47,456 nt of DNA from Candidatus Calescibacterium sp. (GTDB taxonomy: Bacteria; Calescibacteriota; Calescibacteriia; Calescibacteriales; Calescibacteriaceae). Under the pieces are notes generated by a model, which was not told where the DNA came from, searched no databases, and was given only the letters and a program-made list of their open reading frames with translations. The stretch spans positions 1 through 47,456 of the forward strand of contig JANXBU010000014.1 of assembly GCA_025060505.1 (NCBI GenBank), read 5' to 3'. This document shows positions 1-47,456 of the stretch, in pieces. Position numbers and translations under genes: made by a program. The stretch's first letter is position 1. Each line of letters opens with the position of its first letter.

Positions 1-266
1 TTTGGGAAACCGAGTTTCAAATCAGCCCAATACCCAACCATTCTTACTGGAAAATCTTTTTCGTAGTATAGCTGAACCTCTATTTGAGCCAGAGCTTTCT
101 GTGAGCCTACAGTACACAGATATACTTTATCGGCTCTTTTTTCTCTCACAGACGCAAATTCTACGTTCATAGGTTGAAGTTCCTGAACATCTAATCCAAC
201 GACGCTCAGCAGTTCTTTTTCAGCTCCTGAGATCAGTTCCTTGAAAGATATATCATACTTCCCCAT
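1..266 (-). CDS. Rpn/PD-(D/E)XK nuclease-family protein, N-terminal part
   Basis: I translated the reverse strand from the ATG at 264-266; the frame stays open to the window edge (about 88 codons), so the gene is cut off by the window. It opens with MGKYDISFKELISGAEKELL. Further on it has an Asp in 'KRADKV' and a Glu-x-Gln in 'AQIEVQL', followed by 'DFPVRMVGYW'. This D...ExQ layout with a following D-x-P-x-R-M motif is typical of the Rpn / PD-(D/E)XK 'transposase-like' nuclease family, whose studied members promote recombination. No Shine-Dalgarno sequence is visible. A related gene is cut by the other end of the window, so it probably belongs to a multicopy family. Family assignment rests on motifs only. 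Confidence 0.6.
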   Translation of the reverse strand, partial: MGKYDISFKELISGAEKELLSVVGLDVQELQPMNVEFASVREKRADKVYLCTVGSQKALAQIEVQLYYEKDFPVRMVGYWADLKLGFP

Positions 267-406
267 CTGCCAAAATTTTACAAATATCCGAATAAGGTAT
301 TCTGAAAATAGGATACTTCACTGCATTACTAAACTTGAATCAATCTGTTGCAAACACTTAGTATCTTCTGGGAAAAAATATCATGCTCAAAAATCTTCGA
401 GAGATA

Positions 407-448
407 GAGTTCCCTGAATGATACAAAGAGTTCCCTGAATGATACAAA
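407..448. repeat. Tandem 21-bp duplication upstream of tolB
   Basis: The unit gagttccctgaatgatacaa plus one a occurs twice in direct, perfect succession (407-427 and 428-448). It lies about 50 bp before tolB in the otherwise empty stretch 267-496. It could be an operator or simple replication slippage; the sequence does not decide. Confidence 0.8.
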
Positions 449-496
449 GTATACTCAAATAATTGCTTTATCAAATCCGATATATTAAAATTTAAT

Positions 497-1639
497 ATGA
501 CAATGATAGTTCCATTTATTTTTATCCTTTTATTCATTCAAGAAAAAGGAGATCTTTATATCATAGATATATCCTCACCAAAATATAAACCTGTAAAAAT
601 ACAGATTACACCAAAAGATAGTTCTTCAAATGAGCTCTCAAAACTTATTTCAAGGAATCTCGGTGTAATCGGCTATTTCGATGTTGTTAGAGAAAACGGA
701 GATATAATTATTGAAGTTGAAAGGACACAAAACGGATTTTACTTTTCAAGTCAAGATTTTTTCAAAGTTGAATTGAAGTCAGACGATACAAAAGCAGTTG
801 CTGATTCATTTTCAAACTACCTTATAAACAAAGTATCAGGAATTAAGACGGATATTTTTGGGAGAAAACTTTTTGTTCTATCAAATCTTGACGGCAAGAA
901 AGAGATATATCAATTAGATTTTCTATCAGATAAAATAGAAAAAATTGTTTCTGCAAAATCATTTATTCCAACATTCTCAGTTTCTCCATCCGGGAATAAA
1001 GTTGCATATACACACTACGATGGAAAAAACTATCGATTATATATAGCAGACCTCAGAACACAGAAGATTTTTTCTCCGGTCATAAAAGATGGAATGTTCA
1101 TTTCACCGAATTTCGTTTCAGACAATTTACTAACATTAGCATGGAATTCCGGAAACGGCTCGAATATATACATGTTTGACATAGCTTCAAGATCTCTATC
1201 GAGAATAACATCTGGGAACACTGATATATCTGCAAAAATGCTACCTGATGGAGAAAGAATGATAATTGTATCTGGCAGAGCAGGGCTTCCTCAAATATAT
1301 CTTAGGAACGTAAAAGGTGGTGAAGAAAGGATTGCTCTTTCTGGGAGGTATAACACATCACCTGATATTTCTCCAGATGGAAAGAAAATGGCTTTCGCAA
1401 AACTTGAAGGAAGCAGGATGAATCTATACATATACGATTTTGAAACCAAAACAGAAAAACCGCTTGTAGTCGACTTCGGTTCATCAGAAAATCCATCTTG
1501 GTCAAAAGATGGGAACTTCATTTTATTCTCATCAAATCGCGACGGTGATTATGACATATACATCACAGATAGATTCGGCAACTTCATAAAAAAAGTATTC
1601 GATACTCCCAAGGATGAATTTCAGGCGATCTTTAGATAA
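497..1639 (+). CDS. tolB: Tol-Pal system protein TolB
   Basis: TolB is the periplasmic beta-propeller of the Tol-Pal system, which links Pal to the inner-membrane Tol complex and supports outer-membrane constriction at division. The 380 residues begin with a short hydrophobic segment (about residues 3-15), a weak signal peptide. Next comes the TolB N-terminal domain (about 30-110, with 'LISRNLGVIGYFDVV') and then PD40/WD40-like repeats such as 'PTFSVSPSGNKVAYTH', 'SPDISPDGKKMAFAK' and 'NPSWSKDGNFILFSSNRDG'. It is somewhat shorter than E. coli TolB (430). The start has no Shine-Dalgarno sequence but has TATATT ten bases upstream. pal follows on the same strand; tolQ, tolR and tolA are not in the window. 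Confidence 0.9.
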   Translation: MTMIVPFIFILLFIQEKGDLYIIDISSPKYKPVKIQITPKDSSSNELSKLISRNLGVIGYFDVVRENGDIIIEVERTQNGFYFSSQDFFKVELKSDDTKAVADSFSNYLINKVSGIKTDIFGRKLFVLSNLDGKKEIYQLDFLSDKIEKIVSAKSFIPTFSVSPSGNKVAYTHYDGKNYRLYIADLRTQKIFSPVIKDGMFISPNFVSDNLLTLAWNSGNGSNIYMFDIASRSLSRITSGNTDISAKMLPDGERMIIVSGRAGLPQIYLRNVKGGEERIALSGRYNTSPDISPDGKKMAFAKLEGSRMNLYIYDFETKTEKPLVVDFGSSENPSWSKDGNFILFSSNRDGDYDIYITDRFGNFIKKVFDTPKDEFQAIFR

Positions 1640-1767
1640 AACGAATCACAATTTCGCGGTTCACATTTCATTTTTCTAACTAAATTCCCTGAAATATTCA
1701 TCTCAGTATACAACTGATTTCTGAATATTGGAAATGATAGGCTTGTTTTTTTAATATTACTCTTACT

Positions 1768-2577
1768 ATGCTTTCAAGATTTAGTTCGGCAAAACTGTTT
1801 ATAAGCTTGGCTTTTATTTTTCCTTTAATTATAGGTTGTGCGAAAAGGATACCACAAGATGAAATAAATGCAGCTCGTGAAGCTCTTGAAAGAGCAAGAC
1901 AAGCTGGCGCAACAGAGCTTGAAGAATACAGAGTCGCAGAAAATTATCTTAAACAAGCAGAAGAACACCTTGAAAAAAAAGAGTATGATGAAGCCAGAAC
2001 AAAGGCTATAATTTCAAAAGAATTCTCGGAACTCGCTATTAAAAAATGGAACGAAATGGCAAAAAAAGCAGCAGAAGAAGAACCCAAAAGAAAAGTAGAA
2101 ATAGTTGAAACAGAAATGGAATTCAAGCGCCCGAACCTTCCAAAAAGCATAAAAGGTGTAAATCCAGATGAAATCATAGGAACATCGGCATTCGGTAGAG
2201 GATATAGATTAAAGAGCTTGAAGAACGTCTATTTTGACTATGATTCCTTTAACATATCGGAAGAAATGAAAGAAATCATCAGACAAAATGCTGATATCAT
2301 AAAAAAGATACTAAATGAAAATCCAGAGCTTTCAGTACTCATAGAAGGACACTGCGATGAAAGAGGAACAAACGAATACAATCTTGAACTTGGATGGAAA
2401 AGATCACAATCTGTCAAACGAATCCTTATGCTCTTTGGAATTCCGGAAGAAAAAATACAGATAGTATCTTATGGTGAAGAGTTTCCGGAAGAGCCATGCA
2501 CACCGCCAAATTGCCAAGATGAAACAAAATGGTCAAAAAACAGAAGAGCAGTATTTGTAATAACCACAAAAGAATAA
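1768..2577 (+). CDS. pal: Peptidoglycan-associated lipoprotein (OmpA family) with DUF4398-like helical domain
   Basis: Outer-membrane lipoprotein of 269 residues that should bind peptidoglycan through a C-terminal OmpA domain. The N-terminus has a signal peptide ending in a lipobox-like 'LIIGCAK' with Cys at about 24. Residues about 30-110 form charged alpha-helix ('AAREALERARQAGATELEEY', 'AENYLKQAEEHLEKKEYDEA'), resembling DUF4398. The C-terminal 120 residues contain 'VYFDYDSFNI', 'IEGHCDERGTNEYN' and 'LGWKRSQSVKRIL', the peptidoglycan-binding motif of Pal/OmpA. Classic Pal (about 170 residues) lacks the helical insert. It lies directly after tolB, the usual order. The 186 bp that follow hold nothing recognisable. 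Confidence 0.9.
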   Translation: MLSRFSSAKLFISLAFIFPLIIGCAKRIPQDEINAAREALERARQAGATELEEYRVAENYLKQAEEHLEKKEYDEARTKAIISKEFSELAIKKWNEMAKKAAEEEPKRKVEIVETEMEFKRPNLPKSIKGVNPDEIIGTSAFGRGYRLKSLKNVYFDYDSFNISEEMKEIIRQNADIIKKILNENPELSVLIEGHCDERGTNEYNLELGWKRSQSVKRILMLFGIPEEKIQIVSYGEEFPEEPCTPPNCQDETKWSKNRRAVFVITTKE

Positions 2578-2763
2578 CTAAATATCTACTAAACAAGCAA
2601 AACCATAAGATTTTTTAATGATCCTCTAAACGCGATAATTTCTACTTAAAAAGTTATTTATCTCTGCAAAATAGCAATGAACAACTAAAAATCTTTGAAC
2701 CGTGTAAGCAAAAATCTCAAAAATTTTACAAACGGAAATATAGATTGCTACTAATTTCTTTTT

Positions 2764-4497
2764 ATGTATGTAAGAGTCGCAATTTGTCAAATAAACCCAA
2801 CAGTAGGCGACATAGAAAAGAACTACAACAAAATCTTATCTTTCATTGACAAAGCTCGCATACTTGGAGCAAAGATTATATGCTTCCCGGAACTTGCCTT
2901 GTGCGGATATCCACCAGAAGACTTAGTATTCCAAAAAGATTTCATAACATCACAGAACGAGATAATACAAAAAATGTCAAAGAATGTAGATGATTACATA
3001 GTTGTTATTGGATTCGTTGAGATGAAAGAAGATCTTTATAATGCTTGCGCTATTATTTGCAACGGAAAAATTCACACATACGAAAAAATTCATCTTCCAA
3101 ACTATGCTGTCTTTGATGAATTTAGATATTTCAAGAGGGGAAGCAGATACCCTGTCTTCACAACGAAAGACGGATTCAGATTCGGGGTGACGATATGCGA
3201 AGATATATGGCATCCAACAGAACCTCTTTTATCTTTAACTACATACGGCAATGCTCAATTAATTGTAAATATATCTGCATCACCATATCATATATCAAAG
3301 CCAAAGATAAGGGAGCAGATGCTTTGCACGCGAGCATACGATTACTCCGTATACATAGCCTTCTGTAACATGGTTGGCGGACAAGACGAACTTGTTTTTG
3401 ACGGAACCTCATCTGTTATATCTCCCTACGGTGAAACAATTGCAAGAGCACCGAGTTTTAAGGAGCATCTCCTTATAAAAGATATATTCGTTGACGAAAC
3501 CTTTTTGAGAAGAGTACATGACCCAAGACCTAGATTTGAAACACCCCAGATGCAATGTGAAAAGATAAATCTAGATATAGAAGTAATGTCAAATTCCTCA
3601 CGATTATATGAAGAATCATTTTTCAACTTTCTACAAGAAGAAGAAGAGATGTTATCTGCACTTATTCTTGGAACAAAAGATTACATTCAAAAAAACAACT
3701 TTTCAAAAATAATTGTTGCACTATCTGGCGGAATTGATTCCTCTTTAGTTGCTTGCATAGCAGCAGAGTCTGTTGAACCCCAGAATATCCTCGGTATATC
3801 TATGCCATCTGAATTTTCGTCTCAACACTCCTGGGAAGATGCAGAAATTCTTGCTAAAAATCTCGGAATAAACTTTATCAAAATACCTATAAAAAACCTT
3901 TATGATCTATTCCTAAAAGAACTCGAATTTTTATTTGCAGGAACAAAATTCTCAACAGCAGAAGAAAATCTTCAAGCAAGAATAAGGGGGAACCTCGTGA
4001 TGACGATTTCCAACAAATTCTCTTATCTAGTCTTGGCTTGTGGTAATAAAAGTGAAATGAGCGTTGGTTATGCTACCTTATACGGAGACCTTGCTGGTGG
4101 TTTTGCTCCAATAAAAGATTTATATAAAACAGATGTCTACAGAATAGCTGAATTCTACAATAAGAAAAAAGGGAGAGAAATAATCCCAAAAAGAGTTTTT
4201 GAGAAACCACCTTCCGCCGAGCTACGTCCTGGTCAAAAAGATGAAGATGAACTTCTACCTTACAGGATTCTTGACCAGATACTAAAACTTTACATCGAAA
4301 GAGATATGCCACCATCTGTTATATCAGCTATAACAAAAGTAGATGCTTTCACAGTACTGAAAGTAATTAGGATGGTTGAACAATCAGAATACAAAAGAAG
4401 ACAAGCTCCTCCGGGAGTCAGAATAACATCAAGAGCTTTCGGGAAAGATAGAAGAGTTCCAATAACCAAAAGCATCTCTTATATACACAAATTCTGA
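2764..4497 (+). CDS. nadE: Glutamine-dependent NAD+ synthetase
   Basis: Converts nicotinate adenine dinucleotide to NAD+ using ATP and glutamine. The 577 residues have two domains. The N-terminal carbon-nitrogen hydrolase (glutaminase) shows the Glu-Lys-Cys triad as E43 ('FPELALCGYPP'), K108 ('YEKIHLPNY') and C145 ('VTICEDIWH'). The C-terminal NAD synthase has the PP-loop 'ALSGGIDSSLVA' and 'CGNKSEMSVGYATLYGD'. Length is normal for the two-domain bacterial type. The ATG has no Shine-Dalgarno sequence; a TACTAA element sits about 9 bases upstream, so the mRNA may be almost leaderless. It is separated by more than 100 bp from both neighbours, so probably a single-gene transcript. Confidence 0.95.
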   Translation: MYVRVAICQINPTVGDIEKNYNKILSFIDKARILGAKIICFPELALCGYPPEDLVFQKDFITSQNEIIQKMSKNVDDYIVVIGFVEMKEDLYNACAIICNGKIHTYEKIHLPNYAVFDEFRYFKRGSRYPVFTTKDGFRFGVTICEDIWHPTEPLLSLTTYGNAQLIVNISASPYHISKPKIREQMLCTRAYDYSVYIAFCNMVGGQDELVFDGTSSVISPYGETIARAPSFKEHLLIKDIFVDETFLRRVHDPRPRFETPQMQCEKINLDIEVMSNSSRLYEESFFNFLQEEEEMLSALILGTKDYIQKNNFSKIIVALSGGIDSSLVACIAAESVEPQNILGISMPSEFSSQHSWEDAEILAKNLGINFIKIPIKNLYDLFLKELEFLFAGTKFSTAEENLQARIRGNLVMTISNKFSYLVLACGNKSEMSVGYATLYGDLAGGFAPIKDLYKTDVYRIAEFYNKKKGREIIPKRVFEKPPSAELRPGQKDEDELLPYRILDQILKLYIERDMPPSVISAITKVDAFTVLKVIRMVEQSEYKRRQAPPGVRITSRAFGKDRRVPITKSISYIHKF

Positions 4498-4614
4498 CTT
4501 AATCATCACAATTCTCACTTGATTGCAATATATAACGTCCGGTGAAACAAAATCCATAACCACCCTAAATATATTTCAAGATCTGACAAATAATTCCGAT
4601 TTTAATTTTATAAA

Positions 4615-5985
4615 ATGAAAAAGGCTTGCGTTGTAGCAAGCGAAACAGAGCGAGACAGAGCAGAAAAATTCTGCAATGAATTAAACGAAACAGGAAAAGT
4701 AAAAGCAAGCCTGATAACAATCAAATTAAAAAAATTAAATGACCAAACATTTGTTTTTGATTTCGAACAAGATTCATTTGATATTCTATCTTCAGCAGAC
4801 ATAATAATCCCATCGAATTCAGGAATACTGAAACTGATGATGTATTGTACCGCTGATAATAATGACATATCATTCAAAATAACTTTGCACGACCTAAAAA
4901 CAACAATCTTAACAATAACAGATGATATGATTGCAGAAAACATCATGGCAGCTTTGCCCTTTCAAAGATATCAAAAAATGAATATAAAACTGATGGATTT
5001 TCTCTCAAAGATGATAAATCATGAATATGTCAGATATTTGTTTTTAGACAAAGCACAAGCTTATTACCTTAGAAAATTGTCTCTCCTGAAAAGAGAAGTC
5101 TTCTACTCTCCTTTTTCCTTATGGTATAAAAAAACTGATTATTCAGATAAAGAACAAGATATAGATATAGCGTTTTGCGGTTCCATAGGAATTGCAGAAG
5201 TAATCAAAGGATACGAACCTTTATTCCATAAGACATTTGTAGATAAATTAAAAAACTTAGAAAGACCTCTCTTTGAAATATTCTGGGAAAACATACAAAC
5301 CTACAATTATTTTTATGGAAAATCAATAGATCAAAACGATCCGCTCTTTTGGATTCTGTATAAAGAGATTTCTTGGGAATTCGTGAACCCTCTTATTAGA
5401 GCTTACATACTTGGAAATATAAACAAGAAAGTAAAGGTTTTCGGATTTGATCAAACATCATTTCATAAATTTACAGCCTTACAAAATAATTCAATAAGAA
5501 TTCTTTTGAAATTGATAGAACTTTCTCCTTCAACCTTTGAAAAAGGTGTTCTTGAAACGGAACTGAAGGGTGTCTACTTAGTAGACTACATCGAAGGTAT
5601 TGAATTTCCGACATTAGATAATATTATTCCATCTGGTAGAATACAATTTCAAAAACTCAACGATATATTCAGTAGAACAAAGATAAACATCTTGATCTCA
5701 AACATGATAGTACAATCCGGAATTCCGACAAAACTTTTGGAATGTGTCTCCGCTGGCGGTTTTTTTCTTACAGATCCAAGATATGAAATGAAAGAGATCT
5801 TTGGTGATGATATAGAAGCTGTAACTTACAGGAACATCCAAGAACTAAATCAAAAAATAGAATATTTCCTCCACAGACCAAAAGAAAGGAGAGATATAGT
5901 AAAAGGTCTGCAGGAAAAATTTTTCCAATATACAAGAAACAGAACACCTGTTGAATTACTTGCTGAAATAATTGAACAAATATAG
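4615..5985 (+). CDS. CgeB-like glycosyltransferase
   Basis: A 456-residue soluble protein. The C-terminal part carries 'IPTKLLECVSAGGFFLTDP', an acidic 'MKEIFGDDIEAVTY', and a helical end ('LNQKIEYFLHRPKERRDIV'). This matches the C-terminal nucleotide-sugar-binding half of CgeB-type glycosyltransferases (GT-B fold), where a conserved Glu lies in the 'LLECVSAGG' segment. The N-terminal 200 residues match nothing I recognise. The start 'MKKACVVASE' has no Shine-Dalgarno sequence, but tttaat and tataaa elements sit within 15 bases of it. Acceptor and sugar cannot be told from the sequence. It stands alone between nadE and crcB. Confidence 0.65.
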   Translation: MKKACVVASETERDRAEKFCNELNETGKVKASLITIKLKKLNDQTFVFDFEQDSFDILSSADIIIPSNSGILKLMMYCTADNNDISFKITLHDLKTTILTITDDMIAENIMAALPFQRYQKMNIKLMDFLSKMINHEYVRYLFLDKAQAYYLRKLSLLKREVFYSPFSLWYKKTDYSDKEQDIDIAFCGSIGIAEVIKGYEPLFHKTFVDKLKNLERPLFEIFWENIQTYNYFYGKSIDQNDPLFWILYKEISWEFVNPLIRAYILGNINKKVKVFGFDQTSFHKFTALQNNSIRILLKLIELSPSTFEKGVLETELKGVYLVDYIEGIEFPTLDNIIPSGRIQFQKLNDIFSRTKINILISNMIVQSGIPTKLLECVSAGGFFLTDPRYEMKEIFGDDIEAVTYRNIQELNQKIEYFLHRPKERRDIVKGLQEKFFQYTRNRTPVELLAEIIEQI

Positions 5986-6214
5986 CATTCCGCTATAAAA
6001 ACAAATCACCAAAGCATAAAAACAAATCAACGAAATCTAAAAACTTAAAACCCCACTGAATAAAAAGAAAAAAATAAATAAAAACAAAAAAATCGAATTA
6101 TTCTAACAGGTAAATGATATGTATAACATCAGTTTTATCTCAACAAAAAGAAAATAAAATTTGTAAAAATCAAAACATAACGCAGACACAATTTAAAAAA
6201 TGAAATAGCTTATT

Positions 6215-6598
6215 ATGATAAAGATACTTATGATTGGAATAGGAGGATTCATAGGGTCTGTCCTCAGATACTCCATTTCTACATTTGCATACAGATTAAT
6301 AGGGAGTGATTTCCCATACGGAACACTTATCGTAAACATCTTAGGCTCAGCAGCTATAGGTCTGTTCATGGGACTCGTTGAAAATGGAGTTGTTATTTCT
6401 ACTAACATCAGAGTTTTCATTGCTGTTGGAATCTTAGGAGGATTTACAACTTTTTCTTCATTTTCATACGAGACTATCTGGAAGTTAAAACAAGGAGAAA
6501 TATATTCTGCCCTTACAAACATATTTTTAAATGTTCTATTATGCCTTGGTGCAACCTGGATAGGACTCGTTTTTGCAAAATATATAACAACAAGATAA
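6215..6598 (+). CDS. crcB: Fluoride ion exporter CrcB/FluC
   Basis: Small membrane protein of 127 residues with four predicted transmembrane segments, the size of Fluc fluoride channels, which work as antiparallel dimers. Family motifs are clear: 'GGFIGSVLRYSIS' near the N-terminus, 'FPYGTLIVNILGSAAIGL' with the conserved Asn, and 'GGFTTFSSFSYE' with the polar/phenylalanine track of the pore. The next gene (DUF190) begins 4 bp after the stop, so the two are co-transcribed. No fluoride riboswitch consensus is visible in the A-rich 229 bp upstream. Confidence 0.92.
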   Translation: MIKILMIGIGGFIGSVLRYSISTFAYRLIGSDFPYGTLIVNILGSAAIGLFMGLVENGVVISTNIRVFIAVGILGGFTTFSSFSYETIWKLKQGEIYSALTNIFLNVLLCLGATWIGLVFAKYITTR

Positions 6599-6602
6599 AA
6601 CA

Positions 6603-6953
6603 ATGAAAACAAAAGCCACAGGAAAACTTTTGAGAATATTCATAGGGGAAAATGATAAGTACGATGGGAAACCTCTGTTTGAAGTAATAGTTAGAAAGGC
6701 TCGCGAGCTGGGTCTCGCCGGCTCAACAGTGCTCAGAGGCATAGAAGGTTTCGGAGCAAGTACGAAAATTCATAAACTGAGCCTAATAGACTTATCTGAA
6801 GACCTACCAATACTAATAGAAATCGTAGATTCAGAAGAAAAAATACTTCACGTGATTCCTGAAATAGAAAAGTTAATAGAAAAAGCAGGATGTGGAGTTC
6901 TTATTACTCTTGAAAGTGTTGAAGTTATAAGATATACTCCTAAGAAAAAATAA
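6603..6953 (+). CDS. DUF190 PII-like protein
   Basis: Protein of 116 residues of the DUF190 family, which has a PII-like ferredoxin fold. Features are 'GKLLRIFIGENDKYDGKPL', 'ARELGLAGSTVLRGIEGFG' (the part matching the PII T-loop region) and a C-terminal 'GCGVLITLESVEVIRY'. DUF190 genes are often found next to crcB. The 4-bp gap to crcB supports a joint role, plausibly regulation of the fluoride channel in response to a small molecule. The ligand is unknown. The ATG directly follows 'acaaaaca' with no Shine-Dalgarno sequence, suggesting translational coupling. Confidence 0.85.
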   Translation: MKTKATGKLLRIFIGENDKYDGKPLFEVIVRKARELGLAGSTVLRGIEGFGASTKIHKLSLIDLSEDLPILIEIVDSEEKILHVIPEIEKLIEKAGCGVLITLESVEVIRYTPKKK

Positions 6954-7108
6954 AAAGATCAAAGTTAAAAAATGGATCACAAAATCTAAAATATAACCAT
7001 TAATCTGAATAAGCTCTTCAATCTTAACTCATAAAAATTTCCTATTTCTGGATTGAAAATTTTTGAAAACATTAAAACAAGCAAAGAAAAAGACTAAAAT
7101 AAAGCGAA

Positions 7109-7414
7109 ATGATAACAAAAGAGCAAATAATAGAAGCACTCAAAGGAGTATATGACCCAGAAATAGGAATAGATATAGTAAACCTTGGACTGGTTTATGA
7201 TGTCAATTTAGGAAATGAAGGAACCGTAGATGTGAAAATGACTCTTACGACTCCGGGCTGTCCCCTCGGAGGAACAGTACAGGAAGCGGTAAGGGCTGTT
7301 CTTGAATCAATAGAAGGAATAAAAAATGTGAATGTAGAAATAGTGTGGGATCCACCTTGGAATCCAGCTATGATGTCAGACGAAGCAAAACAGATGCTCG
7401 GAATAGAAGCCTAA
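7109..7414 (+). CDS. MIP18/DUF59 family iron-sulfur assembly protein (SufT/PaaD-like)
   Basis: A 101-residue single-domain DUF59 protein. Signature pieces are 'GVYDPEIGIDIVNLGLVYDV', 'TLTTPGCPLGGTVQEAV' with the conserved Cys, and 'VEIVWDPPWNPAMMSDEA'. Family members (SufT, PaaD, the N-terminal domain of some Mrp/ApbC proteins) help load or mature iron-sulfur clusters. No suf, isc or mrp gene is adjacent, so the client is unknown. No Shine-Dalgarno sequence is present; a taaaat element lies about 10 bases before the ATG. Confidence 0.88.
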   Translation: MITKEQIIEALKGVYDPEIGIDIVNLGLVYDVNLGNEGTVDVKMTLTTPGCPLGGTVQEAVRAVLESIEGIKNVNVEIVWDPPWNPAMMSDEAKQMLGIEA

Positions 7415-7492
7415 AAAAATTTCCATCCCCCAAAGCTACACCAAACTCTTCCAGAGAAATAATACTATTCCCAGATTAGAATAGATACAACA

Positions 7493-8020
7493 TTAATATG
7501 ATTCTTCTCTAGTTTTTATACCTGATAGCTCACGATGCTTTCTAAGAATCTTCATTGGATCAAGAACAATGATCATATTCTCCTGAGTTTTTTCATCTCT
7601 TACAATTCCCTTTATCATTTCCACATACTTTATACCAACTTTTGGTGAATCAGAAATAGCTATTTTTGAAACATCTGTAAGTATAAAAATATCATCGGCA
7701 ATAATACAAAACAAACCTTTACCTTCACCAACCCTTACAACAACCCCCTTCTTACCGACAACCTCATTATCTATATCTTTCTTTTTCAATCCGAACATAA
7801 CGGATAAGTCCAAAAGGGGAACAACTTCTCCTCTCAAAGATATTACTCCTCTTACATGAGGTATAGAAGATGAGAAAGAAATATTTTCATCTGTTATTCT
7901 TATAAGCTCCTCTACATAATCAATCTCAACCCCATAGGTCTCACCTACTATCTTCATGCATATTATCTTTGTAGATATATCTCCACTGTAATCAGTTCCA
8001 CTTCCAAGAGCCCTTTCCAT
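7493..8020 (-). CDS. cheW: Chemotaxis coupling protein CheW
   Basis: CheW links chemoreceptors to the CheA kinase. The 175 residues fit one CheW (SH3-like) domain: 'TKIICMKIVGETYGVEIDYV', then 'HVRGVISLRGEVVPLLDLS' (the most conserved stretch), then 'GLFCIIADDIF' and a C-terminal 'MIIVLDPMKIL'. There is no kinase or receiver domain. It starts 14 bp after the aldo/keto reductase stop, so the two are probably co-transcribed although functionally unrelated. No other chemotaxis gene is in the window, but the flagellin cluster at 41.7-46.1 kb gives the motility context. Confidence 0.9.
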   Translation of the reverse strand: MERALGSGTDYSGDISTKIICMKIVGETYGVEIDYVEELIRITDENISFSSSIPHVRGVISLRGEVVPLLDLSVMFGLKKKDIDNEVVGKKGVVVRVGEGKGLFCIIADDIFILTDVSKIAISDSPKVGIKYVEMIKGIVRDEKTQENMIIVLDPMKILRKHRELSGIKTREESY

Positions 8021-8034
8021 AAGCTATATTTTAC

Positions 8035-8847
8035 TCATCTTTTTCTACAAACATCCAAAATTTTCTTTATATCTTCTTGGTCAAGAGAAAAAGAAAGCGA
8101 ATCCAAATTTTCTTTGATATGTTCTATATTTTCTGACTTGAATATCACAAAAATATTTCTCGTTCTCGTTAGAAAATTTAGTATTACCTGATGCAAAGTC
8201 TTTCCGTATTTCTTCGCAACACTTTCAAGAACATCTATTATCTTTCTACTCGGAGACCTACCCTGCCAAAAAGGAGAGTAACCGGAAATCGTTATTTTAT
8301 GCCTTGAATAAATTGGAAGAATTTTATCCTCCACATATAAAGCATTTGATACATTATAGTCCACCTGATTATTCTGAATCTTGAAGTTACTAACGAAATT
8401 TTTAAGTATATCATACTCCATAAGCTCAAAATTACTCACTCCATAGAATCTTATTTTCCCCTCTTTTGTAAGATACTCAAAAGCAGAAAGAGTTTCTTCA
8501 AGAGGATATTGAGCTGTATAAAAATGCAAAAGATAGAGATCTACATAATCTGTTCCCAACTTCCTCAAAGACCTATCACAAGCTAATAAGACTTTTTTGA
8601 AAGATCCATTATGAGGGAGAACTTTTGTTGTTATGAATAGATTTTTTCTCCCAACAAGCTTTATCACTTCTCCTACTATTTCCTCAGCTCCCGAATACAT
8701 TTCAGCGGTATCTATATGGTTTATACCAAGTTCATAGGCATAAATCAAGGCAGACTTCATTGCATCCTTGTTCTTAAACCCATAAGTTCCGATAGCCAAT
8801 ATAGGAATCTTCTGACCGGTATCACCAAGCTCGACCTGTGGTATCAT
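8035..8847 (-). CDS. Aldo/keto reductase
   Basis: NAD(P)H-dependent oxidoreductase of the aldo/keto reductase (TIM-barrel) superfamily, 270 residues. The catalytic tetrad is visible: Asp in 'NHIDTAEMY', Tyr in the same motif, Lys in 'FITTKVLP', His in 'YLLHFY'. 'GKIRFYGVSNF' is the usual mid-barrel signature. It is closest in layout to bacterial 2,5-diketo-D-gluconate-reductase-like enzymes; the substrate cannot be inferred. The start is the first ATG, with no Shine-Dalgarno sequence. cheW follows after 14 bp. Confidence 0.9.
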   Translation of the reverse strand: MIPQVELGDTGQKIPILAIGTYGFKNKDAMKSALIYAYELGINHIDTAEMYSGAEEIVGEVIKLVGRKNLFITTKVLPHNGSFKKVLLACDRSLRKLGTDYVDLYLLHFYTAQYPLEETLSAFEYLTKEGKIRFYGVSNFELMEYDILKNFVSNFKIQNNQVDYNVSNALYVEDKILPIYSRHKITISGYSPFWQGRSPSRKIIDVLESVAKKYGKTLHQVILNFLTRTRNIFVIFKSENIEHIKENLDSLSFSLDQEDIKKILDVCRKR

Positions 8848-8942
8848 AAAAGTAATAAATAAAGAAAATATCTATAATCGGAAAAATAACAATACTTATG
8901 AATAAACTCTAACCGAAAACTTACATACTTGTGAGATTTATA

Positions 8943-10160
8943 CTAGTTTGTATCTTTCAGAGCTTCTATTCCCGGGAGTTCTTTTCCCTCAAGAACCTGC
9001 AAGAAAGCTCCTCCACCTGTTGATATATAAGAAATCCTGTGCTGCTCTCCCATTTTTATAACTGCAACATCTGTATCACCTCCACCTACAACCGTGTAAG
9101 CTGTAGAATTAGCAATCATTGAGACCATAGAAAATGTTCCTTTTGAAAATTGAGGTTTTTCAAAAACTCCCATCGGACCATTCCAAACTATGGTTTTGGC
9201 ATCAGCAAGAGCTTCTGAAAAAAGCGCTATTGTAGCCGGACCTATATCGTATCCTCCATAATCATCTGGAATTTCTTGAACCGGAACAACCCTTATTCCA
9301 TCTTCATCTATTGATTTTGCAATAATACAATCAACTGGTAGATAAACCTTTATTCCTCTCTTTGCTGCTTCGGAAAGAACATCTTTTGCAACAGGTATAA
9401 AATCTTTTTCTACAAGAGATTTTCCTGCTTTATAACCCATTGCTTCAAGGAATGTAAAAGCCATAGCTCCACCAATTATAAGCTTGTCACAAAGAGAAAG
9501 GATATTTTTAAGAGCTCCAATTTTATCAGAAACCTTTGCTCCACCAACAATCGCAACAAACGGTTTCTGCGGATTAATCAACAATCTCTCCAAAGACAAG
9601 AGCTCTTTTTTCATAAGATTACCAGCATATCTTTTAGCCTTTTCAAAAAGTAGTGGTAGAGCATATACAGAAGCGTGTTTTCTGTGAGAAACAGCAAAAG
9701 CATCATTAACATATATGTCAGGTTCAACAGATTCCTTTATTTGTTTCGCAAAATCTACATTATTCTCATTCTCCTGAGCATAGTATCTCACATTTTCAAG
9801 TAGTATGATATCATAATTACTCCTAACAGCAGATTTCACCTTCTCACCAATACAATCCTCTACAAACAAAACATCCTTCTCAAGTAATCTTGAAAGACGC
9901 TTTGCGACGGGAGCCAAAGACATAGTTGGAATCCTTTTTCCCTTGGGACGTCCCATATGAGATAAGATCACAACTTTACATTTCTCATCAAGAAGATAGT
10001 TTATAGTAGGAAGAACAGATCTGACTCTTCTGTCATCAAGTATCTGACCAGTCTCATCTATTGGAACATTAAAGTCAACACGTACCAAAGCCTTTGCACC
10101 TCTTATATTGTTCTCGTCTATGAATTTTATTCCATCTATGAGGGTGACGTTCTTGTTCAT
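8943..10160 (-). CDS. pgk: Phosphoglycerate kinase
   Basis: Glycolytic/gluconeogenic enzyme interconverting 1,3-bisphosphoglycerate + ADP and 3-phosphoglycerate + ATP. The 405 residues match the single-gene enzyme: '[12 protein letters not shown]', '[11 protein letters not shown]' (substrate binding), '[11 protein letters not shown]', '[15 protein letters not shown]' and C-terminal '[11 protein letters not shown]' / '[20 protein letters not shown]'. It is one of the genes here with a strong Shine-Dalgarno sequence (agggggaa before the ATG) and a near-consensus promoter at 10190-10219, consistent with high expression. gap and tpi are not adjacent. Confidence 0.96.
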
Positions 10161-10189
10161 AGTATTCCCCCTTATGGCTGAATTTTAAA

Positions 10190-10219
10190 ATTATACAAAA
10201 AAAGAAATAAGATAATCAA
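10190..10219 (-). promoter_or_regulatory. Sigma70-type promoter for pgk
   Basis: On the minus strand, TTGATT (10214-10219), an 18-bp spacer, then a perfect TATAAT (10190-10195). The predicted start of transcription lies about 20 bases before the pgk ATG, leaving room for its Shine-Dalgarno sequence. Confidence 0.7.
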
Positions 10220-10229
10220 AAATTTTATC

Positions 10230-11216
10230 TTAAAAGATTGATTCACGAAGAAATTTTTCCACATCATCCGAAATCTTACCTTTTGCAAGTTTTCCTTCAA
10301 CGAGGTCTATGTGTCCCGCAACATATTCCTTATACTCTTTAACCTTCGACGAAACAATATCAACTATTGGTTTTACAGATTTCGGCGGAGCAACTTTATC
10401 GAGAATTCCTGATAAAGCAAATAAAGGAGAAGTTATATTTTTGAATTTTTCTGTGTAGTTGATACTACCATCAAAGGAAGTTATCTTTCTTTGCGCTGAC
10501 CAAAGAAGCAACTGAACTAGCAACCTTGGAGAAGTGAATTCAAAGCCTCCAACTAATTTCTCCCAAAAATCCCAAGCAGACTCAAAATTTCTTGTGTAAG
10601 ATGGATAAAGAGGAGAAAATTTCAAAATTCTTCTGTTCATCATCAGAGGGACCCCAACAAGTCCAAACATCCCCATTAACTTCATTCCAAATTCCCTTGG
10701 CCAAAAATAATATATAAGATGAGAAAATGGAACTTTTTTCATAAAACTTGCTAGTCGTCCCAGCAACTGAATCGTTTGAACACCCCTTCCAAAATGAACT
10801 GGACTTCCAAAAGTTATAACCGTTTGAACCTTTTGTGGAAAGAAAGCAGAATAAGCATAAGAACAAATTCCTCCAAGAGAATGCCCCCCAAGAACAATTT
10901 TATCTACACCTGTTCTTGTCGTTATAAAAAGAAAAGCTGACTCCATATCTTTGAACACAAAATCATCAAATGTATAGTCGTAATAAAGCTTCCTCAATCT
11001 TGAATATCCGGAACCTCTAAGATCCAAGCAAAAGACATGAAAACCTTTTGAACAAAGAGTTGGAGCGATTCCTCCGTTCCTTCCATGCCAACTCAAATTG
11101 TTTTGAGCAAAACCGTGAATCAGAAGAATTGGATATTTATAATTTTGATTATCTGGCTTCCATTCAAGAATACCAAGCCTTACTTCATCTGGAGCACTTA
11201 CATAGTGAATTTGCAT
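10230..11216 (-). CDS. Alpha/beta-hydrolase (lipase/esterase-like)
   Basis: About 328 residues with an alpha/beta-hydrolase core. An early 'YPILLIHGFAQNNLSWHGRN' contains the HG oxyanion motif. The nucleophile elbow is 'VLGGHSLGGICSYAYSAFFP'. The acid is likely Asp in 'ALSGILDKVAPP' and the base His in 'YVAGHIDLVEG'. I start at the ATG of 'MQIHYVSA' because the only earlier start is a TTG seven codons upstream. An insertion between nucleophile and acid (about 100 residues, aromatic-rich) could be a lid. It lacks a signal peptide. It lies between pgk and purB, 59 bp beyond the purB stop. Substrate unknown. Confidence 0.8.
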   Translation of the reverse strand: MQIHYVSAPDEVRLGILEWKPDNQNYKYPILLIHGFAQNNLSWHGRNGGIAPTLCSKGFHVFCLDLRGSGYSRLRKLYYDYTFDDFVFKDMESAFLFITTRTGVDKIVLGGHSLGGICSYAYSAFFPQKVQTVITFGSPVHFGRGVQTIQLLGRLASFMKKVPFSHLIYYFWPREFGMKLMGMFGLVGVPLMMNRRILKFSPLYPSYTRNFESAWDFWEKLVGGFEFTSPRLLVQLLLWSAQRKITSFDGSINYTEKFKNITSPLFALSGILDKVAPPKSVKPIVDIVSSKVKEYKEYVAGHIDLVEGKLAKGKISDDVEKFLRESIF

Positions 11217-11275
11217 AAATGTAATGTAAAATCTCAATCAGAATCAAAAAAAATCTCAACTTATTTCTTAGATAA

Positions 11276-12790
11276 TCACTCTTTCAATTCAACTGTATAA
11301 TCTTCAACTATTGGATTCACAAAGAAATCAATGAGATCTGAATCCACATCTTTGTAAGAACTAATAAGATATGATTTCGCAACCCTTATATCTTTCACAT
11401 TTACCCCTATCTTTCTTAATCTATCTGCTATTGTTTTTCCCTCCGGATCAAAGACATCATCTCTCTTCATAACCTTGATCTCAAATGGCATAGAGGAAGC
11501 TCTATCAAATATATAATCAATATACTGAGGTTTAACCAATTCTAATTTTTCCGATACAATCTGAGCGATTTTCTTATCTTCTTTTTCAAGCATAGAAATC
11601 AAAGCAGTTTTGAAATCGGGAAATTTACCATCAACGACAGAAAAAGATGCCTTCTGAATTGTTTTGTAAGCTTTTTCCCTGTCATATCCAGCAACAACCA
11701 TCTCAAAAAGAGCTCGGGAGGAAAGTATCATACCCATTGAAATTTCAAGGTTCTTTTTTATCTTATCCTCATCTACTTTCAAACCTTCAAGAAGCAGTTT
11801 CAATCTTGAAAGTGCAAAATCAGAAAGTATACAGACTTGTGGGAAGATAATTCTCTCAGCAGATGAATGAGATATATCTCTTTCCATAAGCAAAGATATA
11901 TTTTCAAGAGCTGGTACAACAGCACTTTTGATCGTCCTTGCAATTCCTGTGAGATTTTCCGAAAGAACTGGATTTTTTTTGTGAGGCATAATAGAAGATC
12001 CCATCTGTTCCTCTTCAAAAGGTTCCATCATCTCTCCAATCTCTGTCATTTGCGATATTCTTATATTCAGAGCAATCCTCTCAATAGCAGAAGATAAAAG
12101 AGAGCATGCGACAATGAAATAAGCGTATCTATCTCGTGGAACCACTTGTGTTGGAACAGGCTCAGGTTTAAGTCCAAACTTCTCAAGAGCGTACGCTTCT
12201 ACCTCGGGAGGAACAGTATTGTATATACCAACCGCACCAGATATTTTGCCAAATCTTAAATTTTCTCTTGCAAACAGGAAAAATTTTCTTACCCTTCTGA
12301 ACTCAGCATAATGCGATAAAAATCTCACACCAAGAGTTGTAGGTTCAGCGTGAACACCGTGAGTTCTACCAACTGCAACCACATGTTTATATTTTTCAGC
12401 AAGATTTGAAATGACATTTTCTAACAAACGAATACCATCCACAATGTAATCTATTGATCTCAAAATTTGAATAGAAAATGCAGTATCCATCACATCAGAC
12501 GATGTTATCCCAAGATGAACAAACTTTCTTGCATTTTCCGAAACCTTCTTTTCTATGACTCTAACAAAAGCCGTTACCTCATGCTTCGTTTTGAATTCCT
12601 CTTGCTTTACCTCCTCTGGCTTTATTTCAACTCTCCTTACCTCATCCGCTATCTTCTGAGGTATAACACCGAGCTTTGCCCACCCTTCAAGAACAGCAAC
12701 CTCTATATCTCTCCAAATCCTATATTTTTCCTCATCTTGCCATATCTTTAACATCCTATCACTTCTGTACCTCGAAATCCAGTCAAGCAT
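11276..12790 (-). CDS. purB: Adenylosuccinate lyase fused to a C-terminal PurS domain
   Basis: Residues 1 to about 430 are adenylosuccinate lyase, which acts twice in purine synthesis (SAICAR to AICAR, adenylosuccinate to AMP). Motifs are 'VGRTHGVHAEPTTLG' and the fumarase/aspartase signature 'GSSIMPHKKNPVLSENL'. The last 69 residues (from about 436; bases 11279-11485) continue in frame as a PurS-like module: 'FEIKVMKRDDVFDPEGKTIA', 'KDIRVAKSYLI' and 'FFVNPIVEDYTVELKE'. PurS is the small subunit that bridges PurQ and PurL in FGAM synthetase. At 504 residues the protein is about one PurS longer than ordinary PurB. I start at 'MLDWISRYRSD' because earlier in-frame codons do not resemble PurB. 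No separate Shine-Dalgarno sequence precedes the internal Met of the PurS part. Confidence 0.9.
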   Translation of the reverse strand: MLDWISRYRSDRMLKIWQDEEKYRIWRDIEVAVLEGWAKLGVIPQKIADEVRRVEIKPEEVKQEEFKTKHEVTAFVRVIEKKVSENARKFVHLGITSSDVMDTAFSIQILRSIDYIVDGIRLLENVISNLAEKYKHVVAVGRTHGVHAEPTTLGVRFLSHYAEFRRVRKFFLFARENLRFGKISGAVGIYNTVPPEVEAYALEKFGLKPEPVPTQVVPRDRYAYFIVACSLLSSAIERIALNIRISQMTEIGEMMEPFEEEQMGSSIMPHKKNPVLSENLTGIARTIKSAVVPALENISLLMERDISHSSAERIIFPQVCILSDFALSRLKLLLEGLKVDEDKIKKNLEISMGMILSSRALFEMVVAGYDREKAYKTIQKASFSVVDGKFPDFKTALISMLEKEDKKIAQIVSEKLELVKPQYIDYIFDRASSMPFEIKVMKRDDVFDPEGKTIADRLRKIGVNVKDIRVAKSYLISSYKDVDSDLIDFFVNPIVEDYTVELKE

Positions 12791-12845
12791 ACTAAAATTT
12801 GTAGGAACTTCTAACTCTAAACTTAGAATATTCAATTTTTCTTTG

Positions 12846-13916
12846 ATGAAAATACTTCTACTCTTCAATCATAATCAAATAATCGGCGGAGGAGAAATCT
12901 CATTTGCAAGATACATAAATCATATCGCAAGAAGAATTGATTTAGAAATATCAGTTTTCATACCATCCGGAGGAGATTTAGAAAAATATCTCAAAATTGA
13001 TAAAACAAAAATAATTTCATTCGAAATTCCTTCATTCAAATCTAATCCAAAAAAAGTTGTAGAATGCGTTGTTAACTTCTATAAAATATTCAAAACGTTT
13101 AAACCCGATATCGTTCACACCAACGGATCTCGTGTGGCGCTATACTCAAACATTGCAAAAATTTTCACAAGTACAAAAACAATATGGCATGTGAGAATAG
13201 CCGAAAAAGATCTTCTTGATTTAATCCTCGTTCCAACTTCGGATGGAATAATAGCAAACTCAAAAAAAACATTAGAAAAAAGATTTTCTTGGCTAAGAAA
13301 AAATAAATGGGACAAAAAGATCAAAATCATCTACAACGGATTTGATATTTCAGAAATACAAGATAGACTGAAAAAAACAATCAACAGCATACATAAATAT
13401 CAAGAGCATATCGTAGTAGGCTCTGCCGGAAGACTTGAACTCGGTAAGGGATTCGAATACCTCCTGAATTTTGCAGAGATACTTTCTTATAGAGAAAAAA
13501 TACAGTTGGTTCTTGCTGGTACTGGACCACTCGAAAATAAATTAAAAGAAATACCAAAAAACTTAAAAGCAGTCTTTCCCGGATATATCCCAATTGAAAA
13601 TATACTTAAAGCATCCGATATAGTATGCTTTCCATCGCTGGTAGATTCATTCGGCAACCTTATCGTTGAATCAATGATAGCAGGAAAGGTATGTATGGTT
13701 TCAGAAATGTGCGGAGCATCGGAAATATATCCAATAGATGCTCTCAAGTTCAACCCAAAAAGTTTCGAAAGTTTTTTAAGGAGCTTTTATTATGCCAAAG
13801 AGAACATACACAACATAGAGCTTTCCCAAACTCTTAAGAGTGAAGCAGAAAAGTTCTCAATAGATAGGCACTCCGAGAGCGTGTTAGAATACTACGAGAC
13901 TATAGCTCAAAAGTAG
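12846..13916 (+). CDS. GT4-family glycosyltransferase
   Basis: A GT-B retaining glycosyltransferase of 356 residues. The N-terminal domain starts 'MKILLLFNHNQIIGGGEISF' (the GG loop that contacts the acceptor) and includes 'KPDIVHTNGSRVALYS'. The C-terminal domain has 'VVGSAGRLELGKGFEYLL', 'LVLAGTGPLENKL', 'VFPGYIP' and the conserved 'DSFGNLIVESMIAGKVCMV' with the E-x7-E-like donor-phosphate motif. It is divergent from purB with 55 bp between the start codons. The ATG at 12846 is preceded by TAGAAT 17 bases upstream and no Shine-Dalgarno sequence. The product is likely a cell-surface glycan; sugar unknown. Confidence 0.85.
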   Translation: MKILLLFNHNQIIGGGEISFARYINHIARRIDLEISVFIPSGGDLEKYLKIDKTKIISFEIPSFKSNPKKVVECVVNFYKIFKTFKPDIVHTNGSRVALYSNIAKIFTSTKTIWHVRIAEKDLLDLILVPTSDGIIANSKKTLEKRFSWLRKNKWDKKIKIIYNGFDISEIQDRLKKTINSIHKYQEHIVVGSAGRLELGKGFEYLLNFAEILSYREKIQLVLAGTGPLENKLKEIPKNLKAVFPGYIPIENILKASDIVCFPSLVDSFGNLIVESMIAGKVCMVSEMCGASEIYPIDALKFNPKSFESFLRSFYYAKENIHNIELSQTLKSEAEKFSIDRHSESVLEYYETIAQK

Positions 13917-14056
13917 AATTGAGCAGTTCCAAGTCCAGCACCTCTATTTGTGAACAACGGAGCCAGATCAAAAGAGTATTACTAAAATGGAAAACAGAAC
14001 TCTCAATTTAAGGTTTATTGATTAACCCGTTATTAATTAGTTACAGAACCCTTATT

Positions 14057-14365
14057 TTACTCGCCTGTTACAATAATGCAATAAGTTCCATAGAGGCCAA
14101 GAATGTTGGTCATTCTGTAGTCAATGCTGTTGACCTTCTTGATTCCTGCAGCTTTAGCAGCGCCAACAGCACTTGCGTCACCAGTAGCTATAAGACCGAG
14201 TATATTTGTAACACAGCTTTCACCAGTCTTTGGACCTGGATCCTGCTGATGATCACCTGTATGGAAGCGAACATCTGTATAAAGTGCTCCTGAAAGAGGA
14301 ATAACCATACAGCCAGAAAGAAGCAGAGCCGAAACTAATGTGAGACCTATAAAAGCCTTCTTCAT
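14057..14365 (-). CDS. TRL-type small lipoprotein
   Basis: A short protein (102 residues from the ATG; 104 if the GTG at 14371 is used). The signal peptide ends in 'LLLSGCMVI', a lipobox with Cys at about 19. The mature part reads 'LSGALYTDVRFHTG', then 'SCVTNILGLIATGDASAVGA', then 'AGIKKVNSIDYRMTNILGLY' and 'GTYCIIVTGE'. This matches the TRL-like family of small outer-surface lipoproteins, whose function is unknown. It has one of the strongest Shine-Dalgarno sequences here (aaagggagg), suggesting high expression. It sits alone between convergent and co-directional neighbours. Confidence 0.8.
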   Translation of the reverse strand: MKKAFIGLTLVSALLLSGCMVIPLSGALYTDVRFHTGDHQQDPGPKTGESCVTNILGLIATGDASAVGAAKAAGIKKVNSIDYRMTNILGLYGTYCIIVTGE

Positions 14366-14491
14366 AACCACTTTACCTCCCTTTCATTATTCTATGGATA
14401 TATTTAAAAAAAATATAAATACAAAAACTTTTAGGTTTTTTCAGAGGATACAAAAAGGAATATATAAAAAATAAAAAATATAAAAAAAGAT

Positions 14492-15295
14492 CTAATCCGA
14501 ATCCGCTGCTATGTCGAAAAGAGAAAAAAGTCCCTTGACCAAAAACCTCTGCGGTATTTTCAAATCGGAAGTCAAATTGTGTAAAGCTATCTCAACAGAT
14601 GAAAAAAAATCCTTGAATTCTGGATCTTTTGGATAAACAAAGATTTCATTTCCAAGATTTCTCACATCAAATGGATTCCTGAAATCCTGACCTTCATTTT
14701 CCTTCAACTTCTCAGAAAAATCCTTGAAATCAATTGATACAAGATCAAGGAAAAAGGCTATTGGGTCTTTGTTAACCTCAAATTCATTATCATATTCGCT
14801 CCCAAAATCCTCCTGCCTCACAAATTCACGACCATCTGTTTTTTTCTCCAAAAATGATGTGTTCTTCGTAAGAAACCCCTGCTTTTCATCAAAAAAAACG
14901 GAAGAACGATAGGCAAACTTCTCATGCTTGGTCAGCACAGAAAGAATAGGGGAAGGAAAAAAATCAACAAAAAAATCATATGTATTACCTGATTTTGTAG
15001 CAGAAATACTCAGTGTACCAACAGGAATCTTTCCCATTGACAAGATAGAAGATAAAAACTGCGGAACCTTGAAATGAGATAAATCTCCTGTTATTCTTAT
15101 TGATATCCTGTATTTACGAGAAAAATTTGGAATATCTACCTTCTTAATCTTTACACCCAGTTCTGAAAGTCCTGAATCATAGGAAAGTGTCTTTTTCTTT
15201 TTCGCAGGCTTTCTTGATTTTTTTGCAGATGATAACTTAGCTTCATCAGAAGACAAATGTTTTCTTCTGTTCAATTTCTTATCCTTATTCGGCAT
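14492..15295 (-). CDS. Hypothetical protein, Lys-rich N-terminus, possibly DUF3108-like
   Basis: 267 residues, not recognised with confidence. Residues 1-37 are strongly basic ('KKLNRRKHLSS', 'KKSRKPAKKKK'), with no signal peptide. From about 60 there is a beta-rich region: 'YRISIRITGDLSHFKVP', 'KIPVGTLSISATKSGNTYDF', 'FFDEKQGFLTKNTSFLE', 'KDPIAFFLDLVSIDF' and 'NEIFVYPKD'. The order of 'G-T-L...', a substrate-like 'F-x-D-E-K-x-G-F' and 'D-P-I-A-F' recalls DUF3108, an envelope-associated family, but that is tentative. The ATG directly follows the HAD gene's stop codon, so they are translationally coupled. Confidence 0.6.
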   Translation of the reverse strand: MPNKDKKLNRRKHLSSDEAKLSSAKKSRKPAKKKKTLSYDSGLSELGVKIKKVDIPNFSRKYRISIRITGDLSHFKVPQFLSSILSMGKIPVGTLSISATKSGNTYDFFVDFFPSPILSVLTKHEKFAYRSSVFFDEKQGFLTKNTSFLEKKTDGREFVRQEDFGSEYDNEFEVNKDPIAFFLDLVSIDFKDFSEKLKENEGQDFRNPFDVRNLGNEIFVYPKDPEFKDFFSSVEIALHNLTSDLKIPQRFLVKGLFSLFDIAADSD

Positions 15296-16111
15296 TTATA
15301 TATAGTTTAACAATTCTTTCAGATTCTTTACACTTAAATCTGGAATAATTTTTTCCTTATCAGTTGGTGGAAGGAAGTGTTTAGGGGAGACAATAGGTTC
15401 AACATGAATCGAGAAGATACCCATACTATTTGCTCCCTTTATATCTGTTTCAAGTTTATCACCAATCATCACAGCTTTTTTCGGTTCCACAACATATTCA
15501 GAGAGTATGTGTCCGAATATCGCCGGAGCGGGCTTTCCTATTTTTATGTATGGTCTGGAAGATGCAAAACTCAACATTTCACATATTGGAATATCTCCTA
15601 TGAACAGGCCCTTTTTTCCGAGAAAATCTCCCTTGTAATAATTTGTATGTCCCACAGAAATAAGTTCAGCTCCGTCAAGTATTGCCTCCAAGGCAAAGTT
15701 TATCTCATCAAAATTTATGTTCCTTTTCATCCCAACAACAACAAAATCTATCGGTTTCTCAAAAACCACCTTTATGTTTTTATCTATTTCAAGATCTACA
15801 ATAAGTCCCAGCTCAGATATGACAAAAACTCTTGCATTCTTCTTTCTCCCGTCAATATACTCAGCAGTGACTCTTCCAGCTGTAAATACCTCAGCTTTAC
15901 TCTCAGCTATTCCAAGATTGACGAGAATATCCGCGACTCTCCTATATGGTATACGCGATATATTCGATAGAAAAGCTATCTTTTTTCCAATCTTTCTGAG
16001 TTCATTCAGAGTAAAAACAACATCCTTCGGCGGAGAAGATATACTATCATCTATTGCAGGAACAACAACACCTTCTATGTCAAATATGAAAAGCTCCTTG
16101 TTCCTCAGCAT
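15296..16111 (-). CDS. HAD-superfamily IIA phosphatase (NagD-like)
   Basis: 271 residues of the HAD superfamily, class IIA cap. Motif I is 'FIFDIEGVVVP': the nucleophile Asp (D11) is present, but the second position, normally Asp (DxD), is Glu (E13). Motif II is 'IAFLSNIS', and motifs III/IV are 'IGKPAPAIFGHIL' and 'AVMIGDKLETDIKGANSMGI'. NagD relatives dephosphorylate nucleotides or sugar phosphates. The Asp-to-Glu change at the acid/base position may alter rate or substrate. It is followed immediately by the hypothetical gene at 14492-15295. Confidence 0.85.
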   Translation of the reverse strand: MLRNKELFIFDIEGVVVPAIDDSISSPPKDVVFTLNELRKIGKKIAFLSNISRIPYRRVADILVNLGIAESKAEVFTAGRVTAEYIDGRKKNARVFVISELGLIVDLEIDKNIKVVFEKPIDFVVVGMKRNINFDEINFALEAILDGAELISVGHTNYYKGDFLGKKGLFIGDIPICEMLSFASSRPYIKIGKPAPAIFGHILSEYVVEPKKAVMIGDKLETDIKGANSMGIFSIHVEPIVSPKHFLPPTDKEKIIPDLSVKNLKELLNYI

Positions 16112-16338
16112 ACCAAAAAGAGTTTAAAAACTACAAATGTAATGAACATAAAAGCAACAAAGCAACAAACCAAATCATTTTGATCAGCTTATAACCATAA
16201 AGAAAATACACGAGCAAAAGCGGCTTGCAAAAAATCTCTTAAAAACTCTAAACTAATTCAGTGCAGAGCAACTATCAAAAACAGGATTTGAAATTTTAGA
16301 GCAAGAATTCAGAGAAAGATTGACTCAAAGCATAAAAA

Positions 16339-16902
16339 TCAAATACTTCCAAAAAAATATACAACAGAATCTGAATATAATCTTTGATCTGATATTTCTC
16401 CAAGAAAAGACTCTATGACATTTTTTTCCGATACCAAACTTGATTTATGTCTTCTGAGAATGAGTCTTTTGTAAGAACCTGCTACCAACTGCAAAAGCTC
16501 TGGATTCAAAGCTACCGAAAAAGGCGGATCAAGAAAAACAAGATCGAAAATCGTTTTGTTTCTCTTAAAAAACTTCACAACATCTTCACACACAATTTCA
16601 GCTTTGTTCTCAATTCCAAAATCAAAAAGATTTTTTCTGATAGAACGACAGAGAACATCTGATTTATCAACGAAAACAACTTTTCCAGCACCCCGAGAAA
16701 TAGACTCTATTCCGAAAATCCCGCTACCACAAAAAACATCAGCAATCAGAAATCCTTCAATATTCCCAAGAATATCAAAAATAGCCTTCTTTATGTATGA
16801 TGTAAGAGGTCTGACTTCCTTCAAATCTGGAAAGCTTATATATCTTCCTTTCAAAAAACCTCCTTCTATTCTTATCCTACCCACACAAATTCTCAACTCC
16901 AA
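16339..16902 (-). CDS. rsmD: 16S rRNA (guanine966-N2)-methyltransferase
   Basis: SAM-dependent methyltransferase (187 residues) acting on G966 of 16S rRNA. Family hallmarks are the N-terminal 'RIEGGFLKGRYI', 'RPLTSYIKKAIFDIL' (the usual R-P-T-x-x-x-K/R-E-x-x-F-x-x-L segment, slightly diverged), SAM motif 'IADVFCGSGIFGIESISRGA', 'VVFVDKS' and the catalytic 'FLDPPF'. Its start overlaps the end of the epimerase gene by about 10 bp, so it belongs to the fmt - epimerase - rsmD operon. The 211 bp downstream hold no gene. Confidence 0.92.
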   Translation of the reverse strand: MELRICVGRIRIEGGFLKGRYISFPDLKEVRPLTSYIKKAIFDILGNIEGFLIADVFCGSGIFGIESISRGAGKVVFVDKSDVLCRSIRKNLFDFGIENKAEIVCEDVVKFFKRNKTIFDLVFLDPPFSVALNPELLQLVAGSYKRLILRRHKSSLVSEKNVIESFLGEISDQRLYSDSVVYFFGSI

Positions 16903-17876
16903 TCCTCAACCTTTATCTTTCTTATTCTTTTTTCATTCTGAATGAACCATTCAACAGTTCTTCTTATTCCATCTTCTATTGAAGTCTTTGGAGTCCATCG
17001 AAGCAGATTTTGAGCTTTATTTATGTCCGCCCACGTTGCAGGTAAATCAAGTAAATTCGGTTTTTCAAAAATTATGTTTGCTGTCTTTGAAAGATTCTGC
17101 TCAATCAAACGAACTACGTAAATCAGCTCAACAGGTTTATTGTTGCCGAGATTTATTATGTCAAAACCAGATCCTAATTCCATACACCTGATAGTTCCAT
17201 CTACGATATCATCTATATAGGTAAAATCTCTCTTCTGTTTCCCATCTCCAAAGATTCTTATTGGTCGCCCCTCCATGATATTTTTCACAAATATAAAAAC
17301 GCTCATGTCAGGTCTTCCAGCTGGACCGTACACTGTAAAATATCTTGGAACAGTCACATCAATACCATAGATATGATGATAGGTATAACAAATAAGCTCT
17401 GCCGACTTTTTTGATGAAGCATATGGAGATATAAGGAAATCAGTTCTCATGTCCTCTGTAAAAGGTAGCGGACAGTTGGCGTATATACTTGATGTTGAAG
17501 CGAGAACAAATTTTTTGATTCCATTCTGTACACAAAGGTCAAGAAGATTCAAAGTTCCAGTCAAATTTACATCAAAGTATAACTTTGGATTTTTGAGGCT
17601 TGCTCTAACACCAGCTCTTGCTCCCAAATTCAAAATAGCCGAAAACTTCTGGCCTTTCAAAGAAAAAACACTCTCCCGAGAAGAAATATCCATTTTCAGA
17701 AACTCAAAGTTTTTATATTCTGAAAGAAGTTCAAGCCTCCAAAGTTTGAGATTGACATCATAGTAATCGTTTAGGTCGTCTACACCTAAAACTTGGTATC
17801 CCATCTCGCATAGTCTTCTTGCGACAAAACTTCCTATGAATCCAGCACAACCTGTCAGAAGAATCCTTTCAGACAT
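16893..17876 (-). CDS. NAD-dependent nucleotide-sugar epimerase (UDP-glucuronate 4-epimerase-like)
   Basis: Extended short-chain dehydrogenase of 327 residues. The NAD-binding motif is 'LLTGCAGFIGSFVARRL'. The catalytic set is Ser in 'LASTSSIYA' and Tyr152-x3-Lys156 in 'SPYASSKKSAE'. 'LNDYYDVNLK' and 'NLGARAGVRASL' are characteristic of UDP-glucuronate 4-epimerases (CapI/GAE type), which make UDP-galacturonate for surface polysaccharide. Exact substrate is inferred from these motifs only. The gene overlaps fmt upstream by 8 bp and rsmD downstream by about 10 bp, a tight operon. Confidence 0.88.
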   Translation of the reverse strand: MSERILLTGCAGFIGSFVARRLCEMGYQVLGVDDLNDYYDVNLKLWRLELLSEYKNFEFLKMDISSRESVFSLKGQKFSAILNLGARAGVRASLKNPKLYFDVNLTGTLNLLDLCVQNGIKKFVLASTSSIYANCPLPFTEDMRTDFLISPYASSKKSAELICYTYHHIYGIDVTVPRYFTVYGPAGRPDMSVFIFVKNIMEGRPIRIFGDGKQKRDFTYIDDIVDGTIRCMELGSGFDIINLGNNKPVELIYVVRLIEQNLSKTANIIFEKPNLLDLPATWADINKAQNLLRWTPKTSIEDGIRRTVEWFIQNEKRIRKIKVEDWS

Positions 17877-18816
17877 AATCCAGAATATTATCTCCGACCT
17901 TTATTCGCATACCGTTTGCAAAATCATTTCCACTCAAAATACTTCTTCCCTCTCTCTGCACAAGAGCCAAAATTATAATTCTTACATTTTCTTCTCCGCA
18001 GGCAACATAAATTCCTTTTTGATCTATATGAACAACATCTCCTGCATTTTTTCCTTCCACCATTTTCCAATCGTTCAGAAGAAAAGTTTTATGAATGATC
18101 ACTCTTTCTGATCTTATGTAAGTGTATATTTTTGGCCAAACCAAAAATGCTCTCATCTTTCGGTGTATCATTTCAGCATCTTCCTTGAAAGAGAAAAACC
18201 CATCCTCTTTTTTTATCATCCGTGCCCAGGTAGCCTCTGATTCATTTTGTTTTTTGAATTCCGCCTTACCTTTTGCTATACTATCCATAACCATCGGAAG
18301 AACTTCTCCTGCCATATCAAAGAGTCTCAAAAGAGTCACAAAATCATCATCTGGAAAAACTATCTCTTCCTTCTGAAACACAATGTCCCCCGTATCTACC
18401 TTTTCATCCACCAAAGCTATTGATACGCCAGTTTTTTGATCTCCCGACAAAATAGTCCACTGAATTGGTGCTGGACCTCGCCATCTTGGAAGAAGTGATG
18501 GATGAACATTCAGACGCCTCTCTCTTCTCAGAAGATCCAAAATTTCACTGGGAATTATTTTACCATAAGAAGCTACAACATAAAAATCTGGTTTGAAATC
18601 CGATATCTTTTTTGCAACTTCCGACCATTCGTCATCGTGAGAAAAAGGAATACCCTTGCTCAAACAAAAAGATTTAACATACCCAACTTTTTTAACAAGT
18701 CCCCTACCAGCAGGTTTATCGGATGAGGTTACAACAAGAAAATCAAAATTATGAATAATCAACTTTTCTAAAACCCTTAGCGAAAATTCAGAATTACCAA
18801 AAAACACTATCCTCAT
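17869..18816 (-). CDS. fmt: Methionyl-tRNA formyltransferase
   Basis: Formylates initiator Met-tRNA with 10-formyl-tetrahydrofolate. The 315 residues match the family: N-terminal 'MRIVFFGNSEFSLRVLEKL', 'DKPAGRGL', and the catalytic region with N103 and H105 ('RLNVHPSLLPRWRGPAPIQW') and D141 ('DTGDIV'). The C-terminal tRNA-contacting domain is complete. It is the first gene of a minus-strand operon (fmt - epimerase - rsmD). def is not beside it. It is divergent from purD with 48 bp between the starts. Confidence 0.95.
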   Translation of the reverse strand: MRIVFFGNSEFSLRVLEKLIIHNFDFLVVTSSDKPAGRGLVKKVGYVKSFCLSKGIPFSHDDEWSEVAKKISDFKPDFYVVASYGKIIPSEILDLLRRERRLNVHPSLLPRWRGPAPIQWTILSGDQKTGVSIALVDEKVDTGDIVFQKEEIVFPDDDFVTLLRLFDMAGEVLPMVMDSIAKGKAEFKKQNESEATWARMIKKEDGFFSFKEDAEMIHRKMRAFLVWPKIYTYIRSERVIIHKTFLLNDWKMVEGKNAGDVVHIDQKGIYVACGEENVRIIILALVQREGRSILSGNDFANGMRIKVGDNILDYV

Positions 18817-18864
18817 AAATCAGAAATTTTTTCATTGAATACAAAAACCATAAAAATCTCTGAA

Positions 18865-20118
18865 ATGAGAGTCCTGGTTTTAGGTGGCGGAGGAAGAGAA
18901 CACGCAATAGGATGGAGACTTAAAAAGGATTTTCCACAAGGCGAATTCTTCTTTACTCCAGGAAATGGAGGAACTGAGAGAATAGGAGTAAATATAGTTT
19001 CAAATCCAGAAAATGCGTATGAAATTGCATCAATATGTGCAGAATTGAAAATAGATTTCATTTTTGTAGGACCAGAAAATCCGCTTGCCGGAGGAGTGGT
19101 TGATATTCTTGAGAAGGAAGGAAGAATCTGCTTTGGTCCAAATCAGAAAGCATCAAAGCTTGAAGCTTCAAAAGCCTTTGCAAAAAAAGTTATGGAAAGG
19201 GCAAAAATACCAACAGCTGACTTCAAAATCTACACAAAAGAAGATTTCGTGGAGGGAAAAATCTCACCAGAGAAATTAAAAACACCTATTGTGATAAAAG
19301 CTTCTGGACTATGCGCTGGAAAAGGTGTCTTTGTATGCAAAGAAAAAAAAGATATTCAAAATGCTTTTGAAAGAATATTTGTAAAAAGAGAATTCGGAGA
19401 CGAGGGAAACGAAATAGTGATAGAAGATTTTCTTGAAGGAAGAGAGATCTCATACTTTGCCCTATGCTCAAGAAATGAATTCGTATCGCTTGGATTCGCA
19501 AGAGATTACAAAAGACTTCTTGACGGTGATGCCGGACCCAACACAGGAGGAATGGGATCTTATACTCCTGTTGAATATGCAGACGAAAAGCTTAAAAAAG
19601 ATATAGAGACAAAAATAGTAAAACCTCTTATGAACGAGCTTGAAAAAGAAGGAATAAAATATACAGGAATTCTTTATGTAGGACTTATGATTGATGATAA
19701 AGGAAATCCGTATGTTCTTGAATTCAATGTGAGACTCGGTGATCCTGAAACACAGGTTCTTATGCCTTGTATAGATGGAAATTTCTTTGATGCTGCAATA
19801 AATGCTGCCGAAGGAAAACTCGTAAATATTCCCATCAAAAACTCTGCTCTATGTGTTGTAATAAGCGCAAAGGGATATCCAGAAAAATATCAAAAAGGTA
19901 TGCAAATAAAAATAGAAGGTGAAGAAGAAGGCGAAAACTTTGTTATATTTCACGCTGGAACAAGGAGGGAAAACGGAAAACTCATATCCTCGGGCGGAAG
20001 AATACTTGGAGTAGTAGGACTCGGAAAAAACAAAGATGAAGCAAGAAAATCGGCTTATGAAAAAATCAAAGATATAAATATACCAGATTCACACTACAGA
20101 AGAGACATAGGTCTTTAA
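18865..20118 (+). CDS. purD: Phosphoribosylamine-glycine ligase (GAR synthetase)
   Basis: Second step of purine synthesis: phosphoribosylamine + glycine + ATP to GAR. The 417 residues start 'MRVLVLGGGGREHAIGWRLK', the family's N-terminal phosphate loop. 'FVGPENPLAGGVVDILE' and the ATP-grasp core 'VIKASGLCAGKGVFVCKEKK', 'DAGPNTGGMGSYTPV' and 'EFNVRLGDPETQVLMP' follow. I use the ATG at 18865 rather than the TTG 30 bases earlier because family members start at this Met. Together with the PurB-PurS fusion it shows de novo purine synthesis, but the pur genes are scattered. Confidence 0.95.
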   Translation: MRVLVLGGGGREHAIGWRLKKDFPQGEFFFTPGNGGTERIGVNIVSNPENAYEIASICAELKIDFIFVGPENPLAGGVVDILEKEGRICFGPNQKASKLEASKAFAKKVMERAKIPTADFKIYTKEDFVEGKISPEKLKTPIVIKASGLCAGKGVFVCKEKKDIQNAFERIFVKREFGDEGNEIVIEDFLEGREISYFALCSRNEFVSLGFARDYKRLLDGDAGPNTGGMGSYTPVEYADEKLKKDIETKIVKPLMNELEKEGIKYTGILYVGLMIDDKGNPYVLEFNVRLGDPETQVLMPCIDGNFFDAAINAAEGKLVNIPIKNSALCVVISAKGYPEKYQKGMQIKIEGEEEGENFVIFHAGTRRENGKLISSGGRILGVVGLGKNKDEARKSAYEKIKDINIPDSHYRRDIGL

Positions 20119-20162
20119 AACAAATAAAACAATCGCAAGAACTCTTTTGATTTCCTGTTAAT

Positions 20163-20191
20163 TTGTTTTCGTATGAGCTGATATTTATTAT
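20163..20191 (+). promoter_or_regulatory. Probable promoter of sbtAB
   Basis: TTGTTT (20163-20168), a 17-bp spacer, then TATTAT (20186-20191, 5 of 6 matches to TATAAT). Transcription would begin near 20198, about 20 bases before the ATG, followed by a strong GGAGGA ribosome site at 20205-20210. Confidence 0.55.
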
Positions 20192-20218
20192 GTCAAATTT
20201 AGACGGAGGAGAAGCAAT

Positions 20219-21196
20219 ATGAGTCTTGAAATAATTGCCCAGAACATTATGAATCCTGTAGTTCTGATGTTCTTTCTTGGAGTAATTTCTGTATTCTTGA
20301 AGACAGATTTAGATATTCCGCAACCTCTTCCAAAATTTTTCTCTCTTTATCTTCTGATATCAATAGGACTTCACGGAGGATATGAGCTCTCAAAAAATGG
20401 AATAACACCAGATGTTGTCAGAGTTATCATACCTTCAATTCTTATGTCTGTATGTGTTCCAATATATGCTTTCTTCATACTCAGACTCAAACTTGATGTG
20501 TACAATTCAGTAGCAATAGCAGCCACCTACGGTTCAATCAGCGCCGTAACATTCATAACTGCTGGAACATTCTTAAAGGAGCTTGGTGAAAATTACGGTG
20601 GTTATATGGTAGCAATGATGACACTTATGGAATCTCCAGCAATAATAGTTGGCTTGATTTTACTCACAATTTTTGCGAAGAGAGAAAAAAATTCAAGAAC
20701 AAACTGGATAGAAGTTTTCCGAGAGGCATTTTTGAATCCATCAGTCTTCATACTAATAGGGACACTGATCATAGGTTTTACAACAGGAGAAAATGGATGG
20801 AAATCGGTTAGTCCTGTTTTTGAGAATCTTTTCAGAGGGATGCTTGCATTCTTTCTTCTTGATATGGGAATAGTAGCAGGTAGGAGGCTTGGAGAACTCA
20901 AAAAAATAGGAGTATTTCTCATAATTTTTGGGATTGTTTTCCCGATCATCAACGCTCTGGTAGGCATAGGACTAGCAAAGTTATTTGGACTGAACAAAGG
21001 AGATGCCTTTATGTTTTCTGTTCTCTGTGCAAGCGCATCATACATAGCTGTACCAGCCGCAATGAGAATATCTGTTCCCGAAGCCAACCCAAGCATATAT
21101 GTCACTATGTCTCTTGCGATAACCTTCCCATTCAATATATCAATCGGTTTACCATTATATTATACATTGATAGAAAAAATCTGGAGGGTAGGATAA
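20219..21196 (+). CDS. sbtA: SbtA-family sodium-dependent bicarbonate transporter
   Basis: Inner-membrane protein of 325 residues with about ten hydrophobic helices in two halves. Recognisable pieces are 'MNPVVLMFFLGVISVFLKTD', 'LYLLISIGLHGGYELSK', 'AATYGSISAVTFITAG', 'MTLMESPAIIVGLIL', 'FFLLDMGIVAGRRL' and 'CASASYIAVPAAMRISVPEA'. This is the layout of SbtA (PF05982), the high-affinity Na+/HCO3- symporter first described in cyanobacteria. It has a strong ribosome site and is followed after 1 bp by the PII-like sbtB gene, the usual pair. In a non-photosynthetic cell it may feed carboxylation enzymes. Confidence 0.9.
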   Translation: MSLEIIAQNIMNPVVLMFFLGVISVFLKTDLDIPQPLPKFFSLYLLISIGLHGGYELSKNGITPDVVRVIIPSILMSVCVPIYAFFILRLKLDVYNSVAIAATYGSISAVTFITAGTFLKELGENYGGYMVAMMTLMESPAIIVGLILLTIFAKREKNSRTNWIEVFREAFLNPSVFILIGTLIIGFTTGENGWKSVSPVFENLFRGMLAFFLLDMGIVAGRRLGELKKIGVFLIIFGIVFPIINALVGIGLAKLFGLNKGDAFMFSVLCASASYIAVPAAMRISVPEANPSIYVTMSLAITFPFNISIGLPLYYTLIEKIWRVG

Positions 21197-21197
21197 T

Positions 21198-21497
21198 ATG
21201 GAAATGAAAGCAATGAAAAAGATAGAAATAATTATCAACAGTACATATCTATCAAAGATAATTGAGGTTCTTGAAAAAACTGGAAGTACTGGATACACGG
21301 TAATAAAAGATATAGTTGGGAAAGGAGAAAGAGGTATAATGCGTGGAGATGAAATAACTGATGTATTCAAAAACAACTATATCTTCACAATATGCGCACC
21401 CGAGATAGCTTCAAAAATAATAGAAAATCTGAAACCTGTTTTGAAGAGTTTTGGTGGAGTATGTATAATGTCTGATGTTAGTTGGATAAAATATTGA
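21198..21497 (+). CDS. sbtB: SbtB-like PII signalling protein
   Basis: 99-residue PII-superfamily protein, partner and regulator of SbtA. 'IEIIINSTYLSKIIEVLEKT' is the first beta-alpha unit; 'GSTGYTVIKDIVGKGERGIM' is the start of the T-loop; 'NYIFTICAPEIASKIIENLK' and 'GGVCIMSDVSWIKY' complete the fold. SbtB proteins bind adenine nucleotides and close SbtA. This one ends right after the core; the C-terminal redox loop (CGPxGC) of many cyanobacterial SbtBs is absent. A GGAGGG ribosome site sits inside the end of sbtA. Confidence 0.88.
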   Translation: MEMKAMKKIEIIINSTYLSKIIEVLEKTGSTGYTVIKDIVGKGERGIMRGDEITDVFKNNYIFTICAPEIASKIIENLKPVLKSFGGVCIMSDVSWIKY

Positions 21498-21542
21498 ATA
21501 TACCAAAAAACACAAATTTTGTAAAAATTGAACAAAGGGCAT

Positions 21543-22001
21543 TCACGATTTTCTGCTATCTGGTTTTACAATAAATACAGATACTTTGCTTCTTGCCGCA
21601 ACTCTTTCTGCAACAGACCCCAGAATAAATTCTAGTTGAGATTTAGATCTACTACCTATCACAATTATATCACAAGATAGCTCCTCAGATTTTTTGAGTA
21701 TAACATCTGATGGATTGCCGATCTCATAGAATATTTTTGCTTTTTTCCCCTTGAGAATATTTTTTGCCTTTTGAAGAATCTTTTGAGCATGTTTTCTGTG
21801 AAGTTCAAGAATATTACTTTCAAGCTCTTGAATATTTCCGCCCCATATAACAGATATATCAATCCGTGATGGCCACCTAATATCATCTTCATTTATGACA
21901 TAAAGAACGTAGAGCTTTGAAGGTTTGAATAGTTTGACTGCCTGAATAAGAGCTTTGGTAGCTGTATCTGAACCATCAAATGCGACCAAAACTTTTGACA
22001 T
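21543..22001 (-). CDS. Universal stress protein (UspA family)
   Basis: Single UspA domain of 152 residues. 'KVLVAFDGSDTATKALIQAV' is the N-terminal strand-helix with the nucleotide-binding Asp. 'CDIIVIGSRSKSQLEFILGS' followed by 'VAERVAARSKVSVFIVK' matches the G-x2-G-x9-G-S/T ATP motif only partly: the first G-x2-G is replaced by 'GSRS', so ATP binding is uncertain. It converges on sbtB with 45 bp between stop codons. No Shine-Dalgarno sequence. Confidence 0.88.
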   Translation of the reverse strand: MSKVLVAFDGSDTATKALIQAVKLFKPSKLYVLYVINEDDIRWPSRIDISVIWGGNIQELESNILELHRKHAQKILQKAKNILKGKKAKIFYEIGNPSDVILKKSEELSCDIIVIGSRSKSQLEFILGSVAERVAARSKVSVFIVKPDSRKS

Positions 22002-22359
22002 ACCGATAATTTTCGGAATCTGTTACCAAATTCATTTTTTTCAAAAAATAGATAAAATAAGAAAATTTGAGAAAAAATGAGAAAGAAAATTGAGATATTA
22101 TAAATAGAAAAAAGTAAAGAAAATTTTTATAATTAAAAATTACGGGGTTAGATGGACGGGGTGAAGATATTTTTTAGATTTTTTACAGTACTACCGACCA
22201 TAAAAAAAGTTATACCAAAAGTATTAAACTATTATATCACAAATATCAGACTATATAAGTTTAGCTATGCAAACCATTTATTAGAAGCAAATGTAAAAAT
22301 TTCGTCAAAAATTCCGATATATAATTACATAGTTAAATTGATATTGTAGGAGAAATTTT
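22002..22359. other. 358-bp AT-rich interval between uspA and the lipase-like gene
   Basis: Very AT-rich and rich in A-runs. A 65-codon frame on the plus strand (22152-22349) is the only coding candidate and is listed separately. No tRNA, repeat or clear terminator is visible. The ribosome site of the next gene (taggaga) lies at the right edge. Confidence 0.6.
22152..22349 (+). CDS. Possible small protein, unrecognised
   Basis: A 65-codon frame beginning 'MDGVKIFFRFFTVLPTIKK' and ending 'IYNYIVKLIL', 10 bp before the lipase-like gene on the same strand. The product would be basic and partly hydrophobic. There is no clear ribosome site. Such a frame can arise by chance in DNA this AT-rich. 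Listed only because of its position and orientation. Confidence 0.2.
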   Translation: MDGVKIFFRFFTVLPTIKKVIPKVLNYYITNIRLYKFSYANHLLEANVKISSKIPIYNYIVKLIL

Positions 22360-23151
22360 ATGATGAAGGCACTAAAAGACATAAGAGACTTTATTCTTCT
22401 ACTCGCTGAAAAGGAAAGGCGTGAGAAGATTACAGATTCACTCTTTCCAGACTGGAAGCTAGCAGATGAAAGCTATTCTCTTGTTAGGACGGGAAGAATG
22501 CCCGTAATAGTAATACAGGGCTATATGATGAAACGAGAATCTATGAAAGAAATAGATCATGCGCTGAAGAACGCAGGCTTTGCACCAATTTCATTTCATC
22601 TGAGAAGACTTGGTACAGACAAAGGCATAGAGGAACTAGCAATAGAACTCAGAATGTTTCTGGAAATGTTCGTCAAAAACAACTTCAACGGGAACAGGAA
22701 AAACATAAGGATTCCAGCTATTGGATTTTCCATGGGGGGGGTTGTTCTACATTATGTTGTCAGAGCAATGGATGGATGTTCATTCATAAACAGATTAATC
22801 TCAATTGCTTCACCGATAAACGGTCTGAGCTACGCAGCACTTGCAATTCCTTTCAAAAACATTGTGAGACAACTCAAATCTGCTTATGACCTCTGGGAAG
22901 GTTCAGAATTCATAAAAAAGTTAAAGAAAAAACCATTTCCTCCATCCTGCTACTTTATCTCCATATCATCGGAAGGAGATTGGATGGCTCCTCCTCGCTC
23001 GTGCTTACTTCCTGAATTTCCGAACACAAAAAACATAGTTCTGAAACACCTCTTCCACTCAGATCTTCCGTTCTCAAAGAAAGTCACAGATCTTGTTATG
23101 TCTCTGATTTTGGAAACGGAAACAATCAAAGATATGCTCAAGTATTTCTGA
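22360..23151 (+). CDS. Alpha/beta-hydrolase, lipase-like
   Basis: 263 residues. 'GRMPVIVIQGYMMKRESMKE' gives the first strand and oxyanion loop, with Q-G in place of the usual H-G. The nucleophile elbow is 'PAIGFSMGGVVLHYVVRAMD'. 'LISIASPINGLSYAALA' follows as in triacylglycerol lipases. Candidate acid and base are Asp in 'SSEGDWMAPP' and His in 'VLKHLFHSDLPFS'. There is no signal peptide. A clear ribosome site (aggaga) precedes two consecutive ATGs. dnaA follows after about 160 bp. The natural substrate is unknown. Confidence 0.75.
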   Translation: MMKALKDIRDFILLLAEKERREKITDSLFPDWKLADESYSLVRTGRMPVIVIQGYMMKRESMKEIDHALKNAGFAPISFHLRRLGTDKGIEELAIELRMFLEMFVKNNFNGNRKNIRIPAIGFSMGGVVLHYVVRAMDGCSFINRLISIASPINGLSYAALAIPFKNIVRQLKSAYDLWEGSEFIKKLKKKPFPPSCYFISISSEGDWMAPPRSCLLPEFPNTKNIVLKHLFHSDLPFSKKVTDLVMSLILETETIKDMLKYF

Positions 23152-23288
23152 AAATAGAAAAGAGATTTCAACAATCTGTTAAAAACTTCCGAAAATTATC
23201 AAAGCAGTAGAAAAATTCACTAGAAATTATTAATATATTACTCTACCCTATTGAAAAAGGGTGGAATAAAAGAGAAATCTTTTTAAAA

Positions 23289-23297
23289 TTATCCACA
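23289..23297 (+). promoter_or_regulatory. Consensus DnaA box at the dnaA ribosome site
   Basis: TTATCCACA, a perfect match to the bacterial DnaA box, ending 3 bases before the dnaA Shine-Dalgarno sequence (ggaggg). DnaA bound here could repress its own transcription. Confidence 0.75.
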
Positions 23298-23311
23298 AAG
23301 GAGGGAAAAAT

Positions 23312-24370
23312 ATGATAGCTCACCTGCCAATAGACAGAAGATTTACCTTTTCAAACTTTGTAACGGGAAAGAACAACAAAATAGCAAAAGAGGCAGCTAT
23401 AGAAATAGCTAAGGGGATTTCAAAAGTAAATTTACTTTTTATATGGGCTCCAAGCGGTCTTGGAAAAACACACCTACTCCACGCAATAGGAAATGAAGTT
23501 ATTGAGTCCCAGCTTACAACCAGAGTAACATACATCCCATCAAACGAATTTATGAGAGAATTTATGACAGCGCATCAGGAAAACCTCCTTTCAGAATTCA
23601 GAAGAAAATACCGAGATATGTGCGACGTTTTGCTCATAGATGACATAAACCTTCTTGAACCAGAAACAAGAAGTGCTACAAAGGAAGAAATATTTGAGAC
23701 CATAAACTATCTTCTTATAACTAAAAAGAGAATAGCAATAACGTCAGATAAACCCCCTCACGCTCTCAAAAATTTTGATAGCAAACTCATAACTAGATTT
23801 CAATGGGGAAGAGTTGTTGAGATAACTCCTCCACCGTATGAGGTGAGAGTCGCAATTCTGAAAGCAAAATCAGCAGAAAGAGGTTATAATATCCCCGATG
23901 ATGTGATCTTCTACATAGCAGAAAAAATATCTGGAAATGTCAGATGGCTTGAAGGCGCTCTGGAAACAGTAGTTATGTTCTCAGAAATAGAGGAAACAAA
24001 ACCATCAATTGAGATAGCAGAAAGAGCTCTTTCACAGATAAATGTTCCACTGAAGAATGTTGATGCTAAAAAGATAATAGAGTATACATCAAAATTCTTC
24101 AATTTATCTGCAAAAGATATACAAAGTCCAAGAAGAAAGAAGACAATCTCCCTTGCAAGGCAGATGGCTATTTACCTTTGTAGAGATATGCTTAACCTTT
24201 CTACAACACAGCTTGGCCAGATTTTCGGAAACCGTGACCACTCAACAATAATATACGCCATAGAAAAGATAAAGGCCGACAAGGAAAAAGATTCCCAGAT
24301 CCAGTACATCCTCAATTCTATAAGAGAGATGATTCTTGGAGAGTCTACTGGGAACGGCTCTAATCATTAA
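23312..24370 (+). CDS. dnaA: Chromosomal replication initiator DnaA, lacking N-terminal domains I-II
   Basis: Replication initiator, 352 residues against about 440-470 usually. The protein starts almost directly in the AAA+ domain: 'RFTFSNFVTGKNNKIAKEAA', Walker A around 47-54 ('PSGLGKTH'), Walker B around 107-111 ('LLIDD'). The C-terminal DNA-binding domain is intact with 'RQMAIYLCRDMLNLSTTQLG' and the signature 'NRDHSTIIYAIEKI'. Domain I, which binds helicase and other DnaA copies, is missing. A strong ribosome site (aaaggaggg) fixes the start, and the upstream bases do not encode a missing N-terminus in any frame I could find. oriC follows directly. Confidence 0.95.
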   Translation: MIAHLPIDRRFTFSNFVTGKNNKIAKEAAIEIAKGISKVNLLFIWAPSGLGKTHLLHAIGNEVIESQLTTRVTYIPSNEFMREFMTAHQENLLSEFRRKYRDMCDVLLIDDINLLEPETRSATKEEIFETINYLLITKKRIAITSDKPPHALKNFDSKLITRFQWGRVVEITPPPYEVRVAILKAKSAERGYNIPDDVIFYIAEKISGNVRWLEGALETVVMFSEIEETKPSIEIAERALSQINVPLKNVDAKKIIEYTSKFFNLSAKDIQSPRRKKTISLARQMAIYLCRDMLNLSTTQLGQIFGNRDHSTIIYAIEKIKADKEKDSQIQYILNSIREMILGESTGNGSNH

Positions 24371-24560
24371 GCTTGTGGAAAACTTGTGGAAAACTTGTAG
24401 AAAACATAGGAAATTCTGTGGAAAATCCTGTTGAAAAATTGCCTATTTTTTCCACAAAAATTTTCAACATATTTTTCCACATCTTAATCCACAAAAATTC
24501 CACATTCTTTTCCACAAGCCTTCCCCTTTTCAGACAAAGCAGAGAGAAGTTCTCAACAGA
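24371..24560. other. oriC: two opposed groups of DnaA-box-like 9-mers
   Basis: About twelve DnaA-box-like 9-mers are packed here. Left group, read as TGTGGAAAA: 24374, 24385 and 24396 (TGTAGAAAA) in an 11-bp direct repeat, then 24417 and 24429 (TGTTGAAAA). Right group, read as TTTTCCACA in the opposite orientation: 24448, 24461 (TTTTCAACA), 24473, 24485 (TAATCCACA), 24496 (AATTCCACA), 24508 and 24550 (TTCTCAACA). The prevailing local form has TTTT where the usual box has TTAT. Position after dnaA and the strand-composition switch support an origin. Confidence 0.85.
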
Positions 24561-24564
24561 AAAA

Positions 24565-24720
24565 TAGTAGATTATATATTTTTTTATTTATATATCTTAC
24601 CGATATTATTAGGAGAATATATAGACATTTAGGTAAGATAAGATATAAAAATAAATAAGATATAAAAATAAAGATAAATCAAGGTAAGCTATAAAAAAGA
24701 ACCAGTAAATTAATCAATTG
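24565..24720. repeat. AT-rich tract with 17-bp tandem repeats, probable DNA-unwinding element
   Basis: Next to the DnaA boxes is an almost pure A/T stretch. The unit aagatataaaaataaat is repeated in tandem at 24640-24656 and 24657-24673 (last base g in the second copy). An imperfect inverted pair, tttatatatcttacc (24587-24601) and ggtaagataagatata (24632-24647), brackets its centre. This is the place and composition expected for the duplex-unwinding element. Confidence 0.6.
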
Positions 24721-24893
24721 AATCGTTTTTTCAGAGGATGATATTTAAGAGAATTCTAAAAATTGGTATAGCTGAAAGAATATATACAAAAATACCATAG
24801 AAAAATCCGCAATAAAACGAAATATTTGATTGTAAACGGTAATTTGGTTGTAAATGATAAGATTTCACAATGAAATTCTAAATTCATCAGTAA

Positions 24894-26334
24894 GTGAAGA
24901 GGATATCCTTAATAGTTCTTCCCTTGGTTTCAGTTTTAATTTCTTATATTGGCGGTTTTGATTTCAGACAAATTATTGCCATAGGTATTCTTGTTCTTTT
25001 TATTACCTCCACATTGCTTTATTGGCAGTTCAGATCTGCATTTGCTCTTATGGGAGTTTCATTACTTTTTATGCTCGGGCTACTTGATATACGGAACTTT
25101 ATCAATTTCGCTCAGCTTGATGTTGTAATATTCCTTGTTGGAATGATGACTGTTATAGGTGTTCTCGAAGAGAGACACTTTTTTGATTACATACTTGATA
25201 TTATTGGACAGAAGATCAGATCTGGTACAGTTTTGTACGTTATCATACTTGTTATGTCTGCGGTAATGGCAGCTCTTGTCGATGAGGTCACTTCAATAAT
25301 TTTCATAACTTTTTTTATATTGAAGGTATCAAAAGCTTTGGATGTGAATCCAGTTCCTTTAGTTTTAGCCTCTATATTTGCTACAAATGTCGGCAGCAGT
25401 GCTACAGTTGTTGGAAATCCTATTGGTGTTATTGTTGCGCTCAGAGGAGGGTTTTCTTTTACAGACTTTCTCATTTGGTCTGCTCCAAATGCTCTGCTGA
25501 TTCTATTCATAACTATAGTTCTCTGTTCAGTTATCTGGGCCTCATACATAAGGGAGATCAACTCTAAGCTCAAGAAGACAGGATTGAGATTTGATATACA
25601 GAAAGATATAAGTACGATGCAATTTACAAATGTTGTTATATTCTTGGGAACTATTGTTATGCTCGTTCTTCACAGTCCGATTGAAAATGTTATGGAAAAA
25701 TTTTTGGGAAAGGAAAAGGGAGATATGAAGAATGTCTTTCTGGTCGCAGTACCGCTATTTTGGGCTTCTGTTGGTCTTCTTCTCGAAAGGCATAGAGCTC
25801 GTGAAATCATACTTTATAGAGTTGACTGGGTTACTCTTCTTTTCTTCACTCTTCTTTTCTCAACCGTCGGAACTCTCAAATACACAGGAGCCGGTGTTAA
25901 AATCGGAGAATATATAATTTCTGTTGGCACAAATTTGGGTAAAATTATAGGAAGTGCAGAGTCCGGTACATTGTTCTCTGTTTTTGCTTTTCAGGGGATA
26001 CTTACCGCTTTTCTTGATAATGTTCTTGCTATTGCTGTACTTGTTCCGGTGGTCTTTTCTATATATGAGTCTCAGAGATGTTTTTGCTTTCTTCTGGGCG
26101 CTACTTTTTTCAGGAACTATGGCTGGCAATTATACACCTATTGGTTCAACTGCAAATATAATCGCGCTCGGGATATTGGAAAAAAATAACAAAAGAATAA
26201 CTTTCGGATATTGGCTCAAATATTCCGTAATTATAGCAACAGTTCAGATAATTATATCTTTGATTTGGTTGAATTTCTTTGTGTTCAAAAACGCTCCGCC
26301 AGACTATGTTCCTTCAACTCAATTTTTGGACTAA
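24894..26334 (+). pseudogene. ArsB/NhaD-type ion transporter interrupted by a +1 frameshift
   Basis: Two overlapping frames together make one IT-superfamily membrane transporter of about 480 residues. The first frame (GTG start at 24894, no ribosome site) runs through helices and motifs such as 'ALVDEVTSIIFITFFILKVS', 'ATNVGSSATVVGNPIGVIVA' and 'LTAFLDNVLAIAVLVPVVFS'. It then turns into nonsense ('QRCFCFLLGATFFRNYGWQL') and stops at 26189. The next frame carries the expected ending, 'FFWALLFSGTMAGNYTPIGS', to 26334. Removing one base, most simply G26067, joins 'VPVVFSIY' to 'SLRDVFAFFWALL'. It could be a sequencing error, a recent mutation or programmed frameshifting. Substrate (Na+/H+, arsenite or an anion) is not decidable. 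Confidence 0.75.
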
Positions 26335-26422
26335 ATTCTGTATATTTAATTGCAATAACTATAAGTAATAGTGAATAGATATACATCATAAACTGAATAT
26401 TTGAGGGAAGGGAGGTTTTAAC

Positions 26423-27394
26423 TTGAAAATAACGGTTATAATTAATCCGCATTCTGGTAAGGCGAAGCATGGTTTTTTTGAAAAGGAACGATTTGTAGAT
26501 ATATTCAGAAAGTATCTCTCATCGGAGCACAAGTATGAGATATTTAGTTCAAAGTCTCGTGAGGATACAGAGAAAAATATGGAGTACTTTGTTCAAAGTT
26601 CAGATGTTATTGCTGTGACCGGTGGAGACGGGACACTGAATCATTTCATCAACTCAGCTATCCCATTTCTTTCAAAGAAGCGAGTTCTTATTTTTCCCAT
26701 TGGTGGTGGGTCTCTGAATGTTATACATAAAAATGTTATCCCGAATCAAAGTATAGGTACTGCTCCGAGGTTGCTCTGTGATATTGTCAATTCTATGTCG
26801 AATTCTGAGAATCCTGAAATGTTTGTCAAGAAGCTCAGGGCTATATCATTTGAAAACTCCGGAGGTACCAAATATGGATTTATGTTTGCAAACGGTGTTG
26901 TATATAAGGCGATGAAAAGATACTACAGTAAAGGAGTTGGACCGGAGGTTGCTCTGAAAACGATTGCCGAGATGCTCTTTGATGTTATTATGAAAAGAGA
27001 TAAAGACCTTCTTGAGTACACAGATTGTTCCATTGAAATAGATGGTAAGGATTTTCCTTACGGACAAAAAATTGTAGCATCTGTTGCGGCTTCTTTCAAA
27101 AAAATGATACTTTTTACGAAACCATTCATTGAGTCAGAAGGAGATGGATTTTATTTTATGGCAAGTGCAGATCCTGCAACTAAGGTAGCATTAAATTTCT
27201 TATGGATAGTTCTTGGAAAAAAAGTTCTTCCGAAAACCTTTAATGGAAAAGCTAAAAAAGTTTTTCTTTCTTTCAGTGGAGGATATACAATTGATGGAGA
27301 GTTGTTTGAGAGCAGAGATATAGAAATGATTTTGTCCGAGGGTCCATATATATCTTTTCTTACCCTTCCTCAGTATACTACATCAACAAGATAG
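26423..27394 (+). CDS. Diacylglycerol-kinase-family lipid kinase
   Basis: 323-residue soluble kinase of the DagK/sphingosine-kinase fold. The catalytic domain shows 'MKITVIINPHSGKAKHG', the nucleotide motif 'VIAVTGGDGTLNHFINSA' and 'FPIGGGSLNVIHKN' (GGGS where GTGN-type motifs are usual). The C-terminal beta domain has 'VFLSFSGGYTIDGELFE', where 'IDGE' is the typical metal/lipid-site signature. It starts at TTG (26423) with a strong GGGAGG 8 bases upstream; no better ATG exists. Its 3' end overlaps truA, convergent, by 25 bp. Likely substrate is a membrane diacylglycerol or related lipid. Confidence 0.85.
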   Translation: MKITVIINPHSGKAKHGFFEKERFVDIFRKYLSSEHKYEIFSSKSREDTEKNMEYFVQSSDVIAVTGGDGTLNHFINSAIPFLSKKRVLIFPIGGGSLNVIHKNVIPNQSIGTAPRLLCDIVNSMSNSENPEMFVKKLRAISFENSGGTKYGFMFANGVVYKAMKRYYSKGVGPEVALKTIAEMLFDVIMKRDKDLLEYTDCSIEIDGKDFPYGQKIVASVAASFKKMILFTKPFIESEGDGFYFMASADPATKVALNFLWIVLGKKVLPKTFNGKAKKVFLSFSGGYTIDGELFESRDIEMILSEGPYISFLTLPQYTTSTR

Positions 27395-28107
27395 AGACCA
27401 TGCGGTGGAGCTGTGAATTTTACATATTTTTTTTCTTCTTGTTGAGTGTCAAGTAGTTTTTCAACTTCTTCCTTATCTAATTTTTCAAGTCCAGCTAGAA
27501 TAAGTGTTCCAACGATATTTCTTACCATATATCGCAGAAATCCTCTTCCTCTTATCTCAAAGATTATGAAGTTTCCTTTCTCTGTGATTTCTGCTTTTGT
27601 AACAGTTCTTATTGTGAATCCTCTTTCTGGGGTAAAGTTTTTGAAGTCTTTTTCTCCTTCAAATATCTTTACAATTTCTTTCATTTTTTCGGTATTCAGT
27701 TCTCTTTTTATGCAAAGAACATAGTTTTTCATAAAAGGTGTTATCTCACCTCTGTATATGATGTATTTGTATATCTTTTCTTTTGCTGATCTTCTTGAAT
27801 CAAAGTTATGCGAACCTTCTTTTGACTGAATTATCCTTATGTCCTGTGGGAGTATGGAGTTTAGAGCATCTTTGAATTTCTCCGCCGGAATATTTGATGA
27901 TGTAAAGAAATTTGCGACCTGACCAAGAGCGTGGACGCCTCTGTCTGTTCTTGATGCACCTTTTATATTCGTGGTTTCTCCTGTAATTCTTTCTATTGAT
28001 TTTAAGATTTCTCCTTGAATAGTCGGAACGTTTGGTTGTACGTTCCAGCCGTAATAATTTGTCCCATCATAGCAGATTTTTATGATTATGTTTCTTTTTT
28101 GTTCCAC
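27370..28107 (-). CDS. truA: tRNA pseudouridine(38-40) synthase
   Basis: Makes pseudouridine at positions 38-40 of tRNA anticodon arms. The 245 residues have 'IIIKICYDGTNYYGWNVQPN', the catalytic-Asp motif 'GASRTDRGVHALGQVANFF', 'FLRYMVRNIVGTLILAGLEK' and a C-terminal 'FTAPPHGLYLVDVVY'. The start codon is GTG at 28105-28107, the CACGTG core of a parS-like palindrome. It follows the antiporter gene with 6 bp between, so it is second in an operon. Confidence 0.95.
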   Translation of the reverse strand: MEQKRNIIIKICYDGTNYYGWNVQPNVPTIQGEILKSIERITGETTNIKGASRTDRGVHALGQVANFFTSSNIPAEKFKDALNSILPQDIRIIQSKEGSHNFDSRRSAKEKIYKYIIYRGEITPFMKNYVLCIKRELNTEKMKEIVKIFEGEKDFKNFTPERGFTIRTVTKAEITEKGNFIIFEIRGRGFLRYMVRNIVGTLILAGLEKLDKEEVEKLLDTQQEEKKYVKFTAPPHGLYLVDVVY

Positions 28108-28115
28108 GTGGAACT
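28100..28115. promoter_or_regulatory. parS-like site 1
   Basis: TGTTCCACGTGGAACT; matches TGTTYCACGTGRAACA except the last base. It covers the antiporter's TAG stop (28114-28116) in part and contains the truA GTG start. Confidence 0.8.
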
Positions 28116-29352
28116 ATTTTGGGAAACCGAAGAATATAAGGGCTACTAATGTAAAAGAAGGAAGAAGTATAAGGAATGACCAGAGAAGATATAGGATGAA
28201 ATTAGGAGCTTTTATTTTCATTTTTTCGCTGATTGATTTGACCATAAAGTTCGGAGCGTTTCCTACATATGTATTTGCTCCAAAGAACACAGCGCCACAC
28301 GATATCGCTTTCAGATAATCTACAAATACGCCACTGACGGATGGCTGAAGAGACATTTTCTCTGTGAGCCCCTGCGCCAGAGCAAAAAATGTAAGATAAG
28401 TTGGAGCATTGTCAAGAAAAGATGAAAGAAATCCAGTTATGAAGAAAAACTCCCATGCTCTATCTATACCGAATTTATCTGCATTATCTCTGACTGTTTC
28501 AAGAACCGGAACCATAGTTATGAAAATACCAGCGAAAAGTATAGCTACTTCTTCTGCTGGATCAAAATTGAATTCGTTCTTGTGCCTTATTTCTCTGGAA
28601 GTTGTGAGAAAGGAAAGACCGGCACAAATCCACATCGCGATCTCGCGCAGGGGAAATTGTAGAAGCAAGACCGAAAGAATAACGCCAGTCAGATAAATAA
28701 AGTTTATCTTACCTTTTATAGATATTCCTGATTCTGAGTTTTCCTCCGGGGGCCTTTCAGATCTGAATGTTATGTAATCCCATATAAAAAATACAAGCAA
28801 AACAATTGTTATCTGGAAGATCCAGGCATCAAAAATATTTTTCAAAGTCCAGAAGAAGGGAACACCTTTTATAAAACCCATATAAAGCGGGGGATCTCCT
28901 ATAGGAGTCAGGCCTCCTCCTATGTTTGACACTACGAATATGAAGAAAACTGGCAAGTGAAATGTGTTTTTTCTCCATCTGTTTATTCTGAGGTATGGTC
29001 TTATAAGAAGCATGCTCGCTCCGGTTGTACCAATAAGGTTGGAGATTATCCCGCCGATCAGAAGTATCATTGTGTTGAGCTGAGGAGAAACTCTTTTTTT
29101 TATGTCTATGAGAATTCCTCCGCTTATTATGAAAAGAGATACAACAAGTGATATAAAGGAAAAATACTCCTCTGCTGTGTGAATTATTTTATGGTAATCT
29201 GTAATAAGGAGATATATGAGAATCGGAGCTCCAAATATAAATGCAACTACTGCTTTGACTGGATTTTTATCCCATAGCTTGTGTGAGATCAGGGGAAATA
29301 TAGCGATTGTCAGAAGAAGAAGAACAAACGGGAGTATCAGAATTATGTTCAT
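28114..29352 (-). CDS. Sodium/proton antiporter-like transporter (CitMHS_2/NhaD-like)
   Basis: 412 residues with about eleven hydrophobic helices. 'NLIGTTGASMLLIRPYLRIN' and 'VFVVSNIGGGLTPIGDPPLY' followed by 'FFWTLKN' form the core of the putative-citrate-transport / NhaD-like family within the IT superfamily. 'FLSSFLDNAPTYLTFFALAQ' is the symmetric second hairpin, and 'GAVFFGANTYVGNAPNFMVK' completes it. Such proteins mostly act as Na+/H+ antiporters. The start 'MNIILILPFVLL' lacks a ribosome site. It is upstream of truA in one transcript and is a different subfamily from the frameshifted transporter at 24.9-26.3 kb. Confidence 0.85.
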   Translation of the reverse strand: MNIILILPFVLLLLTIAIFPLISHKLWDKNPVKAVVAFIFGAPILIYLLITDYHKIIHTAEEYFSFISLVVSLFIISGGILIDIKKRVSPQLNTMILLIGGIISNLIGTTGASMLLIRPYLRINRWRKNTFHLPVFFIFVVSNIGGGLTPIGDPPLYMGFIKGVPFFWTLKNIFDAWIFQITIVLLVFFIWDYITFRSERPPEENSESGISIKGKINFIYLTGVILSVLLLQFPLREIAMWICAGLSFLTTSREIRHKNEFNFDPAEEVAILFAGIFITMVPVLETVRDNADKFGIDRAWEFFFITGFLSSFLDNAPTYLTFFALAQGLTEKMSLQPSVSGVFVDYLKAISCGAVFFGANTYVGNAPNFMVKSISEKMKIKAPNFILYLLWSFLILLPSFTLVALIFFGFPK

Positions 29353-29449
29353 ATTCCTTTAAGAATTTTGTTTAGGTTTTTGATTTTATGAAAATCAGAA
29401 AGAGTTTTTGAGTCCGTTTTTTTATTTTGCTGCGAGCTTCTTTTTTAAA

Positions 29450-30700
29450 TCAGATGTTTTTTCTTATTATTTCGGCATAGGCGGAAACAAGCGCTACCCG
29501 GAGACCGATACCAAAGCCCTGAACTTTATCCATAAGTATTCTGAGAAAGTAGCTCCCAGTTCTCAAATCAGAGAATTCAGTAAATCCTAAAACCACTCCG
29601 TATTTTGTTTCATAAAAGTCCCATACGCACATTCCTCCTTCAATATCTCTTTTTGATCTGTTATCTATTTCGCATTTTAATCTCTGCCCTCCATCTTCCC
29701 ACCAGTATTTGTTAGTGTATTCAAGTTCAATCGGGAGAGCTATTTTGTATTTTATTCTGAAATCTACTTTGTATCCACCATCAACTACGGTTGGTTCCGC
29801 TTTTTCTACCATTCTGAAAACCTTGGGCCAAGATCTAAAATCTGTTATTGAGTATTTAACTTGCTCAACCGTTCTTTTGGGAAGAAGCATGAATGAAGAG
29901 AAAAATCTCACATCGTTTTTGTCTGGATACCATGATATTATCACTGTTCCGTACAATCTTAGGATGGGTAAAATGTTTTTCAGTTCTATTCTCTCTGGTA
30001 TCTTTATTTCTTCGTAGTTTATTTTTTTTGGCTCTGTGATTATCTTTGTTTTCTCAATTCTTTCCTTTACGGCTTCTGGAAAAAGTGTTGAGACTGCTAC
30101 AAGAGATGGAATTTGCAGCTCCGGAAAGGCTCTGTAAACGAGTTTTGAAAGTAGACCGAAAGAAGCCAGATCTGCGTAAGCTGAGTAAACCATTATTGTT
30201 CTTCCGTCGCCAGTATCATAGTATTTCTCTATGTATCTGACATCTCCAAAAACTTGTGTTCCTTTTTTTGCTGGGAGTCCAAATATTATCTTTTCATTAT
30301 CAAGAAAATTTTGTTCCAGTGTGTATGTTACTGTGAATTTTATTCCGAGAGCAATATCAAATCCGATGTTGTATTCTGAAATCTGTGAGTTTGACTCCGG
30401 AAATCTCTCAAGGACTTTTACTTTTGATACATTTGGAACAAATTCGTGATACTTATCATAATCCTTTATGACTCTCAGAACATCGTCTGGCTTCGCATTT
30501 ATGAGGACTATTCCGGTTATGAACGGAGGTTTTCCAGCTTCTCTCTGGATTATCACAATTGAACCTTTTTCAAGAACAGGTATGAGTTCCTTCAATATTT
30601 CGTATGGAGGAATCTTTGGAAAGAAATCAGGTATGTTATGCTGAGCTTGAGCTGGATAAATCAGTATTGTGGAGATTAAAAATAATCCATACACTCTCAT
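29450..30700 (-). CDS. Exported protein with two SRPBCC (START/polyketide-cyclase-like) domains
   Basis: 416 residues. A clear signal peptide ends at 'YPAQAQ' (about residue 19). Two lipid-binding-fold halves follow. The first (about 50-200) has 'VLINAKPDDVLRVIKDYDKY', then 'FVPNVSKVKVLERF'. The second (about 240-410) has 'MLLPKRTVEQVKYSITDFRS', then 'WPKVFRMVEKAEP'. The pattern 'D-Y-x-x-Y-x-x-F-x-P' repeated as 'D-F-R-S-W-P-K-V' supports tandem SRPBCC domains. These bind hydrophobic ligands. The periplasmic location suggests lipid or hopanoid handling, but that is a guess. No operon partner is obvious. Confidence 0.7.
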   Translation of the reverse strand: MRVYGLFLISTILIYPAQAQHNIPDFFPKIPPYEILKELIPVLEKGSIVIIQREAGKPPFITGIVLINAKPDDVLRVIKDYDKYHEFVPNVSKVKVLERFPESNSQISEYNIGFDIALGIKFTVTYTLEQNFLDNEKIIFGLPAKKGTQVFGDVRYIEKYYDTGDGRTIMVYSAYADLASFGLLSKLVYRAFPELQIPSLVAVSTLFPEAVKERIEKTKIITEPKKINYEEIKIPERIELKNILPILRLYGTVIISWYPDKNDVRFFSSFMLLPKRTVEQVKYSITDFRSWPKVFRMVEKAEPTVVDGGYKVDFRIKYKIALPIELEYTNKYWWEDGGQRLKCEIDNRSKRDIEGGMCVWDFYETKYGVVLGFTEFSDLRTGSYFLRILMDKVQGFGIGLRVALVSAYAEIIRKNI

Positions 30701-30767
30701 ATTTCTAAATGTATATATTAATTTTGATATTTTCCAGAATTTTGAACAACTGTTCTAATTTGTGTTG

Positions 30768-32369
30768 CTATGATGATATTTTTATTCTTATTTCTTTTTT
30801 TGATGGCTCAAATTCAATCTTGCATATATTTTGGAAGTATCTCATTATAAATTTTATATCATCTTCTGTTTTCTTGTCTTCTACTCTGTATGGAACCTTT
30901 ATAAGAATTGAGCTGTTGTATTCTTCTGCCTTAATCTTTGTTGTTTTCTGATTTGATAGCTTTATGTCGGAAATTATGAGTTGCAGTATTCCAGATATTG
31001 AATTATATGGAACTTTCAGGTCTTTTGTAAAGTTTTTCTCAAGTTCTACTCCTGTATTTGAGATAATTTCATCTAATATTTTAGATATGCTTTCTTCTGT
31101 ATCTTCAAACAAAGAAAGAAGAATTTTCATCTTGCTTTTGATTCTCTCAAACGAGATTTTCGATTCTCCTTTCATTTCTTCATCGCATATTTTTACGTCA
31201 CCTGAGAGTATTTCTCTGAACTCTTTTATTATCTCGTCAGCTGGGTGCTTCTGCTTTATTTCCTTTATAACTTCAAGCATAATCTCCCCGCCATCGTATA
31301 TCGGATAGATTGTCAGTACGAATGTTTCGTCTCCTATTTTGACCTCTTTCATAGTTGATATACTGAATGCGGAGGAGGATGCTATTTCTCTTTCCGAGAT
31401 CGAAGTTATTTCTGGAAACTGCTTTATGTATTCATTAAATTTTTCGTTTGCGAAGATAGGTTTTTGTCCGGAAGATCTTGAGAAAAATGCAATACCTGTT
31501 TTTATTTTGTTGAGAATATCAAACATAGAGAATTTTTCTCGTGTAGATATTTTCTCTCTACGTTCAAGAAATGTTGGTAAGAAATTCAAAGATTTCTCAA
31601 GAAATAGGACTAATTCTTCTGTCAGTGGGTTTTCCGATCTTATTCCAATTATTCCTATGATATTTCCTGATTTTCTGATTGGATATATCAGTGTTCTTTC
31701 TTTACTGAGCTTTTCGTACTTTATTGATTCTATTATATCAGTTCTCTCTCTTATTTGATTCAGTATTTCTGACATTTCCTTTTCAAAGAGCTTATTTTCA
31801 GGTATGCTAATTTTTCCATTTATGTATTCAATCACTATTGCTGTGTTCAGACCGAATATATCATTAATTTTCTTTGCGATTTTTTCAAAGTAAGATTCAT
31901 CGATGTTCTCAATAAGCGAAATTTCTTTTATAATTTCTATTGCTTTTGTTGATAAGTCTACTATATCTTTGATCTCTTTGCTTTTTTTTGCTTGAATTTC
32001 TTTAAGTTGTTCTCTTTCATAAGCTGCTTGAACTCCTGCTGATATAACGTCGACTATTTCTCTGAGCTTTCTCATTGAAGTTTTTCTTTTTGGTCTTGTG
32101 TATAGTATTACTCTGGGGGATTGAGACACATCAAGTTCTATATATTTTTCTGGTTTCGGTGGGATTGATTCTATTTCTTCGTCTACTATTTTGTGTCTTC
32201 CGACTTTTTTTATCTCATATATTTTCCCTTTTTCTTGCAATATGAAATTTATTTTTTTGCAATGTTCTTTGAGAAATTCAACTGTTTTTGTTAGGAATTC
32301 GTGTAGGTCATTTGAGTTCTTTATTGCTTCTGTCAAACCTCTGAGCTGTACGTTTTTGTTCTCGCTCAT
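30768..32369 (-). CDS. GAF-type sensor with degenerate histidine-kinase-like C-terminus
   Basis: About 533 residues. Reading from the start there is a short ligand-domain-like region, a coiled coil around 'REQLKEIQAKKSKEIKDIV', a GAF-like domain ('KINDIFGLNTAIVIEYINGK' to 'RTLIYPIRKSGNIIGIIGIR'), a PAS-like piece ('GIAFFSRSSGQKPIFANEKF'), and an end resembling a two-helix DHp plus ATPase ('KVPYNSISGILQLIISDI' recalls an N-box). The phospho-acceptor His and the G-boxes of a working kinase are not visible. I start at 'MSENKNVQ' because a TATATT lies 7 bases upstream. The alternative start is two codons earlier. Function unknown; likely a signalling protein. Confidence 0.6.
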   Translation of the reverse strand: MSENKNVQLRGLTEAIKNSNDLHEFLTKTVEFLKEHCKKINFILQEKGKIYEIKKVGRHKIVDEEIESIPPKPEKYIELDVSQSPRVILYTRPKRKTSMRKLREIVDVISAGVQAAYEREQLKEIQAKKSKEIKDIVDLSTKAIEIIKEISLIENIDESYFEKIAKKINDIFGLNTAIVIEYINGKISIPENKLFEKEMSEILNQIRERTDIIESIKYEKLSKERTLIYPIRKSGNIIGIIGIRSENPLTEELVLFLEKSLNFLPTFLERREKISTREKFSMFDILNKIKTGIAFFSRSSGQKPIFANEKFNEYIKQFPEITSISEREIASSSAFSISTMKEVKIGDETFVLTIYPIYDGGEIMLEVIKEIKQKHPADEIIKEFREILSGDVKICDEEMKGESKISFERIKSKMKILLSLFEDTEESISKILDEIISNTGVELEKNFTKDLKVPYNSISGILQLIISDIKLSNQKTTKIKAEEYNSSILIKVPYRVEDKKTEDDIKFIMRYFQNICKIEFEPSKKEIRIKISS

Positions 32370-32532
32370 ATACATTAATATAAAGAATAATAATTCATTT
32401 GATTTTTTATAAAATTTTGTTTTTTTCACTTTTTGAATTTTCTTTTTTGATTATTTTTTTACTTTTTTATTGTGAACCTGAAAAATTTGAAAGTTTACAA
32501 AAAGATAAATGTGGCAATATTTCTTATTGTAA

Positions 32533-33726
32533 ATGAATAATTTTGAATGGATATATCATAAGCTTTATGGGATTGAGAGCGCTGGTGTTTTGAGAGATTT
32601 GCCATCTCCGTTTAGTACATATGATGTTTCACGTGGAACATTTGTAGGTTATGAAGGTAAGGAGTTCTTGATTTTCTGTTCAAATGATTATCTGGGCATG
32701 ACTAAAAATGCGGAGGTTTTGGAGGAATTAAGGAAATCTGTGTACACCGGAGGGTCTGGTGCTTCAAGACTTGTTTCTGGAAATTTTGCTCAACACGTTG
32801 AGTTTGAGGAGTTCATTTCGGAAGTATTTGGTCTTTCTCAGACTGGGAGGTCTGTTCTTCTGTTCAACTCGGGCTGGGCTGCAAACATAGGAGTCATATC
32901 TTCTCTGGCTGATGAAGAATCTGAGATTTTCTCAGATCAACTCAATCATGCTTCCATTATTGATGGTTGTAGGCTATCGAAAGCTAAGATTACAGTTTTT
33001 CCTCATCTTGATTTAGATTTCCTTGAAATTTCTCTGAGAAAATCAACCGCGAAGTTTAAGCTTGTCGTAGTTGATTCTATTTTCTCTATGGATGGAGATC
33101 TAGCTCCTCTTGAAGACTTGAGATATATATGTGATAAATATGGAGCTGTTTTGTATGTCGATGAAGCTCATGCTTTTGGTGTTGTTGGCAAAACTGGGAG
33201 GGGACTTCAGGAGTTTTTAGGAGTTCAGGGTGATGTTTCTGTTTATACTTTATCAAAAGCTGTTGGACTTTATGGAGCGTTTGTTATAGCTCCCAGAAAG
33301 GTAATAGATTACATCAGGTCAACAGCAAGAAGTTTTATTTTCTCTACCGCAATTCCTCCGTATATATGTAGTGCAGCTATTAAGTCTATAAGCATTATAC
33401 TTCGGGCAGATGAGCTAAGAGCAAAGCTTGCGGAAAATGTGTCAATACTCATTGATGGGATAAGACAGAAGTTAGGAGTTGAGTTAAAAACGTCATCTCA
33501 CATTATTCCTTTTATAATAGGAGGTGAGCTCGATGCTCTGAAAGTGTATGAGATGCTTTTTGATCGTGGTGTTTTCGTCAGGGCAATAAGGTATCCATCT
33601 GTTCCACGTGGAACCGCTCGTTTGAGAATAACCGTCAGTGCGGTTCACACAAAAGATCAAATACAGAGGTTTGCATCAGAGCTTTTCGATGTTATGAGTT
33701 CTATTAATGTTTCACGTGGAACATAA
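32533..33726 (+). CDS. bioF: 8-amino-7-oxononanoate synthase
   Basis: PLP enzyme condensing pimeloyl-ACP/CoA with L-alanine, the first committed step of biotin-ring assembly. The 397 residues contain 'FCSNDYLGMTKNAEVLEEL', 'GGSGASRLVSGN', H139 in 'QLNHASIIDGC', D210/H213 in 'LYVDEAHAFGVVG' and the PLP lysine K242 in 'YTLSKAVGLYGAF'. Three parS-like sites lie inside the gene, two of them (32625, 33708) read as Val-Ser-Arg-Gly-Thr; the last one encodes its C-terminus. Glycine C-acetyltransferase is the main alternative, but bioA follows. Confidence 0.93.
   Translation: MNNFEWIYHKLYGIESAGVLRDLPSPFSTYDVSRGTFVGYEGKEFLIFCSNDYLGMTKNAEVLEELRKSVYTGGSGASRLVSGNFAQHVEFEEFISEVFGLSQTGRSVLLFNSGWAANIGVISSLADEESEIFSDQLNHASIIDGCRLSKAKITVFPHLDLDFLEISLRKSTAKFKLVVVDSIFSMDGDLAPLEDLRYICDKYGAVLYVDEAHAFGVVGKTGRGLQEFLGVQGDVSVYTLSKAVGLYGAFVIAPRKVIDYIRSTARSFIFSTAIPPYICSAAIKSISIILRADELRAKLAENVSILIDGIRQKLGVELKTSSHIIPFIIGGELDALKVYEMLFDRGVFVRAIRYPSVPRGTARLRITVSAVHTKDQIQRFASELFDVMSSINVSRGT
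32625..32640. promoter_or_regulatory. parS-like site 2 (inside bioF)
   Basis: TGTTTCACGTGGAACA, full match to TGTTYCACGTGRAACA. It is read in frame as V32-S-R-G-T36 of BioF, in a region that varies among family members. Confidence 0.85.
33600..33615. promoter_or_regulatory. parS-like site 3 (inside bioF)
   Basis: TGTTCCACGTGGAACC; one terminal mismatch to the palindrome. Read in frame as Val-Pro-Arg-Gly-Thr of BioF. Confidence 0.8.
33708..33723. promoter_or_regulatory. parS-like site 4 (end of bioF)
   Basis: TGTTTCACGTGGAACA, full match. It supplies the last codons of bioF (Val-Ser-Arg-Gly-Thr) and is followed directly by the TAA stop. Confidence 0.85.
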
Positions 33727-33813
33727 GCTCTTAACTGATATCTATGTAAAATCTTTAATTCTCGCTGTTTAGAACCTGGATGATGTTTTTGTGAAGTTAA
33801 ATTCTTGTTCTAT

Positions 33814-33829
33814 TGTTTCACGTGGAACA
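33814..33829. promoter_or_regulatory. parS-like site 5 (bioF-bioA gap)
   Basis: TGTTTCACGTGGAACA, full match, 69 bases before the bioA start codon and 87 bases after the bioF stop. ParB bound here could affect bioA expression. Confidence 0.85.
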
Positions 33830-33897
33830 GTTTAGAAAATTTTGCTATGAACAGGAATAAGAATAAAGGTAAAGAAAAAAGAGAAAAAAAAGGAATA

Positions 33898-35250
33898 ATG
33901 GAATATACCAAAAGGCAGCTTGTAAGATGGGATACAGAACACTTCTGGCATCCGTATACTCAGATGAGGTGGTATTCAGAGGTCAGACCACCAATAATAG
34001 TGGAGGCAAAAGGGAACTATCTTTTTGATATAGATGGAAAAAGATATCTTGATGCTGTATCATCTATCTGGTGTATAACTTTTGGACATTCAGAAAGGAG
34101 AATAGTGAGAGCTATTCTGGAGCAAGCGAAAAAATTGCAGCACTCAACAACACTTGGATTGAGCAACGTTCCAGCTATAGTTCTTACAAAAAAGATAAGT
34201 TCTCTGGTTGGACTTCCGAAGGTGTTTCTTGCTGAAGATGGTGCAGAAGCTGTTGAGGTTGCTGTAAAACTTTCTCTCTCTTACTCAAAAAGATCTGGTA
34301 GAAAGAGAAAGGTTTTCTGCACGGTCAAGAACGCATATCATGGGGATACAGCTGGAGCTATGTCTGTATCTGGAAAAACAATTTTCACATCAGAGTACGC
34401 AGAGCTTATGTTTGATGTTGTTGAGCTTCCGTCAGTCTATTGCTTCCGGTGTCCATTCAACAGATCAAAAGTAAAGGGTGAGAGAATGTGCTCATATGAA
34501 TGTGTGGAGATAGCTCGGAAAACTATAAAAAGGAACAGAGGGAAGATATGCGCAGTTTTTGTTGAAGGAGGAGTTCAGGGTGCAGCAGGTATAATTCCTT
34601 TTCCAGAAGGTTACATAAAGATGCTTAGGGAAGAGACAGAAAAGTATGACATGATTTTGGTTGTGGATGAGGTTGCAACTGGATTTGGCAGAACCGGAAA
34701 GCTCTTTGGATTCCAGTGGGAAATTGAAAAGCCAGATATAGTTTGTCTCGGGAAGGGGCTCTCTGGCGGATATCTCCCTGTTTCTGCTACTGTTGTATCA
34801 CAAAAAATATATGAGGTTTTTGACGGAGAGCTTTGGGAATATAAGCATTTCTTTCACGGTCATACTTTTACTGGAAATCCTATTTCCTGTGCATCTGCTG
34901 TTGAGAACATCAGGATTTTTGAAGAAGGCAATGTTATTGAGAAGATACAGGACACGATACATTACCTTCAGAAAAGAGTAAGAGAACTTTTGGAACTTGA
35001 GTATGTAGGTGATGTCAGAGGGAAGGGATTTATGTGGGGGATTGAAATTGTGAAAAGAAATAAGGAAAGTTTTCCAAGAGGCTTTATGGCCGGCTGGCGT
35101 GTTGCACTTGACATGTGGAAGAAAGGAATCTTCATAAGACCTCTTGGAGATGTTCTCGTTGTGAATCCTCCACTTTCTATCAGAAAGAGCGAAATAGACA
35201 TAATCGTGGAATCAATCAAAGAATCCGTTACGAAACTAAAAACTTCTTAG
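33898..35250 (+). CDS. bioA: Adenosylmethionine-8-amino-7-oxononanoate aminotransferase
   Basis: Class III PLP aminotransferase making 7,8-diaminopelargonate. From the ATG at 33898 it has 450 residues, opening 'MEYTKRQLVRWDTEHFWHPY', the standard BioA beginning. The upstream in-frame codons (from 33805) run through a parS-like site and are not typical of the family; aaggaa just before 33898 is a ribosome site. Other marks are 'VKNAYHGDTAGAMSVSG', 'ILVVDEVATGFGRTGK' and the PLP Lys in 'CLGKGLSGGYLPVSATV'. A cysteine cluster (CFRC, then C-x3-C) in the middle is seen in some BioA subgroups. bioB and bioD are not here. Confidence 0.93.
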   Translation: MEYTKRQLVRWDTEHFWHPYTQMRWYSEVRPPIIVEAKGNYLFDIDGKRYLDAVSSIWCITFGHSERRIVRAILEQAKKLQHSTTLGLSNVPAIVLTKKISSLVGLPKVFLAEDGAEAVEVAVKLSLSYSKRSGRKRKVFCTVKNAYHGDTAGAMSVSGKTIFTSEYAELMFDVVELPSVYCFRCPFNRSKVKGERMCSYECVEIARKTIKRNRGKICAVFVEGGVQGAAGIIPFPEGYIKMLREETEKYDMILVVDEVATGFGRTGKLFGFQWEIEKPDIVCLGKGLSGGYLPVSATVVSQKIYEVFDGELWEYKHFFHGHTFTGNPISCASAVENIRIFEEGNVIEKIQDTIHYLQKRVRELLELEYVGDVRGKGFMWGIEIVKRNKESFPRGFMAGWRVALDMWKKGIFIRPLGDVLVVNPPLSIRKSEIDIIVESIKESVTKLKTS

Positions 35251-35261
35251 AACATCTTGTT

Positions 35262-35277
35262 GGTTCCACGTGGAACA
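35262..35277. promoter_or_regulatory. parS-like site 6
   Basis: GGTTCCACGTGGAACA; one mismatch at the first base. It lies 11 bp after the bioA stop codon. Confidence 0.8.
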
Positions 35278-35308
35278 CATTTGATTCTCAGACCTGTTCT
35301 ATATAACT

Positions 35309-35324
35309 GGTTCTACGTGGAACG
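35309..35324. promoter_or_regulatory. parS-like site 7 (diverged)
   Basis: GGTTCTACGTGGAACG; three mismatches, including one in the CACGTG core (TACGTG). Probably a weak or decaying site. Confidence 0.6.
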
Positions 35325-35409
35325 AATCCGGTTTTTGAAGAGAAACTGGATTTTATGGAGTTCCGTTTTTCTGGCACATGGTTTCGGAACCCTTCTGGAT
35401 TTTTTGGAA

Positions 35410-35425
35410 TGTTTCACATGGAACA
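35410..35425. promoter_or_regulatory. parS-like site 8 (diverged)
   Basis: TGTTTCACATGGAACA; one core mismatch (CACATG). It is the first member of a 38-bp tandem duplication. Confidence 0.65.
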
Positions 35426-35447
35426 GGATTATGATTGTGAAAATTAA

Positions 35448-35463
35448 TGTTTTACGTGAAACA
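35448..35463. promoter_or_regulatory. parS-like site 9
   Basis: TGTTTTACGTGAAACA; one mismatch in the left half. Unlike the other sites, its right half is GTGAAACA, as in the B. subtilis consensus. Confidence 0.7.
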
Positions 35464-35515
35464 GAATTATGATTGCGAAAATTATTTTTGAGTCTTATGA
35501 ATCGTCTCTTTTATA

Positions 35516-35531
35516 TGTTTCACGTGGAACA
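35516..35531. promoter_or_regulatory. parS-like site 10
   Basis: TGTTTCACGTGGAACA, full match to the palindrome, in the bioA-dnaN interval. Confidence 0.85.
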
Positions 35532-35535
35532 AAGT

Positions 35536-35640
35536 TCATTGCTCTGATTTAAGTTTTGCGATTTCTTCTTTGATTTCATCTATTATCTCTTTGTTTAAGA
35601 TGTTTTTTTCTTGTCCTTCTTTTGTGGATAAGAGGAACAC
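35536..35640 (-). CDS. Doubtful 34-residue peptide
   Basis: From a GTG at 35640, directly after 'gggaag', a frame of 34 codons reads 'MFLLSTKEGQEKN' and then 'IIDEIKEEIAKLKSEQ', ending just beside parS-like site 10. The amphipathic, Glu/Lys-rich end looks like real coding sequence. It could be a micro-gene or the surviving end of a lost gene. It overlaps a DnaA box. Confidence 0.2.
   Translation of the reverse strand: MFLLSTKEGQEKNILNKEIIDEIKEEIAKLKSEQ
35623..35631 (-). promoter_or_regulatory. Isolated consensus DnaA box
   Basis: TGTGGATAA, the exact complement of TTATCCACA. Only this copy and the one before dnaA have the perfect consensus; the boxes in oriC are all variants. It lies in the parS-rich interval, downstream of dnaN. 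Confidence 0.6.
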
Positions 35641-35779
35641 CTTCCCAATAGATTAACACCTGGATTGCCCTCTGTGTTGTGTGAGGATTTCAACAGGAAA
35701 ATTGTTATACGATTACGAAAGGGTGGATATTCTGTCAGTTTGCGATCTGTCAGCTTGTGATCTGAGTAAGTAAGAATGC

Positions 35780-36877
35780 CTATATTCTGATTGGCATTAT
35801 GACATTTGTTGCTCCAACACCGCCGATTGGAGATACTACAATGGGACTTGATTCTCCTGATATTTTTATTGAGATTAAGGGTGAATCAACTGAATTTATT
35901 GCATCAAGCAGATACTTTATTGAAAGGGCAACCTTTATATCTTTTTCTCCTGATGTATCGGAATCGAGTTCTTCTTTCATTGAACCAAGTTCTTCTGACT
36001 CTGCTTGAACTACGAGTTTTCCTTCCTGTGGTGTTAGAACTACATAGGGAAATCTCTGAGATGCGAACAGGGATGCTCTTTTTATACTTTTCTTTATTTC
36101 CTGAGTTTTGACTATACTTTGCGAAACTATATCTTTTTCTGAGGGAATCACATCTTTCCAGTTTGGATAATCCTCCTGAATCGTTTTTATCCACAGCGAA
36201 ATATCCTCTGATTTCAGAAGAACCTCATCTTTTTCGTAGTAAAGTTCAAATGGTTTCTGATATGTTGTGAGCATTCTTTTTATGTCTGATATTCCATTTT
36301 TTGGTAGAATGAAGCTTATGTTCTGCTTGGTTTCTTCTTGTTTTTCAAAGAAAGCAAGTCTGTGGCCGTCGGAAGCTACAAATCTGCAGTATCCGGAATC
36401 TATTTCAACAAGAACTCCTGTGAGGACATATCTTGATTCATCAGAGGAAGCCGCAAAAGCTGTTTTGTCTATAAGTTCGTGTAGATCTTTTGCTGGTAAA
36501 GTTGATATATAACTGTATTCTTTCTCCTTTGGAAGTGGAAATTGCGAGGGACTTAGTACGTTTATCTGATATTTACCTTCTTTTGCTTTTATTTCAACTT
36601 TTCCATCTGTTATTTCAAATTTTATCGTTTCAGATTCAAGTTCTTTTGCAAGTTCATAGAGTTCTCTCGCAGGAAGTGCAGTTTCAAACTTTCCACCTTT
36701 TGAAATTGTGCTCCGAGCCCTGACGAATATTTCAAGGTCTGTTACAAAAAATTGTATGTCTTTGCTATCTGATTTTATGAGAACATGTGAAAGAATCGGC
36801 TGATTTGTTCTTCTTTCTGTTATATGCTGGATCATACCAAGAGTTTCTATGAAATCTTTCCTTTTTACTTCTATCAT
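35780..36877 (-). CDS. dnaN: DNA polymerase III beta subunit (sliding clamp)
   Basis: Ring-shaped processivity clamp, 365 residues in three repeated domains. Identifying segments are 'MIEVKRKDFIETLGMIQHIT', 'TNQPILSHVLIKSD', 'FETALPARELYELAKELE', 'VLTGVLVEIDSGYCRFVASD' with 'GHRLAF', and the C-terminal 'SPIVVSPIGGVGATNVIMPI' with the conserved 'MPI/MPMR' end. It is about 11 kb from dnaA and points towards it, not adjacent as in many bacteria. It follows the heptose-kinase-like gene by 27 bp, likely one transcript. No ribosome site is present. Confidence 0.95.
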   Translation of the reverse strand: MIEVKRKDFIETLGMIQHITERRTNQPILSHVLIKSDSKDIQFFVTDLEIFVRARSTISKGGKFETALPARELYELAKELESETIKFEITDGKVEIKAKEGKYQINVLSPSQFPLPKEKEYSYISTLPAKDLHELIDKTAFAASSDESRYVLTGVLVEIDSGYCRFVASDGHRLAFFEKQEETKQNISFILPKNGISDIKRMLTTYQKPFELYYEKDEVLLKSEDISLWIKTIQEDYPNWKDVIPSEKDIVSQSIVKTQEIKKSIKRASLFASQRFPYVVLTPQEGKLVVQAESEELGSMKEELDSDTSGEKDIKVALSIKYLLDAINSVDSPLISIKISGESSPIVVSPIGGVGATNVIMPIRI

Positions 36878-36904
36878 AGTGAGACAAATTTAATCAAAAT
36901 TTTC

Positions 36905-37957
36905 TCATTTTTCGGAATAATTTGAACTTTTTTGATTTTGTTGCTGCTCTGCTATTTGCTTAATTGTGTTGATAATCTCTTTCTTACTTGGTGCGTAAGT
37001 TCCTCTGTGAGAAACTTTAACCGAAGCAGCTATTGATGACAGTAAGGAAGATTTTTCATCCTCAAGCCCTACTCCCTCACATAGTCCAAAAACTGCCGAT
37101 ACTGTATCCCCAGCTCCTGTAACGTCATAAACTTCTCTTGCAAGAGCGGGGATATGGAAAGATTTGTTTCCTGAAAAGAAACTCATACCTTTTTCTCCCT
37201 GAGTTATAACTAATTTTTTCAGTTTTAGTTTTTCTATTAATATTATTGGATTGAGTTTTGAGCTTGAAATTTCTGGCGCGCTTATCTGAAATATTTCCTG
37301 AGCTTCTTTTTCATTTGGAAGTATCATATATGCGCCTTGGAAGTTTCTTATGTTCTTGGGTTTTGGGTCACATATACTTTTTGTTTTTGATATTATCTCG
37401 TTGAGATCTTCTGTTGCATTTCCTTTTGCGTAATCTGAAAAAACGATTACGTCAAATTTTTCAGAGGAAAATTCTTTTATCAGTTTCAGAGCAGAATCTT
37501 TGCGAGCCATCTCCACAGTTTCGTTATCTATTCTTATCACCTGTTGTCCTCTTGCGATAACTCTTATTTTATGAGGTGTTTTTCTTTGTCTTTCTCTCAC
37601 AAAAAAAGTTTCAATACCAAGTTGTTTCAGATGATTCTCTATTTTTTCAGAGATTGTGTCTTCACCAACAACAGAAAATATCTTTACTTTGCATTCTCCT
37701 ATTTTTCTTATGTTTACTGATGTATTTGCAGCTCCACCTGGAGTGCTGTATGATTTTTCTATATGAACTACTGGAACTGGTGCTTCCGGAGAAATTCGTG
37801 TTGAATCTCCAATTAAGTATTCATCTAGCATTACATCTCCGAAAACAGCTATTTTAAGTTTGCTGAAAGAATCAAAAATATTATGCATATCTTTGAGTAT
37901 TTCTGCTGAGAGTCTATGTATGTCGATTTCAGAGAGTTTTTTAATCTCGTTTCCCAT
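36905..37957 (-). CDS. D-glycero-beta-D-manno-heptose-7-phosphate kinase-like (RfaE1/HldE N-domain)
   Basis: 350-residue PfkB-family kinase. Marks: 'IAVFGDVMLDEYLIGDSTRI', 'SPEAPVPVVHIEKSYSTPGG' (the characteristic RfaE1 'APVPV...PGGAAN' region), 'VIARGQQVIRIDNE', 'VIVFSDYAKGNATEDLNEII' and the anion-hole signature 'DVTGAGDTVSAVFGLCEG'. It lacks the nucleotidyltransferase (RfaE2) half of bifunctional HldE. The product would be heptose bisphosphate for LPS or surface-glycan synthesis. Ribokinase-type activity on another sugar remains possible. It is divergent from the RidA fusion with 73 bp between starts. Confidence 0.85.
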   Translation of the reverse strand: MGNEIKKLSEIDIHRLSAEILKDMHNIFDSFSKLKIAVFGDVMLDEYLIGDSTRISPEAPVPVVHIEKSYSTPGGAANTSVNIRKIGECKVKIFSVVGEDTISEKIENHLKQLGIETFFVRERQRKTPHKIRVIARGQQVIRIDNETVEMARKDSALKLIKEFSSEKFDVIVFSDYAKGNATEDLNEIISKTKSICDPKPKNIRNFQGAYMILPNEKEAQEIFQISAPEISSSKLNPIILIEKLKLKKLVITQGEKGMSFFSGNKSFHIPALAREVYDVTGAGDTVSAVFGLCEGVGLEDEKSSLLSSIAASVKVSHRGTYAPSKKEIINTIKQIAEQQQNQKSSNYSEK

Positions 37958-37994
37958 TTCTTTGAATTATTCATACAGAAGAAATTGTGTAATA

Positions 37995-38021
37995 TTGCAA
38001 AAATCGGATTTGCTTTATAAA
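37995..38021 (+). promoter_or_regulatory. Promoter of the ridA fusion gene, near-leaderless
   Basis: TTGCAA (37995-38000) and TATAAA (38016-38021) with a short 15-bp spacer. The ATG begins 9 bases after the -10 element, so transcription should start within about 3 bases of the start codon. No ribosome site is present. Confidence 0.5.
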
Positions 38022-38030
38022 AGTATGTGA

Positions 38031-38729
38031 ATGGAACCGAAACCAATCGGACCCTACTCGCTTTTCAGATTTGCTGGGGACATAGTCTTTGTATCTGGAC
38101 AGCTCGGGATAGATCCTCAGGGGCAAAAAAGAGATATCGTGGAGCAAACAAAAAATGCTCTGATGAACATAAAAAACATACTATCGTCCATTGGCATTGA
38201 AGTTTCAGATATTGTGAAGGCTACGATTTTTACAACCGATATTGATAGATTCTCTGACATAAACGCTGCTTGGGCTGAGTTTTTCAGGGATTCTAAGTTT
38301 TTACCATCAAGATCTACCGTTGGTGTTTCATCACTTCCTCGCGGAGCTCTGATAGAAATAGAAGTTTTCGCTTTAGTCAGAACTCCGATTTCTCTGTTTT
38401 ATGCTGGACGTCATTTTTTTCTGAACGAAGATTTTTCAGTAGCTCACGAGTATTTTGAGAAAGCTTGGCGAAAGGATAAAAAAAATATGTATCAGGGACT
38501 TTCAATTTTGAGTGCATTTTGTGATAAACTTGCTTCCGGAATTTTCTCCGATGAGCTGCTGAAAAAAGCTTTTGATAAGATTTTGAAAGGAAAAGATGAA
38601 GGATTTGATTTAGATAAAGTTCAGTTATCGGATCTAAAACATAAAGTTTTGGAAATAAGAGATAAAGGAGCTCTTGACCTTTTGAAAGATTTTGTAAGTA
38701 AAATACAGAGCGTCAGTAAAATTTTGTAA
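38031..38729 (+). CDS. RidA-DUF309 fusion protein
   Basis: Residues 1 to about 118 are a complete RidA domain (2-iminobutanoate/2-iminopropanoate deaminase, which clears reactive enamines from PLP enzymes). Evidence is '[20 protein letters not shown]', the catalytic-type Arg R94 in '[13 protein letters not shown]' and E111 in 'IEIEVFAL'. Residues about 120-175 then resemble DUF309: '[20 protein letters not shown]', '[11 protein letters not shown]', '[13 protein letters not shown]', i.e. the pattern G-x-x-x-E/D-x-x-H-E...W...QGL. The remaining 55 residues are helical. Normal RidA is about 125 residues; this is 232. trpB2 follows 38 bp downstream, a PLP enzyme that may benefit from RidA. Confidence 0.8.
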
Positions 38730-38767
38730 ATTTTATAAAGAATCTCTTCCTGAAGATTTTAAATTCT

Positions 38768-40060
38768 ATGAAGATCACAATAGATGATATTCCGACAAAA
38801 TGGTTCAATATTCTACCGCATCTGCCGGCACCTCTGGAACCTCCACTAGATCCGGAAACAAAGCAGCCGATTGCTCCGGAGAAGCTTCTTGCTATATTCC
38901 CGCCACCATTGCTTGAGCAAGAAATGTCAGATAAAACTTGGATAGATATTCCGGAGGAAGTTCTGAAAATATATTCTCTGTGGAGACCGACTGCTTTACA
39001 TAGGGCTCTGAGACTGGAAGAATATCTTGGAACACCTGCTAAAATTTTTTACAAGAATGAAAGTATCTCGCCAACGGGTAGTCACAAACCTAATACTGCT
39101 GTTGCACAGGCTTACTACAACAAGATTTCTGGAACAAAAGTTCTGACAACTGAAACCGGAGCTGGACAGTGGGGAAGTGCTCTTTCTTTTGCTTGTGCTT
39201 TATTTGGACTGAGAGCGAGAGTCTATATGGTTAGAGTAAGCTACAATCAAAAACCATCCAGACGGATACTTATGCAGACTTATGGAGCAGAGGTAATCCC
39301 ATCGCCGAGCGATAGAACAAATGCTGGAAGGAAATTTTTGGAGGAAAATCCGGAGCATCCGGGAAGTTTAGGTATTGCTATATCTGAAGCCATAGAAGAT
39401 GCTCTTTCTTCCAAAGATATAAAGTATTCTTTGGGAAGTGTTCTCAATCATGTTCTTCTGCATCAGACAGTCATTGGGCTTGAGGCAAAAGAGCAGTTCA
39501 AAAAAATTGCTCTTTATCCAGATGTTATTGTTGGAGCTGTCGGAGGAGGTAGTAATTTTGCTGGGCTTTCATTCCCGTTTATAGCAGATAAGCTGGAAGG
39601 TAAGACAAAGAATCTTGAGGTCTGGGCTGTGGAACCAGAGGCTTGTCCGACCCTGACAAAGGGGGAATATAGATATGACTACGGAGATTCAGCGGGGCTG
39701 ACACCTCTGCTGAAAATGTACACGCTTGGACACAAATTTGTTCCTCCACCTATTCATGCTGGAGGACTTCGGTATCACGGAGACTCACCTATTGTCTGCT
39801 TATTATATAATAAAGGAATAATAAGCGCTTGTGCTTACAGACAAACAGAGGTTTTTGAAGCAGCGACTCTTTTTGCAAAGGTTGAAGGGCTTCTGCCAGC
39901 TCCCGAAGCCGCGCACGCAATAAAAAAAGTCATAGACATAGCTCTTGAATGCAAGCGAACAGGAGAGAAAAAAGTTATACTTTTCAACTTCTGCGGACAC
40001 GGATACTTCGATCTTTCCGCATACGATGATTTTCTTTCAGGGAGACTGAAAGATGTATAA
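38768..40060 (+). CDS. trpB: Tryptophan synthase beta chain, TrpB2 type
   Basis: PLP enzyme joining indole and serine to tryptophan. The 430 residues are of the TrpB2 subgroup: a long N-terminal extension ('[20 protein letters not shown]'), '[17 protein letters not shown]', the PLP lysine K107 in '[11 protein letters not shown]', '[13 protein letters not shown]' and '[18 protein letters not shown]'. TrpB2 proteins often occur apart from trpA, as here, and may act without it. It is in the same direction as the RidA fusion and may share its transcript. Confidence 0.93.
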
Positions 40061-40411
40061 TTATTTAGTTCGTTTTTATTGGCTTTTTTCCTTTTGAATC
40101 CTCCTTTCATTACGTATTCTCTTTTGATTCATTTCGTTGCTCTGTTGAAAAATTCTATTTCTGAAGTGTATTGAATTGAAACAAAGAGATTTTGGGATGA
40201 TTAGCGTTTTCTTTGTTCTTATTTCCTGATGGATTATTTATCTTGTTCTGTTTCAATCATAGAATTTTCTATTGCATTGGTTTTATGATGTGTTGGTTTC
40301 AAACCCGATGTTTTTAGCTATAGTTGATCTCATCTTTACAACAGAGCATTCTAGGTTTTCAGGTGCAAATTTTACAATCTCATTATTTGTTACACGTGGA
40401 ACATAGAACTG
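40061..40411. other. 351-bp T-rich intergenic interval
   Basis: Between trpB2 and argC, whose 3' ends converge here. It is strongly T/G-biased on the top strand. I see no gene, tRNA or repeat array. The only recognisable element is parS-like site 11 at its right edge. Confidence 0.6.
40388..40403. promoter_or_regulatory. parS-like site 11
   Basis: TGTTACACGTGGAACA; CACGTG core and both ends intact, with one arm mismatch (A for Y). It is nearly 5 kb from its nearest neighbour and just beyond the argC stop. Confidence 0.75.
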
Positions 40412-41470
40412 CTATACATTAGATGGAGGAAGATTTTTCAGTCCATCTGTTTCATCAAAGCCAAATTTTACGTTCATGTTTTGAACTGCTTGCCCACTTG
40501 CTCCTTTCACGAGGTTATCTATCACGCTAACGATCATTGCATGGTTTTTGTGAAATCTTATTCCGACTCTTACGAAATTGGTTCCTTGAACTGAGTATAT
40601 GTCCGGAAGCTCTTCACTAAGGAAATCAAAGAAGTAGTTTTCAGAGGAGAATTTCTCGTATGCGGAGAAAATTTCAGACTGATCCGGTTGAGATGAGAAC
40701 CTGATCCATATGGTTTGCAGTATACCGCGTTTTGCTGGGATAAGCTGTGCATTGAACAGGATTGGTTTTTCTATACCGAATTTTTCTTTTATCTTCTCAT
40801 GCATTTCTGGAACATGTCTGTGTTCTGTGAATGCGTAGACTTTTATATTTTCTGAAAGGTATCCGAGTGTAAGATGTGCAAGTGCTTTTCTTCCGGCGCC
40901 TGTTACTCCGCTCTTTGAATCTACTATAAATTCCTGAACACTTGATCTATATTTTTCAATTGAAAGCAATGGAGAGACTCCAAGAATAAATCCTGTTGGA
41001 TAACACCCAGGATTTGCAACTATATCTGAATTTTTTATCTCGTTTCTGTAAAGCTCGGTAAGACCATAAGCTGTTTTTTCAAGCACACCCAAAGCTGCGT
41101 GATCAAATTTATATACTTCTCTATATTTGCTAGTATCTTTGAATCTGAAGTCTGGTGAAAGGTCTACGATGAAAGGTTTGAAACCTTTCTCTATTATTTC
41201 TGCAACTATTCTGTGAGCTGTGTTTTGTTCAAGGCATAGAAAAACAACATCTGATTCCGCTATAGATTCTGCTGAGAACTTTTTGATCTTCAAATTCTTC
41301 ATGTATTTCCTGAATGAGGGAATCGATGACAAAATTTCTCCTTCGTCTTGAAGAGAAAAAAGTTCTATCTCATCTATATGAGGATGATTTGCAAGAATTC
41401 TAATGAGTTCCGCTCCTGTGTATCCTCTTGGTCCGACCACAGATGCGCGAATTTTAGAGTTTTTTTCCAT
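40412..41470 (-). CDS. argC: N-acetyl-gamma-glutamyl-phosphate reductase
   Basis: Third step of arginine synthesis, NADPH-dependent. The 352 residues open with the Rossmann motif 'ASVVGPRGYTGAELIRILAN'. The active-site Cys is in 'IVANPGCYPTGFILG' and the conserved His in 'FTEHRHVPEMHEKI'. 'DSKSGVTGAGRKA' is the family signature. Length is normal. It is alone here; argJ, argB and argD are not in the window. The related LysY of the AAA lysine pathway cannot be fully excluded. Confidence 0.93.
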   Translation of the reverse strand: MEKNSKIRASVVGPRGYTGAELIRILANHPHIDEIELFSLQDEGEILSSIPSFRKYMKNLKIKKFSAESIAESDVVFLCLEQNTAHRIVAEIIEKGFKPFIVDLSPDFRFKDTSKYREVYKFDHAALGVLEKTAYGLTELYRNEIKNSDIVANPGCYPTGFILGVSPLLSIEKYRSSVQEFIVDSKSGVTGAGRKALAHLTLGYLSENIKVYAFTEHRHVPEMHEKIKEKFGIEKPILFNAQLIPAKRGILQTIWIRFSSQPDQSEIFSAYEKFSSENYFFDFLSEELPDIYSVQGTNFVRVGIRFHKNHAMIVSVIDNLVKGASGQAVQNMNVKFGFDETDGLKNLPPSNV

Positions 41471-41677
41471 CTGACTTTTAGAGTAGTTTTTATGGTGTAG
41501 ATTTTATAACTTGCAGATTTTGATATGTTTGGGAATAGTATTTGATATAAGATTCGTCTGTATCAGTGATAAATTGTGAACATGGAAGTTTCTCTGGAAA
41601 ATTATCAATCTCTTGAAACTAATTCTAGTTTCTTGCTAGATGTTTTTACCTGTTTGTGGAGTAATGAATATTCAGTT

Positions 41678-42154
41678 TTATTTTGTTTTTGTCTTTATCT
41701 TTTTCCAAGCTTCCTCGAGTTCTTCTATGTATCCGATTACTTTTTCAAGGAGTTCTTTGTCTTTTTTAATATCTGCTTCTGTTATTTTTTGCGTTATGAA
41801 GAGGTAGGAAGATATAAGTTGCTTTCCGACATCATTTGGTTCTGTTGTCGCCATAAGTAGATCAAATACTTTCATTGCTTTTGAGATTCCTTCGTATTTA
41901 AGTTCATAGTTTTTTGTTGAAATTCCTTCTATCGCTTTTCTTATTGAGTTCTTTGCTATGTCATAGCACATAAGAAGTAGTGTTACTGGGTCTGCTGTTT
42001 TCAGTGAATCATCTGCGAATCTCTCACGAATATTTTTCGTTTTTTCATGTATATCCTCAGTTTTGATTGTTTGTTCTGTTTTTTCACTTTCCGTGGTTTC
42101 TTCTTCAATGATTTCTATGTTTCTTACTGAAATATCTTCTAGGATCTTTTTCAT
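41678..42154 (-). CDS. fliS: Flagellar export chaperone FliS
   Basis: Binds the C-terminus of flagellin and prevents premature polymerisation. 158 residues: an acidic, Glu/Thr-rich extension of about 45 residues, then the FliS helical bundle 'TADPVTLLLMCYDIAKNSIR', 'ISKAMKVFDLLMATTEPNDV', 'LISSYLFITQKITEADIK' and 'YIEELEEAWKKI'. Usual FliS is about 130 residues and lacks this extension. It is the last gene of the flaG-fliS unit, 54 bp after flaG. Confidence 0.85.
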   Translation of the reverse strand: MKKILEDISVRNIEIIEEETTESEKTEQTIKTEDIHEKTKNIRERFADDSLKTADPVTLLLMCYDIAKNSIRKAIEGISTKNYELKYEGISKAMKVFDLLMATTEPNDVGKQLISSYLFITQKITEADIKKDKELLEKVIGYIEELEEAWKKIKTKTK

Positions 42155-42208
42155 CTCTGATTTTTAATATTTTCTTTCGTTTTATGTTTTTAATTCTTTA
42201 AAAATTAT

Positions 42209-42613
42209 CTAAACTTTCTTGTTGAGCAGTAATTCTGTAAGAACATCAAAAAATAACCTTATTCTCCTCATCAATTCTGCCATTTCTTCTTTTGGAAAGA
42301 CTTTGATTATCTTTCCTGTCACATCTTTCACCCTTACTATTGGAATGTTCCCAATTTTGTCAAAGGAAAGGAAGATTCCTACATTTTCAAGCTTAGGAGA
42401 TATTTCTTCTATGAGCTTCTTTAGCTCCTGATAATTTACGGAATCTGGAGTTTTGTTTTTGAGGTTCTGTATATAATCAACAGTTGCTCGGATTTTTTCG
42501 TCACTTTCATTACTTGATATGGGTGTCGTTTGTATATTTACTGTTTTATTCACCTGTATTTTTTGTTCAAGATTTGATATGTTTTCGTCTGGATTTATCC
42601 TGTTGACTTCCAT
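42209..42613 (-). CDS. flaG: FlaG family flagellar protein
   Basis: 134 residues. The N-terminal half is a polar linker ('NRINPDENISNLEQK'). The C-terminal half has the FlaG pattern 'FLSFDKIGNIPIVRVKDVTG' and 'KIIKVFPKEEMAELMRRIRL'. FlaG influences filament length in several bacteria. It is preceded by a strong ribosome site (aaggaggg) and a sigma28-like promoter (42666-42692), and is followed by fliS. Confidence 0.85.
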   Translation of the reverse strand: MEVNRINPDENISNLEQKIQVNKTVNIQTTPISSNESDEKIRATVDYIQNLKNKTPDSVNYQELKKLIEEISPKLENVGIFLSFDKIGNIPIVRVKDVTGKIIKVFPKEEMAELMRRIRLFFDVLTELLLNKKV

Positions 42614-42665
42614 GTCTGATCCCTCCTTTTTATTTAAGCCTCCTTGCTTTCATAATAATTTAATT

Positions 42666-42692
42666 AAATCGGAAATTTTCAGTAAAAGTTTA
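42666..42692 (-). promoter_or_regulatory. Sigma28 (FliA)-type promoter for flaG-fliS
   Basis: On the minus strand: TAAACTTT (42685-42692), an 11-bp spacer, TCCGATTT (42666-42673). The enterobacterial sigma28 consensus is TAAAGTTT-N11-GCCGATAA. The start of transcription would be about 45 bases before the flaG ATG. Confidence 0.7.
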
Positions 42693-42741
42693 GCTCTGTT
42701 TCTTTTTTAGTGTTCTTCTGGAATCTGAAGATTCGAAAGTT

Positions 42742-43842
42742 TTATCTTCTTAACATATCTACACCCTGTGAGAGCATAGCGATTGCTCTTTGGAGAACAG
42801 ATGTATTTGCTTGGAGTATTGTTTGCTTCAGAGAGAGAATTGTTGCTTCCGAAGGCATATCTGTTTCTGAGAGAAAACTGCCAAGTATCTTGTGCTTTGT
42901 TTGTATAACGGAGTTCATATCATTTCTGGAACTTAGTCTTTGTATTTTCTCTCCTAAGTTACCTTTTATTTCAGATAATTTTCTGAGCGCTTCTGTTATT
43001 CTTCCGAGATTCACTTCTGTGCCTTCTGAAAGATCTTGGGTCAATCCCAGTGATTCCGGATCAAGTGATGGAAGGAAAAATTTCTCAAAATCGTTTTCTC
43101 CTTCTCCAAAAATTGCAAGTAAGGGATCTGCTTTTACATATACAGTAGCTTCAAAATCCTCCGGTGTGTTTATGTTTAGGCTCATACCGATTTCCTCGAA
43201 ATCAACGGTGTTTGGGAAATTATCAATGAGTATATCTTTGGTTTCTGTTATAACTGTGTTTCCGTTTACTTCAATGGCGGCTTGGACGCTGTTTCCAGCT
43301 TTTGAGATTTTTATCTGGAATATTCCAAATTCCTGAACGCCATATTTTTTGAAATCTATACCAGATACATTTATGTCAGGTGGTATAAGATTTGCACTTC
43401 CTGATGTTATCTCTATTTTCACAACTGCGTTTGAATAGCCACCCGAGGCGATTGATTTTCCAAGAAATCTCGTTTTTTTTATATTTTCTCTGAGAGCCAA
43501 GAATCTTTCTGTATATGCTTTTTCAAGTTTCTTGAACTCATCAGGTTCATTCACTTGTGTAGATCTTTCAACTATTATTTTCATGTCTTCAATAGATGAT
43601 ATTACAGAATTTAGAACCTCTTCATATTTTTGAAGTGTGTTTGTTGTTTTGGTAAGATGCTGAGATACAAAATCTAATTTTTCTACTTTGTCTTTTAGGA
43701 TTGATGAAAGGTAAATTCCTGTTGGTGAGTCGGCATTTCTTGTTTTACCTGAAGATATTCTTTGTATTGATCTTTTGAGCTCTTCGTTTTTTATGGATAT
43801 TTCTTTTAGAGTGTATGTTGAGGATATTTTAGATGTTTTCAT
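42742..43842 (-). CDS. fliC: Flagellin
   Basis: Filament subunit, 366 residues. The N-terminal D0/D1 helices contain 'EELKRSIQRISSGKTRNADS', the conserved 'L-x-x-S-x-x-R-I-x-S-G' motif. The C-terminal D0/D1 helices contain 'SEATILSLKQTILQANTSVL' and 'QRAIAMLSQGVDMLRR'. The middle domain is variable and rich in Asn, Ser and Thr, which would offer O-glycosylation sites. FlgL, a related hook-junction protein, is the main alternative, but the context with fliS, flaG and fliW favours flagellin. It starts 2 bp after the stop of the glycosyltransferase gene. Confidence 0.85.
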   Translation of the reverse strand: MKTSKISSTYTLKEISIKNEELKRSIQRISSGKTRNADSPTGIYLSSILKDKVEKLDFVSQHLTKTTNTLQKYEEVLNSVISSIEDMKIIVERSTQVNEPDEFKKLEKAYTERFLALRENIKKTRFLGKSIASGGYSNAVVKIEITSGSANLIPPDINVSGIDFKKYGVQEFGIFQIKISKAGNSVQAAIEVNGNTVITETKDILIDNFPNTVDFEEIGMSLNINTPEDFEATVYVKADPLLAIFGEGENDFEKFFLPSLDPESLGLTQDLSEGTEVNLGRITEALRKLSEIKGNLGEKIQRLSSRNDMNSVIQTKHKILGSFLSETDMPSEATILSLKQTILQANTSVLQRAIAMLSQGVDMLRR

Positions 43843-43844
43843 TT

Positions 43845-45563
43845 TTAATGAAAGGTAATGCTGTTTTGAATATTTTCTTTTGTGCTTATGGAACTTATTT
43901 TTCTTTGGATTTCATATCTTACATTCTCCGCTTTTGCTGAATCTTTATCAGGGGTGTATTTCAGTGTAAGGAGAGCGTTTTCAAGAGAGATAAGTTTTAT
44001 TACATCTCCGGAGAACTTTTCTGATATTTTTATCCAAGCTGTTGAAAGGTCTGGTATATCTTCTGCGAAGACTACTATGCCGCTTATTTCACAGGCTGTT
44101 TCAAGCATCTTTACAGATGATAGAAGATCTCCGTTTTTAAGAACTATATTTGCACATGAGGAAAGAGCTGACAGTATATGTATTTCATTTGGTGGAACTA
44201 CTTCTACTTTTTTGAGATATTCTGAAAAAAGCTCCAGTGATTCTTTATATCTACCCAACGAGAACATGAAGTTTGCGTAATTGAATATTACATCTGTATT
44301 TTCTCTATCGTTTTCATATGCTTTCCGGTAGTATTTTTCGGCTTCTTCTACTTTGCCGATTCTTTCTGCTAAGAGAGCTAAGTTTGAAAGTTGATATTTG
44401 GGAACTCTATCTTCAAACTCTTTGAGTATTTCATAGGCATCTTTATAATTGCCGAGCTTGAACATACAATCTACAAACTCGTCTATGGTTGGATCCCACA
44501 GGAAATACTGAGGAGAAACATTTTTGAGTTCTATAAAATATTTTTTCGCTTCAACGTAATTGCCTTGCTTATAAAGTGATTTAGCTTTCAGTGCAAGGTA
44601 CCTTCTTTTGACCGATTCTGGAGCTATGGGAATTATTCCTATGAGGAATCCTTTCTTTCTTACCTTTTCAAGTTCTTCAAGTGCTTTTTCATAGTCATTT
44701 TTGAGGTAGTGTATTTCTGATTTTACGAGATTTATAACTCCTTCGTCTGGTCTTATTTTTTCTGCTTCTTCAAGAGATTGGAGGACATCATCAAATTTCC
44801 CCATTACTTTTTCTATTTCTGCTTTGAACATCCAAAGATCGAATCTCCAATTTATAGCCTTTTTTGGAACGAGTTTTATCGCTTCATTTATTTTCTCGTG
44901 AGCTTCTTTTAGTTTCCCAAGTTTTGCCAGAGAGAAAGCTATGTACCTTTTGATATAGAATTCGTTTGGTTTTTCTTTTTCCTCTTGTTCAAGAAGTTTC
45001 AAATTTCTCATCATTTTTTGTTCTATTTTTTTCGGATCGCTGTATCCAAGGTGGTTTATTTTTATCTGTGTATATACTTGTTTTAGATTTCTTCTTTCAG
45101 CAGCGAATATTATCTGCTCGTGTATTCTTCCTTCAAATCTCATATCTGGAAAGTTTGGAAACATTCTGAGCTGGAACCAGTACCAGTTCGCTTCGTCACC
45201 TTCTGCTATTTTGCTTTCTATGAGGAAGAAGTAGCATTCGTTTTTTTTAGCAGGTAGATTTTTCTTGAGCTCCTTGAATTTCTGTATGTTGTGATCATCT
45301 ATGAAGTCATCTGCATCAAGCCAGAGTATCCAGTCTCCTGTTGCATATTTTAAGCTTTCATTTCTTGCTGCTGCGAAATTGTCGCACCATTCAAAGAAAT
45401 AAACTTTTGCTCCAAGTTCTTTTGCTATCTCGGGGGTTCTATCTTGACTACCCGTGTCAACTACTATTATTTCATCTGCAAACTCTTTTGCGCATTTTAT
45501 GATTCTTGCTATGTTTTCCTCCTCGTTTTTTGCTATCATGCATACGGAGATTGTATTGGACAT
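43845..45563 (-). CDS. GT2 glycosyltransferase with TPR repeats (probable flagellin glycosyltransferase)
   Basis: About 572 residues. The N-terminal 230 residues are a family-2 glycosyltransferase of the SPS-like type: 'ISVCMIAKNEEENIARIIKC', 'ADEIIVVDTGSQDRTPEIA', 'WCDNFAAARNESLKYATGDW' and the DxD-type 'WLDADDF'. The rest is TPR-like helical repeats, e.g. 'KAINWRFDLWMFKAEIEKVM', 'LLAERIGKVEEAEKYYRKAY' and 'VIFNYANFMFSLGRYKESLE'. I start at the ATG at 45563, 8 bases from aaaggagg; a GTG three codons earlier overlaps the ribosome site. It lies between fliW and flagellin with gaps of 18 and 2 bp, so flagellin is the likely acceptor. That target is inferred from context. Confidence 0.85.
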   Translation of the reverse strand: MSNTISVCMIAKNEEENIARIIKCAKEFADEIIVVDTGSQDRTPEIAKELGAKVYFFEWCDNFAAARNESLKYATGDWILWLDADDFIDDHNIQKFKELKKNLPAKKNECYFFLIESKIAEGDEANWYWFQLRMFPNFPDMRFEGRIHEQIIFAAERRNLKQVYTQIKINHLGYSDPKKIEQKMMRNLKLLEQEEKEKPNEFYIKRYIAFSLAKLGKLKEAHEKINEAIKLVPKKAINWRFDLWMFKAEIEKVMGKFDDVLQSLEEAEKIRPDEGVINLVKSEIHYLKNDYEKALEELEKVRKKGFLIGIIPIAPESVKRRYLALKAKSLYKQGNYVEAKKYFIELKNVSPQYFLWDPTIDEFVDCMFKLGNYKDAYEILKEFEDRVPKYQLSNLALLAERIGKVEEAEKYYRKAYENDRENTDVIFNYANFMFSLGRYKESLELFSEYLKKVEVVPPNEIHILSALSSCANIVLKNGDLLSSVKMLETACEISGIVVFAEDIPDLSTAWIKISEKFSGDVIKLISLENALLTLKYTPDKDSAKAENVRYEIQRKISSISTKENIQNSITFH

Positions 45564-45581
45564 ATTGCTCACCTCCTTTTG

Positions 45582-46064
45582 CTATTTATTTTCCTGTTGT
45601 GCTTGTATGCTGTTTTTTTGTTGATTTTCTTTCTGTAAATCTATTTCAACATCAAGGAGCTCATCCGGTCCCTCGAGAACAAGATGTTTTCCTAATTTAT
45701 CTCTGGTGTTCAGAATTATTGGAGCTATAAGGTTGCATGTCATTTTTCCTTTTTTCTCAATATGTAGGATAACTCTTATGGCGACGTCTGATATATCTTT
45801 TATTTTTATCTCTTCCAGCTCTTTTGGCGATGCCAGAACTGAGTATGTAGGAAGTATATGGGAGGGATCTGTTACAAGAAATGCTAAGTTGTTTGAGTCA
45901 AATGAATGCATTATTTCAATAGGAAAAGGAAATTCATTATTTATTATTTTTAAGAAGAAAAACTTCCTGTTTTCGGGAAATCCAAGAACGCCACCGGGGA
46001 AATCAAAAGTTTCGTTTTCATCTATCTGCAATTTTCCGAATATTTTTGATTCAAATTCAATCAT
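45582..46064 (-). CDS. fliW: Flagellar assembly factor FliW
   Basis: Binds flagellin and, in many bacteria, the translational repressor CsrA, linking filament assembly to flagellin synthesis. 160 residues: 'FGKLQIDENETFDFPGGVLG' followed by 'FPENRKFFFLK' is diagnostic, then 'NLAFLVTDPSHILPTYSV' and 'NLIAPIILNTRDKLGKHLVL'. The C-terminal 30 residues are a Gln/Asn/Lys-rich tail. The usual partner csrA does not follow; the glycosyltransferase does. A sigma28-like promoter ends 12 bases before the ATG, so the message is nearly leaderless. Confidence 0.92.
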   Translation of the reverse strand: MIEFESKIFGKLQIDENETFDFPGGVLGFPENRKFFFLKIINNEFPFPIEIMHSFDSNNLAFLVTDPSHILPTYSVLASPKELEEIKIKDISDVAIRVILHIEKKGKMTCNLIAPIILNTRDKLGKHLVLEGPDELLDVEIDLQKENQQKNSIQAQQENK

Positions 46065-46075
46065 CTTATTTTTAT

Positions 46076-46102
46076 TTTTCGGAAAAATTTTGTGGCACTT
46101 TA
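46076..46102 (-). promoter_or_regulatory. Sigma28 (FliA)-type promoter for fliW-glycosyltransferase-flagellin
   Basis: On the minus strand: TAAAGTGC (46095-46102), an 11-bp spacer, TCCGAAAA (46076-46083). It has the same layout as the flaG promoter. The predicted transcription start leaves only about 5 bases before the fliW ATG. Confidence 0.65.
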
Positions 46103-46127
46103 ATGGTTTTTATAACTTTTTGGACCT

Positions 46128-46859
46128 ATGAGGTACGCGATATATTTTCTTCACGCTTTTCCTCTGAGTTCAGAGATGTGGATAAACCAGATACAATATT
46201 TTCAGAAGAAGGCAAGAGTTGTAGCTATGGATTATCCGGGTTTTGGAGGCACTGATGATTCAGTTATTCCGAATAATCCTTCAATTGATGATTTTGCGAA
46301 ATTTGTAGAAGGTATAATTCAGAAAACTTCTGAAACTTCAGATAAAATTGTTTTGGTTGGACTTTCTATGGGAGGATATATAGCTCAGTATATAGTCAGA
46401 AGAAAAATCGTTGTGGTAGATTATTTAGTTCTTGCAAATACCAGAAGTAAATCTGATACAGATGAGATAAGAAAAACGAGACTTGAGCTTATAGATAGAG
46501 CAAAGAAAGAGAATTCACTCAGACCTATTTTGGATTTTTATGTTCCTGCTCTTTCTGGAGAGAACGAGAAGCTGAAAGATGAGGTGGTCAGAATTGCTAG
46601 CAGAACCAAGCTTTCGGGAGCCACAAAGGCTCTGTGGGCTATTGCTTACAGAGATGATATGACAGATGTCGTCCGAAGCTTTCCAAAAGATAAACTTCTT
46701 ATTATAGCTGGGAGTAACGATAAACTCTCTCCACCAGACGTAATGATTGATATGGCTACAGATCCAGCAAATCAGCTCAAAGTTATTGACTCTGGGCATC
46801 TTTCAGCTTTGGAGAAACCAGATGTTTTCAATAAGCTTCTTGATGATTTTTTGTTCTAG
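46128..46859 (+). CDS. Alpha/beta-hydrolase
   Basis: 243-residue soluble hydrolase: 'YAIYFLHAFPLSSEMWINQI' (oxyanion H-A/F in place of H-G), 'MDYPGFGGTDDSV', nucleophile elbow 'IVLVGLSMGGYIAQYIVRRK', acid Asp in 'IIAGSNDKLSPPDVM' and base His in 'KVIDSGHLSALEKPDVF'. The layout resembles esterases and hydrolases of the 3-oxoadipate enol-lactonase type. Substrate unknown. It is divergent from fliW, with a TATAAC -10 element overlapping the sigma28 promoter region. Confidence 0.88.
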   Translation: MRYAIYFLHAFPLSSEMWINQIQYFQKKARVVAMDYPGFGGTDDSVIPNNPSIDDFAKFVEGIIQKTSETSDKIVLVGLSMGGYIAQYIVRRKIVVVDYLVLANTRSKSDTDEIRKTRLELIDRAKKENSLRPILDFYVPALSGENEKLKDEVVRIASRTKLSGATKALWAIAYRDDMTDVVRSFPKDKLLIIAGSNDKLSPPDVMIDMATDPANQLKVIDSGHLSALEKPDVFNKLLDDFLF

Positions 46860-47226
46860 TACTTTTGCTTTATTGCAATCTTGAAAAGAATAAAGATAAT
46901 TTGTGTTTTATACTTTGGAAGCGTTTTGGCTTTTGCTCTTTTGTAATCTTATTATACTTTCTCGTATAAATTCTCAGATACTCTGTCTTTCTTATATTTG
47001 GTGTTTGCTTGATTCAGTTTTTTCCTTTTTCAATTTATTTCTTTTTTCATTCTTATTTGTTTGGTTTTTTCGTTCGTTCTTGTTGCAAGCATGTGGTGCT
47101 CTTTGGATAAAAGATATCACGGTCTGAGAATCAACTCAAGAAATTTTCATTATTGCAACAAAGCGATTTTCCTTTATTCTTTTTAGACTTTCAATAATTT
47201 GTTTTGGTATCTCTAAATTCAAGTAG
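46860..47226. other. 367-bp T-rich intergenic interval
   Basis: Strongly T-biased on the top strand. The 74-codon frame inside it (46903-47127) encodes only Phe/Leu/Ser-rich sequence with no family resemblance and is explained by the base bias. No tRNA, repeat or parS-like site is visible. Confidence 0.6.
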
Positions 47227-47456
47227 GTGAGATATGACTATTCAATAAAGACAACTTTTGAAAAAGTAGCTCTGGGAGTTCTGAGAGTTCTCGGATACGA
47301 ATTTGTTGAGATAAAGCCAATTTCTGTTGAAATGCAGTTAGGTAGGCTTGTAGCTGATTTTTTAGCTATTGTTAAGCTTAAAGACGGAACCGAGTTTATT
47401 TTGCACATTGAATTTCAGACAAAAAACGATCCAGATATGCCAAAGAGAATGCTTGG
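47227..47456 (+). CDS. Rpn/PD-(D/E)XK nuclease-family protein, N-terminal part
   Basis: From a GTG at 47227 (a TAG directly precedes it) the frame stays open to the window edge, about 76 codons. It reads 'MRYDYSIKTTFEKVALGVLR', then 'GRLVADFLAIVKLKDGTEF', 'HIEFQTKNDPDMPKRML'. This is the Rpn / PD-(D/E)XK signature: Asp in 'VADFLA', Glu-x-Gln in 'IEFQT', then D-P-D-M-P-x-R-M. It is cut by the window end. The ATG at 47234 is in another frame and stops after four codons. It aligns with the gene at the left end. Confidence 0.7.
   Translation, partial: MRYDYSIKTTFEKVALGVLRVLGYEFVEIKPISVEMQLGRLVADFLAIVKLKDGTEFILHIEFQTKNDPDMPKRML

Follow-up and report, generated by a model that had tools for sequence, protein, structure and literature searches.

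A PurB-PurS fusion protein fixed in the Calescibacterium lineage

Introduction

Why should the gene for adenylosuccinate lyase (PurB) run on into a domain that resembles PurS, a subunit of another enzyme of purine synthesis, and what could a cell gain from such an arrangement? The question is raised by a minus-strand gene of Candidatus Calescibacterium sp., one of a small group of hot-spring bacteria; the gene lies within a contig stretch of 47,456 nucleotides that was analysed as a whole (contig JANXBU010000014.1, assembly GCA_025060505.1; hereafter the window). In the purine pathway PurL acts at step 4 and PurB at step 8, as well as in the adenylosuccinate step, with PurM, PurE/PurK and PurC acting in between. 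PurB is a homotetramer whose active sites are each built by three subunits, and in the FGAM synthetase complex of T. maritima PurL, PurQ and PurS are present at a ratio of 1:1:2. PurS itself is a homodimer, and large-PurL homologues function inefficiently without it (PMC3815217).

In this study, we show that the PurB-PurS fusion is real and lineage-fixed in Calescibacterium, and that it is probably functional. The initial annotation knew of no described fusion of this kind, and we likewise found none in the part of the literature that was accessible, so that "undescribed" is a provisional term here. The Calescamantes genome paper makes no mention of purine genes.

Results

Gene structure and the PurB part

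In the open reading frame list, the stop-free minus-strand frame extends over 11276-12868. Within it, the ATG at 12790 is the likely start, because the start Met of 4/4 orthologues aligns with it and because initiation at the alternative upstream TTG (12868) would create an overlap with a gene on the opposite strand. The 504-residue product carries the Pfam domains Lyase_1, ADSL_C and PurS in this order, with ADSL_C scoring under its curated cut-off. Both the frame and the profiles thus bear out the initial annotation, which had the adenylosuccinate lyase gene reading without a stop into a PurS-like domain (Table 1). At the junction, the C-terminal PurB helix ends in YIDYIFDR (the stand-alone PurB of genome G323 has VDKVFRRV here), and a linker of about four residues leads from this last helix to the first PurS strand.

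Table 1. Coordinates of the fusion gene and its two parts in the window
Feature	Position	Strand	Details and basis
purB-purS fusion gene	11276..12790	(-)	504 aa + stop; ATG start at 12790
PurB part, residues 1-434, adenylosuccinate lyase	11489..12790	(-)	TIGR00928; PDB 1c3c/1c3u; conserved columns
PurS domain, residues 435-504	11279..11488	(-)	PF02700; T. maritima PurS 3d54_B; length comparison; dN/dS

A complete PurB makes up the first 430 residues. This part reached 392 bits against TIGR00928 in an NCBIfam profile search, above the equivalog cut-off of 326.2, and its nearest solved relatives by fold, PDB 1c3c and 1c3u, match it at 39% identity and a TM score (target) of 0.89. The signature loop GSSIMPHKKNP, the His in TKHEVTAF, and GRTHG are all present, and H70, H144, S265, S266, K271 and N273 are invariant in the fusions and the other PurBs; in this family the His of TxHE/DV, GRTHG and GSSxMPHKxNP hold the signature loop and the catalytic residues. 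The fusion is the one true PurB of the source genome, and each of its four relatives likewise has a single PurB. A lineage-specific change was seen inside a conserved motif at PurB residues 300-303 (window 11882-11893), where 5/5 fusion PurBs read L-[LF]-M-E before RDISHSS and other PurBs mostly L-W-H-E.

The PurS tail

PF02700 matched the whole protein with 37.7 bits and the tail alone with 44 bits, both above the gathering cut-off of 22.2, and a profile of 15 stand-alone PurS proteins gave the tail 37.9 bits, compared with 12.2 for the best of 5000 shuffled tails. T. maritima PurS 3d54_B also matched the tail (E 8e-5), with 3d54 and 1vq3 being its nearest solved relatives. Two NCBIfam equivalog cut-offs for PurS were missed (PRK05974, 41.5 of 75; TIGR00302, 27.9 of 39), which is accounted for in part by a shortening of about 8 residues around beta3/alpha2 (helix 2) that is common to 5/5 fusions: the distance from the Lys of RxGK to the NP motif is 18-19 residues in the fusions (19 in the window copy) versus 25-28 in 17 other PurS. 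The equivalog definition also describes a separate small polypeptide, whereas in five genomes the PurS frame is continuous with PurB. The motifs DPEGK, RVAK/RVGK and NPIVE are kept, the window copy having RVAK in place of RVGK. The "complete PurS-like domain" of the initial annotation is borne out as PurS by the PF02700 match, but given the deletion common to the family it is not quite complete. Judged by its sequence, the PurS domain of the fusion is divergent, slightly shortened and conserved.

Predicted models of the PurS part, both of low confidence, gave the order beta-alpha-beta-beta-alpha-beta. The low-confidence tail model superposed poorly (TM about 0.3) on crystal structures of PurS, and the top structural matches of the weak isolated-tail model were common ferredoxin-like folds, with no PurS entry prominent among them.

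Purine genes of the source genome and the window

A PF02700 search of the 2.28 Mb assembly (86% complete, 115 contigs) returned one match, the fusion gene itself, and no second purS was found. Neither of the two conditions that the initial annotation had set as refuting, a missing PurS profile match and an intact purS beside purQ/purL, was therefore encountered in this assembly. A small PurL is encoded on contig C104 and PurQ on C82; no pur gene was evident beside either of them in the sequence that was read, and PurL begins directly at its own domain (MLTKSEIEIIK...), without a PurS-like extension. With a single PF02700 match and a PurL that has no built-in PurS, the genome has an FGAM synthetase of the small-PurL type, for which the fusion provides the only PurS found. 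A purD-like gene was recognized by eye at 18835-20118 of the window, and no other pur gene adjoins the fusion. Elsewhere in the window, we noted an ion-transporter-like permease at 24894-26334 whose gene is split into one frame at 24894-26189 and another, overlapping it, at 25954-26334 (either an erroneous frameshift or a gene that is truly broken), a DnaA-like protein of 352 aa at 23312-24370, seemingly without the N-terminal part of normal DnaA, and a stretch of flagellar-type genes at 41678-46064 (FliS-, FlaG-, FlgL- and FliW-like, by eye).

Conservation in the family

The fusion is present in 4/4 other genomes of the family (Candidatus Calescibacterium nevadense EM19, Bacterium HRbin19, BF2.bins.44 and the uncultured bin S1 180), with a length of 504-511 aa and 62-63% identity to the window copy. 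Small PurL and PurQ were found in each of these relatives, and none was found to have a stand-alone purS of its own, the five family assemblies being 82-86% complete by marker estimate. In the pairs where it could be computed, dN/dS was 0.09-0.21 for the PurS part and 0.05-0.15 for the PurB part, with synonymous sites near saturation except in the pair G001/G003 (PurB 0.07, PurS 0.21). By these ratios, the PurS tail is under purifying selection, slightly weaker than that on PurB.

In the C. nevadense bin (G004), contig C103 carries a tandem PurS-PurS protein of 154 aa (L036, 2297-2761) that adjoins a second PurL-like gene. It was considered as a hidden stand-alone purS and set aside as probable contamination, as it comes with a second, different PurL. 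Similar double PurS frames occur in genomes G042 and G043.

Distribution and origin

Among the matches listed for a fusion profile run against 386 genomes across the bacterial domain, no continuous PurB-PurS match lay outside the Calescibacterium family. A further set of 383 genomes, overlapping in part with the first, gave no such fusion among matches with an E of at most 1e-118, and none was seen in two phyla taken as a whole (with 4 and 44 genomes) or among the matches listed for viral contigs and plasmids. The case for absence elsewhere is strong, not exhaustive, and a distant, independent PurB-PurS fusion beyond the matches listed could have been missed.

The purB and purS genes often lie side by side, as was seen in several other phyla, with nine pairs of neighbours read at the DNA level. 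In G323, G191, G231, G387, G389, G424 and G426 the profile match continues in a single frame from one gene into the other, with one to three intervening stops; the two genes are separated by a single in-frame stop in G323 and in G191, and by two stops in G231. Since such neighbours, some of them in one frame split by stops, exist in other phyla, the loss of a stop codon between adjacent purB and purS genes is the simplest origin of the fusion, and probably the true one.

Some candidates did not hold. L049, which tblastn aligned with residues 5-504 as if it were a distant fusion, actually has purB and purS as two separate neighbours with a gap of about 33 bases (gene order by eye purD-purE-purB-purS-purQ). 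In G336 and G141, PurS frames of 404 and 280 codons owe their length to read-through in GC-rich DNA, with no evident fusion. A PurC-PurS fusion of about 317 aa was observed in G050 and G325 (L081 1442-2398 and L082 1852-2805), followed by purQ- and purL-like genes.

Discussion

The sequence evidence makes it likely that the protein is bifunctional and that its tail provides PurL and PurQ with their PurS subunit. That the join is an artifact, i.e., two adjacent genes fused by an assembly or sequencing error, might be suspected in a source genome fragmented into 115 contigs, but the recurrence of the fusion, at 504-511 aa, in four further genomes that were assembled independently (the five genomes cover three genera) rules this out for practical purposes. 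A more serious alternative is that PurS is set free, by post-translational cleavage or by an internal start at ATG 11488, and acts as an ordinary free subunit, leaving the fusion without a structural role. A Met does stand exactly at the old PurS start in 4/5 fusions; it is missing in G002, however, and in the other fusions no obvious Shine-Dalgarno sequence precedes it, so that separate translation of PurS is not a conserved feature, while the linker of only about 4 residues offers no recognisable protease site. We therefore consider a freed PurS improbable.

We give slightly less credence still to a tail that has left FGAM synthetase altogether and now serves PurB in regulation or oligomerisation, with PurL and PurQ working without PurS. 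The 8-residue deletion in 5/5 fusions, the divergent sequence of the window copy, with RVAK replacing RVGK, and the low profile scores of the tail would all fit such a change of role, but homologues are described as inefficient without PurS (PMC3815217), the searches found no further PurS belonging to these genomes, and the DPEGK, RxGK-like and NPIVE motifs are retained at low dN/dS.

If the tail does act as PurS, the logic of the domains makes it plausible that PurL and PurQ are tethered to PurB. In the working form that seems most likely, PurB would form its usual homotetramer, the four PurS tails would pair into two PurS dimers, and one PurL and one PurQ would dock on each dimer, as in the T. 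maritima 1:1:2 complex; FGAM synthetase would thereby be borne on PurB, with the PurB:PurS ratio locked at 1:1. A fixed PurB4-PurS4-PurL2-PurQ2 assembly, in which the PurB tetramer is the scaffold of FGAM synthetase and the whole is a hard-wired bacterial counterpart of the purinosome, is a possibility that we put forward with some reserve. Direct channelling between PurL and PurB is unlikely, because their reactions share no metabolite and PurM, PurE/PurK and PurC intervene; a benefit in assembly or stoichiometry, or none at all, is more likely than channelling.

With PurS fixed to PurB, the lineage provides a natural experiment, through covalent linkage, on whether enzymes from distant steps of purine synthesis gain from being held together, and a simple recombinant system of three genes for addressing that question. 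The fusion also suggests a route by which a small obligate subunit may outlast the break-up of its operon, namely by joining its neighbour.

The fusion is a new combination of known components. Its tail shares Pfam family, motif order and partner genes with stand-alone PurS (T. maritima 1vq3, 3d54; B. subtilis 1t4a), being about 35% identical to the T. maritima protein, and differs in its place on the PurB C-terminus and in the loss of about 8 residues near helix 2. T. maritima PurB (1c3c, 1c3u) is matched over its full length, at the identity given above and with signature loop and catalytic histidines kept, whereas the fusion carries a PurS domain past the normal PurB C-terminus. In large PurL (e.g. 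that of Salmonella) a PurS(-dimer-like) domain is likewise built into a larger purine enzyme, but there PurS is joined to its own partner PurL, whereas the enzyme that carries it in the fusion acts four steps from PurL. The PurC-PurS protein of G050 and G325, from another family, resembles the fusion in bearing PurS on the C-terminus of another purine enzyme, and differs from it in both the enzyme and the lineage.
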